Under the pieces are notes generated by a model. The model was given only the letters and a program-made list of their open reading frames with translations, searched no databases and was not told where the DNA came from. Shown here piece after piece: positions 1-60,093 of a stretch of DNA of 60,093 nucleotides (position 1 is its first letter; each line of letters begins with the position of its first letter). Source of the DNA: Desulfurobacterium indicum (lineage in GTDB: Bacteria; Aquificota; Aquificia; Desulfurobacteriales; Desulfurobacteriaceae); the NCBI RefSeq assembly GCF_001968985.1, contig NZ_MOEN01000009.1:1-60093 (forward strand), read 5' to 3'. The position numbers and the translations under genes were made by a program.

Positions 1-77
1 TGAGGCTAAGGAAGAACTTCAGGATATGTTCTCCAGGAGGTACTCCTAATGGTTTACACAAAATTATTGACACAACC
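1..77 (+). mobile_element. Right end of an IS256-type insertion sequence (truncated by window edge)
   Basis: The stretch holds the last codons of an open frame ending in TAA at 47-49, then a terminal inverted repeat at about 51-77. Read on the minus strand from 77, that repeat (GGTTGTGTCAATAATTTTGT and on) matches most positions of the repeat at the other window edge (GGTAGTGTACGATATTTTGT and on, from 59630), including a shared TTTTGTGTAA core. Element sequence appears to stop at 77, because from 78 on the minus strand reads as the start of another gene. The body of the element lies outside the window. That it belongs to the IS256/Mutator family is inferred from the similarity to the right-hand copy, whose transposase is recognisable. 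Confidence 0.7.
2..49 (+). CDS. C-terminal tail of a transposase (partial)
   Basis: An open frame entering from the left edge encodes the residues EAKEELQDMFSRRYS and stops at TAA 47-49, two bases before the IS terminal repeat. In IS256-type elements the transposase gene ends just inside the right repeat, so this is most simply its C-terminus. Fifteen residues are too few to identify a family by themselves, and the right-hand copy is cut before its C-terminus, so the two cannot be compared here. Confidence 0.4.
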   Translation, partial: EAKEELQDMFSRRYS

Positions 78-105
78 TCAGACTGAGTGTAAGAAATTTT
101 TTCAT
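78..105 (-). pseudogene. 5' stub of an exported-protein gene cut by the IS
   Basis: On the minus strand an AGGAGG ribosome site (111-116) lies five bases before ATG at 105-103, followed by codons for MKKFLTLSL. At 78/77 the reading frame runs into the IS repeat and stops four codons later. A Lys-Lys start followed by hydrophobic residues is typical of a Sec signal peptide, so the lost gene probably encoded an exported or membrane protein. Its body lies beyond the left-hand IS, outside this window. A promoter-like sequence upstream (141-168) is intact. Confidence 0.6.
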
Positions 106-140
106 ACTATCCTCCTGAATATAAAGTTATTCTAATAAAA

Positions 141-168
141 ATTATAGTAAAATTAATTGTGCATGCAA
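141..168 (-). promoter_or_regulatory. Sigma-70-like promoter of the IS-interrupted gene
   Basis: On the minus strand TTGCAT (168-163) and a perfect TATAAT (146-141) are separated by 16 bases. They lie 35-63 bases upstream of the AGGAGG-ATG start at 105. The promoter reads toward the IS at the left edge. Confidence 0.6.
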
Positions 169-240
169 GAATCTTAATTTAAAAATAAGGGCGGTTGAAA
201 TTTTTTTGATGGGTAAAGCTTATGGTTGGAAATGGGAGAT

Positions 241-259
241 GCCGGGCAGAAAGCCCGGC
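241..259 (-). terminator. GC-rich hairpin after enolase
   Basis: A perfect 7-bp inverted repeat, GCCGGGC and GCCCGGC with a 5-base loop, begins seven bases after the eno stop codon. There is no clear T-run on the 3' side in the minus direction, so it may be a weak terminator or an mRNA 3'-end stabiliser. Confidence 0.5.
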
Positions 260-265
260 CGGTGA

Positions 266-2009
<1,744 letters not shown>

Positions 2010-2013
<4 letters not shown>

Positions 2014-2408
2014 CGTTCTGTCCTCTCACCGACAAGAGAGATGGTTGTGAAGTTTGCCTTTCGAAGTCCGTCTATTATTCGGAATACATACATATAAGGT
2101 GTTTCTCTATCTGCTCTTATATATACCCGTGCGTTTTTATTCAAAAGAGGGATAACCTGATTTATGTCTGTGTATGTTTTGCCTTTGTAAAATATTTTCC
2201 CCCACTTGTCCACCATTATCTTATTTACTATTTTGTTTTCTTTGTAGCTTATAGGTGCTCCGCCTTTAGGAACGTGTATTTTAACTTCTCCGCCGGACAT
2301 AAATTCTGTACTTACGGCAAGAAAGATAACCAGCATAAGAGTAAGGTCCAGGATTGGTGATAGTATGATCTGCGCGATTGGTTTTCTTTTGCTACTTCTC
2401 AGGTTCAA
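2010..2408 (-). CDS. ExbD/TolR-family proton-channel subunit
   Basis: A 132-residue protein with a short basic N-terminus, a single membrane helix at about residues 15-38 carrying the conserved acidic residue (SPILDLTLML), and a periplasmic domain. ExbD/TolR proteins work with ExbB/TolQ to couple proton flow to TonB- or Tol-dependent work at the outer membrane. No exbB/tolQ, tonB or tolA gene is nearby, so its partner must be elsewhere. The start is TTG in a TTGA overlap with the aminotransferase stop codon, with AGGAG upstream. Which of the two functions (Exb or Tol) applies cannot be told from sequence alone. Confidence 0.85.
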
Positions 2409-3568
2409 TTTTTACTCCTGATAAGAGTTTTATGGGCTTCTTTCCATACTTTTACCGCTTCTTTACACTCTTCTACTGAAGGGACAAGGGCTATTCTGAA
2501 AAAGCCTTCTCCTCCTTTACCGAAAAACTCTCCCGGAGAAACCACTATGCCGTATTTTAACAGATGAAGAGCATAATCTTTTGATGAAATACCTTCAGGA
2601 ACTTTCACCCAGAAGTAAAAGGTTGCTTTAACATCTAAAAATTTAAAGCCTTCGTTTTTAAAAAACTCTTCGAAAATTTCTTTTTTCTTTCTGAAAGTTT
2701 CCCTTCTTTCACGGACGTGCTTTTCATCCTTCCACGCTTCTCTAGCTCCAATTTGAACAAATTCCGGGGAGCCTACTCCGAAAGATGAGCGAAACCGAAG
2801 ATACTCTTTGATTATTTTTTCGTCGCCTGCGACAAAACCACTTCTATATCCTGTCATTCCGCTTCTTTTTGATAGTGAATGAAAGACCACAACATTTTCT
2901 CTGCCAATTTGGAGTGCCGATAGCGGTTTCTCCTCAAAATAGATTTCTGTGTAGCATTCATCCGAACATAGAATTATGTCGTATTCTTTGCATATTTCAT
3001 ATATGTCTTCAAGGTAACTTTTTGGCGCCACGGCACCTGTAGGATTGTGAGGATAATTGATCCAGACTATTCTGGTTTCTTCGAGTATAGAAGGGGATAT
3101 TTTGTCCAATCTTAGCAGAAAGTTGTTTTCGAATTTAAGTGTTACCGGATTTGGAATTCCTCCTGCAAATAGTGTTCCTCGTTCATAAACCGGATATGCC
3201 GGGGTTCCGTAGATAACTCTTTTTTTATAGGATTCTTCTTCAATAAAGACAAGAGGGAAATGAAATATCGCCTCCTTTGAACCTGCTGAGGGAATTATTT
3301 CTGTTTCCGGGTTAAGTTTCACTCCGAAACGTTTGTCAAACCAGCTACTTACGGCTTCCCGCAGGTCCTTCCTGCCTTTAACAGTGGGATATTGAGACAC
3401 TTCCGGTATAGCGTTTTTAACGGCTTCCCTTATGAATGGTGCGGTTGGCTCTTTCGGATCGCCTGTTCCGAAGTCATATATCTTTTTACCCTGTTTCTTT
3501 AAGTTTTCTTTTGCTTTTATAAGTTCATCCATGGGATATGGTTTCATCGCTTTTAAAATTTTGTTCAT
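2405..3568 (-). CDS. dapC: Class I/II PLP aminotransferase, probably succinyldiaminopimelate transaminase
   Basis: A fold-type I aminotransferase of 387 residues with the PLP-lysine motif SLSKRSGMTGYRSGF near residue 230, the NYPHNPTG substrate/PLP motif near residue 170, the PLP-binding Asp-Tyr region (CSDECYTEIYF) and an FRIALVP motif near the C-terminus (Arg that binds the alpha-carboxylate). The SLSKRS-x3-GYRSGF form of the lysine motif resembles DapC, which transfers the amino group from glutamate to N-succinyl-2-amino-6-ketopimelate in lysine/peptidoglycan precursor synthesis. A LL-DAP aminotransferase or broad aspartate-type enzyme is an alternative. First gene of the unit that continues with exbD, tsaE and eno. 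Confidence 0.75.
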   Translation of the reverse strand: MNKILKAMKPYPMDELIKAKENLKKQGKKIYDFGTGDPKEPTAPFIREAVKNAIPEVSQYPTVKGRKDLREAVSSWFDKRFGVKLNPETEIIPSAGSKEAIFHFPLVFIEEESYKKRVIYGTPAYPVYERGTLFAGGIPNPVTLKFENNFLLRLDKISPSILEETRIVWINYPHNPTGAVAPKSYLEDIYEICKEYDIILCSDECYTEIYFEEKPLSALQIGRENVVVFHSLSKRSGMTGYRSGFVAGDEKIIKEYLRFRSSFGVGSPEFVQIGAREAWKDEKHVRERRETFRKKKEIFEEFFKNEGFKFLDVKATFYFWVKVPEGISSKDYALHLLKYGIVVSPGEFFGKGGEGFFRIALVPSVEECKEAVKVWKEAHKTLIRSKN

Positions 3569-3616
3569 TCTGCACCTGCCATACTCATCTGATTTACTTT
3601 CAGTTTTAGCCTTAAC

Positions 3617-3645
3617 ATTTTAAATTAGTTGGAAAGTTAAAACAA
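3617..3645 (-). promoter_or_regulatory. Promoter of the dapC-exbD-tsaE-eno unit
   Basis: On the minus strand TTGTTT (3645-3640), a 17-base spacer and TAAAAT (3622-3617) lie immediately after the uppP stop codon and about 50 bases upstream of the aminotransferase ATG. Spacing is ideal, but the -35 hexamer is only a partial match. Confidence 0.5.
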
Positions 3646-4419
3646 CTATTTTTTAAATAGCAAAGCAAGCACAACTAAGCCTAAAATAATACGATAGATG
3701 CCAAATGGTATAAATGTGTGGGTTTTTATAAATTTTAATAGCCATTTTACTGATATGTAGGCGAAGATGAATGCGGTAACGAAACCTATTATAAGTGTCG
3801 TGAGATTGTTAAACGAGAGTGTCTGGTAGTTTTTAAAAAGCTCAAGTCCCGTTGCTGCTCCCATTGTAGGTATTGCCAGCAGGAATGAGAATTCTGTTGC
3901 TGTTACTCTGTCCATTCCGAGTATAAGGCCGCCGCTTATTGTTGCTCCTGAGCGGGATGTTCCTGGAACCATTGCTAACGACTGGAAGAGTCCCATAAGA
4001 ATAGATTTGGAATAGCTGATGTCTTCCGGTTTGTGAATTGTGTGTTCCTTCGCTTTATAAAGAAGTTCAATGACGATAAAGATAATACCCCATACGATAA
4101 GGGAAATACTTACTACAACGGGATTGAACAGTTTTTCTTCTATTATTTTGTGAAGAAGAAGTCCTAAAATACCTGTCGGGATAAATGCAGTTATGAGTTT
4201 TTTCCAGAGGGTGAAATTACCTTTGAGCTTTTCAAAGTAGATAAGAACAACGGCCAGTATTGCTCCAAGCTGGATTACAACTTCAAAGGTTTGCTGGAAG
4301 GCATCCTGTTTCAGTCCCATAAATGTGGAAGCTATTATCATGTGTCCTGTTGAAGATATGGGAAGAAACTCTGTTATTCCTTCTATTATGCCGAGTATTA
4401 TCGAGTCAATAACTGTCAT
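3646..4419 (-). CDS. uppP: Undecaprenyl-diphosphatase UppP (BacA)
   Basis: An integral membrane phosphatase that recycles undecaprenyl pyrophosphate to the monophosphate used for peptidoglycan and O-antigen assembly. The two signature motifs are present: EGITEFLPISSTGHM near the N-terminus and PGTSRSGATIS in the middle. Several hydrophobic helices span the rest; 257 residues. I set the start at ATG 4419 (protein MTVIDSIILG) rather than an in-frame start seven codons upstream, because it follows the thiL stop by one base and matches the family N-terminus. Third gene of ychF-thiL-uppP. Confidence 0.95.
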   Translation of the reverse strand: MTVIDSIILGIIEGITEFLPISSTGHMIIASTFMGLKQDAFQQTFEVVIQLGAILAVVLIYFEKLKGNFTLWKKLITAFIPTGILGLLLHKIIEEKLFNPVVVSISLIVWGIIFIVIELLYKAKEHTIHKPEDISYSKSILMGLFQSLAMVPGTSRSGATISGGLILGMDRVTATEFSFLLAIPTMGAATGLELFKNYQTLSFNNLTTLIIGFVTAFIFAYISVKWLLKFIKTHTFIPFGIYRIILGLVVLALLFKK

Positions 4420-4420
4420 T

Positions 4421-5362
4421 TCAGCCCCCAAAGTGGTCAAACGAGGAAATGGTTGCAGGTTTTCCGTCTATGTATGTTCCGCTACCTTCCGTGATTCTGC
4501 CAATTATAAAGATATTTTTCTCCTTTTCAAATAGAGCTTTTAATGATTTTGGAAATGTAAAGACAAGATTAAAATCCTCGCCTCCTGAAAGGGCAAGTTT
4601 AAGGGCATTGTCACCGAAAAGTTTTTTAACTTCTTTGGAAACGGGGATTTTTTCAGATTCAAGGTTTACCGCTACTTTGCTTTGTTTTCCTATTTCGTAA
4701 CAGGTAAACAGTAGGCCGTCGCTATTATCCATACAGCATTTCACGCCCGCAAGTTTTAACTTTTCTCCTGTTTCAATTGATGGATAAGGATAGAGAAACT
4801 TTTCTACCAGTTTTCGCTTTTCCAGGGTGTCTATTTTCTCGGATTCAAGTATCTTTAAACCTGCGGCTGCATCGCCGCAAGTACCTGTAACAGCAATGTA
4901 ATCGCCGGGTTTTGCAGAGTTACGTGTCATTATTTCTTCAGTCTTTCCTGTTAGTGTCAGTGAAAACACTTCACAGTTTCCTCTTATCGTATCGCCGCCC
5001 ACCAGAAGCACATTAAAATGCCTGCACGCAGCTGACATCCCTTTAGCAAGTTCAGTTATTTCCTTTTCTTCAAAACCTTTTTTAAGGGTAAATGATGTTA
5101 CGGCAACGTGAGGTATTCCTCCCATTGAAGCTATATCGCTGACAGAAACAGCGAGCAGTTTCCAGCCGATACTTCTGTAAAGATTCGGGAAGACCTCTCT
5201 CCACTTTTTTCTGTAATGAGTGTCTTCTGCTAACGTATCAACCGTGATGAGATAGTATTCATGCCCGATTTTTATTGCAGCGGTATCGTCACCTATTCCT
5301 ATGTTCCCCGGGGGATTTATAAAAAACTTAGAGAGCGTTTCTATCACTTCAAACTCTTTCAA
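4421..5362 (-). CDS. thiL: Thiamine-monophosphate kinase ThiL
   Basis: Phosphorylates thiamine monophosphate to the active cofactor thiamine pyrophosphate. The 313-residue protein shows the AIR-synthase/ThiL pattern: IGDDTAAI near residue 23, VDTLAEDTHY, the SVSDIASMGG motif, VGGDTIRGN and DNSDGLL. The acidic residues in these motifs bind Mg-ATP. It lies 11 bases downstream of ychF and one base upstream of the uppP start. No other thiamine genes and no TPP riboswitch were seen here. Confidence 0.94.
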   Translation of the reverse strand: MKEFEVIETLSKFFINPPGNIGIGDDTAAIKIGHEYYLITVDTLAEDTHYRKKWREVFPNLYRSIGWKLLAVSVSDIASMGGIPHVAVTSFTLKKGFEEKEITELAKGMSAACRHFNVLLVGGDTIRGNCEVFSLTLTGKTEEIMTRNSAKPGDYIAVTGTCGDAAAGLKILESEKIDTLEKRKLVEKFLYPYPSIETGEKLKLAGVKCCMDNSDGLLFTCYEIGKQSKVAVNLESEKIPVSKEVKKLFGDNALKLALSGGEDFNLVFTFPKSLKALFEKEKNIFIIGRITEGSGTYIDGKPATISSFDHFGG

Positions 5363-5373
5363 GTTCTCTCCTT

Positions 5374-6477
5374 TTAAACGTTGAATCGGAAGTAGATGAT
5401 GTCGCCGTCTTTTACTTCGTAATCTTTTCCTTCAAGCCTAATGAGGCCTTTCTCTTTACATTTTTGCATGGAGCCTTCTCTTATGAGATCCTCGTAACTT
5501 ACAACTTCTGCACGGATAAATCCCCTTTCTATATCTGAGTGGATTTTCCCAGCAGCCTGCGGAGCTTTAGTTCCTTTTTTAATAGTCCAGGCTCTTACTT
5601 CCTGTTCTCCTGCGGTAAAGAACGTTATAAGATCAAGTAGTCTGTAGCCTTCCCTTATGACGCTGTTAAGTCCCGGTTCTTTTAATCCTAATTCTTTTAA
5701 GAATTCTTCTTTTTCTTCAGGTTCAAGTTCGGAAAGTTCAGATTCTATCTTTGCGCATATTTTAACAACCGGAGCTTTTTCTTTTTCTGCCAGCTCTTTT
5801 ACCTGCTTTACGAATTCGTTATCTTCAAGGAGACCTTCCTCGTCAACATTTGCTATGTAAAGGACAGGTTTTGCAGTTAAAAGTCCAAGCTCTTTTACGA
5901 GCTTTTTGAAATCTTCACTTGCTTCTTCAAAATACGGATGGATTCTTTCGCCTCTTTCCAGTATCTCTTTCAGATTTTCCAGTATTTCTGCTTCTTTCCT
6001 TGCAGCCTTGTCACCTGATTTTGCCTGTTTTGCTACCTTTTGGAGTCTTTTTTCAACGGTTTCAAGGTCTTTAAATATCAGTTCCATGTTTATCGTTTCA
6101 ATATCTCTTACTGGATTAACGCTACCGTCGACGTGAACAACGTTCGGATCTTCAAAACATCTTACAACGTGAGCTATGGCATCAACGCTCCTAATATTTC
6201 CTAAAAATTGGTTTCCAAGGCCCTCCCCTTTGCTTGCCCCTTTCACAAGTCCTGCTATATCGACAAATTCTATTGTTGTCGGGACGATTCTTTTGGGTTT
6301 GACAATTTCGGCTATTTTTTGAAGCCTTTCATCGGGAACTTCAACTATACCTACATTTGGTTCTATGGTGCAAAAGGGAAAATTGGCTGCTGCCGCTTTT
6401 GCGGAGTTTGTTAATGCATTAAAAAGAGTTGATTTTCCAACATTAGGAAGTCCTACTATTCCGCAGTTAAAGCCCAT
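5374..6477 (-). CDS. ychF: YchF/OLA1-type ribosome-binding ATPase
   Basis: A TRAFAC-class P-loop protein that binds ribosomes and prefers ATP to GTP. The G1 motif GLPNVGKST sits at residues 8-16, [10 protein letters not shown] is the G3 region, and NVDEEG replaces the canonical NKxD, as is usual for YchF. A coiled-coil insertion (about residues 130-200) and a C-terminal TGS domain ending [10 protein letters not shown] complete the normal 367-residue architecture. It is first of ychF-thiL-uppP and divergent from phoH across a 124-bp gap. Confidence 0.96.
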
Positions 6478-6513
6478 TTCTGTCCTCCATGGTTAAACAA
6501 ATTGCAAGCTTAA

Positions 6514-6542
6514 AAGATACCCGGAAAGTGATATTATTGCAA
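6514..6542 (-). promoter_or_regulatory. Promoter for ychF-thiL-uppP
   Basis: On the minus strand TTGCAA (6542-6537), 17 bases, then TATCTT (6519-6514), about 37 bases before the ychF ATG. The ychF-phoH gap must also hold the divergent phoH promoter, which I could not place with confidence. Confidence 0.45.
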
Positions 6543-6601
6543 ATGGAAATATAGTTCCTAATTTTTTAGCGGATAGACTATCCAAGGAGGTACTGTAGAA
6601 C

Positions 6602-7543
6602 TTGATAAGAATTTCGCTTGAATTAACACCAGAAGAATTTTATACCCTTGTCGGACACGGTGAAGAAAATCTTAAAAAAATTGCAAAAATTTTGGACCTT
6701 GATATAGGTTCCCGTGGAACGGAGATAATTGTTAAAGGGACCAGAGATAGTGAAGTTAAAGCAGAACGTTTCTTTAAAGACATGGAAGAGCTTTTCCATT
6801 CTGGTTATTCTCTTTCCGGTAGTGACATTCAGATGTATATAAACCAGCTTCAGAGAAATTCAGATAGCGTTGTGGTAAAGGATGAAGCCATAGTCACTAC
6901 TTACAGAGGAAAGAAAATCGTTGCTAAAACACCGACACAGAAAAGATATATCAATGCAATAAGGAAGAATACGATTATTTTCGGTGTTGGTCCTGCCGGG
7001 ACCGGTAAAACTTACCTTGCCGTTGCTGCTGCTGTTGCGGCTTTTAAAAGTGGACAGGTTAACAGACTTATACTTACACGGCCTGCAGTCGAAGCTGGGG
7101 AAAAGCTTGGATTTTTGCCGGGAACGTTACAGGAAAAGATAGATCCTTACTTGAAGCCTCTCTATGATGCTCTTTTTGAGATGATAGAACCGGATAAGGT
7201 TAATCTTTTGATAGAGAGAAACATTATTGAAATAGCCCCCCTTGCTTACATGAGAGGAAGAACGCTTAACGATGCTTTTATAATTCTTGATGAGGCTCAG
7301 AATACAACGAGAGAACAGATGAAAATGTTCTTAACGAGACTTGGTTTTAACTCAAAGGTTGTTATAACCGGTGATATTACGCAGATAGACCTTCCTAAAA
7401 AGAGAGATTCAGGTCTTGTTGAAGCTACGAGAATCTTGAAAAATATTGACGGAATAGAAATAGTAGAATTTAAAAGAGATGATGTTGTAAGACACAGATT
7501 GGTTCAGGAAATTATAAGGGCTTATGAGGAAAATGAAGAGTAA
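6602..7543 (+). CDS. phoH: PhoH-family ATPase
   Basis: A PhoH-like P-loop protein of 313 residues. An N-terminal small RNA-binding-like region (residues 1-75) precedes the ATPase core, with Walker A GPAGTGKTYLA near residue 128, TRPAVEAGEKLGFLPG, and Walker B IILDEAQNT near residue 228. In bacteria the family is linked to RNA metabolism and ribosome maturation with YbeY; the exact function is not settled. The start is TTG at 6602, the only usual start codon before an in-frame stop; a strong AAGGAGG lies 11 bases upstream, a long spacing. It overlaps the next gene by 20 bases, and a phoH-pgpH order is also known in Firmicutes. Confidence 0.93.
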   Translation: MIRISLELTPEEFYTLVGHGEENLKKIAKILDLDIGSRGTEIIVKGTRDSEVKAERFFKDMEELFHSGYSLSGSDIQMYINQLQRNSDSVVVKDEAIVTTYRGKKIVAKTPTQKRYINAIRKNTIIFGVGPAGTGKTYLAVAAAVAAFKSGQVNRLILTRPAVEAGEKLGFLPGTLQEKIDPYLKPLYDALFEMIEPDKVNLLIERNIIEIAPLAYMRGRTLNDAFIILDEAQNTTREQMKMFLTRLGFNSKVVITGDITQIDLPKKRDSGLVEATRILKNIDGIEIVEFKRDDVVRHRLVQEIIRAYEENEE

Positions 7544-9626
7544 AAATTTAAAAGGTTATATTGAAAAGATTGTTGAGAGAGTAAGTTTACCTATCCTTGC
7601 AGTTGTTTGCTCAATATTTATTACGTTTTTAATGCTTCCTATCGGGTTTAGTCATATTCCTGAATTAAAGGTGGGAGATATATCTCCTGTTGATATTCGT
7701 TCGCCTGCAAACCTGATAATTGAGGATAAGGAAGCTACCAGGCTTAAAGTTGAAAAGGCTCTTCAAAATCTGAAGCCGGTTTTTCAGGTAAATCCTCAGG
7801 TTTTTGTGGATATTCAGAATTCTGTGGAAAAACACTTTTCGACTAACGGAACTAAGGAGGAAATAAAACCGGGATTTATCGTAGATTTACTGGAGAGATA
7901 CTATTCCAGCGGTGTTATTGATGACAAAACAGCACTTAATTTTAAAGGTAAAGCTGTTGAGGTGAAAAATCCGCTTACCTCTACTGTCACGGTGAAAGAG
8001 GTTTCCACGTTTTATACCGTTTCGAAGGTAAAAAAAAGGATCCGCTCAGAACTTTTGAATTTTTACGGTAAGAAGAAGGGAACGGAGATTTATAAGTTTG
8101 TAGAACCGTTAATAAAGCCGAATATATACTATAGTCGCGAAGAGACGCTAAAAGAACAGAAGCAGATAAAGGAGAAGGTTAAGCCTGTTCTTTACGAAAT
8201 AAAGAAAGGTGAGCTTATAGTAAAGAAAGGAACAAAACTTACGAAAGAAGATATACAGAAAATAAATGCAATTAAAAGTTTGAAGGCAAAAAGCAAGACA
8301 GTTAATAAGTATGTTTCTGTCTTCCTTCTCTCAATGCTTATGTTTTATCTTATTTATAAGCTCTATTTTCTTGTTAGTCCATCTGCTGCAAAAGTCACAA
8401 AAAATATAACATTTTCTTTTCTTCTAATAACACTTGACGTTTTTCTTATAAGAATTTTTACCTTTTTCGCGAAACTTGTTGTTGAGGCTATGAATCTTCC
8501 TCTAAGAGAAGATCTGATTTTTATTCCTGTTATTACATCGACAATTTTTATATCAATGTTTTTAACAAAAAAAGTTGCAGCAATACATGCGATTCCCGTT
8601 TCCATACTACCGTCATTTCTCCTTTCAAAGCCTTCGTTTTTCATAATTCCGACAATTATAGGTTCCGTATTTTCCTGTTTTGATTCGAGGACCTATAAAG
8701 ACAGAAACGTTATATACAAAAGTAGCCTCTTTGCCGGTGCCGGTATTGCCGTTTCCGAAATTCTGCTACTTCTTTATTACAACGGATTCCATTTTAAAAA
8801 GGAATTTATTTTTTATCCTATGTTTGCAATTATTGGTTCGGGGATAGCTTCAATTATTGTTATCGGGCTTCTTCCTCTGTTTGGTTCTCTCTTTAAATTC
8901 ACTACCGACATGGTTTATATGGAATTGATAAATTTGAATCATCCGTTACTCAGAAAGCTTGTTTTGAAAGCGCCAGGAACATACAGCCATTCAGTCATGG
9001 TAAGCACTCTTGCTGAGGCTGCTGCAGAAACTATTGGAGCAAACTCTCTTCTTGCAAAGGCGGGAGGTCTGTTTCACGATATAGGCAAGCTTAAAAATCC
9101 TCAGGCTTTTGTTGAGAATCAGCAGAACGGAATAAACATGCATGATACAATTCCTCCTGAAAAAAGTGCTGCCATACTGAGGTCTCATGTTGAATACGGT
9201 GTTGAATTGGGAAGAAAGTATGTTCTGCCTGAGCCTATTATAGACATAATTCGTCAGCATCACGGAACGAAGTTAATGAAATACTTTTATGCAAAAGCGA
9301 AAGAGCAAAATCCTGATGTTGATGAGAAACAGTTTAGATATCCGGGACCAAAGCCTCAATTTAAAGAAGCCGGTATTGTTATGCTTGCTGACACTATAGA
9401 AGCCGCTGTGAAGTCGGTTAAGGATAAAAAAGATGTTGACATTGACAGTTTGATTCACAAATTGATAATGGAAGATATAGAGGATGGACAGTTAAATCAA
9501 TGTGGTTTAAGCCTTAAAGAGATTAACCTGATAGAAAAGGTGTTCAAAAAAGTTTTATCAGGTGTTTATCATAACAGAGTGGAATATCCGGAAGATGTAA
9601 AGCCAGAAGAGGGTGCAAAAAAATGA
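7524..9626 (+). CDS. 7TM-HD membrane phosphohydrolase (PgpH-like, probable c-di-AMP phosphodiesterase)
   Basis: A 700-residue protein: one N-terminal membrane helix (about 22-42), a large extracytoplasmic domain (about 45-260), a block of about seven hydrophobic helices (about 265-465) and a C-terminal cytosolic HD domain. The HD metal residues are visible as HSVMV near residue 490 and GLFHDIGK near residue 515, with later HHGT and AD motifs. This is the architecture of the 7TMR-HD family, whose characterised member PgpH hydrolyses c-di-AMP. Position after phoH matches the Firmicutes phoH-yqfF order. A start three codons later (ATG 7533) is equally possible. Confidence 0.9.
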   Translation: MRKMKSKNLKGYIEKIVERVSLPILAVVCSIFITFLMLPIGFSHIPELKVGDISPVDIRSPANLIIEDKEATRLKVEKALQNLKPVFQVNPQVFVDIQNSVEKHFSTNGTKEEIKPGFIVDLLERYYSSGVIDDKTALNFKGKAVEVKNPLTSTVTVKEVSTFYTVSKVKKRIRSELLNFYGKKKGTEIYKFVEPLIKPNIYYSREETLKEQKQIKEKVKPVLYEIKKGELIVKKGTKLTKEDIQKINAIKSLKAKSKTVNKYVSVFLLSMLMFYLIYKLYFLVSPSAAKVTKNITFSFLLITLDVFLIRIFTFFAKLVVEAMNLPLREDLIFIPVITSTIFISMFLTKKVAAIHAIPVSILPSFLLSKPSFFIIPTIIGSVFSCFDSRTYKDRNVIYKSSLFAGAGIAVSEILLLLYYNGFHFKKEFIFYPMFAIIGSGIASIIVIGLLPLFGSLFKFTTDMVYMELINLNHPLLRKLVLKAPGTYSHSVMVSTLAEAAAETIGANSLLAKAGGLFHDIGKLKNPQAFVENQQNGINMHDTIPPEKSAAILRSHVEYGVELGRKYVLPEPIIDIIRQHHGTKLMKYFYAKAKEQNPDVDEKQFRYPGPKPQFKEAGIVMLADTIEAAVKSVKDKKDVDIDSLIHKLIMEDIEDGQLNQCGLSLKEINLIEKVFKKVLSGVYHNRVEYPEDVKPEEGAKK

Positions 9627-9850
9627 TGGAAGAATTCGGAAAATCTTTGATAGTAATGGGACTTTTTCTTGCATTAGCAGGTGTTTTACTGATATTGGTT
9701 TCAAAGGCACCGGGAGGTTTTCCAATCGGAAGGTTCCCCGGCGATATTTACATAAAGAGAGATAATTTTGTATTTTACTTTCCTATAACTACAAGCATCT
9801 TGCTGAGTATCATTTTTTCCCTACTTCTATACCTGTTTTCAAGACACTAA
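9623..9850 (+). CDS. DUF2905 small membrane protein
   Basis: A 75-residue protein of two predicted membrane helices (about residues 8-27 and 52-72) with the connecting motif GRFPGDIYIKRDNFVFYFP, the signature of DUF2905. Function is unknown. The ATG overlaps the stop codon of the HD protein (ATGA), so it is probably co-translated with it. Confidence 0.88.
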   Translation: MMEEFGKSLIVMGLFLALAGVLLILVSKAPGGFPIGRFPGDIYIKRDNFVFYFPITTSILLSIIFSLLLYLFSRH

Positions 9851-9981
9851 ACTATTTACCCGTCATCTTCCAGGCTCTATGCATTCGGTTCTGTCAGGGA
9901 CAACAATTGTTTTTTTCATTTTTCTTCCTAAAAAAGTTTTCAATTTCAGATAGTCTTTTCTCTATCTATGTCAGGTGCATT

Positions 9982-10131
9982 TCAACAGTTTGCCCTTTTG
10001 AAACGTTGCAACACCAGAATTGCTCCTATATAGAGGAAAAGGATAATCCAGATGAATGGGAATGAACCAAAAGGTAGTGGTGTGGTGTCTTCCAGTTGTG
10101 GTGTCTTCCAGTTAGGATTTAATAAGTTTAT
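9982..10131 (-). pseudogene. Possible remnant of a small membrane-protein tail
   Basis: A 49-codon open frame on the minus strand has no ATG, GTG or TTG start but encodes an acidic/proline-rich stretch (WKTPQLEDTTPLPFG), then one hydrophobic helix (FPFIWIILFLYIGAILVL) and a basic tail (QRFKRANC). This looks like the C-terminal end of a membrane-anchored protein that lost its upstream part; chance is not excluded. The upstream part crosses the 16-bp tandem duplication. Confidence 0.3.
10081..10112. repeat. Exact 16-bp tandem repeat, two copies
   Basis: TGTGGTGTCTTCCAGT occurs twice back to back. It is the only short tandem duplication I noticed in the non-coding parts of the window, and its unit is not a multiple of three. 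Confidence 0.85.
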
Positions 10132-10169
10132 TTATATCTTCTAAAACTGAAGTTAGTTGCCGTTCTAAA

Positions 10170-10199
10170 TTATCAATAAAAATCTAAATCCCTTATAAT
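10170..10199 (+). promoter_or_regulatory. Promoter-like sequence for carB
   Basis: TTATCA (10170-10175), 18 bases, and a perfect TATAAT (10194-10199) lie about 90 bases upstream of the carB start. Confidence 0.45.
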
Positions 10200-10288
10200 A
10201 TTTTGTTCTAAAATTCCCTCCATTTAACAAAACAGCCCCAAATTGTTGTAAAATTTCCTATTAAATCCACCCTATGTCGGAGGTTGCC

Positions 10289-13200
10289 TTGCCAAAACGA
10301 ACGGATCTTAAAAAAATCATGATAATCGGTTCTGGTCCCATTGTGATAGGACAGGCTGCTGAGTTTGACTATTCTGGAACTCAGGCCTGTAAGGCTTTGA
10401 AAGAGGAAGGATACGAAGTTGTTCTCGTTAATTCAAATCCTGCAACGATTATGACCGATCCTGACATTTCCGATAGAACCTACATTGAACCACTTACCGT
10501 TGAGGCTGTTGAGAAGATAATCAGAAAAGAAAAACCCGACGCCCTGCTTCCTACAGTCGGCGGACAGACGGCCCTCAACCTTGCCGTGGAGCTTTATGAA
10601 TCCGGCGTCCTTGAAAAGCATGGTGTTGAACTTATCGGTGCGAATGTGGAAGCCATCAAGAAGGCTGAAGACAGAGAGCTTTTTAAAGCTGCAATGCTGA
10701 AAATAGGATTAGATGTTCCAAAAAGCGGTTTTGCCCGTTCAATGGAAGAAGCAATGGAAATACTTGAAAAGGTCGGCCTTCCAGCGATTATAAGACCTTC
10801 CTTTACACTCGGCGGAGAAGGCGGCGGTGTCGCATACAACGTTGAAGAGTTTAAAGAAATTGTGAGAAAGGGACTTGATGCAAGCCCTATTACAGAAGTC
10901 CTCATAGAAGAGTCTGTTTTAGGATGGAAAGAATACGAACTTGAAGTTATGAGAGACCTGAACGATAATGTTGTTATTATCTGTTCCATTGAGAACCTTG
11001 ATCCTATGGGGGTTCACACCGGTGATTCTATAACCGTTGCACCTGCCCAGACACTTACGGATAAAGAGTATCAGATTTTAAGGGACAGCGCTATCAAAAT
11101 AATTAGAGAAATCGGCGTTGAAACCGGTGGTTCTAACGTTCAGTTTGCGGTGAATCCTGAAAACGGAAGGGTAATTGTTATTGAGATGAACCCGAGAGTT
11201 TCCCGTTCTTCGGCTCTTGCATCAAAGGCCACAGGATTTCCTATTGCCAAAATTGCGGCAAAGCTTGCAGTCGGCTATACACTTGACGAGCTTCCGAATG
11301 ATATTACAAAAAAGACACCTGCATCTTTTGAACCAGCAATTGATTACTGTGTTGTTAAGTTCCCGAGATGGGCATTTGAGAAATTTCCGGAAGCCGATGC
11401 TGTCTTAACCACCACCATGAAGTCGGTTGGTGAGGTTATGGCTATCGGTAGAACGTTTAAAGAAGCACTCATGAAAGCTATTCGCTCCCTCGAAAATGGA
11501 AGATACGGTCTTCTCCTTAAAGATATGGATAAGGTTTCCCGTTCTGAGCTTGAATCAAAAATTGCCGTCCCGACTCCCGATAGAATATGGTATATAGCAG
11601 AAGGATTTAGAAGGGGGATGTCCATAGATGAGATATATGAACTTTCAAAAATAGATAGATGGTTTCTGCACAATATAAAACAGCTTGTTGATCTTGAAAA
11701 AGAGCTTGGCAATTATACGCTGGATGACGTTCCGGAAGAGCTTTTTAAACTTGCCAAAAAGTGGGGATTTTCAGATATATATCTTTCAAAAATCTGGAAC
11801 GTTTCTCAGAAAGCTGTAAGAGAAAAGAGAGAAAAGATTGTTCCCGTTCTTTACAAAAGTGTTGATACTTGTGCAGGTGAGTTTGAGGCTTACACACCTT
11901 ACTACTACTCAACATATGATGGCGTTGAGTGTGAGGCAAAGCCTTCCGATAAAAAGAAAGTAGCCGTTTTTGGTTCAGGTCCTAACCGTATAGGTCAAGG
12001 GGTGGAGTTTGACTATTGCTGCGTTCACTCTGTCTGGGCATTAAGAGAACTTGGTTACGAAGCCCACATGGTAAACTGTAACCCCGAAACAGTTTCAACA
12101 GATTACGACACGTCGGATAAGCTCTTCTTTGAGCCGTTAACACTTGAAGATGCTCTAAACATAATAAGAAAGGAGGGACACGAAGGTGTCATCGTTCAAT
12201 TTGGCGGACAGACACCGCTTAAACTTTCTGTTCCTTTTGAAAGGGAAGGGGTGAAGATTTTAGGAACAAGCTCGGATAGTATTGACATAGCCGAAGACAG
12301 AGAAAGATTCAGAGAGCTTTTAAATCGTCTCGGACTGAAGCAGCCTCCTTCCGGTATTGCTCACTCCCTTGAAGAGGCAGAGAGAGTGGCCAAAGAGATA
12401 GGATTTCCGGTTCTCATGAGACCTTCCTATGTGCTTGGCGGAAGGGCTATGAGAATTGTTGACAGCATGGAAGAACTCAGAAACTACATGAATGAGGCCG
12501 TTGAGGTTTCAGAAGATAAGCCTGTTCTTATAGACAAGTTTTTAGAGGATGCCGTAGAGTTTGACGTTGATGCGGTTTGTGACGGTGAAAGGGTTGTTAT
12601 CGGCGGTGTAATGGAGCATATAGAGGAAGCCGGTATTCATTCCGGTGACAGTGCATGTGTTCTTCCGACCTTTTCTGTTACGAAACAGATTGTTGAGAAG
12701 ATGAAAGAGATAACGAGGAAGATAGCGGTTGAGTTAAAAGTTAAAGGTTTGATAAACATTCAGTTTGCCGTCAAGGATGGTGAGATATACATCATTGAAG
12801 TTAACCCTAGAGCTTCAAGAACTGTTCCGTTTGTTAGCAAGGCTACCGGTATTCCGCTTGCAAAGATAGCGACAAAAGTTGCCCTCGGTAAAACGCTTGA
12901 CGAGCTTGGTGTCAAGGAAGTTGAACCCTCTTATTACTCCGTAAAAGAGGCCGTTTTCCCATTTAATAGATTCACAAAGGTTGATCCTGTCCTGTCGCCG
13001 GAGATGAAATCTACCGGTGAAGTTATGGGTATTGATGAAGACATTGGTATAGCGTTTTACAAAGCGCAGCTCGCAGCCGGTTCAAGGCTTCCGATAGATC
13101 CTTCAAAAGGAAAGGTTTTTGTAAGTGTGAAGGATAAGGATAAACCGAAGGTCATGAATATTGTTAGAGAGCTTATAAACATCGGTTTTGAGATTGTCTC

Positions 13201-13507
13201 CACCGAAGGAACTTACAGGTTCTTAAAGGAGCAGGGGCTTCCTGTTTCCATAGTTTACAAGATTCAAGAAGGAAGAAGGCCAAACATTGCAGATATGATA
13301 AAAAACAACGAAATAGCCCTTATCATCAACACTCCGACTGGTTCAAAGTCAAAGAGAGACGCAATGAGCATAAGAAGACTTGCCGTTAACTATGGGATCC
13401 CTTACTACACAACGATAAGAGGTGCTGAAGCGGTTGTTATGGCCATCAAGTCTGTAAGAGAGAAGAGCTTTGATGTTAAACCTTTGCAAGAATATCATCA
13501 ATTTTAA
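10289..13507 (+). CDS. carB: Carbamoyl-phosphate synthase large subunit
   Basis: Makes carbamoyl phosphate from bicarbonate, ammonia (from the CarA glutaminase) and two ATP, for pyrimidines and arginine. Both homologous halves are present: the first begins [22 protein letters not shown] and has [12 protein letters not shown]; the second begins [21 protein letters not shown] and has [13 protein letters not shown]. An MGS-like allosteric domain is at the C-terminus. About 1072 residues. I prefer TTG at 10289 (protein then starts PKRTDLKK as in the family) because CGGAGG lies just before it, inside the extension from ATG 10274. carA is not in the window. Confidence 0.96.
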
Positions 13508-13881
13508 TTTCTGTCGGGAACCGTAAGGTTCCCATTTTCAATATATTTTTCGATGCTTATACCGGCTCTTGATAGATAATCTGGAAGAAAAGAAAGTAAT
13601 TCTTTCACTCGTTTTTTGAGGAATTTTTCTCTTAGTTTTTCGCGATTTTTGACTGGGTTTTCCACCATTGTCACGTTAACAAACCGGATATTTGCAATCT
13701 GACATTTTCCTTCTGTTATGGAACCGAAAATTTCAACTATTACCGCTGTTAGGTTTTCCATTTTTTTGATGCTGACTGCCGTTTTCAGGTTAACGGTGGC
13801 TTTAACTTTTTCTGTTTTCAAGGCAAGTTCTGGATCAACGAACAGTTCCTGAAACGGCCATATATTTTCAATCTCTTTCAA
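13504..13881 (-). CDS. Uncharacterised protein (125 aa)
   Basis: I do not recognise this protein. It is predicted soluble, with alternating beta-strand-like segments ([36 protein letters not shown]) followed by a basic helix-rich part ([21 protein letters not shown]). It overlaps the upstream gene by 14 bases and converges on carB with a 4-base overlap, so it is probably the second gene of a two-gene unit. Coding potential is supported by that coupling and by the absence of a better frame on the other strand. Confidence 0.6.
13516..13533. terminator. Hairpin between convergent carB and the 125-aa gene
   Basis: A perfect 7-bp stem, GGGAACC and GGTTCCC with a GTAA loop, begins nine bases after the carB stop codon and is followed by ATTTTC on the plus strand. 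It lies inside the last codons of the opposite gene, so it could end carB transcripts while being read through as coding sequence on the other strand. Confidence 0.5.
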
Positions 13882-14260
13882 TGTTCTTCTCCAGTACTTT
13901 AAGTATCATCTCAATTTTATCAATGGAAGACGCTATCCAGACTTTTATTTCTATTTCCCTTTCGCTTCCAGACTCGCAAGCCCAGCGGTAGTTTCTGAAT
14001 ATGTGGTGAAACATGTCGTAGAGTATTTTTTTCTCTCTCAAGGTATTTGCGGCTTTTTTTATATTTTTTCTGGTTTTCAGGAGTTCTTTTTTCTTTTTTC
14101 TGAATACATTTCTGAAAACGCGGTTGGATAGTTTTTTCATGTCAAGGCTTGAGATTTCTCTTTCCGTTAATTTGACAAACTCTTCAAACAGCTCGTCGTG
14201 GTTTTTCGCATAGACAGGCGTCATCTCTATTTCGTGTTTAATTTTAAGCTGAACTTTCAT
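13868..14260 (-). CDS. Uncharacterised basic protein (about 130 aa)
   Basis: Not recognised. It is rich in Lys/Arg and predicted mainly helical, with a strongly basic stretch FRKKKKELLKTRKNIKKAA near its middle and a beta-type start (MKVQLKIKHEIEMT). I chose ATG 14260 over a longer frame that would overlap the divergent pgeF start. A TATAAT lies only nine bases before this ATG and no Shine-Dalgarno sequence is visible, so the mRNA might be leaderless. Overlaps the next gene (125 aa) by 14 bases. Confidence 0.6.
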   Translation of the reverse strand: MKVQLKIKHEIEMTPVYAKNHDELFEEFVKLTEREISSLDMKKLSNRVFRNVFRKKKKELLKTRKNIKKAANTLREKKILYDMFHHIFRNYRWACESGSEREIEIKVWIASSIDKIEMILKVLEKNIERD

Positions 14261-14300
14261 AATGATAGAATTATAAACCAAACCTTCAAGCAGGGGTGTG

Positions 14301-14891
14301 ATGAAGTATGAGATTTTCATATCGGAAAAACCGATAGACGGAAGGGAAATAGAAGAGATAAAAAGATTTCCAGTTATAAGGCCAGTTCAGATCCACAGCA
14401 GCACAGTAATTTTTGCCGGGAAGCGATATTCTGGAAGAAAGGGAGATGCAATTGTTACAGACAACAAAAAGGTATGGGTTGGCGTTTTAAGTGCTGACTG
14501 TCTTCCTATTCTCGTTGTGGCAAGGGGAATGGTTGCGGCTATTCATGCCGGATGGCGTGGAACATTAAAAGGCATTACGTTTAAGACTTTAAAATACATT
14601 CAAACATTTACCAATGTTCAGAAAATCGTAATTGGTCCCGGGATCTGCGGGAAGTGTTACGAAGTTGGTGAGGACGTTTACAGGCTTTTCAATCCTCACT
14701 TGAGAGACCGGCTTTTCAGACCTTATGGAAGTAAAAAATATCTATTTGATCTAAAAAAGGCAAATGTCATTCAGGCAAAGTCTGCAGGGGTAAGCCTCAT
14801 AGAGGATTTAAATCTCTGCACCGTTTGTAACAACGATAGCTTTTACTCTTACAGAAAAGAGAAAACGGAAAAAGAATATTGTCCGCCATAA
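14301..14891 (+). CDS. pgeF: PgeF/YfiH-family (laccase-domain) protein
   Basis: A multicopper-polyphenol-oxidase-like protein (PF02578). Family members act as purine nucleoside phosphorylase/adenosine deaminase (human FAMIN and bacterial homologues) and, in E. coli, in peptidoglycan editing. Conserved motifs: LSADCLPI near residue 66, AAIHAGWRGT near residue 81, IGPGICGKCYEVG near residue 114 and CTVCNNDSFYSYR near residue 175; the His and Cys residues are the zinc/copper ligands. About 196 residues, slightly short for the family. ATG 14301 is preferred over GTG 14298 for spacing from AGGGG. It converges on the oligopeptide ATPase gene. Confidence 0.9.
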   Translation: MKYEIFISEKPIDGREIEEIKRFPVIRPVQIHSSTVIFAGKRYSGRKGDAIVTDNKKVWVGVLSADCLPILVVARGMVAAIHAGWRGTLKGITFKTLKYIQTFTNVQKIVIGPGICGKCYEVGEDVYRLFNPHLRDRLFRPYGSKKYLFDLKKANVIQAKSAGVSLIEDLNLCTVCNNDSFYSYRKEKTEKEYCPP

Positions 14892-14896
14892 GGCTT

Positions 14897-15844
14897 TTAT
14901 GAGTTTATAACCGGGAAAAAACAGCGAACTTCTCTGCCGTTTATTTTTTCTATTTCGGGGATTTCCTTCTTGCAGATCTCCTTGGCTCTCTTGCATCTTG
15001 GGTGAAACGGGCAGCCTGAAGGTCTTGATTTTATATCGGGAACATTACCGGGAAGAACTGGGAGTTTTCTTTTACCTTTTCCTTCAACTTTTGGAATGCA
15101 GGCTATCAGTCCTTTCGTGTAGGGGTGATAGGGATTTTTCAGAACATCACCTGTTTTTCCTGATTCCATGACGTATCCTGCATACATGACGTAAACTCTG
15201 TCCGTTGTTTTGGATATTACATCAAAATCGTGTGATATGAACAGTAGTCCGGTGTTTTTTTCGTTGACCAGTGAGTTAAGCAGAGAAATAATTTCCTTTT
15301 CTGTTTTTTTATCGAGGGCTGTCGTTGGTTCATCGGCTATTATAAAATCAGGATTGCATGCAATAGCCATGGCTATTATTACTCTCTGCTTCAGTCCTCC
15401 CGAAAGCTGGTGGGGATAACTTTCATATTTTATTTCTGCATCAGGTATGGCAGCTTTTTTAAGCAGGGAAATTACTGTTTTTTTCATATTTCCCGTGGTT
15501 TCTCTATGGTAAGTTATGGCTTCTGCTATTTGATCACCGACTTTCAAAAGGGGATTCAGGGAAGATGAAGGGTCCTGAAATATTACAGAAACGGTTTTCC
15601 ATCTTATCTCTTTGTTAAGTTCCTTTTCACTTAAAAGGTATATGTTTTTATCGTTAACCTTCACAGTTCCTTGAATTTCAAAGCTTTCAGGCAAAAGTTT
15701 CACTATGGAAAGTGCCGTTATTGATTTTCCGCTTCCGCTCTCTCCTACTATTCCTACCTTTTCTCCTTTTTTTACAGTCAGGTTGACGTCTTTTACTATT
15801 GTGTTGTTTTTATAGAGAACGGAGAGATTTTCCAGTTCAATCAT
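14897..15844 (-). CDS. Oligopeptide/dipeptide-type ABC ATPase (DppD-like), orphan
   Basis: An ABC ATPase of 315 residues with Walker A GESGSGKS, Q-loop FQDPSSSLNP, signature LSGGLKQR, Walker B DFIIADEPTTALD and the switch His (FISHDFDVI). The C-terminal oligo_HPY region has HPYTKGLIACIP and the GCPFHPRCKRA cysteine motif typical of DppD/OppD, which bind an Fe-S cluster in some members. No DppF partner, permeases or substrate-binding protein are near, so what it energises is unknown. It overlaps the 588-residue gene upstream by 8 bases and appears to be the last gene of that unit. Confidence 0.9.
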   Translation of the reverse strand: MIELENLSVLYKNNTIVKDVNLTVKKGEKVGIVGESGSGKSITALSIVKLLPESFEIQGTVKVNDKNIYLLSEKELNKEIRWKTVSVIFQDPSSSLNPLLKVGDQIAEAITYHRETTGNMKKTVISLLKKAAIPDAEIKYESYPHQLSGGLKQRVIIAMAIACNPDFIIADEPTTALDKKTEKEIISLLNSLVNEKNTGLLFISHDFDVISKTTDRVYVMYAGYVMESGKTGDVLKNPYHPYTKGLIACIPKVEGKGKRKLPVLPGNVPDIKSRPSGCPFHPRCKRAKEICKKEIPEIEKINGREVRCFFPVINS

Positions 15845-17603
15845 CTATTTTTACCTCTATCCAGTATGAACTTCCGGAAAACATGGTTTCGTCAAGAAAA
15901 AATTTTTCACAGGTTGGCTTTTTGCCTGTTTCTTCCTTTGCTGCAATGTAGTGAGCTACCACTTTTGGCACAGTTCCGAGGAGAAATCCGTGACTGTCTT
16001 TTATCGTGTATGTTACTGGCGTTTGCGGGTTAAGAACTTCTCTTGTCAAAACGATAGGTTCGTCAGTTTTGATGACTCTTTCCCAATTTGATCTGTATTT
16101 TCTCTCTGTTATTACGGGGAAAATATACCTGTTTTCCATGGCGAAAAATTGGTGAAAATTTTCATAGTTTTTGAGTTTAAGTAAGAATTGGAGAAGCTCT
16201 TTGTTCCCCGCGATGCCGTCAATTTTAATATATCCAAAACATTTTAAAGCGTATATACCTATAAGATACCAGAGATTTTTTTCTTCAAGAATTTTTTTCG
16301 TTTTGTTTCCAACGGCTTTAAACATTACAGGGCTTTCAGCATATAGCGATTCCATTGTAGAGAAAAGATATGTAAGATTTTCCAGTGAAAATTTGAAATC
16401 CTGGAGATTCTTGATGAGTTCGTTTCTTCTTGAAACGGCTTTTTTTCGATAAAAGAGTCTTGCCAGAAGCCATTTCTTGTTTATCCTTTCGGAGAGAAGG
16501 TTTAAAACCTCTCTATCAAGGAACCAGTTGATGTAAAGGAAGAGACGGTCTTTTTCTTTGACTATTTCAACGTAAGGTCTAAATGTTTTATGTTTGAGAA
16601 TATTTTTTACAAGTGTTTTAAAGGCATTTTCAACCAATTCTGTTAGAAGTTTTTCTTCTGACGGTTTGGTTTTTATATGGCTTATTTCTATTTTAAGTTC
16701 CACGCCGTCAACAATTTCTCTTGCTACTGGCACGATCAGGACTTTTCTGTCGTGAACTATTTCGTAATTGGTGTATGCAACTCTTACTGGGAAATGAGGT
16801 TCTATCGTTTGTGAAATTGTTTCCAGAATTGAAGCGATTACGGAACTGTCTTCTTTATTTTTAAGGTCCAGTAGTTTTTTATACTTTATTTTGAAATTTT
16901 CTTCAGTTTCTTTTTGTCTGGTTTCAGGTTGGGATAGTTTTAATTTTTCAAACTTTTCCCAGTATAGAATGTCAACGTCTTCTTCGAGAGGAACAAGATC
17001 TGTGTGGATATCATCATAGCCCAATTTCATTGCGTTGTCTCTTATTCTCTTTGCCTTTTCAAAAAGTCCAATTTCCTGTCTTGATATTTTCCAGAAAGTT
17101 TCTTCTATGTGCAGAAATTCTCCTTCAACGGGAAAATAAAAGTTTTTGTAGGCTTCTATGAGGAATTTGTAGCTGTTGACCCGCTCATGCTTTTTATGAA
17201 TTATCAGTTGAATGTCTATATCATTTATATGTTTGTTCGATGCTATAAGTATAGACGGCGATTTAGGAAATTGTTTTCGAAAAACTTTTATTTTTTCTGT
17301 TATGTATTTCGGAGTTAAAAAGTTTATTCCAGGTTTTTTGATCTGATCGGGAAATATGGAAAATAACATCAGGACCTTTTCTTCCGGTTTTATAAACTTT
17401 TCTTGCTTTATGGGTGTTCCGGTTTTTCCCGAAATATACATGGCAAACGGGAAGGCACACGGGTCAGCAGGATAGATGGCATTAAATTTTATGTTGAGTC
17501 TGCGTGTTCTGAAAATGAAATTATCGATAGCATCAAGTATGTTTGTCTGAGAAAGTGTTTCAACCTTATATATCGGTCTGTAAGTGCAACTGTTAACTTT
17601 CAT
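15837..17603 (-). CDS. Uncharacterised 588-residue protein; possible PRTase-like N-part and HIRAN-like C-part
   Basis: I do not recognise a characterised family. The first ~100 residues have a pattern recalling a phosphoribosyltransferase fold (DPCAFPFAMYISGKTGTPI, then EEKVLMLF), but without the catalytic DD pair. The middle is charged and mostly helical (about 190-260 and 380-470). The last ~70 residues (LTREVLNPQTPVTYTI, then GFLLGTVPKVVAHYIA) resemble a HIRAN-type domain, which in SNF2 proteins binds DNA 3' ends. Both domain suggestions come from reading by eye. It has no signal peptide or membrane helix. The gene starts 77 bases after the V-ATPase D gene and overlaps the orphan ABC ATPase by 8 bases. 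Confidence 0.7.
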   Translation of the reverse strand: MKVNSCTYRPIYKVETLSQTNILDAIDNFIFRTRRLNIKFNAIYPADPCAFPFAMYISGKTGTPIKQEKFIKPEEKVLMLFSIFPDQIKKPGINFLTPKYITEKIKVFRKQFPKSPSILIASNKHINDIDIQLIIHKKHERVNSYKFLIEAYKNFYFPVEGEFLHIEETFWKISRQEIGLFEKAKRIRDNAMKLGYDDIHTDLVPLEEDVDILYWEKFEKLKLSQPETRQKETEENFKIKYKKLLDLKNKEDSSVIASILETISQTIEPHFPVRVAYTNYEIVHDRKVLIVPVAREIVDGVELKIEISHIKTKPSEEKLLTELVENAFKTLVKNILKHKTFRPYVEIVKEKDRLFLYINWFLDREVLNLLSERINKKWLLARLFYRKKAVSRRNELIKNLQDFKFSLENLTYLFSTMESLYAESPVMFKAVGNKTKKILEEKNLWYLIGIYALKCFGYIKIDGIAGNKELLQFLLKLKNYENFHQFFAMENRYIFPVITERKYRSNWERVIKTDEPIVLTREVLNPQTPVTYTIKDSHGFLLGTVPKVVAHYIAAKEETGKKPTCEKFFLDETMFSGSSYWIEVKIDD

Positions 17604-17680
17604 GTTTCTCCCTGGAATTCCTTGCTATATAAATATGGATTTTACATGATGATTGTGCAAATGGAATTTGACGGAAAAGC

Positions 17681-18298
17681 TTAGAATGTTCTTATTTTTC
17701 TCTCTTTCAGTTTTTTTATTGTCGAGAGAAATTCGAGCTCCTGTTCTTCTAGAGCTGTTTCTATCTCTTTGATAGCTTTTTTATACATGGGGATATAGTA
17801 TTTCTCAACAGCATTAACCCTTATAACTGTTTTTTTAAGCTCTTCTGCCAATCGCCAGGCTTTTATCTCCATTTCTGAAAGTTCCATAACTTTTTTGACT
17901 GCGTCTATGAATGCGGTTCTTGCAAGATCTATAAATATAGATTCGGAAACGGCATCTATGGGAAACTTTTCAAAGTTTAGTTGATATTTTATAGATGGAA
18001 CGGGAATACCAATGAAGCTTTTTTCAACAGCTTCTACGGTGCCCTGTAAAGATGTTGTTTCGACCTCTTCTTTTACTGAGTCTTTTCCCTCCTCCATGTA
18101 GGCTTTTTTTAGCATTGCGTAGGCTTTCTGAACATAGATGTTAAGCTCCTGTCTGGCTTTTTCCACTTTATCAAGGTGTTTTAAGATTTCTTTTATTAGC
18201 ACGTTCCGTTTGTGCTGGAGTATATCTTTTCCCTCTTCCATAACCTGCAGGTCTTTTTTAAGTTCGAGAAGTTGAGTTTTGCTTTTTATAAATTTCAT
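17681..18298 (-). CDS. atpD: V/A-type ATP synthase subunit D (central stalk)
   Basis: Subunit D forms the long coiled-coil rotor shaft that passes through the A3B3 head. The 205-residue protein is two long helices, N-terminal (1-75) and C-terminal (135-205), typical of the family, with the middle segment variable. It is the last V-ATPase gene, overlapping subunit B by 4 bases. No terminator is visible after it, and the 588-residue gene follows after 77 bases. Confidence 0.9.
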
Positions 18299-19644
18299 CT
18301 TATGTGCTCCGCAATGTCTTCTTCCGTAAGGCGTGTGAGCTCGGTTTTTGGAAGAATGGAAAGAAGCTGCCAGCCGATCTTTATCGTTTCTTCAAGCGTT
18401 CTGTCCTCCGTTTCGGACTGTGTTAAGAACTTCTTTTCAAAAGCTCTGCCGAATTCAAGGAATTTTCTGTCGGTATCGCTGAGTTCAGATTCTCCTATGA
18501 TTGCAGCTAACATTTCAACGCGCTTTGAGCGGGCGTAAGCGGAATAGATCTGGTTTGCCCAGCGTCTCTGTAGTTTGGTTATACCTTGATTCATAAGCCT
18601 TGATAGGGAAGGTAAAACGTTGATTGGCGGATATATTCCTTTTTTGAATAGCCCTCTGTCGAGGACTATTTGCCCCTCTGTTATGTATCCCGTTAAGTCG
18701 GGAATTGGATGGGTTATGTCGTCGTCAGGCATCGTAAGGACGGGAATTTGGGTAAGAGAGCCTTTTCTCCCTTTTATAAGGCCTGCTCTTTCGTATATTG
18801 TTGCAAGATCGCTATACATGTAACCGGGGTATCCTTTTCTTCCGGGAATTTCATCCCTTCTTGAAGACATTTCTCTCAGAGCATCACAATAGTTGGTCAT
18901 ATCGTAAAGGATCGTTACAACATCATATCCCTTCTCAAAAGCTAAAAACTCCGAAAGTGTAAGGGCAGCTCTCGGAACGAGAACATTATTAACACAGGAT
19001 TCGTTTGCCAAACTCATAAAAACGGCCGTCTGGGAGAAATTACCGCTTCCCTTTATATTTTCAATCAAACTACTTGCTATTTCATACTTTATACCTATAA
19101 GTCCCAAAACTATGGCATTTTTATTGTTGTCGCCGGGAATTTTAATCTGACGAACGAGCTGTGCAACCAATTTATCGGTCGGGACACCTGAAACGGCAAA
19201 TATGGGGAGTTTTTGTCCTCTGACAAGTGTGTTAAGTCCATCAATGGCTGATATGCCTGTGTGAACGAACTCATTAGGGAAGTTCCTCCAGGCGGGATTT
19301 ATGGCTTTTCCGTTTATGTCTTCTTCTCGTGAAGAAACGATACTTCCAAGTTTGTCTGCAGGTTCTCCGAAAGCGTTGAATATCCTTCCTAACATCCTTT
19401 CAGAGACGGGGATTTTGAACGGTTTGCCGGTGAAGCGAACGTGAATGGCATTTACCTCTATTCCTTCAGTTTCTCCGAGAATTTCTATGAGTGTTACTTT
19501 TTCTCCAAGTTCTACGACTCTTCCCGGAAGTTTTTTATCCTTCCACCGAACATAAACTTTTTCTCCGTAGGAGACATTTTCAACTGTTTCAAACGCTAAA
19601 AGGGAGCCTTTTATACCTGTTGCACCTTCATACTCTATTATCAT
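18295..19644 (-). CDS. atpB: V/A-type ATP synthase subunit B (non-catalytic)
   Basis: The regulatory, non-catalytic head subunit. The 449-residue protein has the family motifs [35 protein letters not shown] and, in place of a Walker A P-loop, [11 protein letters not shown], as expected for B. It also has the [19 protein letters not shown] region and [13 protein letters not shown]. Overlaps subunits A and D by 4 bases on either side. Confidence 0.97.
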
Positions 19645-21371
19645 TTTTCCCGCTCACCGTAGATTTTTATGAGATTTTTGTAGGTGGATTCTATTTTTTC
19701 TTCAATGTTTTCAGGCACTGATTTTAAAAATCTTAACTTTACAATTTCTTCAACGATTTTCTGTCCCTTCAACGTTTTAATAGGAATTGCTGCTTCTTTT
19801 AAGCAGGCCTGCCACCAGTCATACAGGCTTTTCAAGACTTTCGCGAGTGCTATCTGCTTTTCAGGCGGACAGTAGGCATCTATCGGGTCAAATGCGTTCT
19901 GCTGAAGGAAAACTTCTTTAACTAGATTTGCTATTTCAACCGTGAGTTTTTGCTCTTCTGGAAGTGCTTCGGATCCAAGAAGTTTAACAATTCGCTGAAG
20001 TTTGTCGTCTTCCTGGAGGAGTTTCATCATCCAGCTTCTGAGTTCGTACCACTCCTTGTATATATCTTCCCACCAGACTCTTACAGTTTCACCATAGGCA
20101 CTGTAACTTTGGGTGTAATTGATTGCAGGATAGAATCTTGCATTTGCAAGTTCTTTGTCAAGTGCCCAGAAAACACTTGTGAAACGTCTTGTGTGTCTTG
20201 TTACAGGTTCGGAGAAATCTCCTCCCGGCGGTGAAACGGCACCTATTATTGATAGGGAGCCAACTTTACCTGACATTGTTTCTACAAAGCCCGCTCTTTC
20301 ATAAACACCGGCTATTCGGGATGAAAGGTATGCAGGAAATCCTTCTTCTATAGGAAGTTCCCCCATCCTCGTGGAGAGTTCCCTCATGGCTTCGGCCCAT
20401 CGAGATGTGGAATCTGCCATTAAGGCTACGTGGTATCCCATGTCTCTGAAATATTCGGCTATGGTTATACCGAGATATATAGAAGCTTCTCTTGCCGATA
20501 CGGGCATGTTTGATGTGTTTGCTATAAGGATTGTTCTTTCGATAAGTTTTTTGCCCGTTTTCGGATCTTCAAGTTCCGGAAATTTTTCAAGAACCTCTGT
20601 CATTTCATTCCCGCGTTCCCCACAGCCTATGTAAACGATGATATCTGCATCACACCATTTTGCGAGCGTCTGTTGCAGAATTGTTTTTCCAGTTCCGAAT
20701 CCACCGGGAATGGAAGCCGTTCCTCCTTTTGCTATTGGGAAGAGAAAATCAATGATTCTTTGACCTGTAATAAGTGGTGTATCAGGCTTTAATCTTTTTC
20801 TGTATTTCCTTCCGAATCTTACCGGCCATTCCTGGATCATAGTTAGTTTTCTTCCATTATGAAAGCAGAGAAGTTCCTCGTTTATTGTGTAGTCTCCTTC
20901 TTCTTTTATCTCTTCTATAACTCCTTCTATGCCGTTGGGAATTGTAAGAAAATGTTTAATCGAGCTTTCTTTGACATAACCAAAAATATCCCCTTCTTCT
21001 ACTTCATCTCCTTTTTTCAGTAAAGGGACAAAGTGCCATTTTTTATCTTTAGATAATGGATATACAGAAGCTCCTTTTTCTATTCTTTCTCCCAGTTTCA
21101 TGAGGGGTCTTTCAATTCCGTCGTATATAGAACCTAAAAGGCCAGGGCCTAATATTGCTTTAAGCATTTCTCCTGAGAGAATTACCGGTTCTCCGAGTTT
21201 CAATCCTTCTGTGGCTTCGTAAACTTGGACGGTAATAGTATCTCTTTCTACGGAAACGATTTCACCTATTAGTTTGTCTTTGCCGACGTAAGCCACTTCA
21301 AGTAGTTTCGGTGATTCATTTTCAAGGGTTGCTTTTACTATTGGTCCTGATATGTAAGTTATTCTTGCCAT
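19641..21371 (-). CDS. atpA: V/A-type ATP synthase subunit A (catalytic)
   Basis: The catalytic nucleotide-binding subunit, 576 residues. The Walker A is PGGFGTGKT near residue 225 (many family members have GPFGSGKT), followed by the catalytic-Glu segment GCGERGNEM, the [13 protein letters not shown] motif with Walker B upstream (HVALMADS), and the family's bulge/non-homologous region in residues 110-190. In an autotroph or chemolithotroph the complex would most likely make ATP from the ion gradient; in others it pumps. Four bases separate it from subunit E. Confidence 0.97.
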
Positions 21372-21374
21372 TTA

Positions 21375-21929
21375 TTAACCCTCTAAAATAGAAGCGATTT
21401 CTCTATCTATTTCTCCTTTGAATTCTTCAAGAATACTATCCAGAGAAAACTCTATTACCATTCTGTCGTGTTTAAAAATGACTCCGTTTATGTCGGTGCT
21501 TTCTGTGATGGTATATTTGTTGCCGACTGCCTTTTTAACCTGTTCTTTGAAAGAGGGAGATACTATTATCGTGCCGTCGTTAAAATTGTTCTTTATCCAG
21601 ACGATAAAGCATTCCAGCATCATGGGAAAACGTTCTTTCAGCCGTTTCCTTAACTCTTTAACAAGTTCTTCTCTGACATGGACTTCTTTGTCTTCTACGG
21701 CTTTTCTGATTTTTGCGTCTATTTCTGCCATGGCGTTGAACTTGAATGATTCGAGTTCTATTTGAGCGGCTTTTAGCTTTTCCTGATATAGTCTTCTGCC
21801 TTCACGCTCTGCTTCTATCAATTTTTCCTGAGCAAAGGCTTTCGCAGAATTTACTCTGTCCCTTGCTATCTCTTTTGCCCTTTCAAGAACCTTATCTTTG
21901 AATTTACTGAAGTCTGACTCCGAGAACAC
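21375..21929 (-). CDS. atpE: V/A-type ATP synthase subunit E (peripheral stalk)
   Basis: A 184-residue protein with a long N-terminal coiled coil (residues 5-80, many Ala/Glu/Lys/Arg) and a C-terminal alpha/beta domain (residues 100-184). With G/H it builds the peripheral stalk holding the A3B3 head. Assignment rests on length, coiled coil and position between F and A. Overlaps subunit F by 26 bases. Confidence 0.85.
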   Translation of the reverse strand: MFSESDFSKFKDKVLERAKEIARDRVNSAKAFAQEKLIEAEREGRRLYQEKLKAAQIELESFKFNAMAEIDAKIRKAVEDKEVHVREELVKELRKRLKERFPMMLECFIVWIKNNFNDGTIIVSPSFKEQVKKAVGNKYTITESTDINGVIFKHDRMVIEFSLDSILEEFKGEIDREIASILEG

Positions 21930-22209
21930 TTGCCAAAAACTCCTTTAAGCTTTGTTTAGATGTTGTTCCATCAATTGACGGAACAAATACTACTGCCGGT
22001 AAAGCTTTCTTTCCAAGTTTTTTCTTTAACTCTTTGTCGAAAGCGTCGGCAAATTTTTCTGATACTACCAGAATTGCCACTTCCGGATCGGAAAGGATTT
22101 CAGAAGTAACATTTTTGAAAGCAGTTTCATCTTCTGCCGTTGCTGTTTCAAGTCCTGCAAGCTTAAAACCCACGCATTCGTCTTCCGTTCCAACAAATAT
22201 GATTCTCAT
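21904..22209 (-). CDS. atpF: V/A-type ATP synthase subunit F (central stalk)
   Basis: A 101-residue Rossmann-like protein (IIFVGTEDECVGFKLAG at the start; VAILVVSEKFAD in the middle) that caps subunit D in the rotor and influences coupling. The FVGxxD/EECxGFxLAG opening and the length are typical of the family. It overlaps the K subunit stop by 4 bases. Confidence 0.93.
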   Translation of the reverse strand: MRIIFVGTEDECVGFKLAGLETATAEDETAFKNVTSEILSDPEVAILVVSEKFADAFDKELKKKLGKKALPAVVFVPSIDGTTSKQSLKEFLASVLGVRLQ

Positions 22210-22484
22210 CCTACTTTTCCCAGTATTAAGATGGCTATGATTAGTCCGTAAATGGCAATACCTTCAGCAAGTCCTAAAAATACGATTGCTTTTCCCGAAA
22301 TTTCGGGTTTTTCACCTATTGCTCCCATTGCTGCTGAGCCGACAAGACCGACAGCGGCTCCGGCTGCTATTGTTGAGCAGGCTACGGATATTGCAGCTGA
22401 CAGATATGCCCACATTGCATCACCGGCCAGAGCGATTGCCGGAAACATTACTAAAAGAAGCGTTCTTAGTGCTGTTTTTCTCAT
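22206..22484 (-). CDS. atpK: V/A-type ATP synthase proteolipid subunit K (c ring)
   Basis: A 92-residue proteolipid with a hydrophobic leader-like N-terminus (residues 5-21, ending ALAG), then two membrane helices (about 27-53 and 64-90). The ion-binding carboxylate is Glu74 in FLGLAEGIAIYG. There is one hairpin per subunit, as in Thermus-type enzymes and unlike the duplicated eukaryotic c. No helix-1 Gln and no Thr/Ser after Glu74 are seen, which argues mildly for proton rather than sodium coupling. Overlaps I and F by 4 bases. Confidence 0.94.
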   Translation of the reverse strand: MRKTALRTLLLVMFPAIALAGDAMWAYLSAAISVACSTIAAGAAVGLVGSAAMGAIGEKPEISGKAIVFLGLAEGIAIYGLIIAILILGKVG

Positions 22485-24298
22485 TTCTCTTCCTCCAATT
22501 TGAATGGCTTGAAGGGTTTTCCTCCACCTTTGAAAAACTTTCCGAAAAATTCGTAGTATTCGAGTCTCATTGTTTGAATTGAAACTACGAGAGCTTCAAG
22601 GACAATGACGATGATGTTACCTATTATCATGGTAATCCAGTATCCTGCTCCGTGATGTCCATCTGGTGATATAGCTCTTGCAATTGTGAAAATTGCAAGC
22701 ATGAGAGCTGCATGTGCAAGGGCAAATGCGCCAAGTCTTACGAAAGATACAGTCCCTGTTATATTTTCAAGTAGTGACATAAAACCGTCAAGGAAAGAGC
22801 CGAAAACCTGCTTTTTCTTGTAAATTTCATATCCTACGGTGATTATAACCATCACGGCAACTATGATTAGTTCGGTTTTTACATTTCCTTTAAATACTAC
22901 TGCCTTTATGGCAATACCTATTAAAAACCAGTAAATTAAAAACCACAAAATTCCACCTTCTCCTGCTAGCATCTCTCCGAATTCTTTTTTTCTGTATTGT
23001 GTGATTATGTTAAGTATAAATCCTACTGAAAGCACAAGTATGCCTATTGCTATACTGAATATGATAAGTTTGTCTATGTTTTCCATTGGATTAAAGAGTA
23101 GAGGATGGATCAGATGTTCGTCTCCGAAAACTGAACCATAGAGAAGACCAAAAATTGCAGAGCTTATTCCGCAGAATATCAAAACTTTACCGTAACTTTT
23201 AAAGGTTTCTGTTTTCTTTGAGAGTATGTATCCCGCAATGGAAAGGACTATTCCGTGGCCAACGTCACCGAACATTACGCCAAAGAGCAGAACAAATATA
23301 AAGGCGAAAAAAGGTGTTGGATTAAGTTCCTTGTATGAAGGGTATCCGAAACCTGTTACAAGTTCTTCAAAGGGTTTCAGTAATCTCGGTGTTTTAAGGA
23401 GCACAGGGGCATCTTCAGGTTCGCTGAAGATCACTCTGGAATGTTTTAAAGCTTTTACTATTTCATCCTTTTTATCTTCCGGCACCCATCCTTCGATGAT
23501 GTATCCTTCTGCCGTTCTTTTAACCAGATTTTCAGTTTCAAGTATTTTTTTCATGATATTTAGTTTTCTTATTATTTCTAACAGTTTTTCTCCGTATTCG
23601 TTTACCGCCTTTTCTTTCTCTTTTAGATATAGTTCTCTTGTAGCTAAAACTTTGTTTTTTGTTTCGGTTAGAAAGTCATTATTGTTTAAGACCTTTCCTT
23701 CTGTTTTTTCTATACCTTTTTGAATAACATCTTCTAGATCATCCGTATAGAGTATGGCAACAGCGACGCTGCCCTCGCTTAGCGGTTCATGAACAGTAAA
23801 GGCTTTATAGCTTTTGGCTGTTAGTAGCAGTGATTCTGCCGTGTCGGAAGGAACAAGAACGGCTTTTAATTTTATGAATGACAGGTTTTTGACAAGAGTT
23901 TCAATGTCCAGGTCTTCTCTAAGTGTTTCTTTTACTTTTTCTGCTGTAAGGACATCTTTTGTTCGTTGTTCTACTTTTTTTCCTTCAGAAGATAACTTAT
24001 CTATGATTTTGGATATGTCATTAAGTATGACCTCTATTTTGTCTATTTCTCTTGGAATTTCCTCAAGCTGAATATCCCTGACTTCTACTATTTTTTCTTG
24101 AACACCAAGGGCATCAAGGTTGCTTTTCGCAAGAGAAAGCAGTGTATCTACACGGTTAATTTCTGTTTCAAAGATTCTGTTTTTGTTTCTGTCATCTATG
24201 TGAAGTGCTCCGATTTTTCCCAGAGATTCTATTTCCGTGTCAAGGTATTCTTCTGGTATTGTGATTGTTACTCTATACATCTTTTCCGGAAAAATCAT
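22481..24298 (-). CDS. atpI: V/A-type ATP synthase subunit I (membrane stator, a-like)
   Basis: The stator subunit that forms the ion half-channels against the c ring. A cytosolic N-terminal half (residues 1-330) with coiled-coil arms is followed by a membrane half with about seven to eight helices (from about residue 335), including the GVMFGDVGHG motif and the conserved functional region SFVRLGAFALAHAALM (essential Arg) and late ISPDGHHGAGYW. 605 residues. Shares one base with the stop codon of the C gene (TAATG). Confidence 0.95.
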   Translation of the reverse strand: MIFPEKMYRVTITIPEEYLDTEIESLGKIGALHIDDRNKNRIFETEINRVDTLLSLAKSNLDALGVQEKIVEVRDIQLEEIPREIDKIEVILNDISKIIDKLSSEGKKVEQRTKDVLTAEKVKETLREDLDIETLVKNLSFIKLKAVLVPSDTAESLLLTAKSYKAFTVHEPLSEGSVAVAILYTDDLEDVIQKGIEKTEGKVLNNNDFLTETKNKVLATRELYLKEKEKAVNEYGEKLLEIIRKLNIMKKILETENLVKRTAEGYIIEGWVPEDKKDEIVKALKHSRVIFSEPEDAPVLLKTPRLLKPFEELVTGFGYPSYKELNPTPFFAFIFVLLFGVMFGDVGHGIVLSIAGYILSKKTETFKSYGKVLIFCGISSAIFGLLYGSVFGDEHLIHPLLFNPMENIDKLIIFSIAIGILVLSVGFILNIITQYRKKEFGEMLAGEGGILWFLIYWFLIGIAIKAVVFKGNVKTELIIVAVMVIITVGYEIYKKKQVFGSFLDGFMSLLENITGTVSFVRLGAFALAHAALMLAIFTIARAISPDGHHGAGYWITMIIGNIIVIVLEALVVSIQTMRLEYYEFFGKFFKGGGKPFKPFKLEEEK

Positions 24299-25143
24299 TA
24301 TACACCTACCAACATTCTTTTAATTTCTTTTTCTGGAAGTCCGAAGTAGATTCCCTCTATACATGCTTTTAAATTTTTTATTTCAATTTCTTTTAGTCTT
24401 AACAGCGCGAAAGGTATTGAAAGCTTAAAAGGATAACCGAACCATACTTTGTTTACGGTATTTATATGATATCTGTAAAGTTCTTTTCTTAAGTCGGTGA
24501 AATCTTTAACCGGATTTTTAAAAATTTCCGGAAATGCATAGGTTATATTTGAAAGTTTATCTACTTCCAGTAGCTTTTTTATGTTTTTGTCATTTATTTC
24601 GTTCCCAAATGGAATTATAAAGTTGAGTATGCTTTTTTCGTCAAGTTTGTAGATAAATTTGAGCCGAACAGCAGTCATTATATTTATCAGGTCAAAGTAA
24701 CTTCCTGCAATGGTTTTTAAATCTTTCCTGTCTTCTCTGTCAAGATTGTTTATTGCTTTTTTTAGAGATTCTACGTATTCTTTGTCCATTTTACTGAAAA
24801 GCTTTCTGGCGTCTTTTCTGCTTTTAAGTTTCTTTTTCTTTTCTCTGAGTTCTTTTCTTCCCATAAAGAAAAGAAAGAAGACTTCTTTTTCCCTTTTTGA
24901 AAGTTTGTCGGTAACTTTTTTGTAGAGGTATTGAAAATAAGCGTCAAGCCCTTTTGACATAGATTTTTCCAGAGCGGATTTTATAAACTTTTCATAGGGA
25001 GTGCTTTTTATCGTGACGAGTATATCACCGACTGTGGTTGCTGTTACTAGCTGTTCAAAGGTGCTTTTTTCCAGCAACGTTGACTTTATCGTCCGGCACA
25101 TGGCGTTTGTATAGCTAAATTTAAGAGGTCTCGTTAACCACAA
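24298..25143 (-). CDS. atpC: V/A-type ATP synthase subunit C
   Basis: Subunit C links the rotor shaft D/F to the proteolipid ring. The 281-residue, helix-rich basic protein contains the family features LxFSYTNAMCRTIKSTLL near the start and a KSTPYEKFI segment, and ends with the IEIKNLKACIEGIYFGLP motif characteristic of C/d subunits. Overlaps H/G by 10 bases and touches I. Confidence 0.9.
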   Translation of the reverse strand: MWLTRPLKFSYTNAMCRTIKSTLLEKSTFEQLVTATTVGDILVTIKSTPYEKFIKSALEKSMSKGLDAYFQYLYKKVTDKLSKREKEVFFLFFMGRKELREKKKKLKSRKDARKLFSKMDKEYVESLKKAINNLDREDRKDLKTIAGSYFDLINIMTAVRLKFIYKLDEKSILNFIIPFGNEINDKNIKKLLEVDKLSNITYAFPEIFKNPVKDFTDLRKELYRYHINTVNKVWFGYPFKLSIPFALLRLKEIEIKNLKACIEGIYFGLPEKEIKRMLVGV

Positions 25144-25454
25144 ATCCTCCCCCTAAGGTCCTCAAATATCTTTTCAATAAACTTTTCCCTGTTTTCTTCG
25201 GAAAGCTTTTCGAATCCAAATATGATCTTTTCAAGTTCAGATTCTTTTTCTCTTCTGTATTTTTCAACTTCCTGACGGATCTTTTCAGAGAGTTTCTCTT
25301 TTTCTTTTTCGGCTTTTTCTATGTAGGAATTGATAATTCTGGAGTAGCTTTTATTGGCTTCTTCGATAATCTGAGAAGCAGAGCCTTCTGCAGATTTAAC
25401 TATCGAAGAAGCTTGCTCATCAAGGTTCAAGAGGCTTTTTGTAAGATTCCCCAT
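25134..25454 (-). CDS. atpH: V/A-type ATP synthase subunit G/H (peripheral stalk)
   Basis: A 106-residue, almost entirely coiled-coil protein rich in Glu, Lys and Ser, of the G/H stalk type that pairs with subunit E. It is the first gene of the ATPase set and overlaps the end of radA by 35 bases, with GAGG just before its ATG, so the ATPase genes appear to be transcribed as an extension of the glmS-purU-radA unit. Sequence conservation in this family is low; the call leans on position, length and heptad-rich sequence. Confidence 0.82.
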   Translation of the reverse strand: MGNLTKSLLNLDEQASSIVKSAEGSASQIIEEANKSYSRIINSYIEKAEKEKEKLSEKIRQEVEKYRREKESELEKIIFGFEKLSEENREKFIEKIFEDLRGRICG

Positions 25455-26796
25455 CTTGTTGTTCCTCTATAGCTATTTTAACTGCCTCTTTTAATAATTT
25501 TAGCTTATTATTCTTTTTCTGTAAAGCTGGGAAAAGAGCCTGGAATCCGTTCTTTTCTATTTCTTTTATTCGCATTTCTTCAAGCCGTACACTTCTTATC
25601 TCTCCGGACAATCCTATTTCTCCAAAGACGGCAATATTTTCCTTAACAGGTTTTCCGAGATAACTTGATGCAATTGCCAGAGCTACGGGTAGGTCAACAG
25701 CTGGTTCTTTTATTTTTACACCGCCGACTATGTTTACAAAGATGTCAAAATTTCTCAATGGATATCCCAACTCTTTCTCAAGAACGGCGATGATGATGGA
25801 AAGTCGGTTTGCATCTATTCCTTTTGCCCTTCTCTGAGGGGTTGAGAAAACAGCTCTTGAAACGAGAGCTTGAACTTCTAAAAGGAGTGGTCTTGTTCCT
25901 TCTATACCGCAGTAGATAGTAGAGCCGGGTTTTCCGACAGGTCGTTCTGATAAGAAAAAGAGGGAGGGATTCTTAACCTCTTTCAATCCTTTTTCTTCCA
26001 TTTGAAAAACTGCTATCTCTCCCGTTGAACCAAAACGGTTTTTTAGCGCTTTTAAAATTCTAAAATTGTGACCTCTGTCTCCCTCAAACTGGTAAACTGC
26101 ATCAACAATGTGTTCGAGAACCTTTGGTCCTGCTATTGAGCCTTCTTTGTTAACATGTCCTACGATGAATGTGGTTATTCCTTTTGATTTTGATAAGTTA
26201 GTTATAAAGGCTGTTCCTTCTCTTACTTGAGATACTGACCCTGCAGCTGATTCAATGTGTGGAAGATAAACCGTTTGGATAGAATCTATTATTAAAAACG
26301 CCGGTTTTTCCTTCTCTATAAAATTTTTTATTTCTTCGAGGTTGTTATTTGCAAGAACGAGTATGTTCGGACTTGATATTTCAAGTCTTCTTGCTCTCAT
26401 GGATATCTGTTGAGGAGATTCTTCGGAAGAAATGTAAAAGACTTTTCCGTAATTTGACAGCTTTTCGGAAAGCTGGAGTAAAAAGGTGGATTTACCTATG
26501 CCAGGTTCACCGGATAGAAGGGACACGGAACCTTTTACGATACCACCGCCTGCAACTCTGTCAAACTCCTCAATTCTGGACAGATATCGTTCTTTTTCTA
26601 TTTCGCATATTTCTGTAATAGGTGTTGGTTTTTCAGAAGAAGCATTAATCCATGAAACCGATACTTTGTTTCTATGTTTGGATATTACTTCTTCTACAAA
26701 AGTACCCCATTCACCGCATTCAGGACACCTTCCCGACCAGGTGGGGCTTTTATACCCGCACGATTGACAAACGTAAACAGTTTTTTTCTTAGCCAT
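25420..26796 (-). CDS. radA: DNA repair protein RadA
   Basis: RadA (Sms) is a hexameric RecA-like ATPase that drives branch migration during recombinational repair. Domains in order: N-terminal C4 zinc finger (CQSCGYKSPTWSGRCPECGEW), Walker A GEPGIGKST near residue 97, the RadA-specific KNRFG motif near residue 250, and a C-terminal Lon-like P domain (VGGVKIKEPAVDLPVALAIA). 458 residues, the normal length. It sits three bases after purU and runs into the ATPase stalk gene. Confidence 0.96.
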   Translation of the reverse strand: MAKKKTVYVCQSCGYKSPTWSGRCPECGEWGTFVEEVISKHRNKVSVSWINASSEKPTPITEICEIEKERYLSRIEEFDRVAGGGIVKGSVSLLSGEPGIGKSTFLLQLSEKLSNYGKVFYISSEESPQQISMRARRLEISSPNILVLANNNLEEIKNFIEKEKPAFLIIDSIQTVYLPHIESAAGSVSQVREGTAFITNLSKSKGITTFIVGHVNKEGSIAGPKVLEHIVDAVYQFEGDRGHNFRILKALKNRFGSTGEIAVFQMEEKGLKEVKNPSLFFLSERPVGKPGSTIYCGIEGTRPLLLEVQALVSRAVFSTPQRRAKGIDANRLSIIIAVLEKELGYPLRNFDIFVNIVGGVKIKEPAVDLPVALAIASSYLGKPVKENIAVFGEIGLSGEIRSVRLEEMRIKEIEKNGFQALFPALQKKNNKLKLLKEAVKIAIEEQQDGESYKKPLEP

Positions 26797-26799
26797 CTC

Positions 26800-27654
26800 T
26801 TAATCAAAAATAACCGTTTTGTTGTCGTAAACAAGTATTTTATTTTCAAGGTGCCATCTTACAGCTTTGGCAAGAACGATTTTTTCAAGATCTCTTCCTT
26901 TTCTTATCATATCTTCAACAGTATCTCTGTGGGTGACTCTAACGACATCCTGTTCAATTATTGGGCCCTGGTCAAGTTCTTCTGTTACGTAATGGCTGGT
27001 TGCTCCGATTATTTTTACTCCTCTTTCATAGGCTCTGTGATATGGACGAGCGCCCACGAATGCCGGGAGGAATGAGTGGTGAATATTTATTATGCGATTT
27101 GGAAATTGTCGGACAAAGTTGTCCGTGAGTATCTGCATGTATCTTGCAAGAATTATGAGGTCAATGCTTTCTTTTTTAAGTAGCTCTATCTCTTTCTCTT
27201 CGACTTCTTTTTTGGTCTCTTTTGTCTTTGGGAAGTGGTAAAAATCCACGCCAAACATTTTTACACCATTTTCAAGGTTACGGTGATTGCTTATTACCAG
27301 TTTTAGATTTCCCTTCATTTCTCCGGTTTTAAACCTGTAAAGCAGGTCGTATAAACAGTGATCATACTTTGAGACAAATATGGCAACGTTTGGTGTTTCG
27401 GTATTAAACTTGAGATTCCATTTCATAGAAAATTTATCTGCTATAAAGGAAAAAGCAGTCGCTATTTTTTCTTTTGGGATTTTAAAATTTTCAAGATCCC
27501 ACTCTATTCTCATGAAAAAAATATGTTTTTGAAAATCGATATGTTGATCGGCATGAATGATGTTACCACCATTTCTGGCTATAAATCCCGTTATTTCTGC
27601 TAAGATGCCTTTTCTGTCAGGACATGATATGAGAAGCGTGGCAGTTTCTTTCAT
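26800..27654 (-). CDS. purU: Formyltetrahydrofolate deformylase
   Basis: Hydrolyses 10-formyl-THF to formate and THF, balancing one-carbon pools and feeding formate to purine synthesis. An N-terminal ACT domain (TATLLISCPDRKGILAEITGFI) precedes the formyltransferase domain, with the catalytic core INIHHSFLPAFVGARPYHRAYERG and the downstream QDVVRVTHRDT. 284 residues. It lies 12 bases after glmS and three before radA. Confidence 0.95.
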   Translation of the reverse strand: MKETATLLISCPDRKGILAEITGFIARNGGNIIHADQHIDFQKHIFFMRIEWDLENFKIPKEKIATAFSFIADKFSMKWNLKFNTETPNVAIFVSKYDHCLYDLLYRFKTGEMKGNLKLVISNHRNLENGVKMFGVDFYHFPKTKETKKEVEEKEIELLKKESIDLIILARYMQILTDNFVRQFPNRIINIHHSFLPAFVGARPYHRAYERGVKIIGATSHYVTEELDQGPIIEQDVVRVTHRDTVEDMIRKGRDLEKIVLAKAVRWHLENKILVYDNKTVIFD

Positions 27655-27666
27655 TGGTCCTCCAGT

Positions 27667-29487
27667 TTATTCAACAGTAACACTTTTTGCAAGGTTTCTC
27701 GGCTGGTCCACATCGTATCCCAGAAAATCTGCTATATGATATGCAAAAAGTTGAAGCGGCACAACCGTAAGAAAGGGATATAAAAGTTCTTCAGTTGTTG
27801 GTATTTCTATGGTGAAATCTGCAAGTTTTTTGATTTCAGGACAGTTTGCATTTGTTACTGCTATGACTTTTCCTTTTCTTGCTTTTACTTCTTCGATGTT
27901 TGAAACTATTTTTTCGTAGACTCTATCTTTAGGAGCTATCACAACAACAGGCATTTTTTCATCTATGAGTGCTATGGGACCGTGTTTCATCTCTCCGGCC
28001 GGGTAACCTTCTGCGTGTATATAACTTATTTCTTTTAGTTTCAGTGCTCCTTCCAGAGCAATCGGATAGTTTACGAATCTTCCAAGATAGAGGGCATCCT
28101 GTGAGTTGTAAAACTCAAGGGCTATATTCCTTATCAGCTTCTTCTCGTTTTCTGAGTCAAGAAAAGTTTTTAATTTTTTTGGTATTTCTGAGAGTTCGTT
28201 TAATAGTTTGTTCTCAGTTTCTTCGTCGATGGTTTTCCTGACTTTTGCTACTTCTACGGCGAATAGAAAAAGAGCAGCCAGCTGTGTTGTAAAAGCTTTT
28301 GTAGATGCTACGCTAATTTCCGGTCCTGCGTGTGTGTAGATTGTATAGTCTGCCTCTCTTGTTATGGTTGAACCTATTACGTTGCATATTGCAACGACCT
28401 TTGCACTTTTCTTTCTGGCAAGTCTAACAGCAGCAAGCGTATCGGCGGTTTCTCCCGATTGAGAAATGGCAATTATTAGTGTTTTTTTATCTATTATTGG
28501 ATTTCTATATCTGTATTCAGACGCGTAATCCACTGATACGGGTATTCGGGATATGGATTCTATGAAAAACTTTCCTATAAGCCCTGCATGAAAAGATGTT
28601 CCGCATGCTACAATCTGGATTTTGTCAAAATTTGTCAAAATTTTTTCATTCTTTTTTTCAAAAATCGACAGTTTTCCTGAGATGGTGTCTGCAATGGCTT
28701 TAGGTTGCTCGTAGATTTCTTTTAACATAAAGTGTTTATATCCGCCTTTTTCGGCTTGAGCTATTGACCAGGGAATTTTTTTAATTTCCTTTTCAACCTT
28801 GTGTCCGTTTAAATCAAATATCTGAACATTATCTGCAGTTACTACGGCACATTCATTGTCGTTAAGAAAAATCACTTTGTTGGTATAAGACAGAAAAGCA
28901 GGTACATCTGAGGCAATAAAATTCTCTCCTTCACCTATTCCTATGACTAAAGGGCTGTCTTTCCTTACACATACTATTTTATCGGGTTCACCTTCGTAGA
29001 TAACAGCGGCAGCATAAGAGCCTTTAAGTTTTGCTACTGCAGATAGAACCGCTTCTTGCAGATTTTTTCCCTTCTGGATTTCTTCCTCTACAAGGTGAGC
29101 TATAACTTCTGTGTCGGTTTGAGACTTGAATTTATGACCTCTGTTTTCGAGAGATTTTTTAAGTTCTGTGAAATTTTCAATTATACCGTTGTGAACTACG
29201 GCTATTTTTCCGCTGCAATCGGTGTGAGGGTGTGCATTGATATCATTTGGTTCTCCATGTGTTGCCCACCTTGTGTGTCCTATAGCCACGTGAGGCAGAG
29301 ACAAGTCTTTGTTAAGTTTAAATTCAAGATTTCTTATTTTTCCGCTTTTCTTGAAAATTTTGAGTTCTCCGGAGTCTATAAAAGCAACTCCTGCAGAATC
29401 ATATCCTCTATATTCCAATCGTTTTAATCCGTTTATGACAATGTTTTTAGCATTATCTTTTCCTATATATCCTACAATTCCACACAC
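27667..29487 (-). CDS. glmS: Glutamine--fructose-6-phosphate aminotransferase
   Basis: Makes glucosamine-6-phosphate for peptidoglycan and LPS. The N-terminal glutaminase domain must begin at a catalytic Cys, so I place the start at GTG 29487 (protein M-CGIVGYIG), with GGAGG six bases upstream; an upstream in-frame start would add a 20-residue extension and block the Cys. Further motifs: EYRGYDSAG, HTRWATHG, two SIS domains (CGTSFHAGL, ISQSGETADT, STKAFTTQ) and the C-terminal PRNLAKSVTVE. About 606 residues. Head of the long minus-strand run and divergent from metK. No glmS ribozyme is apparent in the 102-base gap. Confidence 0.97.
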   Translation of the reverse strand: MCGIVGYIGKDNAKNIVINGLKRLEYRGYDSAGVAFIDSGELKIFKKSGKIRNLEFKLNKDLSLPHVAIGHTRWATHGEPNDINAHPHTDCSGKIAVVHNGIIENFTELKKSLENRGHKFKSQTDTEVIAHLVEEEIQKGKNLQEAVLSAVAKLKGSYAAAVIYEGEPDKIVCVRKDSPLVIGIGEGENFIASDVPAFLSYTNKVIFLNDNECAVVTADNVQIFDLNGHKVEKEIKKIPWSIAQAEKGGYKHFMLKEIYEQPKAIADTISGKLSIFEKKNEKILTNFDKIQIVACGTSFHAGLIGKFFIESISRIPVSVDYASEYRYRNPIIDKKTLIIAISQSGETADTLAAVRLARKKSAKVVAICNVIGSTITREADYTIYTHAGPEISVASTKAFTTQLAALFLFAVEVAKVRKTIDEETENKLLNELSEIPKKLKTFLDSENEKKLIRNIALEFYNSQDALYLGRFVNYPIALEGALKLKEISYIHAEGYPAGEMKHGPIALIDEKMPVVVIAPKDRVYEKIVSNIEEVKARKGKVIAVTNANCPEIKKLADFTIEIPTTEELLYPFLTVVPLQLFAYHIADFLGYDVDQPRNLAKSVTVE

Positions 29488-29589
29488 AATTTTCCTCCGA
29501 TTGTGATTTGCCTTCCTCCCCTTTCTTTTAGAGTTAAAATATACCATAATTACTCTGTCAAATTATTACCTTTTTAAGGAGGAGAATAA

Positions 29590-30789
29590 ATGAACCTAAA
29601 TGTGACTCCACTTGACTTTCAACCGGCAAATGAGCTTGCCGTAGAAATCGTTGAAAGGAAGGGTATAGGCCACCCGGATACTATTTGTGATGCTCTCGCT
29701 GAGAAACTTTCAGCAGAACTTTGTAAGTTTTATAAAGAAAAATTCGGATTTGTCCTTCATCACAATGTTGATAAAGGTCTTCTTCTTGGTGGAAGCGCGG
29801 CGCCGGCTTTCGGCGGTGGAGAAATAACTGCTCCTATTGAGATTTATCTTGTTGGTAGGGCTATAAAAGAGTATAAAGGAGTTAAGGTTCCTGTAGAAGA
29901 ATTTGCCATAGAGGGCACAAAGGAGTGGCTTAAGGAAAATATACATGCTCTAAATCCTGATAAAGATGTTAGGATTCACTGTCTTGTAAGGCCGGGTTCT
30001 GTTGATCTTGTGGATATTTACATGAGACAGCTTGAAACGGGTGTTCCTCTGGCAAACGATACATCTTTTGGTGTTGGTTTTGCTCCTTTTGATGAGGTGG
30101 AGAACATTGCTTTCAATGTTGAAAAAGTTTTAAACAGCAAGGAAATGAAAGAGAAACACCCGGAAATAGGAGAAGATATTAAAGTAATGGGTGTTCGTAA
30201 GGGAGATACAATCGATATTACTATAGCATGTGCTTTTGTAGATAGATTTATCAAAGATATTAACGATTATGTTGAGAAAAGGGAAAATGTCAGGAAAATA
30301 GCTGAAGAGGTAGCGAAAAAATATACCAATAGAGAAGTTGTCATTCACGTAAATACAGGTGATGATGTTGCGAGAGAAAATGTTTATATAACCGTTACAG
30401 GAACATCTGCAGAAGCCGGTGATGACGGTGAAGTGGGAAGAGGTAATAGGGTAAACGGACTTATTACACCTTACAGACCTATGAGTCTTGAAGCTGCGGC
30501 AGGGAAAAACCCTATTACTCACGTTGGAAAACTTTACAACATTACTGCCAACCAGATATGTGAGGCTGTTGTAAAAGAAATACCAGAAATTGAAGAAGCT
30601 TACTGTTATATTGTCAGCCAGATTGGTAAACCTATCACAGAGCCACTGGCACTTGATGTTAAGATTAGGACTAAAGATGGTAGAGTAGATGTTTACAGGG
30701 ATAAAATAGAACCTATAGCAAAGGAATGTCTTGCCGATATCTCAAATATCTGGAAGAAATTGGTTGCCGGTGAAATTCTTGTTTACTGA
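29590..30789 (+). CDS. mat: Methionine adenosyltransferase, archaeal type
   Basis: Makes S-adenosylmethionine from methionine and ATP. It is the 399-residue archaeal form (PF01941), not the usual bacterial MetK: conserved blocks include ERKGIGHPDTICDALAE, HHNVDKGLLLGGSAAP, FGGG, the glycine/acid-rich EAGDDGEVGRGNRVNGLITPY and the AAGKNPITHVGKLYN motif. An AAGGAGG lies a few bases before the ATG. It is divergent from glmS and followed by a strong terminator, so it is probably monocistronic. Archaeal-type enzymes are known in Aquificota. Confidence 0.97.
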   Translation: MNLNVTPLDFQPANELAVEIVERKGIGHPDTICDALAEKLSAELCKFYKEKFGFVLHHNVDKGLLLGGSAAPAFGGGEITAPIEIYLVGRAIKEYKGVKVPVEEFAIEGTKEWLKENIHALNPDKDVRIHCLVRPGSVDLVDIYMRQLETGVPLANDTSFGVGFAPFDEVENIAFNVEKVLNSKEMKEKHPEIGEDIKVMGVRKGDTIDITIACAFVDRFIKDINDYVEKRENVRKIAEEVAKKYTNREVVIHVNTGDDVARENVYITVTGTSAEAGDDGEVGRGNRVNGLITPYRPMSLEAAAGKNPITHVGKLYNITANQICEAVVKEIPEIEEAYCYIVSQIGKPITEPLALDVKIRTKDGRVDVYRDKIEPIAKECLADISNIWKKLVAGEILVY

Positions 30790-30809
30790 TTTTTGAATTT
30801 AAAATTCAA

Positions 30810-30834
30810 GGCCCGGATTTTCCGGGCCTTTTTG
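30810..30834 (+). terminator. Rho-independent terminator after the SAM synthetase gene
   Basis: GGCCCGGA-TTT-TCCGGGCC hairpin followed by TTTTTG, 21 bases after the stop codon. Textbook form. Confidence 0.92.
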
Positions 30835-30848
30835 TTTATTTATCCTGG

Positions 30849-30854
30849 TATAAT
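30849..30854 (+). promoter_or_regulatory. Extended -10 promoter of the O-antigen/rhamnose operon
   Basis: TGGTATAAT (TG-N-TATAAT) lies just beyond the metK terminator and 46 bases before the rmlA ATG. No good -35 hexamer is present at the right spacing, as is common for extended -10 promoters. Confidence 0.6.
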
Positions 30855-30899
30855 AGTTAAGATCTGAAGTCTTATTTCACTTTATCGCGAGGAGGAATT

Positions 30900-31778
30900 A
30901 TGAAAGCGGTTATTCTGGCGGGGGGAAGCGGCACGAGACTTTATCCTGTAACTATTTCTGTTAATAAACATTTTCTTCCTATATATAACAAGCCGATGAT
31001 TTATTATCCTCTGTCTCTTGTTATGCTTTTGGGAATAAAGGATGTTATGTTTATAGTTAATCCAGAGGATATGGATTCTTTTAAAAAGCTTTTTGGTGAT
31101 GGTTCTCACCTTGGTATGAATATTAGTTATGAGATTCAGAAAAAACCTAATGGATTGGCAGAGGGACTTATTTTAGCGGAAGATTTTATAGGTAATGATA
31201 ATGTTTGTTATATGTTGGGAGATAACATTTTTTATGGTCATGATCTAATTAACATTATGAAAGATGCCAAAAGGGAGATAGAAATAAATGGTGGAGCTTA
31301 TGTGTTCGGGTATTATGTTAAAGATCCTGAGAGATTTGGAATAGTGGAGTTTGATGAAAAAGGGAATGTTAAGTCCATTGAAGAGAAACCGCAGAAACCT
31401 AAGTCAAATTATGCTATTGTAGGAATGTATTTTTACGATAATAGAGCTGTTGAAATAGCGAAGAATGTTAAACCCTCTGATAGAGGAGAACTGGAAATAA
31501 CTTCTGTTAATGAACAGTATTTGAAAAATGGCAGATTGAAAGTAAAGCTTTTAGGGCGGGGTTTTGCCTGGTTTGATGCAGGAACACATGATAGTTTTCT
31601 TGAAGCTGGAGAATTTGTGGCTACTATAGAGAAGAAGACAGGATTGATGGTTGGATGTATAGAAGAGGTGGCTTTTAATAATGGTTGGATAGATAAAGAT
31701 ACGCTTCTTGAGCTTGCTAAGCCTCTTAGAAAGACAGGTTACGGTAAATATTTGATTGAACTTGCAGAAAGAGCGTGA
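30900..31778 (+). CDS. rmlA: Glucose-1-phosphate thymidylyltransferase
   Basis: First enzyme of dTDP-L-rhamnose synthesis: glucose-1-phosphate + dTTP to dTDP-glucose. The N-terminal nucleotide-binding motif [40 protein letters not shown] and the [17 protein letters not shown] motif are all there. 292 residues, the normal RmlA length. It follows a GAGGAGG ribosome site and starts the rml cluster. Confidence 0.96.
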
Positions 31779-31792
31779 TTTTGAGGTTTTAA

Positions 31793-32995
31793 GTGAATTT
31801 TGTAGATAAATTTAGATGGATAGAGGTTCTTTTTTTATTATCTGTATCTTTCGTAGCAGGACTTCCTTCGGGGTATGTATTTTCAATTCCTGTTAAGTTG
31901 TTTTTTTCTTTTTCTATTTTTGGTATTTTTCTATATATTTCTTCAAATAAGGAAGTTTATTTTTCAAATAATTTTATCATACTTTCGCTGGCATTTTTGT
32001 GGTTCTTGCTAGTGTATCTGTTGATTGGTTACCTCAGATTCGGAGTTTATTCTCTAAAAGAATGTGAATTAATATTGATAACTTTTGTTTTATATTCTAT
32101 GGTCTATTTGCTTTTATCAAATGTATTCGGGATGCGTTTTTTTATTACTTTGGTGGAAATCAGCATTACAGTTGTTTTTCTTGTTAAACTTGCAGCTTTG
32201 TTATATGTTTATAAACATCCTGGTGTGGATTCGATGATAGAATTTTTTATAAAATATTTCAACACAAAAGTTGTTACAATGAAATTTTTGTTTGGTCTTT
32301 ATAGAATTAATTTCCCTGCAGATATTTTGCCTGCTTTTTTTCCATGGATACTGGCGTGGTATCTTAGAAACAAGCTATATTCCATGAATAAAATTGATTT
32401 TATTGTGCTATTTTTTTCTATATTTATTGTTTTGCTTGGATTTTCAAGGTATCTTATTTTAGTTTTTACACTTGGATTAATCTATTTGCTTAAAGTTTCA
32501 GGAATAAACTGGAAAATTTTTGGTATAATTTTCCTGGCATTTTTTGTTGTTTTTAGAAAATTTATAGTTGATTTTATAAAACTTAGGTTTTTCTCTGGAG
32601 CTGTTAAAGCTTCTGATGCTATAAGATTTAAACAGACACCTGCTCTTGTGAAACTTTTTTTAAAAAAACCTCTGATTGGATATGGCATTGGTGCGTTTAG
32701 TTTTGAATATGTTCGATCTAGAAGTATGTGCTTTTCTTACGAGGAGCAAATTCTTACTTTTTTTGTAAAGTTTGGGACATTAGGAATGTTTTTCCTCTTA
32801 ACTGTTGTTTTATTTATTTTTGCAATTTTTATATCAAGAAAAGATTATACAGCGGTTAGTATATTTTTCTTGTTTATTGTAGCAGGATGGTTTAATCCAT
32901 ATTTGTATTCGTCTTCTGTGTTTCTTATTTATGTATTTATCGCTTTAATGGTTAATAATGAAAACTTTCATGTGGGGGAAATCCATGCCGTTTGA
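31793..32995 (+). CDS. O-antigen polymerase/ligase-like membrane protein
   Basis: A 400-residue, strongly hydrophobic protein with about 11-12 predicted membrane helices and one larger loop at about residues 245-305 with basic residues (KASDAIRFKQTPALVKLFL, then KKPLIGYGIGAF). The IGYGIGAF after a long loop recalls the Wzy/WaaL O-antigen ligase/polymerase superfamily, whose members share topology but little sequence. Context in an rml cluster supports it. Very AT-rich compared with neighbours, as is typical for exchanged O-antigen genes. GTG start; the end overlaps rmlC. Confidence 0.7.
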   Translation: MNFVDKFRWIEVLFLLSVSFVAGLPSGYVFSIPVKLFFSFSIFGIFLYISSNKEVYFSNNFIILSLAFLWFLLVYLLIGYLRFGVYSLKECELILITFVLYSMVYLLLSNVFGMRFFITLVEISITVVFLVKLAALLYVYKHPGVDSMIEFFIKYFNTKVVTMKFLFGLYRINFPADILPAFFPWILAWYLRNKLYSMNKIDFIVLFFSIFIVLLGFSRYLILVFTLGLIYLLKVSGINWKIFGIIFLAFFVVFRKFIVDFIKLRFFSGAVKASDAIRFKQTPALVKLFLKKPLIGYGIGAFSFEYVRSRSMCFSYEEQILTFFVKFGTLGMFFLLTVVLFIFAIFISRKDYTAVSIFFLFIVAGWFNPYLYSSSVFLIYVFIALMVNNENFHVGEIHAV

Positions 32996-33536
32996 ATTTT
33001 TGAAAACTGAGTTACCGGAAGTTGTTTTAGTTAAGCCCAGAGTTTTTGGAGATAATAGAGGCTTTTTTATGGAAATCTATAAAAAGTCTGATTTTGTTGA
33101 AGCGGGTATAGATGTTGAGTTTGTTCAGGATAATCATTCGAGATCGATAAAAGGTGTTTTGAGGGGCTTGCATTATCAGGCGAAACCCAGGATGCAGGGG
33201 AAGCTGGTTAGGTGTATAAGGGGAAAAATTTTTGATGTGGCAGTTGATATAAGGAAAGGTAGCCCTACTTTTGGAAAGTGGATAGGTTTTGAACTTTCCG
33301 AAGAAAACAAATTTATGTTATGGATACCAGAAGGGTTTGCTCACGGATTTTTGACCCTTTCAGAAGAGGCAGAAATTGTGTATAAAGTTTCTGGTTCTGA
33401 ATATTCTCCAGAACATGATAGAAATATAAGATGGAATGATCCGGATATAGGTATTAAATGGCCTATACAGGGGAATCCTATTCTCTCAGAGAAGGATAAA
33501 AATGCACCATTTCTGAAGGATGCTGAGTTACTTTAA
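32985..33536 (+). CDS. rmlC: dTDP-4-dehydrorhamnose 3,5-epimerase
   Basis: Third step to dTDP-L-rhamnose; a cupin-fold epimerase. Motifs: GDNRGFFMEIY, FVQDNHSRS, VLRGLHYQ (catalytic His region), RCIRGKIFDVAVDIRKGSPTFG and IPEGFAHGFL, then the Tyr-containing EIVYKVS. About 183 residues. I chose ATG 32985 (protein MPFEFLKTEL) over an upstream in-frame start because a G-rich ribosome site precedes it and the family starts here. Overlaps the upstream membrane-protein gene by 11 bases. Confidence 0.95.
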   Translation: MPFEFLKTELPEVVLVKPRVFGDNRGFFMEIYKKSDFVEAGIDVEFVQDNHSRSIKGVLRGLHYQAKPRMQGKLVRCIRGKIFDVAVDIRKGSPTFGKWIGFELSEENKFMLWIPEGFAHGFLTLSEEAEIVYKVSGSEYSPEHDRNIRWNDPDIGIKWPIQGNPILSEKDKNAPFLKDAELL

Positions 33537-33557
33537 AAAACTGTGGCAGGAGGAGTT

Positions 33558-34547
33558 ATGAAGTTACTTGTAACAGGTGGAGCCGGTTTTATAGGGAGTG
33601 AATTTGTCAGGCAAGCAGTGAGGTATGGTATTGATACGGTTGTTGTTGATAAACTTACTTATGCCGGAGATCTTGAGAGATTAAAGGAAGTTGAGGATAA
33701 AATTACATTTTACAAATGTGATATTAATAATAGAGAATTTCTCGAAGATATATTTAAAAGGGAAAAGCCAACAGCAGTTATTCACTGGGCGGCGGAGAGT
33801 CATGTTGATAGAAGTATTCTGGATGCATCACCTTTTATAGAGGCTAATGTAAGGGGAACACAAACTTTGCTTGATGTTTCAAAAGATAACGATGTAGAAC
33901 TGTTTATTAATATAGCTACAGATGAAGTGTATGGTGAACTTGGAGAAGAAGGTCAATTTTTTGAGACAACTCCTCTGAATCCAAATTCTCCATACTCTGT
34001 GAGTAAGGCTTCTGCTGATATGCTTGGAAGGGCGTACTTTAGGACATATGGATTGCCTGTTGTTACTGTTCGTCCTTCAAATAACTATGGTTATTGGCAG
34101 TATCCGGAAAAACTTATACCAGTTGTTATTCTAAAAGCCTTGAATAATGAGCCTATTCCTGTTTACGGGACCGGTCAGAATGTAAGAGAATGGCTTTTCG
34201 TTTCTGATTGTGCAGATGCTGTATTTTCCATACTGGAGAAAGGAAAACCCGGAGAAGTTTATAATGTTGGGAGTGGAGAAGAGAGAAGAAATATAGAAGT
34301 TGTAAAGGCTATTCTTTCTCTTTTAAACAAGCCTGAAGGTTTGATAACTTTTGTGAAAGATAGACCCGGGCATGATTTTCGCTATTCTTTGAATACTGAA
34401 AAAATAGAAAGAGAAATTGGTTGGAAGGTAAAGGTAAAATTCGAAGAAGGTATAGAAAAAACGGTTAAATGGTATATTGAAAATATAGATTGGGTGAATC
34501 GTAAGCTTGATTATTTAAAATTCTATTGGCAGAAGGTTTATTCGTAG
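33558..34547 (+). CDS. rmlB: dTDP-glucose 4,6-dehydratase
   Basis: Second step to dTDP-L-rhamnose, an extended SDR enzyme. NAD-binding VTGGAGFIGSEF at the N-terminus, WAAESHVDRSI, the catalytic TDEVYG (Thr-Asp-Glu) and the YSVSKASAD Tyr-x3-Lys pair, then RPSNNYG. About 329 residues. ATG 33558 is preceded by AGGAGG at five bases; an upstream in-frame start was discarded. The next enzyme, RmlD, is not encoded in this window. Confidence 0.95.
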   Translation: MKLLVTGGAGFIGSEFVRQAVRYGIDTVVVDKLTYAGDLERLKEVEDKITFYKCDINNREFLEDIFKREKPTAVIHWAAESHVDRSILDASPFIEANVRGTQTLLDVSKDNDVELFINIATDEVYGELGEEGQFFETTPLNPNSPYSVSKASADMLGRAYFRTYGLPVVTVRPSNNYGYWQYPEKLIPVVILKALNNEPIPVYGTGQNVREWLFVSDCADAVFSILEKGKPGEVYNVGSGEERRNIEVVKAILSLLNKPEGLITFVKDRPGHDFRYSLNTEKIEREIGWKVKVKFEEGIEKTVKWYIENIDWVNRKLDYLKFYWQKVYS

Positions 34548-34569
34548 AAAAAATGTTTGGAGATTGAAG

Positions 34570-35946
34570 ATGCGTAAATATGTGTCGTTTTTCCTTATGT
34601 TGGTTTCTGATTTATGTATTTTTTACGTGTCTTTGTTTTTAGCTTATCTTTTAAGGTTATGGTTTGGAGATAAAATTCTTCCTCATTATTATATGACTTT
34701 CAGGAAATTACTTTCCTTATGGTGGTTTCCCGTTGCCTATATCTTCTCTTTCTGGATTCAAGGCCTTTATACTTCTAGATTGCCTTTCTGGGAGGAAGTT
34801 AAAAGAATAGTAAAAGCAGTAAGTTTTGCTACGGTAATAATACTTTCTGTAGTTTCCCTTGGAAGGTTAAGTGAACATGTTTCCAGGACAACGGTACTTA
34901 TTCTGTGGATGATTTCTATTCCGATGTTTGCTGTTAGTAGAAGATTTCTCAAACCTTTACTATACAGACTTTCCCTGTGGAAGCAAGAAGCAATTGCTGT
35001 TGGTAACAAAGAATTCATAAATAAAATTAAAGAGATTTTTGATAAAGATCACTTTATGGGGTATTACATAAGCAGAGGGATAGAAATTCCTCCATTTAGC
35101 TTTTCGTACGAAAAGAAGTTATCAGAACTTGAAGCTGATACACTCATTGTTGCCATTCCAGACAGCTTTGAAGGTGATACTGAAAAGTTTCTTGCTAAAA
35201 TTCATAAATCTGCCAGAAATGTTCTTTTTATTCCTGATATTAAGGGACTGGCTTTTTTAAACTCAGAGCTCTATCCTCTATTTTTTTCTGAAATCTTTCT
35301 ATTGTCCGTAAAGAACAATTTAAAATATTTTACCAATAGATTTTTAAAAAGATTATTTGACTTAACTTTTTCCATTCTGCTACTGCCTGTTCTTCTACCC
35401 ATTATTGCCATTATTGCTATATTGATAAAGCTTGATTCTGAAGGTCCAGTGTTTTTCGTTCACAATAGAATAGGTAAAGATGGGAAGATAATAGGAGTAA
35501 TAAAGTTTAGAACTATGTATAAAGATGCCCAGCAGAGATTGGAAAAATTGCTTACAGAAAATGAAGAAATAAGAAAAGAATGGGAAACCTATTTCAAACT
35601 AAAAAATGATCCCAGAATCACGAAAGTAGGAAAATTTTTAAGAAAAACATCTCTTGATGAGCTTCCTCAGATTTTTAATGTTCTTAAAGGAGATATGAGT
35701 TTTGTTGGTCCAAGGCCTGTAATTAAGGAAGAGATAGAAAAGTACTATAAGGAATTTGCCCAATATTACTACCTTGTGAAACCGGGAATAACTGGTCTAT
35801 GGCAGGTAAGTGGGAGAAGTGATACTGATTATGATAAACGTGTAAGATTGGATACGTGGTATGTTTTAAACTGGTCTTTGTGGTTAGATATAATTATTCT
35901 TATTAAAACAATAAAGGCTGTTCTCAAGAGAGAAGGTGCTTATTGA
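34570..35946 (+). CDS. Undecaprenyl-phosphate sugar phosphotransferase (WbaP/WcaJ-type)
   Basis: Initiates O-antigen or exopolysaccharide synthesis by moving a sugar-1-phosphate to undecaprenyl phosphate. About 458 residues: four N-terminal membrane helices, a central cytosolic segment (about 140-255), one re-entrant/TM helix (about 265-290), then the catalytic domain with GKIIGVIKFRTMYKDA, KTSLDELPQIFNVLKGDMSF, VGPRPV and PGITGLWQVSGRSD. ATG 34570 is preferred over TTG 34564. Sugar specificity (galactose or glucose phosphate) cannot be told from sequence. Its lipid carrier is recycled by UppP (3646-4419). Confidence 0.92.
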   Translation: MRKYVSFFLMLVSDLCIFYVSLFLAYLLRLWFGDKILPHYYMTFRKLLSLWWFPVAYIFSFWIQGLYTSRLPFWEEVKRIVKAVSFATVIILSVVSLGRLSEHVSRTTVLILWMISIPMFAVSRRFLKPLLYRLSLWKQEAIAVGNKEFINKIKEIFDKDHFMGYYISRGIEIPPFSFSYEKKLSELEADTLIVAIPDSFEGDTEKFLAKIHKSARNVLFIPDIKGLAFLNSELYPLFFSEIFLLSVKNNLKYFTNRFLKRLFDLTFSILLLPVLLPIIAIIAILIKLDSEGPVFFVHNRIGKDGKIIGVIKFRTMYKDAQQRLEKLLTENEEIRKEWETYFKLKNDPRITKVGKFLRKTSLDELPQIFNVLKGDMSFVGPRPVIKEEIEKYYKEFAQYYYLVKPGITGLWQVSGRSDTDYDKRVRLDTWYVLNWSLWLDIIILIKTIKAVLKREGAY

Positions 35947-35948
35947 TC

Positions 35949-37409
35949 TTATTTAATTCCCGTGGCGGCTCTTATAAATTGTCTTTCTCCCTCGGATAAT
36001 TTTTTATCTCTTATCCATGTTATTGTTAATGGGAGAAGAACTTTAAACCATTCTCTGTCTTTTAAGACATCTTTGTGTTTATAGCAAAAATAGATTATGT
36101 TCATTCGGGTTTTTAATGGTAAAGACCATCGGAAAGCTACTTTTTTAATGTAGTTTTCGACTTCTGGAAGTAAGTGTTCGGGTATGTTAATCTTTGAAAG
36201 TGCAGAAATTATATAGTCAATGTAAGGAATCATTTTGGTATCTTTAAACGATGTAATTCTTCCTATGGTTAACAGTTCGTTGATGAAAGTTTCTTTTTCA
36301 TAGTTGGAGAGGTTAGTTTCTGTTAATCTTTCTATGATTTTTACACCTTTGATATCTCTATCCCTGAAATATCTTCTGAGAGAAAACAGGTAATCTTTAA
36401 AATTTTCCTTTTCATCAATCTCCATTTCTATATCTGAATAATCCCCGGTGTTGTATTTTGTTTCGATCTTTTGGAAAATTATTCTGCTTCGAAAGTTGGA
36501 AATTGATCTGTTTAGGAGTTCCTGAGGTGTTATTATTTCAGTATGAAGCCCAAAAATTCTTTCTATCGGTTCCTGGTAAAGGTGAGCAATTCTTCCTATT
36601 ATTACAATATTTTTAATGGTAGGTTTTTGTCTTTCTACCTCTTCGTAACTGTAGAGAATATTAACTATTGCAGAAGATAGATCTGTTATGCTTAGAGTGA
36701 ATTCTCCGAAGTTTGTTTGGCCTGTTAATATTGAAAGGCCAAGTTTGATTTCTTCTTTATTTACCGTGCGATTGTAGTTTTCATCTTTTAGAATAACTTT
36801 GTTGCATCGTTTAAGTAAAATTCTTGCTCCTATTCCTCTGAACCTATCAAGATATCTGCCTCTTTTTCCTGTTTTTCTGAGATAGACGTTGGACATTCCT
36901 TTATCTTTTAAGAACCTGTTGAATAGATAATTTCCAAAAACATCTATAAAGTTGAATTCTCCAATGTCTATTACAGATAAGAATTTACCGCCAATGGATA
37001 TTGAGGTTTTCCTGTAACCTATATTTATTACGAGAGTTTCTTCTGAAAATAGATTAAAGTCGTAATAAATGTTTATGTTATTCTTTATATTGTTTGAAAT
37101 AGTTTTTAGTGTTTCTCTTATGATAAATGTAGGTTTGCCATAAGTGTATCCTGGGAGAATTATGTGTTCGATTTTTCTGTTTTTGATGCCGAAAAGGGCA
37201 AATTCTAAGATATCCGAAGCATCATAGTGAACATTATCGATAAATATGTAGTCCTTTTCTTTAAGAAAGTCCAGTAGACTCAGAAGTTTCTTTTTTACTT
37301 CTATTGGTATTGAGTCGTAAGAAACGTTTACTTCTTTTAAGAAAAGATCTTTGATTTTAAATTTTTCGTTTTCCGTGCAGGATTCCGGATAACCTATGTA
37401 AAGTTTCAA
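35949..37409 (-). CDS. Uncharacterised 486-residue protein; possible degenerate actin-like (ASKHA) N-half
   Basis: Not recognised. The first ~300 residues show hints of the actin/Hsp70/sugar-kinase fold: LVINIGYRKTSISIGGKF resembles the phosphate-2 loop, but the usual Asp is Asn, and NIVIIGRIAHLYQEPIERIF resembles the adenosine motif. The last ~170 residues are helical, repeat-like (HEAT-type?) and charged, with LPEVENYIKKVAFRWSLP. No signal peptide or membrane helix. It overlaps the beta-CASP nuclease gene by 4 bases, suggesting a functional pair. The ASKHA suggestion is by eye only. Confidence 0.72.
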   Translation of the reverse strand: MKLYIGYPESCTENEKFKIKDLFLKEVNVSYDSIPIEVKKKLLSLLDFLKEKDYIFIDNVHYDASDILEFALFGIKNRKIEHIILPGYTYGKPTFIIRETLKTISNNIKNNINIYYDFNLFSEETLVINIGYRKTSISIGGKFLSVIDIGEFNFIDVFGNYLFNRFLKDKGMSNVYLRKTGKRGRYLDRFRGIGARILLKRCNKVILKDENYNRTVNKEEIKLGLSILTGQTNFGEFTLSITDLSSAIVNILYSYEEVERQKPTIKNIVIIGRIAHLYQEPIERIFGLHTEIITPQELLNRSISNFRSRIIFQKIETKYNTGDYSDIEMEIDEKENFKDYLFSLRRYFRDRDIKGVKIIERLTETNLSNYEKETFINELLTIGRITSFKDTKMIPYIDYIISALSKINIPEHLLPEVENYIKKVAFRWSLPLKTRMNIIYFCYKHKDVLKDREWFKVLLPLTITWIRDKKLSEGERQFIRAATGIK

Positions 37410-38644
37410 AGGTAAATGACCTCCCTGTTGGCTGCGTGTTCTTTTCGATGTTTGCCGGGATAGCCGTGAATTAGAACGGTTTTTTCTGCATTTAATTGTT
37501 CTTTAATTTTATCAAGGTCTCCTCTTTTTGAATGAGCGGAAAGATGGTGCTTTAATATTTCACATTTAAATTGTTTAAACTGATTTCTATTATTGATCAG
37601 TTTGAATCCGAAGCTTTCTTCTGTCAGGTAACCGCTGAATATTATGCCATTTTTCGCCTTTTTACCGATAATTTTTGCGTAAGCGTAAGAAGGAGTGTTT
37701 TCCATTAACATTCCTGATGTTGAAATGATAATGTCTGCTTCTCTGAGGTTTTCTTCGCAGGATTCTTCGAAAGATAGGCCTTCGTATCTGGGAGCTGGTT
37801 GTATATAAAAGTTAAAAAACTCCTTTTCTATGTTGTGTTCGTATATGTTGCATATTTCTCTTGCAAGTCCATCAACATAGACGTTGACTGGCGGAATATT
37901 TCCCTTTTTCATCTCTTCTTTTATTATGGATATGATTTCTTGAGCTCTACCGAGAGCGAATACAGGAATTAGTATTTTGCCACCTCGTTTAATTATCCGA
38001 TTAATGCTTTCCGGTAACGTTTCTTTAGGACTTTTTTCTATCTTTGTGTAATAGTAGGTGCTTTCCATTACTAAAACATCAACCTTTTCTTCAGGGAGAA
38101 CTGCTCCTTTTACTGTTATCTGATCTTTTAGAGAGATGTCACCTGTGTGGAAAAGTGTTTTTCCGTTCCACTTTATCAGGATAGAAGCTGCTCCAAGAAT
38201 ATGTCCGGCTGGATAGAGGGTAATTTCAATGTTATCTATGTTTATCCGGGAAAAAAATTTTTTTCTTTCTATTCTTAGAAAGGCTTCGTCAAGGAGTTTA
38301 TATTCTGTTGTCGATTCTTCGTCTCTTCCGATATATTTAACTTTTATGGCGTCTTCCACCATTACGGATAATAATTCTGCCGTTTCGAAGGTTGTGTATA
38401 TAGGAGTGTCCGGATATTTACCGGATACTATGTGAAAAGCGCCGCAGTGGTCTATGTGAGCATGTGTTATTATTATGGCATCAAGCTCAGGAGCTAGGGC
38501 ATTTAAGAACTCAAGATCAGGATGAGATTCTTTCGGGTTGAACCTTATTCCGAAGTCAACAAGTATTTTTTTACCGCCTATCATGTAAAGGTAGGCACTT
38601 GCTCCTATTTCATTTCCGCCGCCTAAGGGAATCATCATATCCAT
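37406..38644 (-). CDS. Beta-CASP metallo-beta-lactamase RNase-like protein
   Basis: A 412-residue MBL-fold protein with the zinc motif THAHIDHCG near residue 60, later ligands (AGHILGAAS; HTGDIS), and beta-CASP motifs: the MEST Asp/Glu segment, the ISTSGMLMENTPSYAYA motif, and the C-terminal His motifs KHHLSAHSKRGDL and LIHGYPGKHR. Members include the archaeal aCPSF and bacterial RNase J-like enzymes; this short form lacks extra C-terminal or KH domains. It is probably a ribonuclease. It lies between corA and the 486-residue unknown protein. Confidence 0.9.
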   Translation of the reverse strand: MDMMIPLGGGNEIGASAYLYMIGGKKILVDFGIRFNPKESHPDLEFLNALAPELDAIIITHAHIDHCGAFHIVSGKYPDTPIYTTFETAELLSVMVEDAIKVKYIGRDEESTTEYKLLDEAFLRIERKKFFSRINIDNIEITLYPAGHILGAASILIKWNGKTLFHTGDISLKDQITVKGAVLPEEKVDVLVMESTYYYTKIEKSPKETLPESINRIIKRGGKILIPVFALGRAQEIISIIKEEMKKGNIPPVNVYVDGLAREICNIYEHNIEKEFFNFYIQPAPRYEGLSFEESCEENLREADIIISTSGMLMENTPSYAYAKIIGKKAKNGIIFSGYLTEESFGFKLINNRNQFKQFKCEILKHHLSAHSKRGDLDKIKEQLNAEKTVLIHGYPGKHRKEHAANREVIYL

Positions 38645-38672
38645 GGTATGGTAATTTAGTCCTTCTGATGGT

Positions 38673-39617
38673 TTAAATCCATTGTTTTTTCTTGAAATAT
38701 AGCATAAAGCCTATGCTCATCAGTATCATCATGCCGGTTACTATTAAAAGTCCTGCGTGAGAATCGGCAAACGGAAGGTCAACAATGTTCATTCCGTAAT
38801 AGCCGGATATCATTGTTATCGGGGCAAAGACAGTCATAATAATTGTAAGTGTTTTCATGATGTCATTGAGTTTAAATTCAACAAGGGATGAAAACACGGA
38901 GAATATGTTCTGTAACATTTCATGAAGTGTATCTATGTGGTCATACAATATGACAAGCTCATCAACCAGATCTCTTAAGTAATGGATGCTTTTTGAGAAT
39001 CCGAAAGCTGCTAGAGAAGAGAGGAAAGAGCGGTAGACATCTCTCAGTTGTTTTACTGTTCTTCTCAGCGAAATAATTTCAAAACTTAGGTCAGATATAT
39101 CTTCAAGCAGCTCCGGATTTTGTTCTCTAAAGACTTTTACTTCTATATCGTCAAGCTGTTTTTCCAGATTAAGTGCCACTTTTTTACATTTATCCACTAT
39201 GTTGCTGGATATGAGCCAGAATATTTTATCAGTTGTGATTGTTTCTGGCTCTTCTAAAAAAAGTTCTGTTTTGGTTTCTTCAAAAAGTTTTCTACTCCCT
39301 ACCGTGATTATTAAATCTTTTGTCCAGAAAATCGAGAATTTTCTTTTCCTGCTTATTCTTCCGTCAAAATATATGAGGAGTATAAAAACATAGCTTTCAA
39401 AGGTTTCTGCTTTTGGTCTATCTTCAAGTATAGCATCTTCCAACGATAGTTCATTTATCTTGAGGTTCTCCAGCAGGAAATCTTCTATTGATTCGTTAAG
39501 ATTTCTAAAATGCAGCCAGATTGGTTTTTTGTCTTTTACAATATGTAGTTCGGAAATTTTTATTGTTTCTGTTTTTATTCCGTTTTTTGTTTTGAATACC
39601 GCCCAGCATTTTTCCAT
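38673..39617 (-). CDS. corA: CorA-type magnesium/cobalt channel
   Basis: A CorA family divalent-cation channel of 314 residues: a cytosolic N-terminal domain, a long stalk helix (about 150-245), and two C-terminal membrane helices. The first ends with the selectivity motif YYGMN, and the protein ends in basic residues (YFKKKQWI), as usual. It starts two bases after the DUF2148 gene and precedes the beta-CASP gene. Confidence 0.94.
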   Translation of the reverse strand: MEKCWAVFKTKNGIKTETIKISELHIVKDKKPIWLHFRNLNESIEDFLLENLKINELSLEDAILEDRPKAETFESYVFILLIYFDGRISRKRKFSIFWTKDLIITVGSRKLFEETKTELFLEEPETITTDKIFWLISSNIVDKCKKVALNLEKQLDDIEVKVFREQNPELLEDISDLSFEIISLRRTVKQLRDVYRSFLSSLAAFGFSKSIHYLRDLVDELVILYDHIDTLHEMLQNIFSVFSSLVEFKLNDIMKTLTIIMTVFAPITMISGYYGMNIVDLPFADSHAGLLIVTGMMILMSIGFMLYFKKKQWI

Positions 39618-39619
39618 AA

Positions 39620-40135
39620 TTATTTCCTATCAAAAAATATATTTTTTCCGCTTATTGATAAGGGAATACCGTATCCGATTTTTATATTGTTGGGGACGAA
39701 GCCTCCTTCTATTGCTGCTTTTCCAAATGAAAACATGATTCTGTTGTCTATGTGGTGTAAAGATGCTATGGAGATGGCAGAACCTATAGCTATTCCTAGG
39801 TCTCCTGTTGCAAAGGCACAGCTTATGCCTTTGGAAAGTGCGTCTTCGCAGTTTTTTGCACCGCAAAATCCACAGTTTGGAACTTTTCTTGGAGTTACGA
39901 TGGTTCCTATAAATACTACACATATTGACTCGTAAACGTTCTTTGCATCTCTTATAAAGAAAGAGATATTCTTTTCTCTTCCTATTGTTGCCATAAATTC
40001 AGCTACTTCATCTTTTCTTTGGTCTTTAAATATTTCGACGTGTAGGAGATTTATTCCTTTTCCTTTTGGTGCAGTGATTGCAGCAGAACACATCATTTCA
40101 GCCACAGATAGTGCAGTTTTATAAATAAATTCCAT
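39620..40135 (-). CDS. DUF2148 ferredoxin-domain protein
   Basis: A 171-residue protein with the signature cysteine cluster CGFCGAKNCEDALSKGISCAF (Cys-x2-Cys-x4-Cys-x8-Cys) that would bind an Fe-S cluster, and a GIAIGSAISIASLHHIDNR block typical of DUF2148. It is widespread in anaerobes and of unknown function. Start at ATG 40135 follows a CGGAGG ribosome site. It is the first of four closely spaced minus-strand genes. Confidence 0.88.
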   Translation of the reverse strand: MEFIYKTALSVAEMMCSAAITAPKGKGINLLHVEIFKDQRKDEVAEFMATIGREKNISFFIRDAKNVYESICVVFIGTIVTPRKVPNCGFCGAKNCEDALSKGISCAFATGDLGIAIGSAISIASLHHIDNRIMFSFGKAAIEGGFVPNNIKIGYGIPLSISGKNIFFDRK

Positions 40136-40197
40136 ACGGAGCCTCCGCAGGATATTCTGAAGCGTAATTATACATTATTCTTGCTCTTCCGTAGAGA

Positions 40198-40226
40198 TTT
40201 TAATATTAAAACAAAAAGAGTATAAT
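40198..40226 (+). promoter_or_regulatory. Promoter for the PATAN-like gene
   Basis: TTTTAA, a 17-base spacer and a perfect TATAAT (40221-40226). Transcription would start near 40233, downstream of an alternative TTG start at 40229, which is one reason for preferring ATG 40256 for the gene. Confidence 0.5.
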
Positions 40227-40255
40227 ATTTGCTAAATCGCCGCTGGAGAGATTGG

Positions 40256-40816
40256 ATGGTTTTAAAAGGGAGATTTTCTTCCTATCAGGAGTTTTTTGAT
40301 CTTGTAAAGCTTGTAACGCAGATGAAGATGACGATTAATTTGTGTCTTACTCATGAGAGGAAAGGGAAAAGACTTTTTTTATCGTTTAAAGATGGTTCTC
40401 TTGTGGTTCTTGAGTGTGATTGTAAAGAAGCGGTATTGCTTGATTTTAACTTTAAAAATGGAAAGGTTCCGGTAGAAAGATTTATAAGAACAACAATTTT
40501 TATTTTTTTGCTTGATTTTGAAGATTTTTCTTTTGAGACAGTTTCTAAAGAGAAAGAGGAGATGTTTAAAATTGATGATTTTGAAACTATGTTTCTTGAT
40601 GTAATAAGAGAGGTTGATGAAATTAGCGATTTTCCAGAAGAAATGGAATACAGAATTAAAAGTTCTGAATTTATGCTCTCTTCTGTGGAGGAAGTTCAGC
40701 TCCTGGGATATTTGTTGTCAGGGTATTCTCTTTATCAATCCATATTTTCAATGGGTAAAGTTAAGGAATTTTTAGATGCTTATAAAAATTTAAAGAAAAA
40801 GGAGTTTTTGTCTTAA
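40256..40816 (+). CDS. PATAN/DUF4388-like protein
   Basis: A 186-residue soluble protein whose first ~75 residues (MVLKGRFSSYQEFFDLVKLV, then LFLSFKDGSLVVLECD) resemble the PATAN/DUF4388 domain found in two-component and gliding regulators of bacteria and in cyanobacterial PatA. The rest is helical and acidic (FETMFLDVIREVDEISDFPEEME) with no known domain. It stands alone between two minus-strand units, with its own promoter and a shared terminator. ATG 40256 follows GGAG. The domain call is by eye and moderate. Confidence 0.6.
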   Translation: MVLKGRFSSYQEFFDLVKLVTQMKMTINLCLTHERKGKRLFLSFKDGSLVVLECDCKEAVLLDFNFKNGKVPVERFIRTTIFIFLLDFEDFSFETVSKEKEEMFKIDDFETMFLDVIREVDEISDFPEEMEYRIKSSEFMLSSVEEVQLLGYLLSGYSLYQSIFSMGKVKEFLDAYKNLKKKEFLS

Positions 40817-40821
40817 AAAGA

Positions 40822-40842
40822 GATTGGGGAATTTCCCCAATC
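40822..40842. terminator. Bidirectional terminator between the PATAN-like gene and argD
   Basis: A 9-bp perfect hairpin, GATTGGGGA-ATT-TCCCCAATC. On the minus strand it is followed by TCTCTTTTT and overlaps the argD stop codon; on the plus strand by AAATTTCTTTT. Confidence 0.82.
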
Positions 40843-42022
40843 AAATTTCTTTTAAAACATTTCTGAGGATTTCTATCCCTTTTTCTATATCTGTCTTTTC
40901 AATGATTAATGGTGGAGCAAATCTGATAACATTACCTGCAGTGCAGTTTATTATTAATCCTTTTTCGAGTGCTTTTTTAACTATATCGCTACAGGTAACT
41001 TTGCACACGGCACCTATCATTAATCCTTTTCCTCTAATGTTTTCTATTACTTCAGGAAATTCATTTTGCAGTACTGTAAGTTTTTCTCTTAAGTAGTTTC
41101 CTTTATCATTTACTTCTTCGAGAAAAGCCTTTTGAGATACTATTTCTATTACTTTTTTACCGGCGGCTGTTGCTAAGAAATTACCGCCGAACGTTGAAGC
41201 GTGAAGTCCCGGTTTTAAAACATTGGCAGCTTTTCCTTTTGTTACAATGGCACCTATCGGAACACCATTACCGAGGGCTTTGGCAAGTGTCATTACATCC
41301 GGTTCAACATTGTAATGCTGGTATGCAAAAAGTTTACCGGTTCTTCCTATACCTGTTTGAACTTCATCAAATATTAGAATTGCGTCTATTTCATCGGCTA
41401 TTTTTCGTAGTCCCTGTAGAAACTCTTTTGTTGCAGGAACTATTCCACCTTCTCCCTGCACCGGTTCTACAATAATTCCGCAGGTTTTTTCGCTTACAAG
41501 AGATTTCATTGAATCAAGGTTGTTAAATTCGGCAAATTTTACATCCGATAGCATGGGGCCAAAACCTTCGTTATATTTTTCCTGTCCTGTTACTGATACG
41601 CTGGCAAATGTTCTGCCGTGGAAAGAATTTTTGAATGCAATGATTTCATAACCTTTTTTGCCTTTTTCGAAAGCGTAACGTCTTGCAAGTTTTATTGCCC
41701 CTTCGTTTGCTTCGGCTCCGCTATTGCAGAAAAATACTTTTTCTCCGAAAGAGTTTTCACATATCAGTTTTGCAAGCTCTGCCTGAGGCTTAATGTGGAA
41801 TAGGTTTGATGTATGGATAAGTTCTCTGGCCTGCTTACATATTGTTTCGGAAACTTCCGGATGGCAGTGTCCAAGGTTGCATACGGCAATTCCTGCTAGC
41901 ATATCCAGATACTCTCTGCCATTTTCGTCGTAAAGGTAACATCCCTGCCCTTTTACAAATGAGATGGGATATCTATTGTAGGTTTTCATTACATATTTCT
42001 CGGTCATTTCTATTGTGTTCAT
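40841..42022 (-). CDS. argD: Acetylornithine aminotransferase
   Basis: PLP-dependent class III aminotransferase making N-acetylornithine in arginine synthesis (often also acting in lysine synthesis). 393 residues with NSGAEANEGAIKLAR, the FHGRTFASVSVTGQ motif, VEPVQGEGGI, IFDEVQTGIGRTGKLFA (Asp that binds PLP) and TLAKALGNGVPIGA (Schiff-base Lys). AGGAGG before ATG. It lies 12 bases after der, at the end of the lptD-to-argD unit. Confidence 0.96.
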   Translation of the reverse strand: MNTIEMTEKYVMKTYNRYPISFVKGQGCYLYDENGREYLDMLAGIAVCNLGHCHPEVSETICKQARELIHTSNLFHIKPQAELAKLICENSFGEKVFFCNSGAEANEGAIKLARRYAFEKGKKGYEIIAFKNSFHGRTFASVSVTGQEKYNEGFGPMLSDVKFAEFNNLDSMKSLVSEKTCGIIVEPVQGEGGIVPATKEFLQGLRKIADEIDAILIFDEVQTGIGRTGKLFAYQHYNVEPDVMTLAKALGNGVPIGAIVTKGKAANVLKPGLHASTFGGNFLATAAGKKVIEIVSQKAFLEEVNDKGNYLREKLTVLQNEFPEVIENIRGKGLMIGAVCKVTCSDIVKKALEKGLIINCTAGNVIRFAPPLIIEKTDIEKGIEILRNVLKEI

Positions 42023-42034
42023 GACGCCTCCTGT

Positions 42035-43465
42035 TTATCGCTTTTTAAATACGATTCTTATAGGTATTTTTGTAAAACCAAAGCGTTGGCGAATTCTGTT
42101 TTCAAGGAATCTACGAAAATTTGGGGGTATACCTTCTGGATAGTTTGCGAATAGAAGAAAAGTTGGTGGCTTTATTTTTACTTGTGTTCCGTAGTAAATT
42201 TTAACTATTCTGTTTTTGTAAACGGGAGGTTGATGAATTTCCATTAGCTCTTTTAATGCTCTGTTAAATTCTCCAGTTTTGACTTTTCTGGTATATTGTT
42301 CATATATATCGTCAATTTGTTTGAGTAATTCTTTCAGGTTTTTCTTCTCTTTGGCTGAGATAAAAACTTTTGGTGCATAAGGAATAAAATCAAACACCAT
42401 ATCCAGTTTGTTCTGTATTTTTTCCCATTCTTTTTGATTCTCTATCTTATCTATTTTGTTAACTGCTATGATGATCGGTTTATATTTCTGAAGAGCTATA
42501 CCGGCTATTTTTGCATCCCTTTCTGTAGGTCCTTCTTCTGCGTCTATAAGCAGAACTACAATGTCAGCTCTATCTATAGCGTCAAGAGCTCTAAGGTAGC
42601 TGTAGTATTCGATATCTTTTATCTTTCCTCTTCTTCTGATGCCTGCTGTATCTATGAAAATGTACTCCTTTCCGTCTATTTTTACGTAACTGTCGATCGC
42701 GTCTCTTGTTGTTCCGGGAACATCAGAGACAATAGCTCTCTCTTCTCCAACGAGAGCATTTAAGAGGGTGGATTTTCCCATATTTGGTCTTCCAATTATT
42801 GCTATTTTCGGTGGTTCTGTATTTTCCCGGATTTCAATCTCTTTTTTTTCTTCGAGAGATTCGGCTATTTTTTCAAGGCCTTCTAAATCGTTTCCGGTAA
42901 TGATTTTGTTTATTTTTTCTGCGCTTTCTTTCTCACTGAATCTTGACTTTGCGTTTTTCTTTAATTCTTCCGGAAGTTTTTCAATAATTTTTTCCTTTAA
43001 AGTAGGAATACCTATTTTATGTATTGTTGACATTGGAATAACTTCTTCAAATCCAAGCTTGTAGGCATCATAGGCAAGATGGTCCATAAACGGTTCATCT
43101 ATTTTATTGACTGCCACTATTATGGGTTTTTTCCATTTTCTTAAAATCCTTGCAACCTCTTCATCAAGAGGAGTAACTCCCTCCTGTCCGTCTATTACAA
43201 ATACGATGATGTCGGCTTCGTCCATAGCTCTTTGTGCCTGTTTTGTTATAGAATTTGAAAATCCCTCGCCAGATGTATCAACACCACCTGTATCTATCAA
43301 TAGGACAGTATGCTCGTCAATATCTGCTTCCTGAACTATACGATCTCTTGTTACGCCAGGGGTGTCGTCAATGATTGCGGCTTTTTTGCCTAAAAGTCTA
43401 TTAAAAAGGGAAGATTTACCAACGTTAGGTCTTCCCACAATTGCTATTACCGGTAATCTCTTCAT
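42035..43465 (-). CDS. der: GTPase Der (EngA)
   Basis: Essential double-GTPase needed for 50S ribosome assembly. Two G domains in tandem: first GRPNVGKSSLFN (residues ~9-20) with NKID; second GRPNMGKSTLLN (about 220) with DTAGIRRRGK and NKID; followed by a KH-like C-terminal domain. I trimmed the start to ATG 43465 (protein MKRLPVIAIVGRPN), which has GGAGG at six bases; the upstream in-frame start lacks support. About 476 residues. Confidence 0.97.
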   Translation of the reverse strand: MKRLPVIAIVGRPNVGKSSLFNRLLGKKAAIIDDTPGVTRDRIVQEADIDEHTVLLIDTGGVDTSGEGFSNSITKQAQRAMDEADIIVFVIDGQEGVTPLDEEVARILRKWKKPIIVAVNKIDEPFMDHLAYDAYKLGFEEVIPMSTIHKIGIPTLKEKIIEKLPEELKKNAKSRFSEKESAEKINKIITGNDLEGLEKIAESLEEKKEIEIRENTEPPKIAIIGRPNMGKSTLLNALVGEERAIVSDVPGTTRDAIDSYVKIDGKEYIFIDTAGIRRRGKIKDIEYYSYLRALDAIDRADIVVLLIDAEEGPTERDAKIAGIALQKYKPIIIAVNKIDKIENQKEWEKIQNKLDMVFDFIPYAPKVFISAKEKKNLKELLKQIDDIYEQYTRKVKTGEFNRALKELMEIHQPPVYKNRIVKIYYGTQVKIKPPTFLLFANYPEGIPPNFRRFLENRIRQRFGFTKIPIRIVFKKR

Positions 43466-43535
43466 TTTTTCCTCCGTTACAGGAATTTTTGGCTGGAGGA
43501 AAACTATAATTTTCCACAACCTGTTGCAACGTTTA

Positions 43536-45707
43536 TTATCCTATATCCCATATATCTTTTGGTGTCATGCTTCTGACAAACAATGTTGTTGGTAGGTCTT
43601 CCGTTATCTGGTTTATCCTTTTAACTGTTTTTTCTTCTTTTCCTTCTTCAGGAATGCCAAGACCAAGTATTATCAGATCGGAAAACATAGAATTTTCTTT
43701 TATTAAGGTATGAAAGTCTTCTTGCTCTTTGTTAACTATGATGTTAACCTCTGTGTCAAGTCTTGCCGCTTTTAAAAGTTTTTTATATGCTTCCTCAAAA
43801 ATTGCAGCTTCTTTTTCAGAGTTAACCACTTTCATTATACGTATGTTTGCTTTTTTCCATTCATGGTGTTCTTTCAAAGTGTGGGCAATGAATGTCATTA
43901 AGGCAAAATTTCCGCCTCTTCCGCCCCACCAGATATCTATTGTACTTTTTCTGCCCCAGCCTTTTGACTCATTGAAATTCAGAATGAGCACATCTTTCTT
44001 CAGGTTTGTTAACTCTTTTATGCTTTTGATAAGCCTTAATTGATTCTGGAAGTTTTTACCCCATCCGAAAAGTGCTGTATTTGCTTCTACGGTCCCGAAT
44101 CCGTAGCTCTGAGCAACTATCGGGAATATATTTTTGTCATTTTTTGCAACTATGACTTTGGGAAAGAAATCAAGCTTATTTTCCTTTATAAAATCTGCAA
44201 GAATTTTGGTTTCTTCCTGCCTTTTTGTTTCTATATTCTCACCCTCTGAAGAGAAAATGATATTAACAAGGCTTATTAAGCCATCGTTGAAGGATAAAAA
44301 TCTTGCAAAGTCCACAAGGTAAGGTCTCTCTTTCGGTCTGCCTGAAAATACAAGAACGTTTGGTCTCCACTCTTTAGGATCCTGCTCTTTTTCGTTTACC
44401 TTTAGAAGTGCGAATTTTGCTATCGATATTAAAATTCCAGTTTTTATATCGCCCCATGCCTGTTTATACTGTTTTCGTCTGAGGAATCCGTATAGAAGAA
44501 GCAGAAGTATTGTAGCAACAGCAGTAGCTCCAGCGTTGATTAAAAACATGACTATGTATGATCCAGCAACGCCATATGCAGAGATATACCAGGGAACTTT
44601 GAAAGAAGGTCTGTATGTGGGAGGTTTAAGAAGTCCGTAAAGTGCTGCAGCCAGGTTGGTTACTGCGTAAGTTATCAGGAAGAACATGGTAATTATAGAG
44701 GCCACCAGGTTAAGTGAACCAAGGAATAGAATGCCCTGGGCAATAATATACGTTATGATTATTCCAGCTCTGGGCTCTTCCTTCTTTGAACCAAGTGTTG
44801 CTGCAAAAAAGGAAGGAACAACACCGTCAAATGCAAGAGCTTGTAGTGTCCTTGGTGCTCCCACTATAAATGTTAGAGCTGAGGAGAGAGTTGCCATCCA
44901 GATGCCAATGTAAACCAGGAACGGAAATATGGAGTTGTGAACCATTACAAGGGTATCTTTTTGCAAAACAGTGTAAGGTGCGGTGCATGCCAGTTTATAA
45001 GCAATGAATATATAAGTTACATAGGATACAAGGAGAGCCGATATGATTCCGATCGGTATTGCTCTTTTCGGATTTTTAAGCTCTCCTGACATGGCAATGC
45101 CTGCTGTTACTCCTGTTACAGCGGGGAAAAAGACGGCAAACACTGTCCAGAAGTTTTGACCCTTAATATAATGAGGAGCAAGATTTTGGGATATTAGAGA
45201 GAAGTGAGGATTAAATATGAAAGATAAAATACCGGCAATTAAAGCAAGAAATATACCTATCTGAAGCTTCATTACAAAATCTGCACCGATATAAGCGATT
45301 ACGGTGAAGAGGATTAGAACGGCAGTTGCTACTATCGTTATCGGGATGTTTGGGAATATGCCTCTTAATGATTCAGCAAAACCTATAAGATAGAAGGCTA
45401 CTGAAATTGCTTGAGAAATATATAAAGGTATACCTATTGTTCCACCTACATCCAATCCTAAGCTTCTTGAAATTATGTAATATACACCGCCAACGCCTAC
45501 TTCTTTGTTTGTTGAAATAGAAGATAAAGAGAGGCCGGTTACAAAGGATATGGACATTGCCAGAGTTATAAGAATTATACCTTCTATTAGGCCTGTGTTT
45601 CCTATTACCCATCCTGTTCTTAAAAATAGAATTACGCCAAAAATTGATAGCAATGTCGGAACGAAAACGCCGGTGAACGTATTAAATCTTCTGATACTTT
45701 CACTCAT
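43536..45707 (-). CDS. APC/SLC12-like transporter (cation-chloride cotransporter-like)
   Basis: 723 residues: 12 predicted membrane helices (first ~420 residues) beginning FGVILFLRTGWVIG, the conserved first-helix motif of SLC12 and amino-acid permease proteins, with the FFPAVTGVTAGIAMSGELKNP block typical of cation-chloride cotransporters, and a ~290-residue cytosolic C-terminus with SLC12-like segments. Bacterial members are little studied; substrates may be amino acids or K/Cl. It is coupled to the DUF6485 gene by a 4-base overlap. Confidence 0.88.
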   Translation of the reverse strand: MSESIRRFNTFTGVFVPTLLSIFGVILFLRTGWVIGNTGLIEGIILITLAMSISFVTGLSLSSISTNKEVGVGGVYYIISRSLGLDVGGTIGIPLYISQAISVAFYLIGFAESLRGIFPNIPITIVATAVLILFTVIAYIGADFVMKLQIGIFLALIAGILSFIFNPHFSLISQNLAPHYIKGQNFWTVFAVFFPAVTGVTAGIAMSGELKNPKRAIPIGIISALLVSYVTYIFIAYKLACTAPYTVLQKDTLVMVHNSIFPFLVYIGIWMATLSSALTFIVGAPRTLQALAFDGVVPSFFAATLGSKKEEPRAGIIITYIIAQGILFLGSLNLVASIITMFFLITYAVTNLAAALYGLLKPPTYRPSFKVPWYISAYGVAGSYIVMFLINAGATAVATILLLLLYGFLRRKQYKQAWGDIKTGILISIAKFALLKVNEKEQDPKEWRPNVLVFSGRPKERPYLVDFARFLSFNDGLISLVNIIFSSEGENIETKRQEETKILADFIKENKLDFFPKVIVAKNDKNIFPIVAQSYGFGTVEANTALFGWGKNFQNQLRLIKSIKELTNLKKDVLILNFNESKGWGRKSTIDIWWGGRGGNFALMTFIAHTLKEHHEWKKANIRIMKVVNSEKEAAIFEEAYKKLLKAARLDTEVNIIVNKEQEDFHTLIKENSMFSDLIILGLGIPEEGKEEKTVKRINQITEDLPTTLFVRSMTPKDIWDIG

Positions 45708-45940
45708 GTATCAATACCTCTCTTTTTGACAAGCTTATAACCTAGCTTTTCTGCCCAGACTTTTACAAAAAATTCGACGCTCCTATCATACATCTTTTCA
45801 GCTTCCGGCGGAAAGAGGCATCCGGGGATTTCTCCCATGTCTTTGTGATACTTAATGCATTCGCAGCATACACCTCTTTTGTTGCATGCCATATAGGTGC
45901 AACCGCAGAATTCCAGGTTTCTGTCACGTTTGCATTCCAT
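45704..45940 (-). CDS. DUF6485 cysteine-rich small protein
   Basis: A 78-residue protein with eight clustered Cys residues: MECK, then FCGCTYMACNKRGVCCECIKYH and IPGCLFP. This matches the DUF6485 pattern (Cys-x-Cys, Cys-x4-5-Cys-Cys-x-Cys, PxC-FP), probably a zinc or iron-sulphur site; function unknown. It sits between lptD and the SLC12-like gene, with overlap into the latter. Confidence 0.78.
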   Translation of the reverse strand: MECKRDRNLEFCGCTYMACNKRGVCCECIKYHKDMGEIPGCLFPPEAEKMYDRSVEFFVKVWAEKLGYKLVKKRGIDT

Positions 45941-45952
45941 TTTTATCCTCCT

Positions 45953-47938
45953 CTATTCTGCAGTTATACCTTCGTATTTATACTGGTAACCTCCTAATTT
46001 TAGAAGATCTATTCTTAGCATAATTTGATAGCTTATTGTTCCGTCAAAACTTTTTATCCAGTGATAAGAGATGTTGCCCTTCCAGCAGTTTCTGTTTATA
46101 CTCAAAGTGTATTGCCTTTCTCTGTCAAAATTGTATTGTAAGTCGTAACGTTGAGAGTATGAAAATGTTAGATAGCGGTTGATATGCAGGGTTGTTCCCC
46201 ATCGAATGTAGTCATTTTTTTCTGCTTTTACAAAAGAGCGATAATGATTTATCCACAGGGAAATCTTTTTTCCAGCAAAGTTTACATAGGAATCAATTTT
46301 TGATATTTCCTTTGTGTTTCCGTTTAATTCGAGGTGCTCTCTTAATGTTAATCTGGAATTTGGAGTCACTTCTACGTCCATATTCCATGTTTCCCAAGGT
46401 TCCTTTTCCAGGTAGAAGTTGTATCCGTTTTCAATTTTAAGTTTTGCAAGTTGTTTTTCTTTCTTGTAAAAGTAAGTAGTCAAAGAAGCTGTTATTTTCT
46501 TTTCTCTTTCTATCACATCTGTTCCGTCAAAGTCTGGGATATCGTTTTGATTTTTACTCTGAACATAGTTGAAGGAGATTTCGGGATTTATTGAAACTGT
46601 CAGGTTGTCCGTTGAAAATCTGTAATTGGAAAAGTGCTTTTCTTCGTATTTCCACAGGCTTCTGTAAATGTTTTCTGTTCCATTTTCACTGATTGAGTAA
46701 TAAGAAATAAGGTTACTTAACTTGAAACTGTTTTTCAGGCTTCCTGTGAATATAGTGTATCTTAACGAAGGTTCAATGTTGAATCTGCTTCCTCTAAATC
46801 CCACTTTCCTGTAAAAGTATGTAAAGTCAGAGTTAATGCTGAAGGTTAGAGGTAATCTTTTAATTATTGGAATGTCCATTAAGTAAAAGTTAACCTCTGG
46901 AAGTTTTTGAAAGATAGAATCCGTTGAATTGTCAAGACTATCCAGATAAACGAGGTTTGCATTTAGAATTGCGTGATCCCATAGATGGGAGTAAGTTATG
47001 TCTGATTTCGTATATTGCTGAGTGATTGTTTCGACGTCTGTGGTTCCGTTTTCAGTAAAGAAATTTCTGCTGCTTACGATGTTTATTTTTATGTTGCCGT
47101 AGGAATAGTCAGATTTAAAATAAGAGTGTTTGAAGTCCAATTGCCAGTTTGTTTCATTTCCCGAATCTATTCGATAATAATAGAGATTACCTTTACTGTA
47201 TGGTGACAGGACATATCTGAGCTTTGCACTTTCACCATTTCCGTCTCTAAAGCGTTTTTCGTAGGTTAGAGTAAGATCGGCGCTTCTTCCCAGAACTATA
47301 TAAAAAGGTTGTTTTATCGTTATACCCTGATCTTTAATGTAGCCGAATTTGGGTACTAAGAAACCTGTTGTTCTTTTTTCGACGATGGGTCCACTTATCG
47401 CAGGTGAAATTATTACGGGAACAGAAAGGATGTCAAAAGCCACCCACTTTCCTTTAAAGCTTTCCCCTGTTTTTATCTTGAACTCTTTTGCTTCTATTGA
47501 CCAATCCGGTCTTTCACAACAGCAACAACAGGGAGTATATGTTCCGTTATATGCAAACCAGAGCTTGTCGGAAACTTTTACCAGTTTTTCGGCTTTTATA
47601 AAATCGGTGGGAGATATTTCACCTTCAACCTTATAGAATTCTGCTTTTTTAGTGGCAATGCTGTATTTCAGGCTGGAACACCACAATTTTATCGGCGGCT
47701 GTTCTATAAAAACGTTTCCTGAGATAGTTATAATTTTTGTTTTGTTGTCGTAGGAGAGTAAATTCCCTTTAATGGTTGCATTATCAAAGTGCACTGTTAC
47801 ATTTCCTACCGCTTTTATTCTTGATTGAACGTTCCCTTTGATTTTGTCGGCTGTCAGTGTTATTGGTCCCTGAAGTTGACCGAAAGCATTGTAGATCTGG
47901 AAAATGACAAGAATTAGTGCAGTTATAAATTTTTTCAC
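45953..47938 (-). CDS. lptD: LPS-assembly protein LptD
   Basis: The outer-membrane protein that inserts LPS into the outer leaflet with LptE. A signal peptide (to about FGQ, residue 21) precedes an OstA/LptA-like periplasmic jellyroll (about 25-200) and a C-terminal beta-barrel rich in alternating aromatic strands. Motifs: ITLTADKIKG, the PDWSIEAKEFKI and GFLVPKFGYIKDQGITIKQP barrel-entry segments. About 661 residues. Five consecutive Cys follow TP near residue 138, with single Cys residues earlier (LWCSSL) and near the C-terminus (RNCWKG). GTG start at 47938 fits the GGAG spacing better than TTG 47941. Confidence 0.93.
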   Translation of the reverse strand: MKKFITALILVIFQIYNAFGQLQGPITLTADKIKGNVQSRIKAVGNVTVHFDNATIKGNLLSYDNKTKIITISGNVFIEQPPIKLWCSSLKYSIATKKAEFYKVEGEISPTDFIKAEKLVKVSDKLWFAYNGTYTPCCCCCERPDWSIEAKEFKIKTGESFKGKWVAFDILSVPVIISPAISGPIVEKRTTGFLVPKFGYIKDQGITIKQPFYIVLGRSADLTLTYEKRFRDGNGESAKLRYVLSPYSKGNLYYYRIDSGNETNWQLDFKHSYFKSDYSYGNIKINIVSSRNFFTENGTTDVETITQQYTKSDITYSHLWDHAILNANLVYLDSLDNSTDSIFQKLPEVNFYLMDIPIIKRLPLTFSINSDFTYFYRKVGFRGSRFNIEPSLRYTIFTGSLKNSFKLSNLISYYSISENGTENIYRSLWKYEEKHFSNYRFSTDNLTVSINPEISFNYVQSKNQNDIPDFDGTDVIEREKKITASLTTYFYKKEKQLAKLKIENGYNFYLEKEPWETWNMDVEVTPNSRLTLREHLELNGNTKEISKIDSYVNFAGKKISLWINHYRSFVKAEKNDYIRWGTTLHINRYLTFSYSQRYDLQYNFDRERQYTLSINRNCWKGNISYHWIKSFDGTISYQIMLRIDLLKLGGYQYKYEGITAE

Positions 47939-48087
47939 CAATACACTCCGCCTGTTTTGTTAGCTTTTATTTTAAACTAAAATCGTTTGGTTGAAAGGCA
48001 TAGTAGAGCTAAAGTAAATAGGAAGTTTCTCTTTCTTTTAGAAAATGGTATAGATTTAAATGTGTAAATTCCTGAGGAGGTGGAGTC

Positions 48088-48396
48088 ATGGAAAGGCTTT
48101 CAGATTTTATAAGGAAGATTGCTCTTGTAGAAATAGGTGCCATTTCCGTAGTGAATAAGAAAGTTGAAGAGTTTGTGAGGAAACTGGAAGAGGAAGGTAA
48201 GATTGCGGAAAAAGAAGGCACTAAACTTCTTGCAGATTTGAAAAAGACTTTTGAGAATCAAAAGAAAGAGGTTGAAGAGAAGATTGAAGAGATAATTAAA
48301 AAAATGAATCTTGCCACTAAAGATGATGTTAAGCGTTTAGAGAAAGAAATTGAAGAGTTGAAAGATGAAATTTGTAAGTTGAAGGGTGATAAATAG
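48088..48396 (+). CDS. Phasin-family/coiled-coil protein
   Basis: A 102-residue protein, mostly a heptad-like coiled coil from about residue 25, rich in Lys and Glu (VEEFVRKLEEEGKIAEKEG, then KDDVKRLEKEIEELKDEI). Its form matches the phasin/PhaF-type poly(hydroxyalkanoate)-granule regulator family, but no PHA synthase is in the window. GAGGAGG before ATG. Its stop codon shares one base with the GTG of the following UbiB-like gene, so the two are coupled. Confidence 0.68.
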   Translation: MERLSDFIRKIALVEIGAISVVNKKVEEFVRKLEEEGKIAEKEGTKLLADLKKTFENQKKEVEEKIEEIIKKMNLATKDDVKRLEKEIEELKDEICKLKGDK

Positions 48397-49925
48397 TGAT
48401 TTCTATAAAAGAGAGAAACAGAAGGGTAAAGGATGTAACAGGTGCTCTGTTCTTTTGTAGTTATGAGTATTTGAAGGCCAAGGTTCCCGGTTCTTTTTTA
48501 CGTCTTGGTAAATTGATATTTCGCAGGTGGAAATTTTTGCTTGATTATCCTCCTCCTGTTCGTTTAAGGATTGCTCTTGAGACTTTAGGGCCCACCTATA
48601 TAAAGATAGGGCAGATGCTTTCTACGAGAGTTGATGTTTTCCCTGAGGAATACATAAAAGAACTTGAGAAGCTTCAGGATAATGTTCCTCCCGTTCCTCT
48701 TGATGATATTTTAAAAGTTCTCGGTAATATGAAAGAGGCTTTTATTGAATTTTCTGAAAAGCCTATAGGTTCCGGATCCATAGCCCAGGTTCATACTGCT
48801 GTTCTTAAAGATGGGAAAAAAGTTGCCGTAAAAGTAATAAAGCCTGGTGTTGAAGGTCAAATAAAAAAGGATGTTGCTATTCTTAAACTTCTGGTAAAAA
48901 AATTATCGAGATTTGTGAAGCCTTTAAGAGATTATCGAATTCCTTCAATTATTGAGGAATTTGAGAGGGTGTTGCTTGATGAGTTTGATCTTACAAAAGA
49001 GGCTTCTTATATGGAAATGTTTAGAAAATTTGCAGAAGAAAAGGAGCCGAGGCTTGTTGTTCCTGCAGTTTACTGGGAATACACCAACAGGAATGTTTTG
49101 GTTTCCGAGTTTATAAATGGAACGAAACTTACTGATCTTAAAAACCTGGAAAAATTTGATAGAAGAAAGCTTGCCAAAGATTTCGTGATTCTTGTAAATA
49201 GGCAGATTTTTGAACTTTCTGTTTTTCACGGGGATCTTCATCCAGGAAATATTTTTGTCCTTGATGATGGAAGGCTTGCTTTTGTTGATTTTGGAATTAT
49301 TGGAAGGCTTTCACCGGATACATTTTCAGCGTTTTTTATGTTTTCGTATGCCGTTATGAAAAAAGATGTTGATATGATAGTCGAGGCTTTGAAAAAAGTT
49401 GGAGCGGTTGGCGATAATGTTAATGAACAGCTTTTAAAAAGGGAACTTCTTATTTTTCTTGATAAATATTACAACAGACCTCTTTCAAAAATAGATGCTG
49501 AAAAATTTTTTTACGAGGAACTTGCAATAACAAGGCAGTTCAATGTTGTTCTTCCAGAAGAGTTACTGGTTTTATTAAAGACGGTGACGCACACAGAATC
49601 CGTTGCAAGAATAATCTGTCCGGACTTTACGCTTCCTCCCGTCCTTCAACCTTACTTAAAGAAATTGATACCAAAATTTATGCTGGAGGATTTCCGTCGC
49701 AGAACAATGAGGGCAGCCGCAGCTTATGCGTCTTTAATAGAGAATCTTCCAGAACTTCTGGAAAAAAACTTGAAAAAAAATAGAAACGAAAAGAGGGAAA
49801 TTCCTGTTCTGGAATCCTCATTTATTCTGGGATTTAGTATCATTCTTGCTACAAAACCCATAATGGTGCCGGTTTATCTTTTGCTTGCTGCTCTTTATCC
49901 GTTTTTGAAGGGAGGAAACGATTAA
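48396..49925 (+). CDS. UbiB/ADCK-family atypical kinase
   Basis: A 509-residue ABC1/AarF-type kinase, the family of UbiB/COQ8 that supports quinone synthesis. Features: LETLGPTYIKIGQMLSTRVD (KxGQ motif), the alanine-rich GSGSIAQVHTAVLKDGKKVAVKV loop and ATP-Lys, FHGDLHPGNIFV with the catalytic Asp, FVDFGIIGRL, and C-terminal membrane helices (about 470-505). GTG start at 48396. Quinone synthesis is the obvious role, as Aquificota use demethylmenaquinone-type quinones. Confidence 0.94.
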   Translation: MISIKERNRRVKDVTGALFFCSYEYLKAKVPGSFLRLGKLIFRRWKFLLDYPPPVRLRIALETLGPTYIKIGQMLSTRVDVFPEEYIKELEKLQDNVPPVPLDDILKVLGNMKEAFIEFSEKPIGSGSIAQVHTAVLKDGKKVAVKVIKPGVEGQIKKDVAILKLLVKKLSRFVKPLRDYRIPSIIEEFERVLLDEFDLTKEASYMEMFRKFAEEKEPRLVVPAVYWEYTNRNVLVSEFINGTKLTDLKNLEKFDRRKLAKDFVILVNRQIFELSVFHGDLHPGNIFVLDDGRLAFVDFGIIGRLSPDTFSAFFMFSYAVMKKDVDMIVEALKKVGAVGDNVNEQLLKRELLIFLDKYYNRPLSKIDAEKFFYEELAITRQFNVVLPEELLVLLKTVTHTESVARIICPDFTLPPVLQPYLKKLIPKFMLEDFRRRTMRAAAAYASLIENLPELLEKNLKKNRNEKREIPVLESSFILGFSIILATKPIMVPVYLLLAALYPFLKGGND

Positions 49926-50483
49926 ATGAGTGTTTATGTTTCTCTGATTCACTATCCTGTTTACAACAAGGAGAAAAAAGTTGTTGCTACATCTATTACT
50001 ACACTTGATATTCACGATATTGCCAGATCTTCACGAACTTATGGAGTTAAAGGCTATTACATCGTTCAACCTATAGAGAATCATTTGTGGCTTGCCAATA
50101 AGTTGCTTTCTTTCTGGCAGGGGGGACACGGAAGAGAATATAATCCGAAAAGATGGGAAGCATTAAAACTTGTTAAGGCTGTTCCTTATATAGAAGATGC
50201 GATTTCAGATATTGAAAAAAAAGAAGGTAAAAAGCCTAAAATTGTTTCGACTTCGGCTAAAAGATATGAACATACAGTTTCTTTTGATTTTTTAAGGAGA
50301 GAAATAACTAAAAATGAGCATCCTTATTTGATATGTTTTGGCACAGGTTGGGGGTTGACGGAAGAGTTTATCCATTCTTCTGATTATATTCTTGAACCTA
50401 TATGTGGTCCTACCGATTATAATCATCTTTCTGTTCGTTCCGCTGCCTCCATAGTTCTGGACAGGTTACTCGGTTTGCGATAA
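49926..50483 (+). CDS. SPOUT-type RNA methyltransferase domain protein
   Basis: A 185-residue protein of the SPOUT alpha/beta-knot family PF09936. It opens with the motif SVYVSLIHYPVYNKEKKV and TSITTLDIHDIARSSRTYGV, has the later knot with LICFGTGWGLTEE and FIHSSDYILEPICGP, and ends YNHLSVRSAASIVLDRLLG, the typical SAM-binding segment. Its target RNA is not known. The ATG follows the ubiB-like stop codon directly. Its 3' end contains the promoter-like sequence for the liv operon. Confidence 0.86.
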   Translation: MSVYVSLIHYPVYNKEKKVVATSITTLDIHDIARSSRTYGVKGYYIVQPIENHLWLANKLLSFWQGGHGREYNPKRWEALKLVKAVPYIEDAISDIEKKEGKKPKIVSTSAKRYEHTVSFDFLRREITKNEHPYLICFGTGWGLTEEFIHSSDYILEPICGPTDYNHLSVRSAASIVLDRLLGLR

Positions 50484-50486
50484 AAT
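50458..50486 (+). promoter_or_regulatory. Promoter of the liv operon
   Basis: TGGACA (one mismatch to TTGACA), 17 bases, then TAAAAT, 42 bases upstream of the livJ-like ATG and partly inside the end of the methyltransferase gene. Confidence 0.6.
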
Positions 50487-50527
50487 ACAGGATTAAATTC
50501 AGTATCCTGGAAAGGGAGGTAGAAGGA

Positions 50528-51643
50528 ATGAAGAGAGTATTAAGTTTCTTTTCCGTGGCTCTTTTTGCGTTGATGGCTATTTTTGCGCCTGCACACGCGG
50601 AAGATGTTATCAAGATAGGTGTGGCCGGTCCTCACACCGGAGATCTGGCACCGTTTGGGGTTCCGACTGTCCATGCTGTCAAAATAGTTGCTGAAAAATA
50701 TAATGCTAAAGGTGGCCTTCTTGGCAAAAAGATTGAAGTTATTGTTCTTGATGATCAATGCAAGCCAGAAATAGCGACAAACGTTGCTACAAACCTTGTA
50801 ACACAGGGAGTTGTTGGAGTTATCGGTCATATTTGTAGTGGTGCTACAAAAGCAGCGCTTCCTATTTACAAGCAAGCCAGAATTCCTGTTATTTCTCCGT
50901 CTGCAACAAACCCATCTCTTACAAAACTTGGTGCTCCTGTTTTCTTTAGAACTATTGCACCAGATAATGCTCAGGCTAAGCTTGATGCTGATTTTATTAT
51001 CAATAAACTTCACGCTAAAAGAGTGGCAATTATTCACGACAAAGAGGATTACGGAAAAGGTCTTGCAACTTATGTTAAGGATTACATAGAAAAGAGCGGA
51101 AAGGCAAAGGTAGTCCTTTTTGCTGGTGTTACAAGAGGTGCAATGGATTATTCTGCTATTGTTCAGAGGATTAAAAGGGTTCATCCGGATGTTGTAATGT
51201 TTGGAGGCTACCATCCTGAGGCATCCAAAATCGTTATGGCTATGAGAAGAATGAGAGTTAAAGTTCCGTTTATTTCAGGTGATGGTATTAAAAACGATAA
51301 ATTTATTCAGGTTGCTGGAAAGTATGCAGAAGGTGTTTATGCATCAGGTCCTAAAGATATTTCAGGAAATCCCCTTTACAAAGTAGCTCTTGAAGAGCAT
51401 AAAAAGAAATACGGAACAGAGCCTGGAGCTTTCTACTTCAACGGATATGCGGCTGCTCAGGCACTTTTCAATGCTATTCAAAAAGCAGGTTCAACAGATT
51501 TCGATAAGATAGTTAAAGTTCTTCATACGCAGTATGTTGAAACTCCACTTGGTAAAATTAAGTTTGATAAGAATGGCGAAGCTGAAGGTGTAGGTTTTGC
51601 CATTTATCAGGTTAGAAACGGAAAGTTTGTCCAGGTTCAGTAA
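50528..51643 (+). CDS. livJ: Branched-chain amino-acid ABC transporter, substrate-binding protein
   Basis: Periplasmic binding protein of the LivJ/LivK family (type I fold), 371 residues. Sec signal peptide of about 24 residues ending FAPAHA, then IKIGVAGPHTGDLAPFGVPT, GGLLGKKIEVIVLDDQCKPE and VVGVIGHICSGATKAALPIYKQARIPVISPSATNP, all family hallmarks. GGGAGGT before ATG. First gene of the liv cluster; a hairpin separates it from livH. It may bind Leu/Ile/Val or other amino acids or amides; family members vary. Confidence 0.95.
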   Translation: MKRVLSFFSVALFALMAIFAPAHAEDVIKIGVAGPHTGDLAPFGVPTVHAVKIVAEKYNAKGGLLGKKIEVIVLDDQCKPEIATNVATNLVTQGVVGVIGHICSGATKAALPIYKQARIPVISPSATNPSLTKLGAPVFFRTIAPDNAQAKLDADFIINKLHAKRVAIIHDKEDYGKGLATYVKDYIEKSGKAKVVLFAGVTRGAMDYSAIVQRIKRVHPDVVMFGGYHPEASKIVMAMRRMRVKVPFISGDGIKNDKFIQVAGKYAEGVYASGPKDISGNPLYKVALEEHKKKYGTEPGAFYFNGYAAAQALFNAIQKAGSTDFDKIVKVLHTQYVETPLGKIKFDKNGEAEGVGFAIYQVRNGKFVQVQ

Positions 51644-51675
51644 TTGGTTTATAATTTATTCGTAAATTTTATAGG

Positions 51676-51706
51676 GCGGCGGGTAGCTTTTTCAGTTATC
51701 CGCCGC
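51676..51706 (+). other. Intergenic hairpin between livJ and livH
   Basis: GCGGCGGGTA and TATCCGCCGC form a 10-bp stem with one G-T pair and an 11-base loop, with no T-run following. In binding-protein operons such a hairpin usually protects the upstream mRNA from 3' decay and lowers downstream expression, giving more binding protein than permease. Confidence 0.6.
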
Positions 51707-51731
51707 TATTCTATGAGTAGAGGTGTGTGAG

Positions 51732-52643
51732 ATGATTGATTGGGGATACTTTACAGACCTCTTCGTTAGTGGCCTGACAAAGGGAAGTATCTATGCCCTT
51801 ATAGCTCTTGGTTACACCATGGTTTACGGTATTATCCAGTTGATTAATTTTGCACATGGCGAAATTTATATGATAGGTGCTTTTACTGCACTTATATTTG
51901 CCGTTCTGCTCGGGAAATTTGGTTTGAGCACGGGATTTATTTTTCTCATAGTTACTGTGATAGCGGTGATTTATGCTTCGGCTTATGGTTACACTGTTGA
52001 GAAAATAGCTTACAAACCTTTAAGGAACGCTCCGAGGCTTTCGCCTCTTATCAGTGCTATCGGTATGTCTCTCTTTTTACAGAACTATGTTATGCTTGCA
52101 CAGACACCGGATTTCGTTCCGTTTCCAGATCTTATTCCCCATATAGGTATTCTTGATAAAATAAGCGATTATATAGACCCTGTAGGTTTGATAATAATCA
52201 TTGTTACCTTCATTGTTATGATTGCTCTCCATTTCTTTATTAAGAAGACAAAAATAGGAAAAGCCATGAGAGCAACTGCTCAGAATAAAACGATGGCGAT
52301 GCTCTGTGGTGTTGATGTTGATAAAACAATTTCCATGACGTTTATTATAGGTTCAGCTCTTGCTGCGATAGGTGGTGTTTTAATCGGTTCTTATGTAGGC
52401 CAGATAAACTTTTTCATAGGTTTTATGGCTGGACTTAAAGCATTTACCGCTGCTGTTTTAGGTGGAATTGGAAGTATTCCAGGTGCGGCTCTTGGAGGAA
52501 TTATCTTAGGTTTAACAGAAAGTTTTGGTGCGGGATATATATCAAGTGATTATCAGGATGTTTTTGCGTTTATTCTTCTTGTCTTGATCCTTATTTTCCG
52601 CCCTGCAGGCATTCTTGGCAAAACTGATACCGAAAAAGTTTAA
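51732..52643 (+). CDS. livH: Branched-chain amino-acid ABC permease LivH
   Basis: 303-residue inner-membrane permease with about eight helices. Motifs: GSIYALIALGYTMVYGI at the start, NFAHGEIYMIGAF, then the EAA-type coupling segment (GKAMRATAQNKTMAMLCGVDVDK). I chose ATG 51732 with AGAGG upstream over GTG 51723. It pairs with LivM. Confidence 0.95.
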   Translation: MIDWGYFTDLFVSGLTKGSIYALIALGYTMVYGIIQLINFAHGEIYMIGAFTALIFAVLLGKFGLSTGFIFLIVTVIAVIYASAYGYTVEKIAYKPLRNAPRLSPLISAIGMSLFLQNYVMLAQTPDFVPFPDLIPHIGILDKISDYIDPVGLIIIIVTFIVMIALHFFIKKTKIGKAMRATAQNKTMAMLCGVDVDKTISMTFIIGSALAAIGGVLIGSYVGQINFFIGFMAGLKAFTAAVLGGIGSIPGAALGGIILGLTESFGAGYISSDYQDVFAFILLVLILIFRPAGILGKTDTEKV

Positions 52644-52657
52644 GCAGGTGGTAGGAG

Positions 52658-53872
52658 ATGAAAGGAGTTATAGAAGAGACAAAAAAGTCGCTAGTAGCAG
52701 CTCTCTGGTTTGTGTTTTTAACATTTCCAATAATGGTAATGAAGGTGGATACTGCCGATAATAAGATAATCTTTCGGTGGAAAAACATCTTATATGTTGC
52801 GATTGCAGCTTTTATTCTTTCTTATCTATGGAGATACTTTCTGGAAAGAAAAGAAAGAAAAGGAAGTAGTGATGAAGATTCAATAATTTACAAGGTTCTC
52901 TCTAATCCCAAGTATAGCAGGCCCTTCTATGCGGCTGTTTTACCTTTTGCTATTGCTTTCCCTTGGCTTTTTTCAACGTATCAAACAAACATAATGGCAA
53001 CTGCACTGATATATGTTATGCTGGGACTCGGACTTAATATAGTTGTAGGGCTTGCAGGTCTTCTTGATCTTGGATATGTGGCTTTTTATGCCGTAGGTGC
53101 TTATGCTTACGCACTGCTGAATTACCATTTTGGGCTTAATTTCTGGGAAGTTCTACCTATTGCCGGTATTCTTGCAGCATTTGCCGGTATTCTTTTAGGT
53201 TTTCCGGTTTTAAGACTTCGTGGTGATTATCTTGCCATAGTCACTTTGGGATTTGGCGAAATTATCAGAATAGTTCTTGAAAACTGGGATAGTGTTACTT
53301 TCGGTCCAAGTGGTATTTCCGGTGTTCCAAGGCCACCTCTCTTTGGCATTAAGATGAATGTGAATCAATCTCTTATTTATATTTATTACATAACTCTGGC
53401 GTTTGTTATTTTCACAATTTTTGTTGTTAACAGATTACAAAATTCCAGACTTGGCCGTGCCTGGTTAGCGTTGAAAGAAGATGATATAGCCTGTCAGGCA
53501 ATGGGAATAGATAGAGTTACTGCAAAACTTACAGCTTTTGCTCTTGGCGCGACCTGGGCTGGATTTGCCGGTGTGATTTTTGCGGCAAAAACAACTTATG
53601 TCAGCCCAGCAAGTTTTACGTTCTTTGAATCTGTTGTTATCCTTTCCATTGTTGTTCTCGGTGGTATGGGTTCTATCGTTGGTGTTATTCTTGCAGCACT
53701 TGTTATGATCCTTCTTCCAGAATATTTGAGGGCGTTTTCTGATTATAGAATGTTGATTTTTGCACTTGCGCTGGTTCTGGTAATGGTGTTTAAACCGGAG
53801 GGTTTGATTCCGTTTAGAGGTGGTAGATTCGTTTACAAGAAAAAAGAGTCGGCTGAGGGTGGCAATGAGTGA
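52658..53872 (+). CDS. livM: Branched-chain amino-acid ABC permease LivM
   Basis: 404-residue permease with a ~95-residue N-terminal extension (two membrane helices), matching the DUF3382-type extension of LivM, then the core with YVMLGLGLNIVVGLAGLLDLGYVAFYAVGAY and the coupling segment GRAWLALKEDDIACQAMGID. GGTAGGAG before ATG. Overlaps livG by 8 bases. Confidence 0.95.
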   Translation: MKGVIEETKKSLVAALWFVFLTFPIMVMKVDTADNKIIFRWKNILYVAIAAFILSYLWRYFLERKERKGSSDEDSIIYKVLSNPKYSRPFYAAVLPFAIAFPWLFSTYQTNIMATALIYVMLGLGLNIVVGLAGLLDLGYVAFYAVGAYAYALLNYHFGLNFWEVLPIAGILAAFAGILLGFPVLRLRGDYLAIVTLGFGEIIRIVLENWDSVTFGPSGISGVPRPPLFGIKMNVNQSLIYIYYITLAFVIFTIFVVNRLQNSRLGRAWLALKEDDIACQAMGIDRVTAKLTAFALGATWAGFAGVIFAAKTTYVSPASFTFFESVVILSIVVLGGMGSIVGVILAALVMILLPEYLRAFSDYRMLIFALALVLVMVFKPEGLIPFRGGRFVYKKKESAEGGNE

Positions 53873-54656
53873 GCCTATTCTTGATGTTAGAAATCTTACG
53901 ATGCAATTTGGAGGACTTAAAGCAGTAGATAATGTAAGTTTGCAGGTTTATCCGGAGCAGATAGTTGCTCTTATAGGACCAAACGGTGCTGGAAAGACTA
54001 CGTTTTTTAACTGTGTTACGGGTATTTATAAACCTACTGCCGGTGATATCTATTTGAGAACGAAAGATGGAAAAAAGGTAAGAATAAATGGTATGAAGCC
54101 AAATAAAATTACAGAGCTGGGACTTGCAAGAACGTTTCAGAACATACGTCTTTTTCCTAATATGACTGCACTTGAAAATGTTATGGTTGGAAGGCATTGT
54201 AGGACAAAATCCTGGATATTGGGAGCAATCTTTAAAGGGCCAAGAACAAGGAAAGAAGAAGAGGAAACAATAGAGAAAAGTTATGAGCTTCTTAAACTTG
54301 TTGGACTTGAAAAGTATGTTAATGAGCTTGCAAAAAATCTTCCTTATGGTGCTCAGAGACGTCTTGAGATTGCAAGGGCGCTTGCTACAGAACCGTCTGT
54401 TCTCTTGCTTGATGAGCCTGCTGCTGGTATGAATCCTAAGGAGACAACCGAGCTTATGGATTTAATATATCACATTAGAGATAACGAAAATATCTCTATC
54501 CTGCTGATAGAACATGATATGAAACTTGTCATGAATATTTCAGAGAAAGTTTATGTCATGGAATACGGAAAGCTCCTTGCCGAAGGAACACCTGAAGAGA
54601 TAAGGCATAATCCAGCGGTTATAAAAGCTTACCTTGGAGAGGAACACAATGCTTGA
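53865..54656 (+). CDS. livG: Branched-chain amino-acid ABC ATPase LivG
   Basis: ATPase with Walker A GPNGAGKTT, Q-loop RTFQNIRLF, signature LPYGAQRRLEIARAL (LivG-type variant of the LSGGQ region), Walker B LLLDEPAAGMNP and switch IEHDMKLVM. 263 residues from ATG 53865, which overlaps the livM stop (ATGAGTGA); a further-upstream start is unnecessary. C-terminal extension typical of LivG. Confidence 0.96.
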   Translation: MSEPILDVRNLTMQFGGLKAVDNVSLQVYPEQIVALIGPNGAGKTTFFNCVTGIYKPTAGDIYLRTKDGKKVRINGMKPNKITELGLARTFQNIRLFPNMTALENVMVGRHCRTKSWILGAIFKGPRTRKEEEETIEKSYELLKLVGLEKYVNELAKNLPYGAQRRLEIARALATEPSVLLLDEPAAGMNPKETTELMDLIYHIRDNENISILLIEHDMKLVMNISEKVYVMEYGKLLAEGTPEEIRHNPAVIKAYLGEEHNA

Positions 54657-55356
54657 GGTTAGAAATATAAATACATTTTACGGTAATATACAGGCTCTTC
54701 ATAATGTTTCTTTAAAGGTTAACGAAGGAGAAATTGTAACGCTTATCGGAGCTAACGGTGCAGGTAAAACAACCACGCTTATGTCTATATGTGGTGTTGT
54801 TCCTCCCCGGTCGGGAGAGATAATTTTTAACAGCGAGCCGATTCACAGGCTTCCTCCTCATAAGATAGTAGCAAAAGGAATAGTGCAGGTTCCCGAAGGA
54901 CGTATGATTTTTCCTGAACTTACAGTAATGGAAAACCTTGATATGGGTGCCTATCTGAGGAAGGATAAAGAAGGAATTAAGAAAGATTTAGAGTATATTT
55001 TCGAACTTTTCCCGAGATTGGCAGAGAGGAAGAATCAACTTGGCGGTACACTTTCTGGTGGAGAACAGCAGATGTTGGCTATTTCACGAGCATTGATGGC
55101 AAGGCCCAAACTGTTGTTGCTTGATGAGCCTAGCCTTGGCCTTGCCCCTTTGATTATAAAACAGATTTTTGAAATCATAGTTAAAATCAACAGAGAGCAT
55201 AAAACTACGATTCTTCTTGTTGAGCAGAATGCTCATCAGGCTCTTAGAATTGCCGATAGGGCTTATGTTATGGAAAGCGGCAGAATAACGATGGAAGATA
55301 AAGCAGAAAATCTTCTCAACAATGAGAAAGTTAAAAAAGCATACCTTGGTCTTTGA
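54649..55356 (+). CDS. livF: Branched-chain amino-acid ABC ATPase LivF
   Basis: 235-residue ATPase: Walker A GANGAGKTT, QVPEGRMIFPELTVMENL (the LivF Q-loop region), signature LSGGEQQMLAISRAL, Walker B LLLDEPSLGLAP and switch VEQNAHQAL. ATG 54649 overlaps the livG stop by 8 bases. Last gene of the liv operon; followed by a small hairpin. Confidence 0.96.
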   Translation: MLEVRNINTFYGNIQALHNVSLKVNEGEIVTLIGANGAGKTTTLMSICGVVPPRSGEIIFNSEPIHRLPPHKIVAKGIVQVPEGRMIFPELTVMENLDMGAYLRKDKEGIKKDLEYIFELFPRLAERKNQLGGTLSGGEQQMLAISRALMARPKLLLLDEPSLGLAPLIIKQIFEIIVKINREHKTTILLVEQNAHQALRIADRAYVMESGRITMEDKAENLLNNEKVKKAYLGL

Positions 55357-55361
55357 TTTTT

Positions 55362-55385
55362 TCCACCCTTGTGGTGGATTTCCCC
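55362..55385 (+). terminator. Weak terminator-like hairpin after livF
   Basis: A 6-bp stem, TCCACC and GGTGGA with a 5-base loop, preceded by a run of six T (55357-55362) and followed by TTTCCCC; starts six bases after the stop codon. Weak T-run, so moderate. Confidence 0.4.
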
Positions 55386-55429
55386 TTGAAATTTCCTCTT
55401 AAAATCTTATCTTTGCCTCTGGCGTAATT

Positions 55430-55457
55430 TTGAAATTAAGTTTCTTTGTTTTACAAT
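55430..55457 (+). promoter_or_regulatory. Promoter of the NitT/TauT-type transporter genes
   Basis: TTGAAA, 16 bases, TACAAT, 35 bases upstream of the GTG start of the permease gene. Confidence 0.55.
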
Positions 55458-55492
55458 AAGCCTGGCCATTTATAGAGGGGCTGGAGGCAACA

Positions 55493-57190
55493 GTGAGAAA
55501 ATTACTCAAAATATCCTTTAATAAAAAAGATTTCAGGTTTGTTATAGGAATTATCATCATACTTGCTTTTCTTTATTTTGCGCTTTTGCTTGCCCGTAAA
55601 GGTGGTAGTTCGGGAGAAACCTTAACTATATCTTTGTCACCATCAGCTCTTTTTAAATATTCTTTCTTTTCCCTTTCAAGAATGGGAGCTGCGTATTTGT
55701 TGTCTTTGATATTTAGCCTTGTTTATGGATATTTTGCGGCTTACAATAAGAAAGCCGAAATGATTCTTATGCCTCTTCTTGATGTTCTTCAAAGTGTTCC
55801 TATACTTTCTTTTTTGCCTGTTACTTTGCTAGCTTTCAGCACTTTTTTGTCTCAGAATATTGCAGCAGAGCTTGCATCTGTTGTCCTTATATTTACAAGC
55901 CAGGCATGGAACATCACTTTTGCCTGGTATCAATCTCTTATAACGATTCCGAAAGATCTTGATGAAGCCAGCAGAGTATTCAGATTTAACAGGCTGTTGC
56001 GTTTAAAAACTCTGGAGCTTCCCTTTGCGGCTATTAATCTTATATGGAACAGCATGATGAGCTGGGCGGGGGGATGGTTTTTCCTCATGGCAGCGGAGAT
56101 GTTTACTGTTGGGAACAAAGACTTTCGCCTCCCGGGGCTTGGTTCTTATCTTCAAACGGCGGCAGATAAAAAAGATATACATGCAATTCTTATGGGACTT
56201 TTCGCTTTGATTCTTATTATTGTTATTCTTGATCAGCTTGTTTGGAGGCCACTTCTTGCCTGGTCTGTGAAGTTCAAAATAGAGTATGTTGAATCTGATA
56301 AAGAACCATCTTCCTGGTTTTATAACTTTCTTCAATCATCGGGTATTCTTGAAAAACTTGATGCAATGTGGCAGATGATTTCTGAAAAGATAGATATGTG
56401 GTCAATAAAGAAGTGGCCTTTTAGAGACAGATCTGAAGAGGAGAAGGAGAGTCTTTTTTCAAAAATCGTATTTTATGTTTTTGTGATTTTTGTTGTTTAT
56501 GAAGCTGTTAAAGCTGTTGGCGTTATGATGGATATTCCTTCTTATGAATGGGAAGAGATATTTAGGGCTCTTGGGGCGACAACTTTGCGAGTTTTCATAG
56601 CTTTAGTTTTGTCGCTTGTCTGGACTATTCCGGTCGGTGTTGCTATTGGAAGAAATGAAAAGCTTGCCGGATGGCTTCAGCCGCTTGTCCAGATCATAGC
56701 TTCTATTCCAGCAACTGCCCTTTTCCCGGTTTTTGTTCTCATCTTTTTGAATCTTCCAGGAGGTTTAAATGTAGCTTCTATTGTTCTAATGATGGCAGGA
56801 ACTCAGTGGTATATCTTGTTTAATGTTATAGCTGGAGCCTCTTCCATTCCTAAGGATCTGGAATATACAACGCAGCTACTTCATCTATCAAAGTGGGAAA
56901 AGTGGAAAGTTCTTATTCTTCCTGCAATTTTTCCCTATGTTGTTACAGGTGGGATAACAGCTGCCGGTGGAGCCTGGAATGCCAGTATAGTTGCCGAATA
57001 TATTAAGTTTGGTGGTAAGGTTTTGAAAATAAATGGTCTTGGAGAATTGATTGCCCTTTCAACAGCTAACGGTAACTATCCTCTTCTTTTAACATCTACT
57101 GTGGTTATGATCGTTACGGTTGTTTTGATAAACAGGTTGTTCTGGAAAAAGCTGTATGACCTTGCACACGAAAAGTTTTCAATGGAGTAA
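55493..57190 (+). CDS. Fused NitT/TauT-type ABC permease (two permease domains)
   Basis: A 565-residue membrane protein made of two BPD-type permease halves in one chain: N-half about residues 20-265 with the EAA-loop (PKDLDEASRVFRFNR), and C-half about 330-560 with the second (PKDLEYTTQLLHLSK). Each half would have five to six helices. GTG start at 55493 with GGAGG five bases upstream. Fused permeases with an ATPase carrying the AAA_assoc_C extension occur in archaea and thermophiles; substrates are unassigned (nitrate, sulfonate, bicarbonate or metal ions are possible). No binding-protein gene is adjacent. Confidence 0.88.
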   Translation: MRKLLKISFNKKDFRFVIGIIIILAFLYFALLLARKGGSSGETLTISLSPSALFKYSFFSLSRMGAAYLLSLIFSLVYGYFAAYNKKAEMILMPLLDVLQSVPILSFLPVTLLAFSTFLSQNIAAELASVVLIFTSQAWNITFAWYQSLITIPKDLDEASRVFRFNRLLRLKTLELPFAAINLIWNSMMSWAGGWFFLMAAEMFTVGNKDFRLPGLGSYLQTAADKKDIHAILMGLFALILIIVILDQLVWRPLLAWSVKFKIEYVESDKEPSSWFYNFLQSSGILEKLDAMWQMISEKIDMWSIKKWPFRDRSEEEKESLFSKIVFYVFVIFVVYEAVKAVGVMMDIPSYEWEEIFRALGATTLRVFIALVLSLVWTIPVGVAIGRNEKLAGWLQPLVQIIASIPATALFPVFVLIFLNLPGGLNVASIVLMMAGTQWYILFNVIAGASSIPKDLEYTTQLLHLSKWEKWKVLILPAIFPYVVTGGITAAGGAWNASIVAEYIKFGGKVLKINGLGELIALSTANGNYPLLLTSTVVMIVTVVLINRLFWKKLYDLAHEKFSME

Positions 57191-57194
57191 GAAT

Positions 57195-58490
57195 ATGGAA
57201 AAGCAGAAAGAAAAAAGAGTTCTGGTAGATTTAAAAAACATAAGCCATATGTATAAAGGAAGGGAGAAATCTTTCTATGCATTAAAAAATATAAATCTTA
57301 AGCTTTATGAAGATGAATTTGTTTGTCTGGTAGGGGCTTCTGGTAGTGGGAAAAGTACCCTTTTAAGGATTATAACAGGCCTTCAGAAACCTACCGAAGG
57401 TGAGGTTTTATATAAGGGAAAGCCGCTTAAAGGTGTTAATCCTGATGCTACAATTGTTTTCCAGACGTTTGCCCTGTTTCCCTGGTTAACAGTTCTTGAA
57501 AATGTTGAAATTGCCCTTAAAGCTCGCGGTATTCCGAAAAAGATAAGAGTTCCAATTGCCCTTGAGTTGATTGATAGAGTGGGACTTGATGGTTTTGAGA
57601 CAGCGTATCCCCGTGAACTTTCCGGCGGTATGCGTCAAAAGGTTGGAATAGCAAGGGCTATAGCCCTTGAGCCTGAACTTTTATGTCTTGATGAACCATT
57701 TTCTGCCCTTGATGTCTTGAGCGCTGAAGCGATAAGGGGAGAGCTTTTGGAACTCTGGATAGAAGGGAAACTTCCCACAAAAACGATTTTGATGGTTACC
57801 CATAATATTGAAGAGGCTGTTTTTATGGCAGATAGAATTGTGGTAATGGATAAAAATCCTGGGAGAATTATTGCAGAACTTGAAGTAAACCTGCCCCATC
57901 CGAGAGATAGAAAATCTCAGGAATTTATAAACATAGTTGATAAAGTTTATTCTATTCTTGCGGGTAAAGTTGTTGAGGAATTACACACATTCGCTCAGGC
58001 GAAAAAACCGGGTAAGTTTATCCTTCCTGATGTTGATATCTCTGATCTTATAGGTCTTATAGAGTATCTTGATGAAAAAGCAGAAAAAAGGTATGACATA
58101 TATAAACTTGCAGATGAGCTAAATATTGGTTCTGAAAAACTTTTAAATCTTATTGAAGCTGCGGAACTTTTAAAGTTTGTTGAAGTTAAAGATGGAGATG
58201 TTATTTTGACACCCCTTGGTGAAACGTTTTCTCAGGCAAGTATTCTTGTGAGAAAAGAGATGTTTGCCGTAGCTGTCAAGAAACTTCCTATATTCCAGTG
58301 GCTTATTAATATTTTAAAGTCTGCAGACAACAAAGCTTTAAAATGGGATGTTTTAGTTGCTTCTCTTTCTCTTGAAATGCCTGAAGAGGAAGCAGAAAGG
58401 CAACTGGAAATTCTTATCAAGTGGGGAAGATACGCGGAGATCATAGCTTACGATGATGAAAATGAGCTAATAATCCTTGAAAATGGATAA
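57195..58490 (+). CDS. NitT/TauT-type ABC ATPase with AAA-associated C-terminal domain
   Basis: 431 residues. The ABC domain (1-270) has Walker A GASGSGKST, Q-loop FQTFALFPWLTV, signature LSGGMRQKVGIARA, Walker B LLCLDEPFSALD and switch VTHNIEEAVF. A ~150-residue C-terminal extension (about 285-431), beginning ILPDVDISDLIGLIEYLDE and containing a winged-helix-like segment, corresponds to the AAA_assoc_C domain (PF09821), probably regulatory. ATG 57195 follows GGAG. It is paired with the fused permease upstream. Confidence 0.9.
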   Translation: MEKQKEKRVLVDLKNISHMYKGREKSFYALKNINLKLYEDEFVCLVGASGSGKSTLLRIITGLQKPTEGEVLYKGKPLKGVNPDATIVFQTFALFPWLTVLENVEIALKARGIPKKIRVPIALELIDRVGLDGFETAYPRELSGGMRQKVGIARAIALEPELLCLDEPFSALDVLSAEAIRGELLELWIEGKLPTKTILMVTHNIEEAVFMADRIVVMDKNPGRIIAELEVNLPHPRDRKSQEFINIVDKVYSILAGKVVEELHTFAQAKKPGKFILPDVDISDLIGLIEYLDEKAEKRYDIYKLADELNIGSEKLLNLIEAAELLKFVEVKDGDVILTPLGETFSQASILVRKEMFAVAVKKLPIFQWLINILKSADNKALKWDVLVASLSLEMPEEEAERQLEILIKWGRYAEIIAYDDENELIILENG

Positions 58491-58493
58491 TAA

Positions 58494-58518
58494 GGCGGCA
58501 AAGCGCCGCCCGCTTTAT
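58494..58518. terminator. Hairpin between the convergent ATPase and peroxidase genes
   Basis: GGCGGC and GCCGCC stem with an AAAGC loop, followed by CGCTTTATTT on the plus strand; it could serve both convergent genes. Confidence 0.6.
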
Positions 58519-59629
58519 TTAACAGTTTCTGTCATTACAGGGAGAACGCGAGGCTCCATCGGTATGTGGCCAGTAAGAGATTCAAGGAACCTGGTGATTT
58601 CATAAGTTTGCTTTCTTGTAAGGTTTTTCTTTAGCATTTTCTTTGCCATTATTCTTACCGCTTCAGATAGGTCTTTAACAGAACCATCGTGGAAGTATGG
58701 AGCTGTTAGAGCTACGTTGCGTAGCTGTGCCGTTCTAAATTTATACATATCTGCCGGATTTTTGGTTACGTTGTATCTTCCCTTATCATTGTTAATATGG
58801 AATTTGTGGAACATTCCGTCGGAAAGAACGGGCCCCCTGTGGCAAGAGACACATCCTAAGTCAACAAAAAGTTTCATGCCTTTTATTTGTGTTTTGGTAA
58901 GTGCAGTTTTATCTCCAGCTAAGTATCTATCAAACGGTGAATTTGGTGTGATAAGCGTTCTTTCGTAAGCAGCTATGGCTTTAGCTACGTTATCGAATGT
59001 TATCGGATTTCTTTCTCCTGGAAATGCCTTTTTAAACAATTCTACATAGTCAGGTAGCTGCTTTAATCTTTCTACTACCATTTTTGGTGTTGCGTTCATC
59101 TCCACGTGTGCTGTCAACGGTCCTTTAGCCTGTTCTTCAAGAGTTGCGGCTCTTCCATCCCAGAACTGAACTTTTAAGAAAGCTGCGTTGAATACGGTTG
59201 GAGCGTTTCTCGGGCCATGTTGCCATTTGTCACCTATTGACGTTTTCTGGTTATCATCACCGCCTATTGAAAGATTATGGCACGTATTACAGGATATAAG
59301 TTCACTTCTTGAAAGTCTGGGATCAAAATAAAGTCTTTTTCCGAGCTCTATCTTAGCTGCTGTCATTGGATTATTGGCAGGAATCGGTGGCGTTGTTGGA
59401 AGAATTTCGAAAAACCTTGTATATTTGTTAGTTCCTGGCGGTGTAGTGTTTTTGCTAAGATTAGGTTTTCTTCCGAAAAGTTCTTCTGCCGCCTTCCCAA
59501 ATTGTAGCCCTTTAGGCATTACACCGTTTGCAACGAGCTCTCTTGCTCTTGTTACAAGTTCTTCCGGTGTCTTGAATTTTTCAAGAAGTGTTTCTTTTGA
59601 TGGAGCAATTTTACCGTGACATTGTGAAC
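58515..59629 (-). pseudogene. Multi-haem cytochrome c peroxidase, 5' end removed by an IS
   Basis: Periplasmic peroxidase of the CcpA/MauG family that reduces hydrogen peroxide. The remaining 370 codons hold CNTCH (about residue 120), PTVFNAAFLKVQFWDGRA, and CVSCH (about residue 265), plus ligand segments and a final FLESLTGHIP. The sequence begins at the IS with (x)GT-TCA-CAA-TGT-CAC, i.e. xSQCHG: if the lost base was T, this was CSQCH, a third, N-terminal haem site with a possible Met ligand (VMPKGL) downstream. The signal peptide and first haem Cys are gone, so an exported enzyme cannot be made from this fragment. An apparent longer minus frame to 59783 merely reads into the IS. Confidence 0.88.
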
Positions 59630-59655
59630 GGTAGTGTACGATATTTTGTGTAAGC
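59630..59655 (+). repeat. Left terminal inverted repeat of the IS
   Basis: Positions 59630-59655 align with the reverse complement of about 52-77 at roughly 19 of 26 positions, including the shared TTTTGTGTAA core. It starts exactly where the peroxidase frame is interrupted. Confidence 0.8.
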
Positions 59656-59671
59656 TTGAGAAATGGGATAA

Positions 59672-59710
59672 CCTCCTGGGGAACACCCCACAAATACCAA
59701 CCCCAGGAGG
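59672..59710 (+). promoter_or_regulatory. Hairpin that sequesters the transposase ribosome site
   Basis: CCTCCTGGGG (59672-59681) is an exact reverse complement of CCCCAGGAGG (59701-59710), 19 bases apart. The right arm contains the AGGAGG Shine-Dalgarno sequence of the transposase, five bases before its ATG. A transcript entering from outside the element would fold and hide the ribosome site; one starting between the arms would not. Confidence 0.78.
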
Positions 59711-59715
59711 CAAAA

Positions 59716-60093
59716 ATGGAACTACAGAAGATTTTACCAGACCTAGTTAAGGAAGTGGTAAAGCAAACCTTAGAGTCAATCATGACGGCTGAAAGAGAAG
59801 TGTTTCTTAAAGAACATGGAGGAACAAAGAACGGCTTTTACGTTAGAAACTTAGATACTGTTATCGGTAAGCTTGAAAATCTGAGAATTCCAAGAGATAG
59901 AGAGGGAAAATTCAGAACAAAGTTGATAGAACCTTATAGAAGAAGAGATATCAATCTTGAAGACTTAATACTTGGGATGTTTGCCTCTGGTATGAGTGCA
60001 AGAGCAGTAGCCCAGGCTCTTGAAAGCGTGTTTGAACTTAAATACTCACCCTCAACCATAAGCAAAATATCGCAGGTAACCTTAGAGGAAATA
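59716..60093 (+). CDS. IS256/Mutator-family transposase, N-terminal part
   Basis: The first 126 codons of a DDE transposase. It shows the family N-terminal pattern: GGTKNGFYVRNLDTVIG, the segment LRIPRDREGKFRTKLIEPYR, then DLILGMFASGMSARAVAQAL and SPSTISKISQ (helix-turn-helix). The catalytic DDE residues lie beyond the window. Strong AGGAGG, subject to the hairpin upstream. Confidence 0.95.
   Translation, partial: MELQKILPDLVKEVVKQTLESIMTAEREVFLKEHGGTKNGFYVRNLDTVIGKLENLRIPRDREGKFRTKLIEPYRRRDINLEDLILGMFASGMSARAVAQALESVFELKYSPSTISKISQVTLEEI

Follow-up and report, generated by a model that had tools for sequence, protein, structure and literature searches.

The locus and its neighborhood

The stretch of DNA analyzed here (the window) is 60,093 nucleotides long and is one contig of the 1.6-Mb genome of Desulfurobacterium indicum. 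At 15837..17603 on its minus strand lies a gene for a 588-residue protein, which its open reading frame, its presence in 24/24 genomes, its dN/dS and an AlphaFold2 model together mark as a core gene, in single copy, of the order Desulfurobacteriales. The original prediction had the coordinates and length of this ORF exactly right and gave no strand; the plus frame over the interval is full of stops, the 588 codons are open on the minus strand, and a ribosome-binding-site-like GGGAGA precedes the ATG. The motifs quoted in that prediction can all be located: DPCAFPFAMYISGKTGTPI spans residues 47-65, LTRE 519-522, LNP 524-526 and GFLLGTVPKVVAHYIA 539-554.

The stop codon of the gene overlaps by 8 bp (ATGATTGA) the start of a gene for an OppD-type ABC ATPase (oppD; 14897..15844, minus strand). 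Synteny places this ATPase gene downstream in 21 of the 22 members of the family, bearing out the coupling to an ABC ATPase that had been claimed. It had also been called an orphan; it is an OppD-type subunit, and because contig C12 carries oligopeptide-type permeases together with a second oligo_HPY ATPase, it probably has distant partners there.

On the other side, argD (a class III aminotransferase by Pfam) is directly upstream of the gene in 18/24 genomes. Junction overlaps are about 8-11 bp in the argD-gene-oppD cases inspected, and in the single-contig genome G005 both the argD-gene and gene-oppD junctions overlap by ~10 bp. Two genomes of one genus (G002 and G003) have a divergently oriented ~190-aa gene between argD and the studied gene, while G011 has argD but not oppD next to the gene. 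A second family of the order has the arrangement argD-trmFO-gene, where we take the middle gene to be trmFO from its sequence; oppD is absent from this locus, and carB comes next in G022. With 18 direct cases plus these variants, the ancestral context is argD-gene-oppD.

This order is broken in the window. The studied gene and oppD have moved together behind a V-ATPase operon, and argD stays apart at 40841..42022 (minus strand) with a ~190-aa gene beside it. The adjacency to the V-ATPase operon occurs only in the window genome and its sister G001, indicating a recent relocation. The gene does lie behind the operon, as had been noted, but the functional link that this might imply is not borne out: as a neighbor the operon is found in only 2/24 genomes of the synteny survey, which is the product of a local rearrangement rather than a constant association, and we reject it as a partner.

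Some further features of the window deserve mention. The operon itself, a V/A-type ATPase operon of an Aquificota bacterium (Desulfurobacteriaceae), occupies 17681-25454. The divergent gene beside argD, at 40229-40816, encodes a 195-aa protein with no Pfam match, and its counterpart in G002 and G003 marks the ancestral site. At 13504-14320, carB is separated from a yfiH-type gene by a pair of short ORFs on the minus strand (125 and 150 aa) that overlap each other; of the neighborhood loci compared, only G001 shares the pair.

Distribution and selection

Orthologues lacking internal stops are present, one per genome, in 24/24 Desulfurobacteriales (Aquificota) genomes, the named relatives being Desulfurobacterium, Thermovibrio and other Desulfurobacteriaceae; in G002 the orthologue is split over two contigs. 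A profile built from 23 sequences recovered no orthologue in the remaining 112 genomes of the phylum, and a search for relatives outside the order in 391 genomes, which reached beyond the phylum, gave only E-values of 0.08-0.34, which is noise. No copy was found in the phages, plasmids and viral contigs searched. The gene is conserved in Desulfurobacteriales as a vertically kept, single-copy gene, and as far as we have searched its distribution is confined to this one order of thermophilic bacteria from vents.

The nearest relative of the studied protein is 86% identical, with a dN of 0.077 at a saturated dS of ~3.4. This value, together with intact orthologues in every genome of the order, takes the gene far beyond a chance ORF and places it under strong purifying selection. 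Such selection and a core-gene distribution argue for a housekeeping role. No Pfam, NCBIfam, PHROGs or PADLOC family passes threshold for the protein, and the earlier suggestion of an undescribed function in a protein of no nameable family stands uncontradicted. A Pfam match to myo-inositol-phosphate synthase (E 0.11) and PHROGs and NCBIfam matches scattered in single members are at chance level.

Domain architecture

The AlphaFold2 model of the whole protein, built on a 23-sequence alignment, has a mean pLDDT of 84 and a pTM of 0.75. From the N-terminus it predicts an alpha/beta unit at residues 10-140, a run of helices, another alpha/beta unit at 244-363, an all-helical segment at 364-479 and, at 490-588, a small domain rich in beta structure. 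The last of these is the best conserved, with a mean identity of 59% compared with 47-50% in the other parts. PDB sequence searches with whole-protein, N-terminal and middle profiles gave nothing meaningful. Taken as a whole, the protein is a novel architecture built from known domains.

The head of the protein (residues 10-140; 17184..17576, minus strand) probably adopts a degenerate type-I phosphoribosyltransferase (PRT)-like alpha/beta fold. Foldseek with the whole model ranks the OPRT 2wns first (E 1.5e-3, probability 1.00, rmsd 11.4) and also retrieves the HGXPRT 1hgx at a TMt of 0.52; we infer from the alpha/beta succession of the N-terminus that these matches belong there. The family conserves P45-x-D47-P48, P64, K66, E68 and F81-S82 in this region. 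In an hhalign comparison with 16 PRTs of the order, AIYPADPCAFPFAMYISGKTGTPI aligns with the first loop of the PRTs, VVVAIPRGGVVVAEPVAEALNAPL, at a non-significant 4.7% (E 0.0085); comparisons with single PRT subfamilies gave nothing, and a Pfam search of the family members gave no PRT match. The PRPP-binding motif of two acidic residues plus TGxT is not found. VLMLFSIFPD stands in its place, with F81-S82 invariant, so that the family reads VLxVFS where type-I PRTs carry VLxVDD-x-x-TG-x-T. The original prediction of a PRTase-like start stripped of its catalytic acids is plausible, with moderate support from structure and a profile comparison that is in the correct register but falls short of significance.

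The middle of the protein consists of an alpha/beta domain with the predicted succession helix, hairpin, helix, hairpin (residues 244-363; 16515..16874, minus strand; AlphaFold2 and Foldseek), in which E261, E281 and E306 are invariant, and of the all-helical segment (364-479; 16167..16514, minus strand; AlphaFold2), which has no detectable relatives. Foldseek suggested a GHKL/histidine-kinase ATP-binding domain at residues 244-375. We reject it, given an hhalign score of 0.2% to HATPase_c and the absence of the G1 box (DxGxG). Fold matches to phage tail terminators, presumably to the same residues, have low TM-scores and reflect a widespread alpha/beta layout.

A divergent HIRAN domain

Residues ~490-588 (15840..16133, minus strand) are a divergent HIRAN domain. 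Pfam alone would not have assigned it: PF08797 scores E 0.094 and 13 bits in the studied protein, the best E among the 23 members is 0.012, and the best orthologue, that of G002, reaches E 1.1e-4 and 22.3 bits when searched genome-wide, still below the gathering cut-off of 24.7. The homology is carried by profile comparison. Against 24 genuine HIRAN domains (alignment A6), a reference set that in turn finds both HLTF and lp_0118 among PDB sequences (E ~1e-15 to 1e-17), the C-terminal profile gives 96.1% and E 2.8e-9 by hhalign, and the whole-protein profile gives 93% and E 2.8e-7 in the same register; the control comparison of the C-terminal profile with PRTs was nil. The model of this part (pLDDT 90) matches 3k2y (lp_0118) and the HLTF HIRAN in Foldseek with probabilities of 0.94-1.00 at E-values of only 0.02-0.1, the TMt being up to 0.60 for 3k2y and 0.39-0.47 for HLTF chains (probability 0.97-1.00). 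Among 177,635 PDB sequences the C-terminal profile ranked HLTF first, if weakly (E 0.46). The HIRAN-like C-terminus read from the letters of the gene is thereby confirmed.

The residues through which HIRAN domains act are a different matter. R501, G539, G543 and Y552 are invariant in the HIRAN part. When mapped by alignment, Arg71 of HLTF corresponds to R501 (kept in 23/23) and Asn91 to N525 (kept in 20/23, though lost in the second family of the order), Asn90 is replaced by L524, and Asp94 falls on T528, a position held by S or T in 21/23. We take Arg71 and Asp94 to be contact residues of HLTF. Within the HIRAN signature of G, N-x-x-D-x-x-A and G, only N525 and the second glycine, G543, are kept, with T499, S/T528 and T531 in place of G, D and A. 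The domain therefore shares fold and register (~491-588) with human HLTF, yeast Rad5 and Lactobacillus lp_0118 but differs from them in most of its signature, and since the replaced residues include Asn90 and Asp94 of the HLTF pocket, recognition of 3' ends is unlikely to have been inherited.

Published work on other HIRANs bears on this point. The known members are DNA binders (PMC7804152, PMC11237066, PMC8262856), and in HLTF the N90A-N91A substitution disrupts HIRAN function (PMC11237066). Rad5 HIRANs have two of the ten HLTF contact residues and bind DNA with no need for a 3'-OH (PMC7804152). By analogy, nucleic-acid binding by the tail of the studied protein is plausible, and the DNA-end recognition proposed earlier is weakened: judging by the residues at the pocket, it should not be assumed.

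Other Aquificota proteins of ~490 aa and ~245 aa (L109, L110, L103, L060-L064, L105) likewise end in a HIRAN, but their HIRANs retain more of the signature residues, and the ~490-aa group can be aligned with the studied protein over the HIRAN part only. L109, L110, L103 and L114, which come from a different family of the phylum (f3), are 410-490 aa long, with HIRAN at the end and unrecognised N-terminal parts. The ~245-aa proteins with a C-terminal HIRAN are L060-L064, L099, L102, L105 and L115.

What the protein may do

We tentatively propose, as the reading that we prefer and short of an even chance, that the protein binds nucleic acid as an adaptor or sensor peculiar to the Desulfurobacteriales lineage and is probably non-catalytic. 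The HIRAN domain would hold nucleic acid by a single strand or the backbone, probably not specifically by a 3'-OH end. The PRT-like head may be a module for ligand sensing or dimerisation, the middle domains would link it to the HIRAN domain, and the whole would serve as an adaptor or sensor in the maintenance of the chromosome or RNA of these thermophiles. No catalytic motifs of PRTs, GHKL proteins or HipA kinases are detectable in the protein, and it has neither the SNF2 motor nor the RING of HLTF/Rad5-type proteins. Several observations speak against parts of this proposal: most of the HIRAN signature is replaced, in the second family including Asn525, argD and oppD, and trmFO and carB in one family, are not DNA-repair genes, and the homology of the PRT-like head rests on a fold similarity with an E-value just above 1e-3.

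K66, E261, E281, E306 and H484 are invariant and could form an unrecognised active site. It is conceivable, though rather doubtful, that the protein is an enzyme of an unrecognised class, with an active site drawn from D47/K66/E68 or from E261/E281/E306/H484 and a HIRAN that targets it to nucleic acid. The persistence of several invariant polar residues across 23 diverse sequences would fit such an enzyme, as would the fact that HIRAN often serves to target enzymes, HLTF/Rad5 and the HipL kinases among them (PMC7804152, PMC8262856). However, neither motif nor fold matches a catalytic family: the PRPP motif and the GHKL G1 box are missing, hhalign favors GHKL as little as stated above, and a HipA kinase identity is rejected at 0.9%. 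HipL kinases and HipN antitoxins (PMC8262856) resemble the protein in being bacterial, multidomain and tailed by a HIRAN, but it shows no similarity to the HipA kinase.

The conserved neighborhood suggests another function, which we consider unlikely, namely that the HIRAN fold was repurposed for protein-protein contact and that the protein serves ArgD and OppD as regulator or assembly partner, acting in amino-acid or peptide metabolism and not on DNA. The head-to-tail order and overlapping junctions of argD, the gene and oppD, the joint relocation of the gene with oppD in the window genome (G000) and G001, and the loss of most HIRAN DNA-contact residues are all consistent with this. Small thermophile genomes contain many compact mixed operons, though, so that adjacency alone lends it weak support, and the second family, with trmFO between argD and the gene and no oppD at the locus, departs from it, as does G011 with no adjoining oppD.

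A domesticated or active component of defence or of a toxin-antitoxin system is very improbable: bacterial HIRANs do often occur alongside HipA kinases, phages and defence islands, HipN and HipL proteins carry HIRAN, with HipA kinases as its known bacterial partners (PMC8262856), and HIRAN-HipA clusters lie near defence genes (PMC11706625), but the studied gene is universal, single-copy and vertical, unlike defence genes, has no PADLOC and no consistent PHROGs family, is absent from the mobile elements searched, and belongs to a genome in which hipA was not found.

Implications

Work on HIRAN has dealt mostly with the fork remodellers of eukaryotes. A HIRAN protein that every genome of a bacterial order shares, that is inherited vertically and that travels with neither phages nor toxin modules would offer an accessible way to ask what HIRAN does in housekeeping. 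With low probability, the gene may encode an order-wide housekeeping factor not described before, one that substitutes for an existing step in the maintenance of DNA or RNA or contributes an extra one, and in which a dead PRT-like domain would sense a ligand and the HIRAN tail would recognise a new nucleic-acid feature. The PRT-like head, if confirmed, would make this an unusual combination of head and tail.
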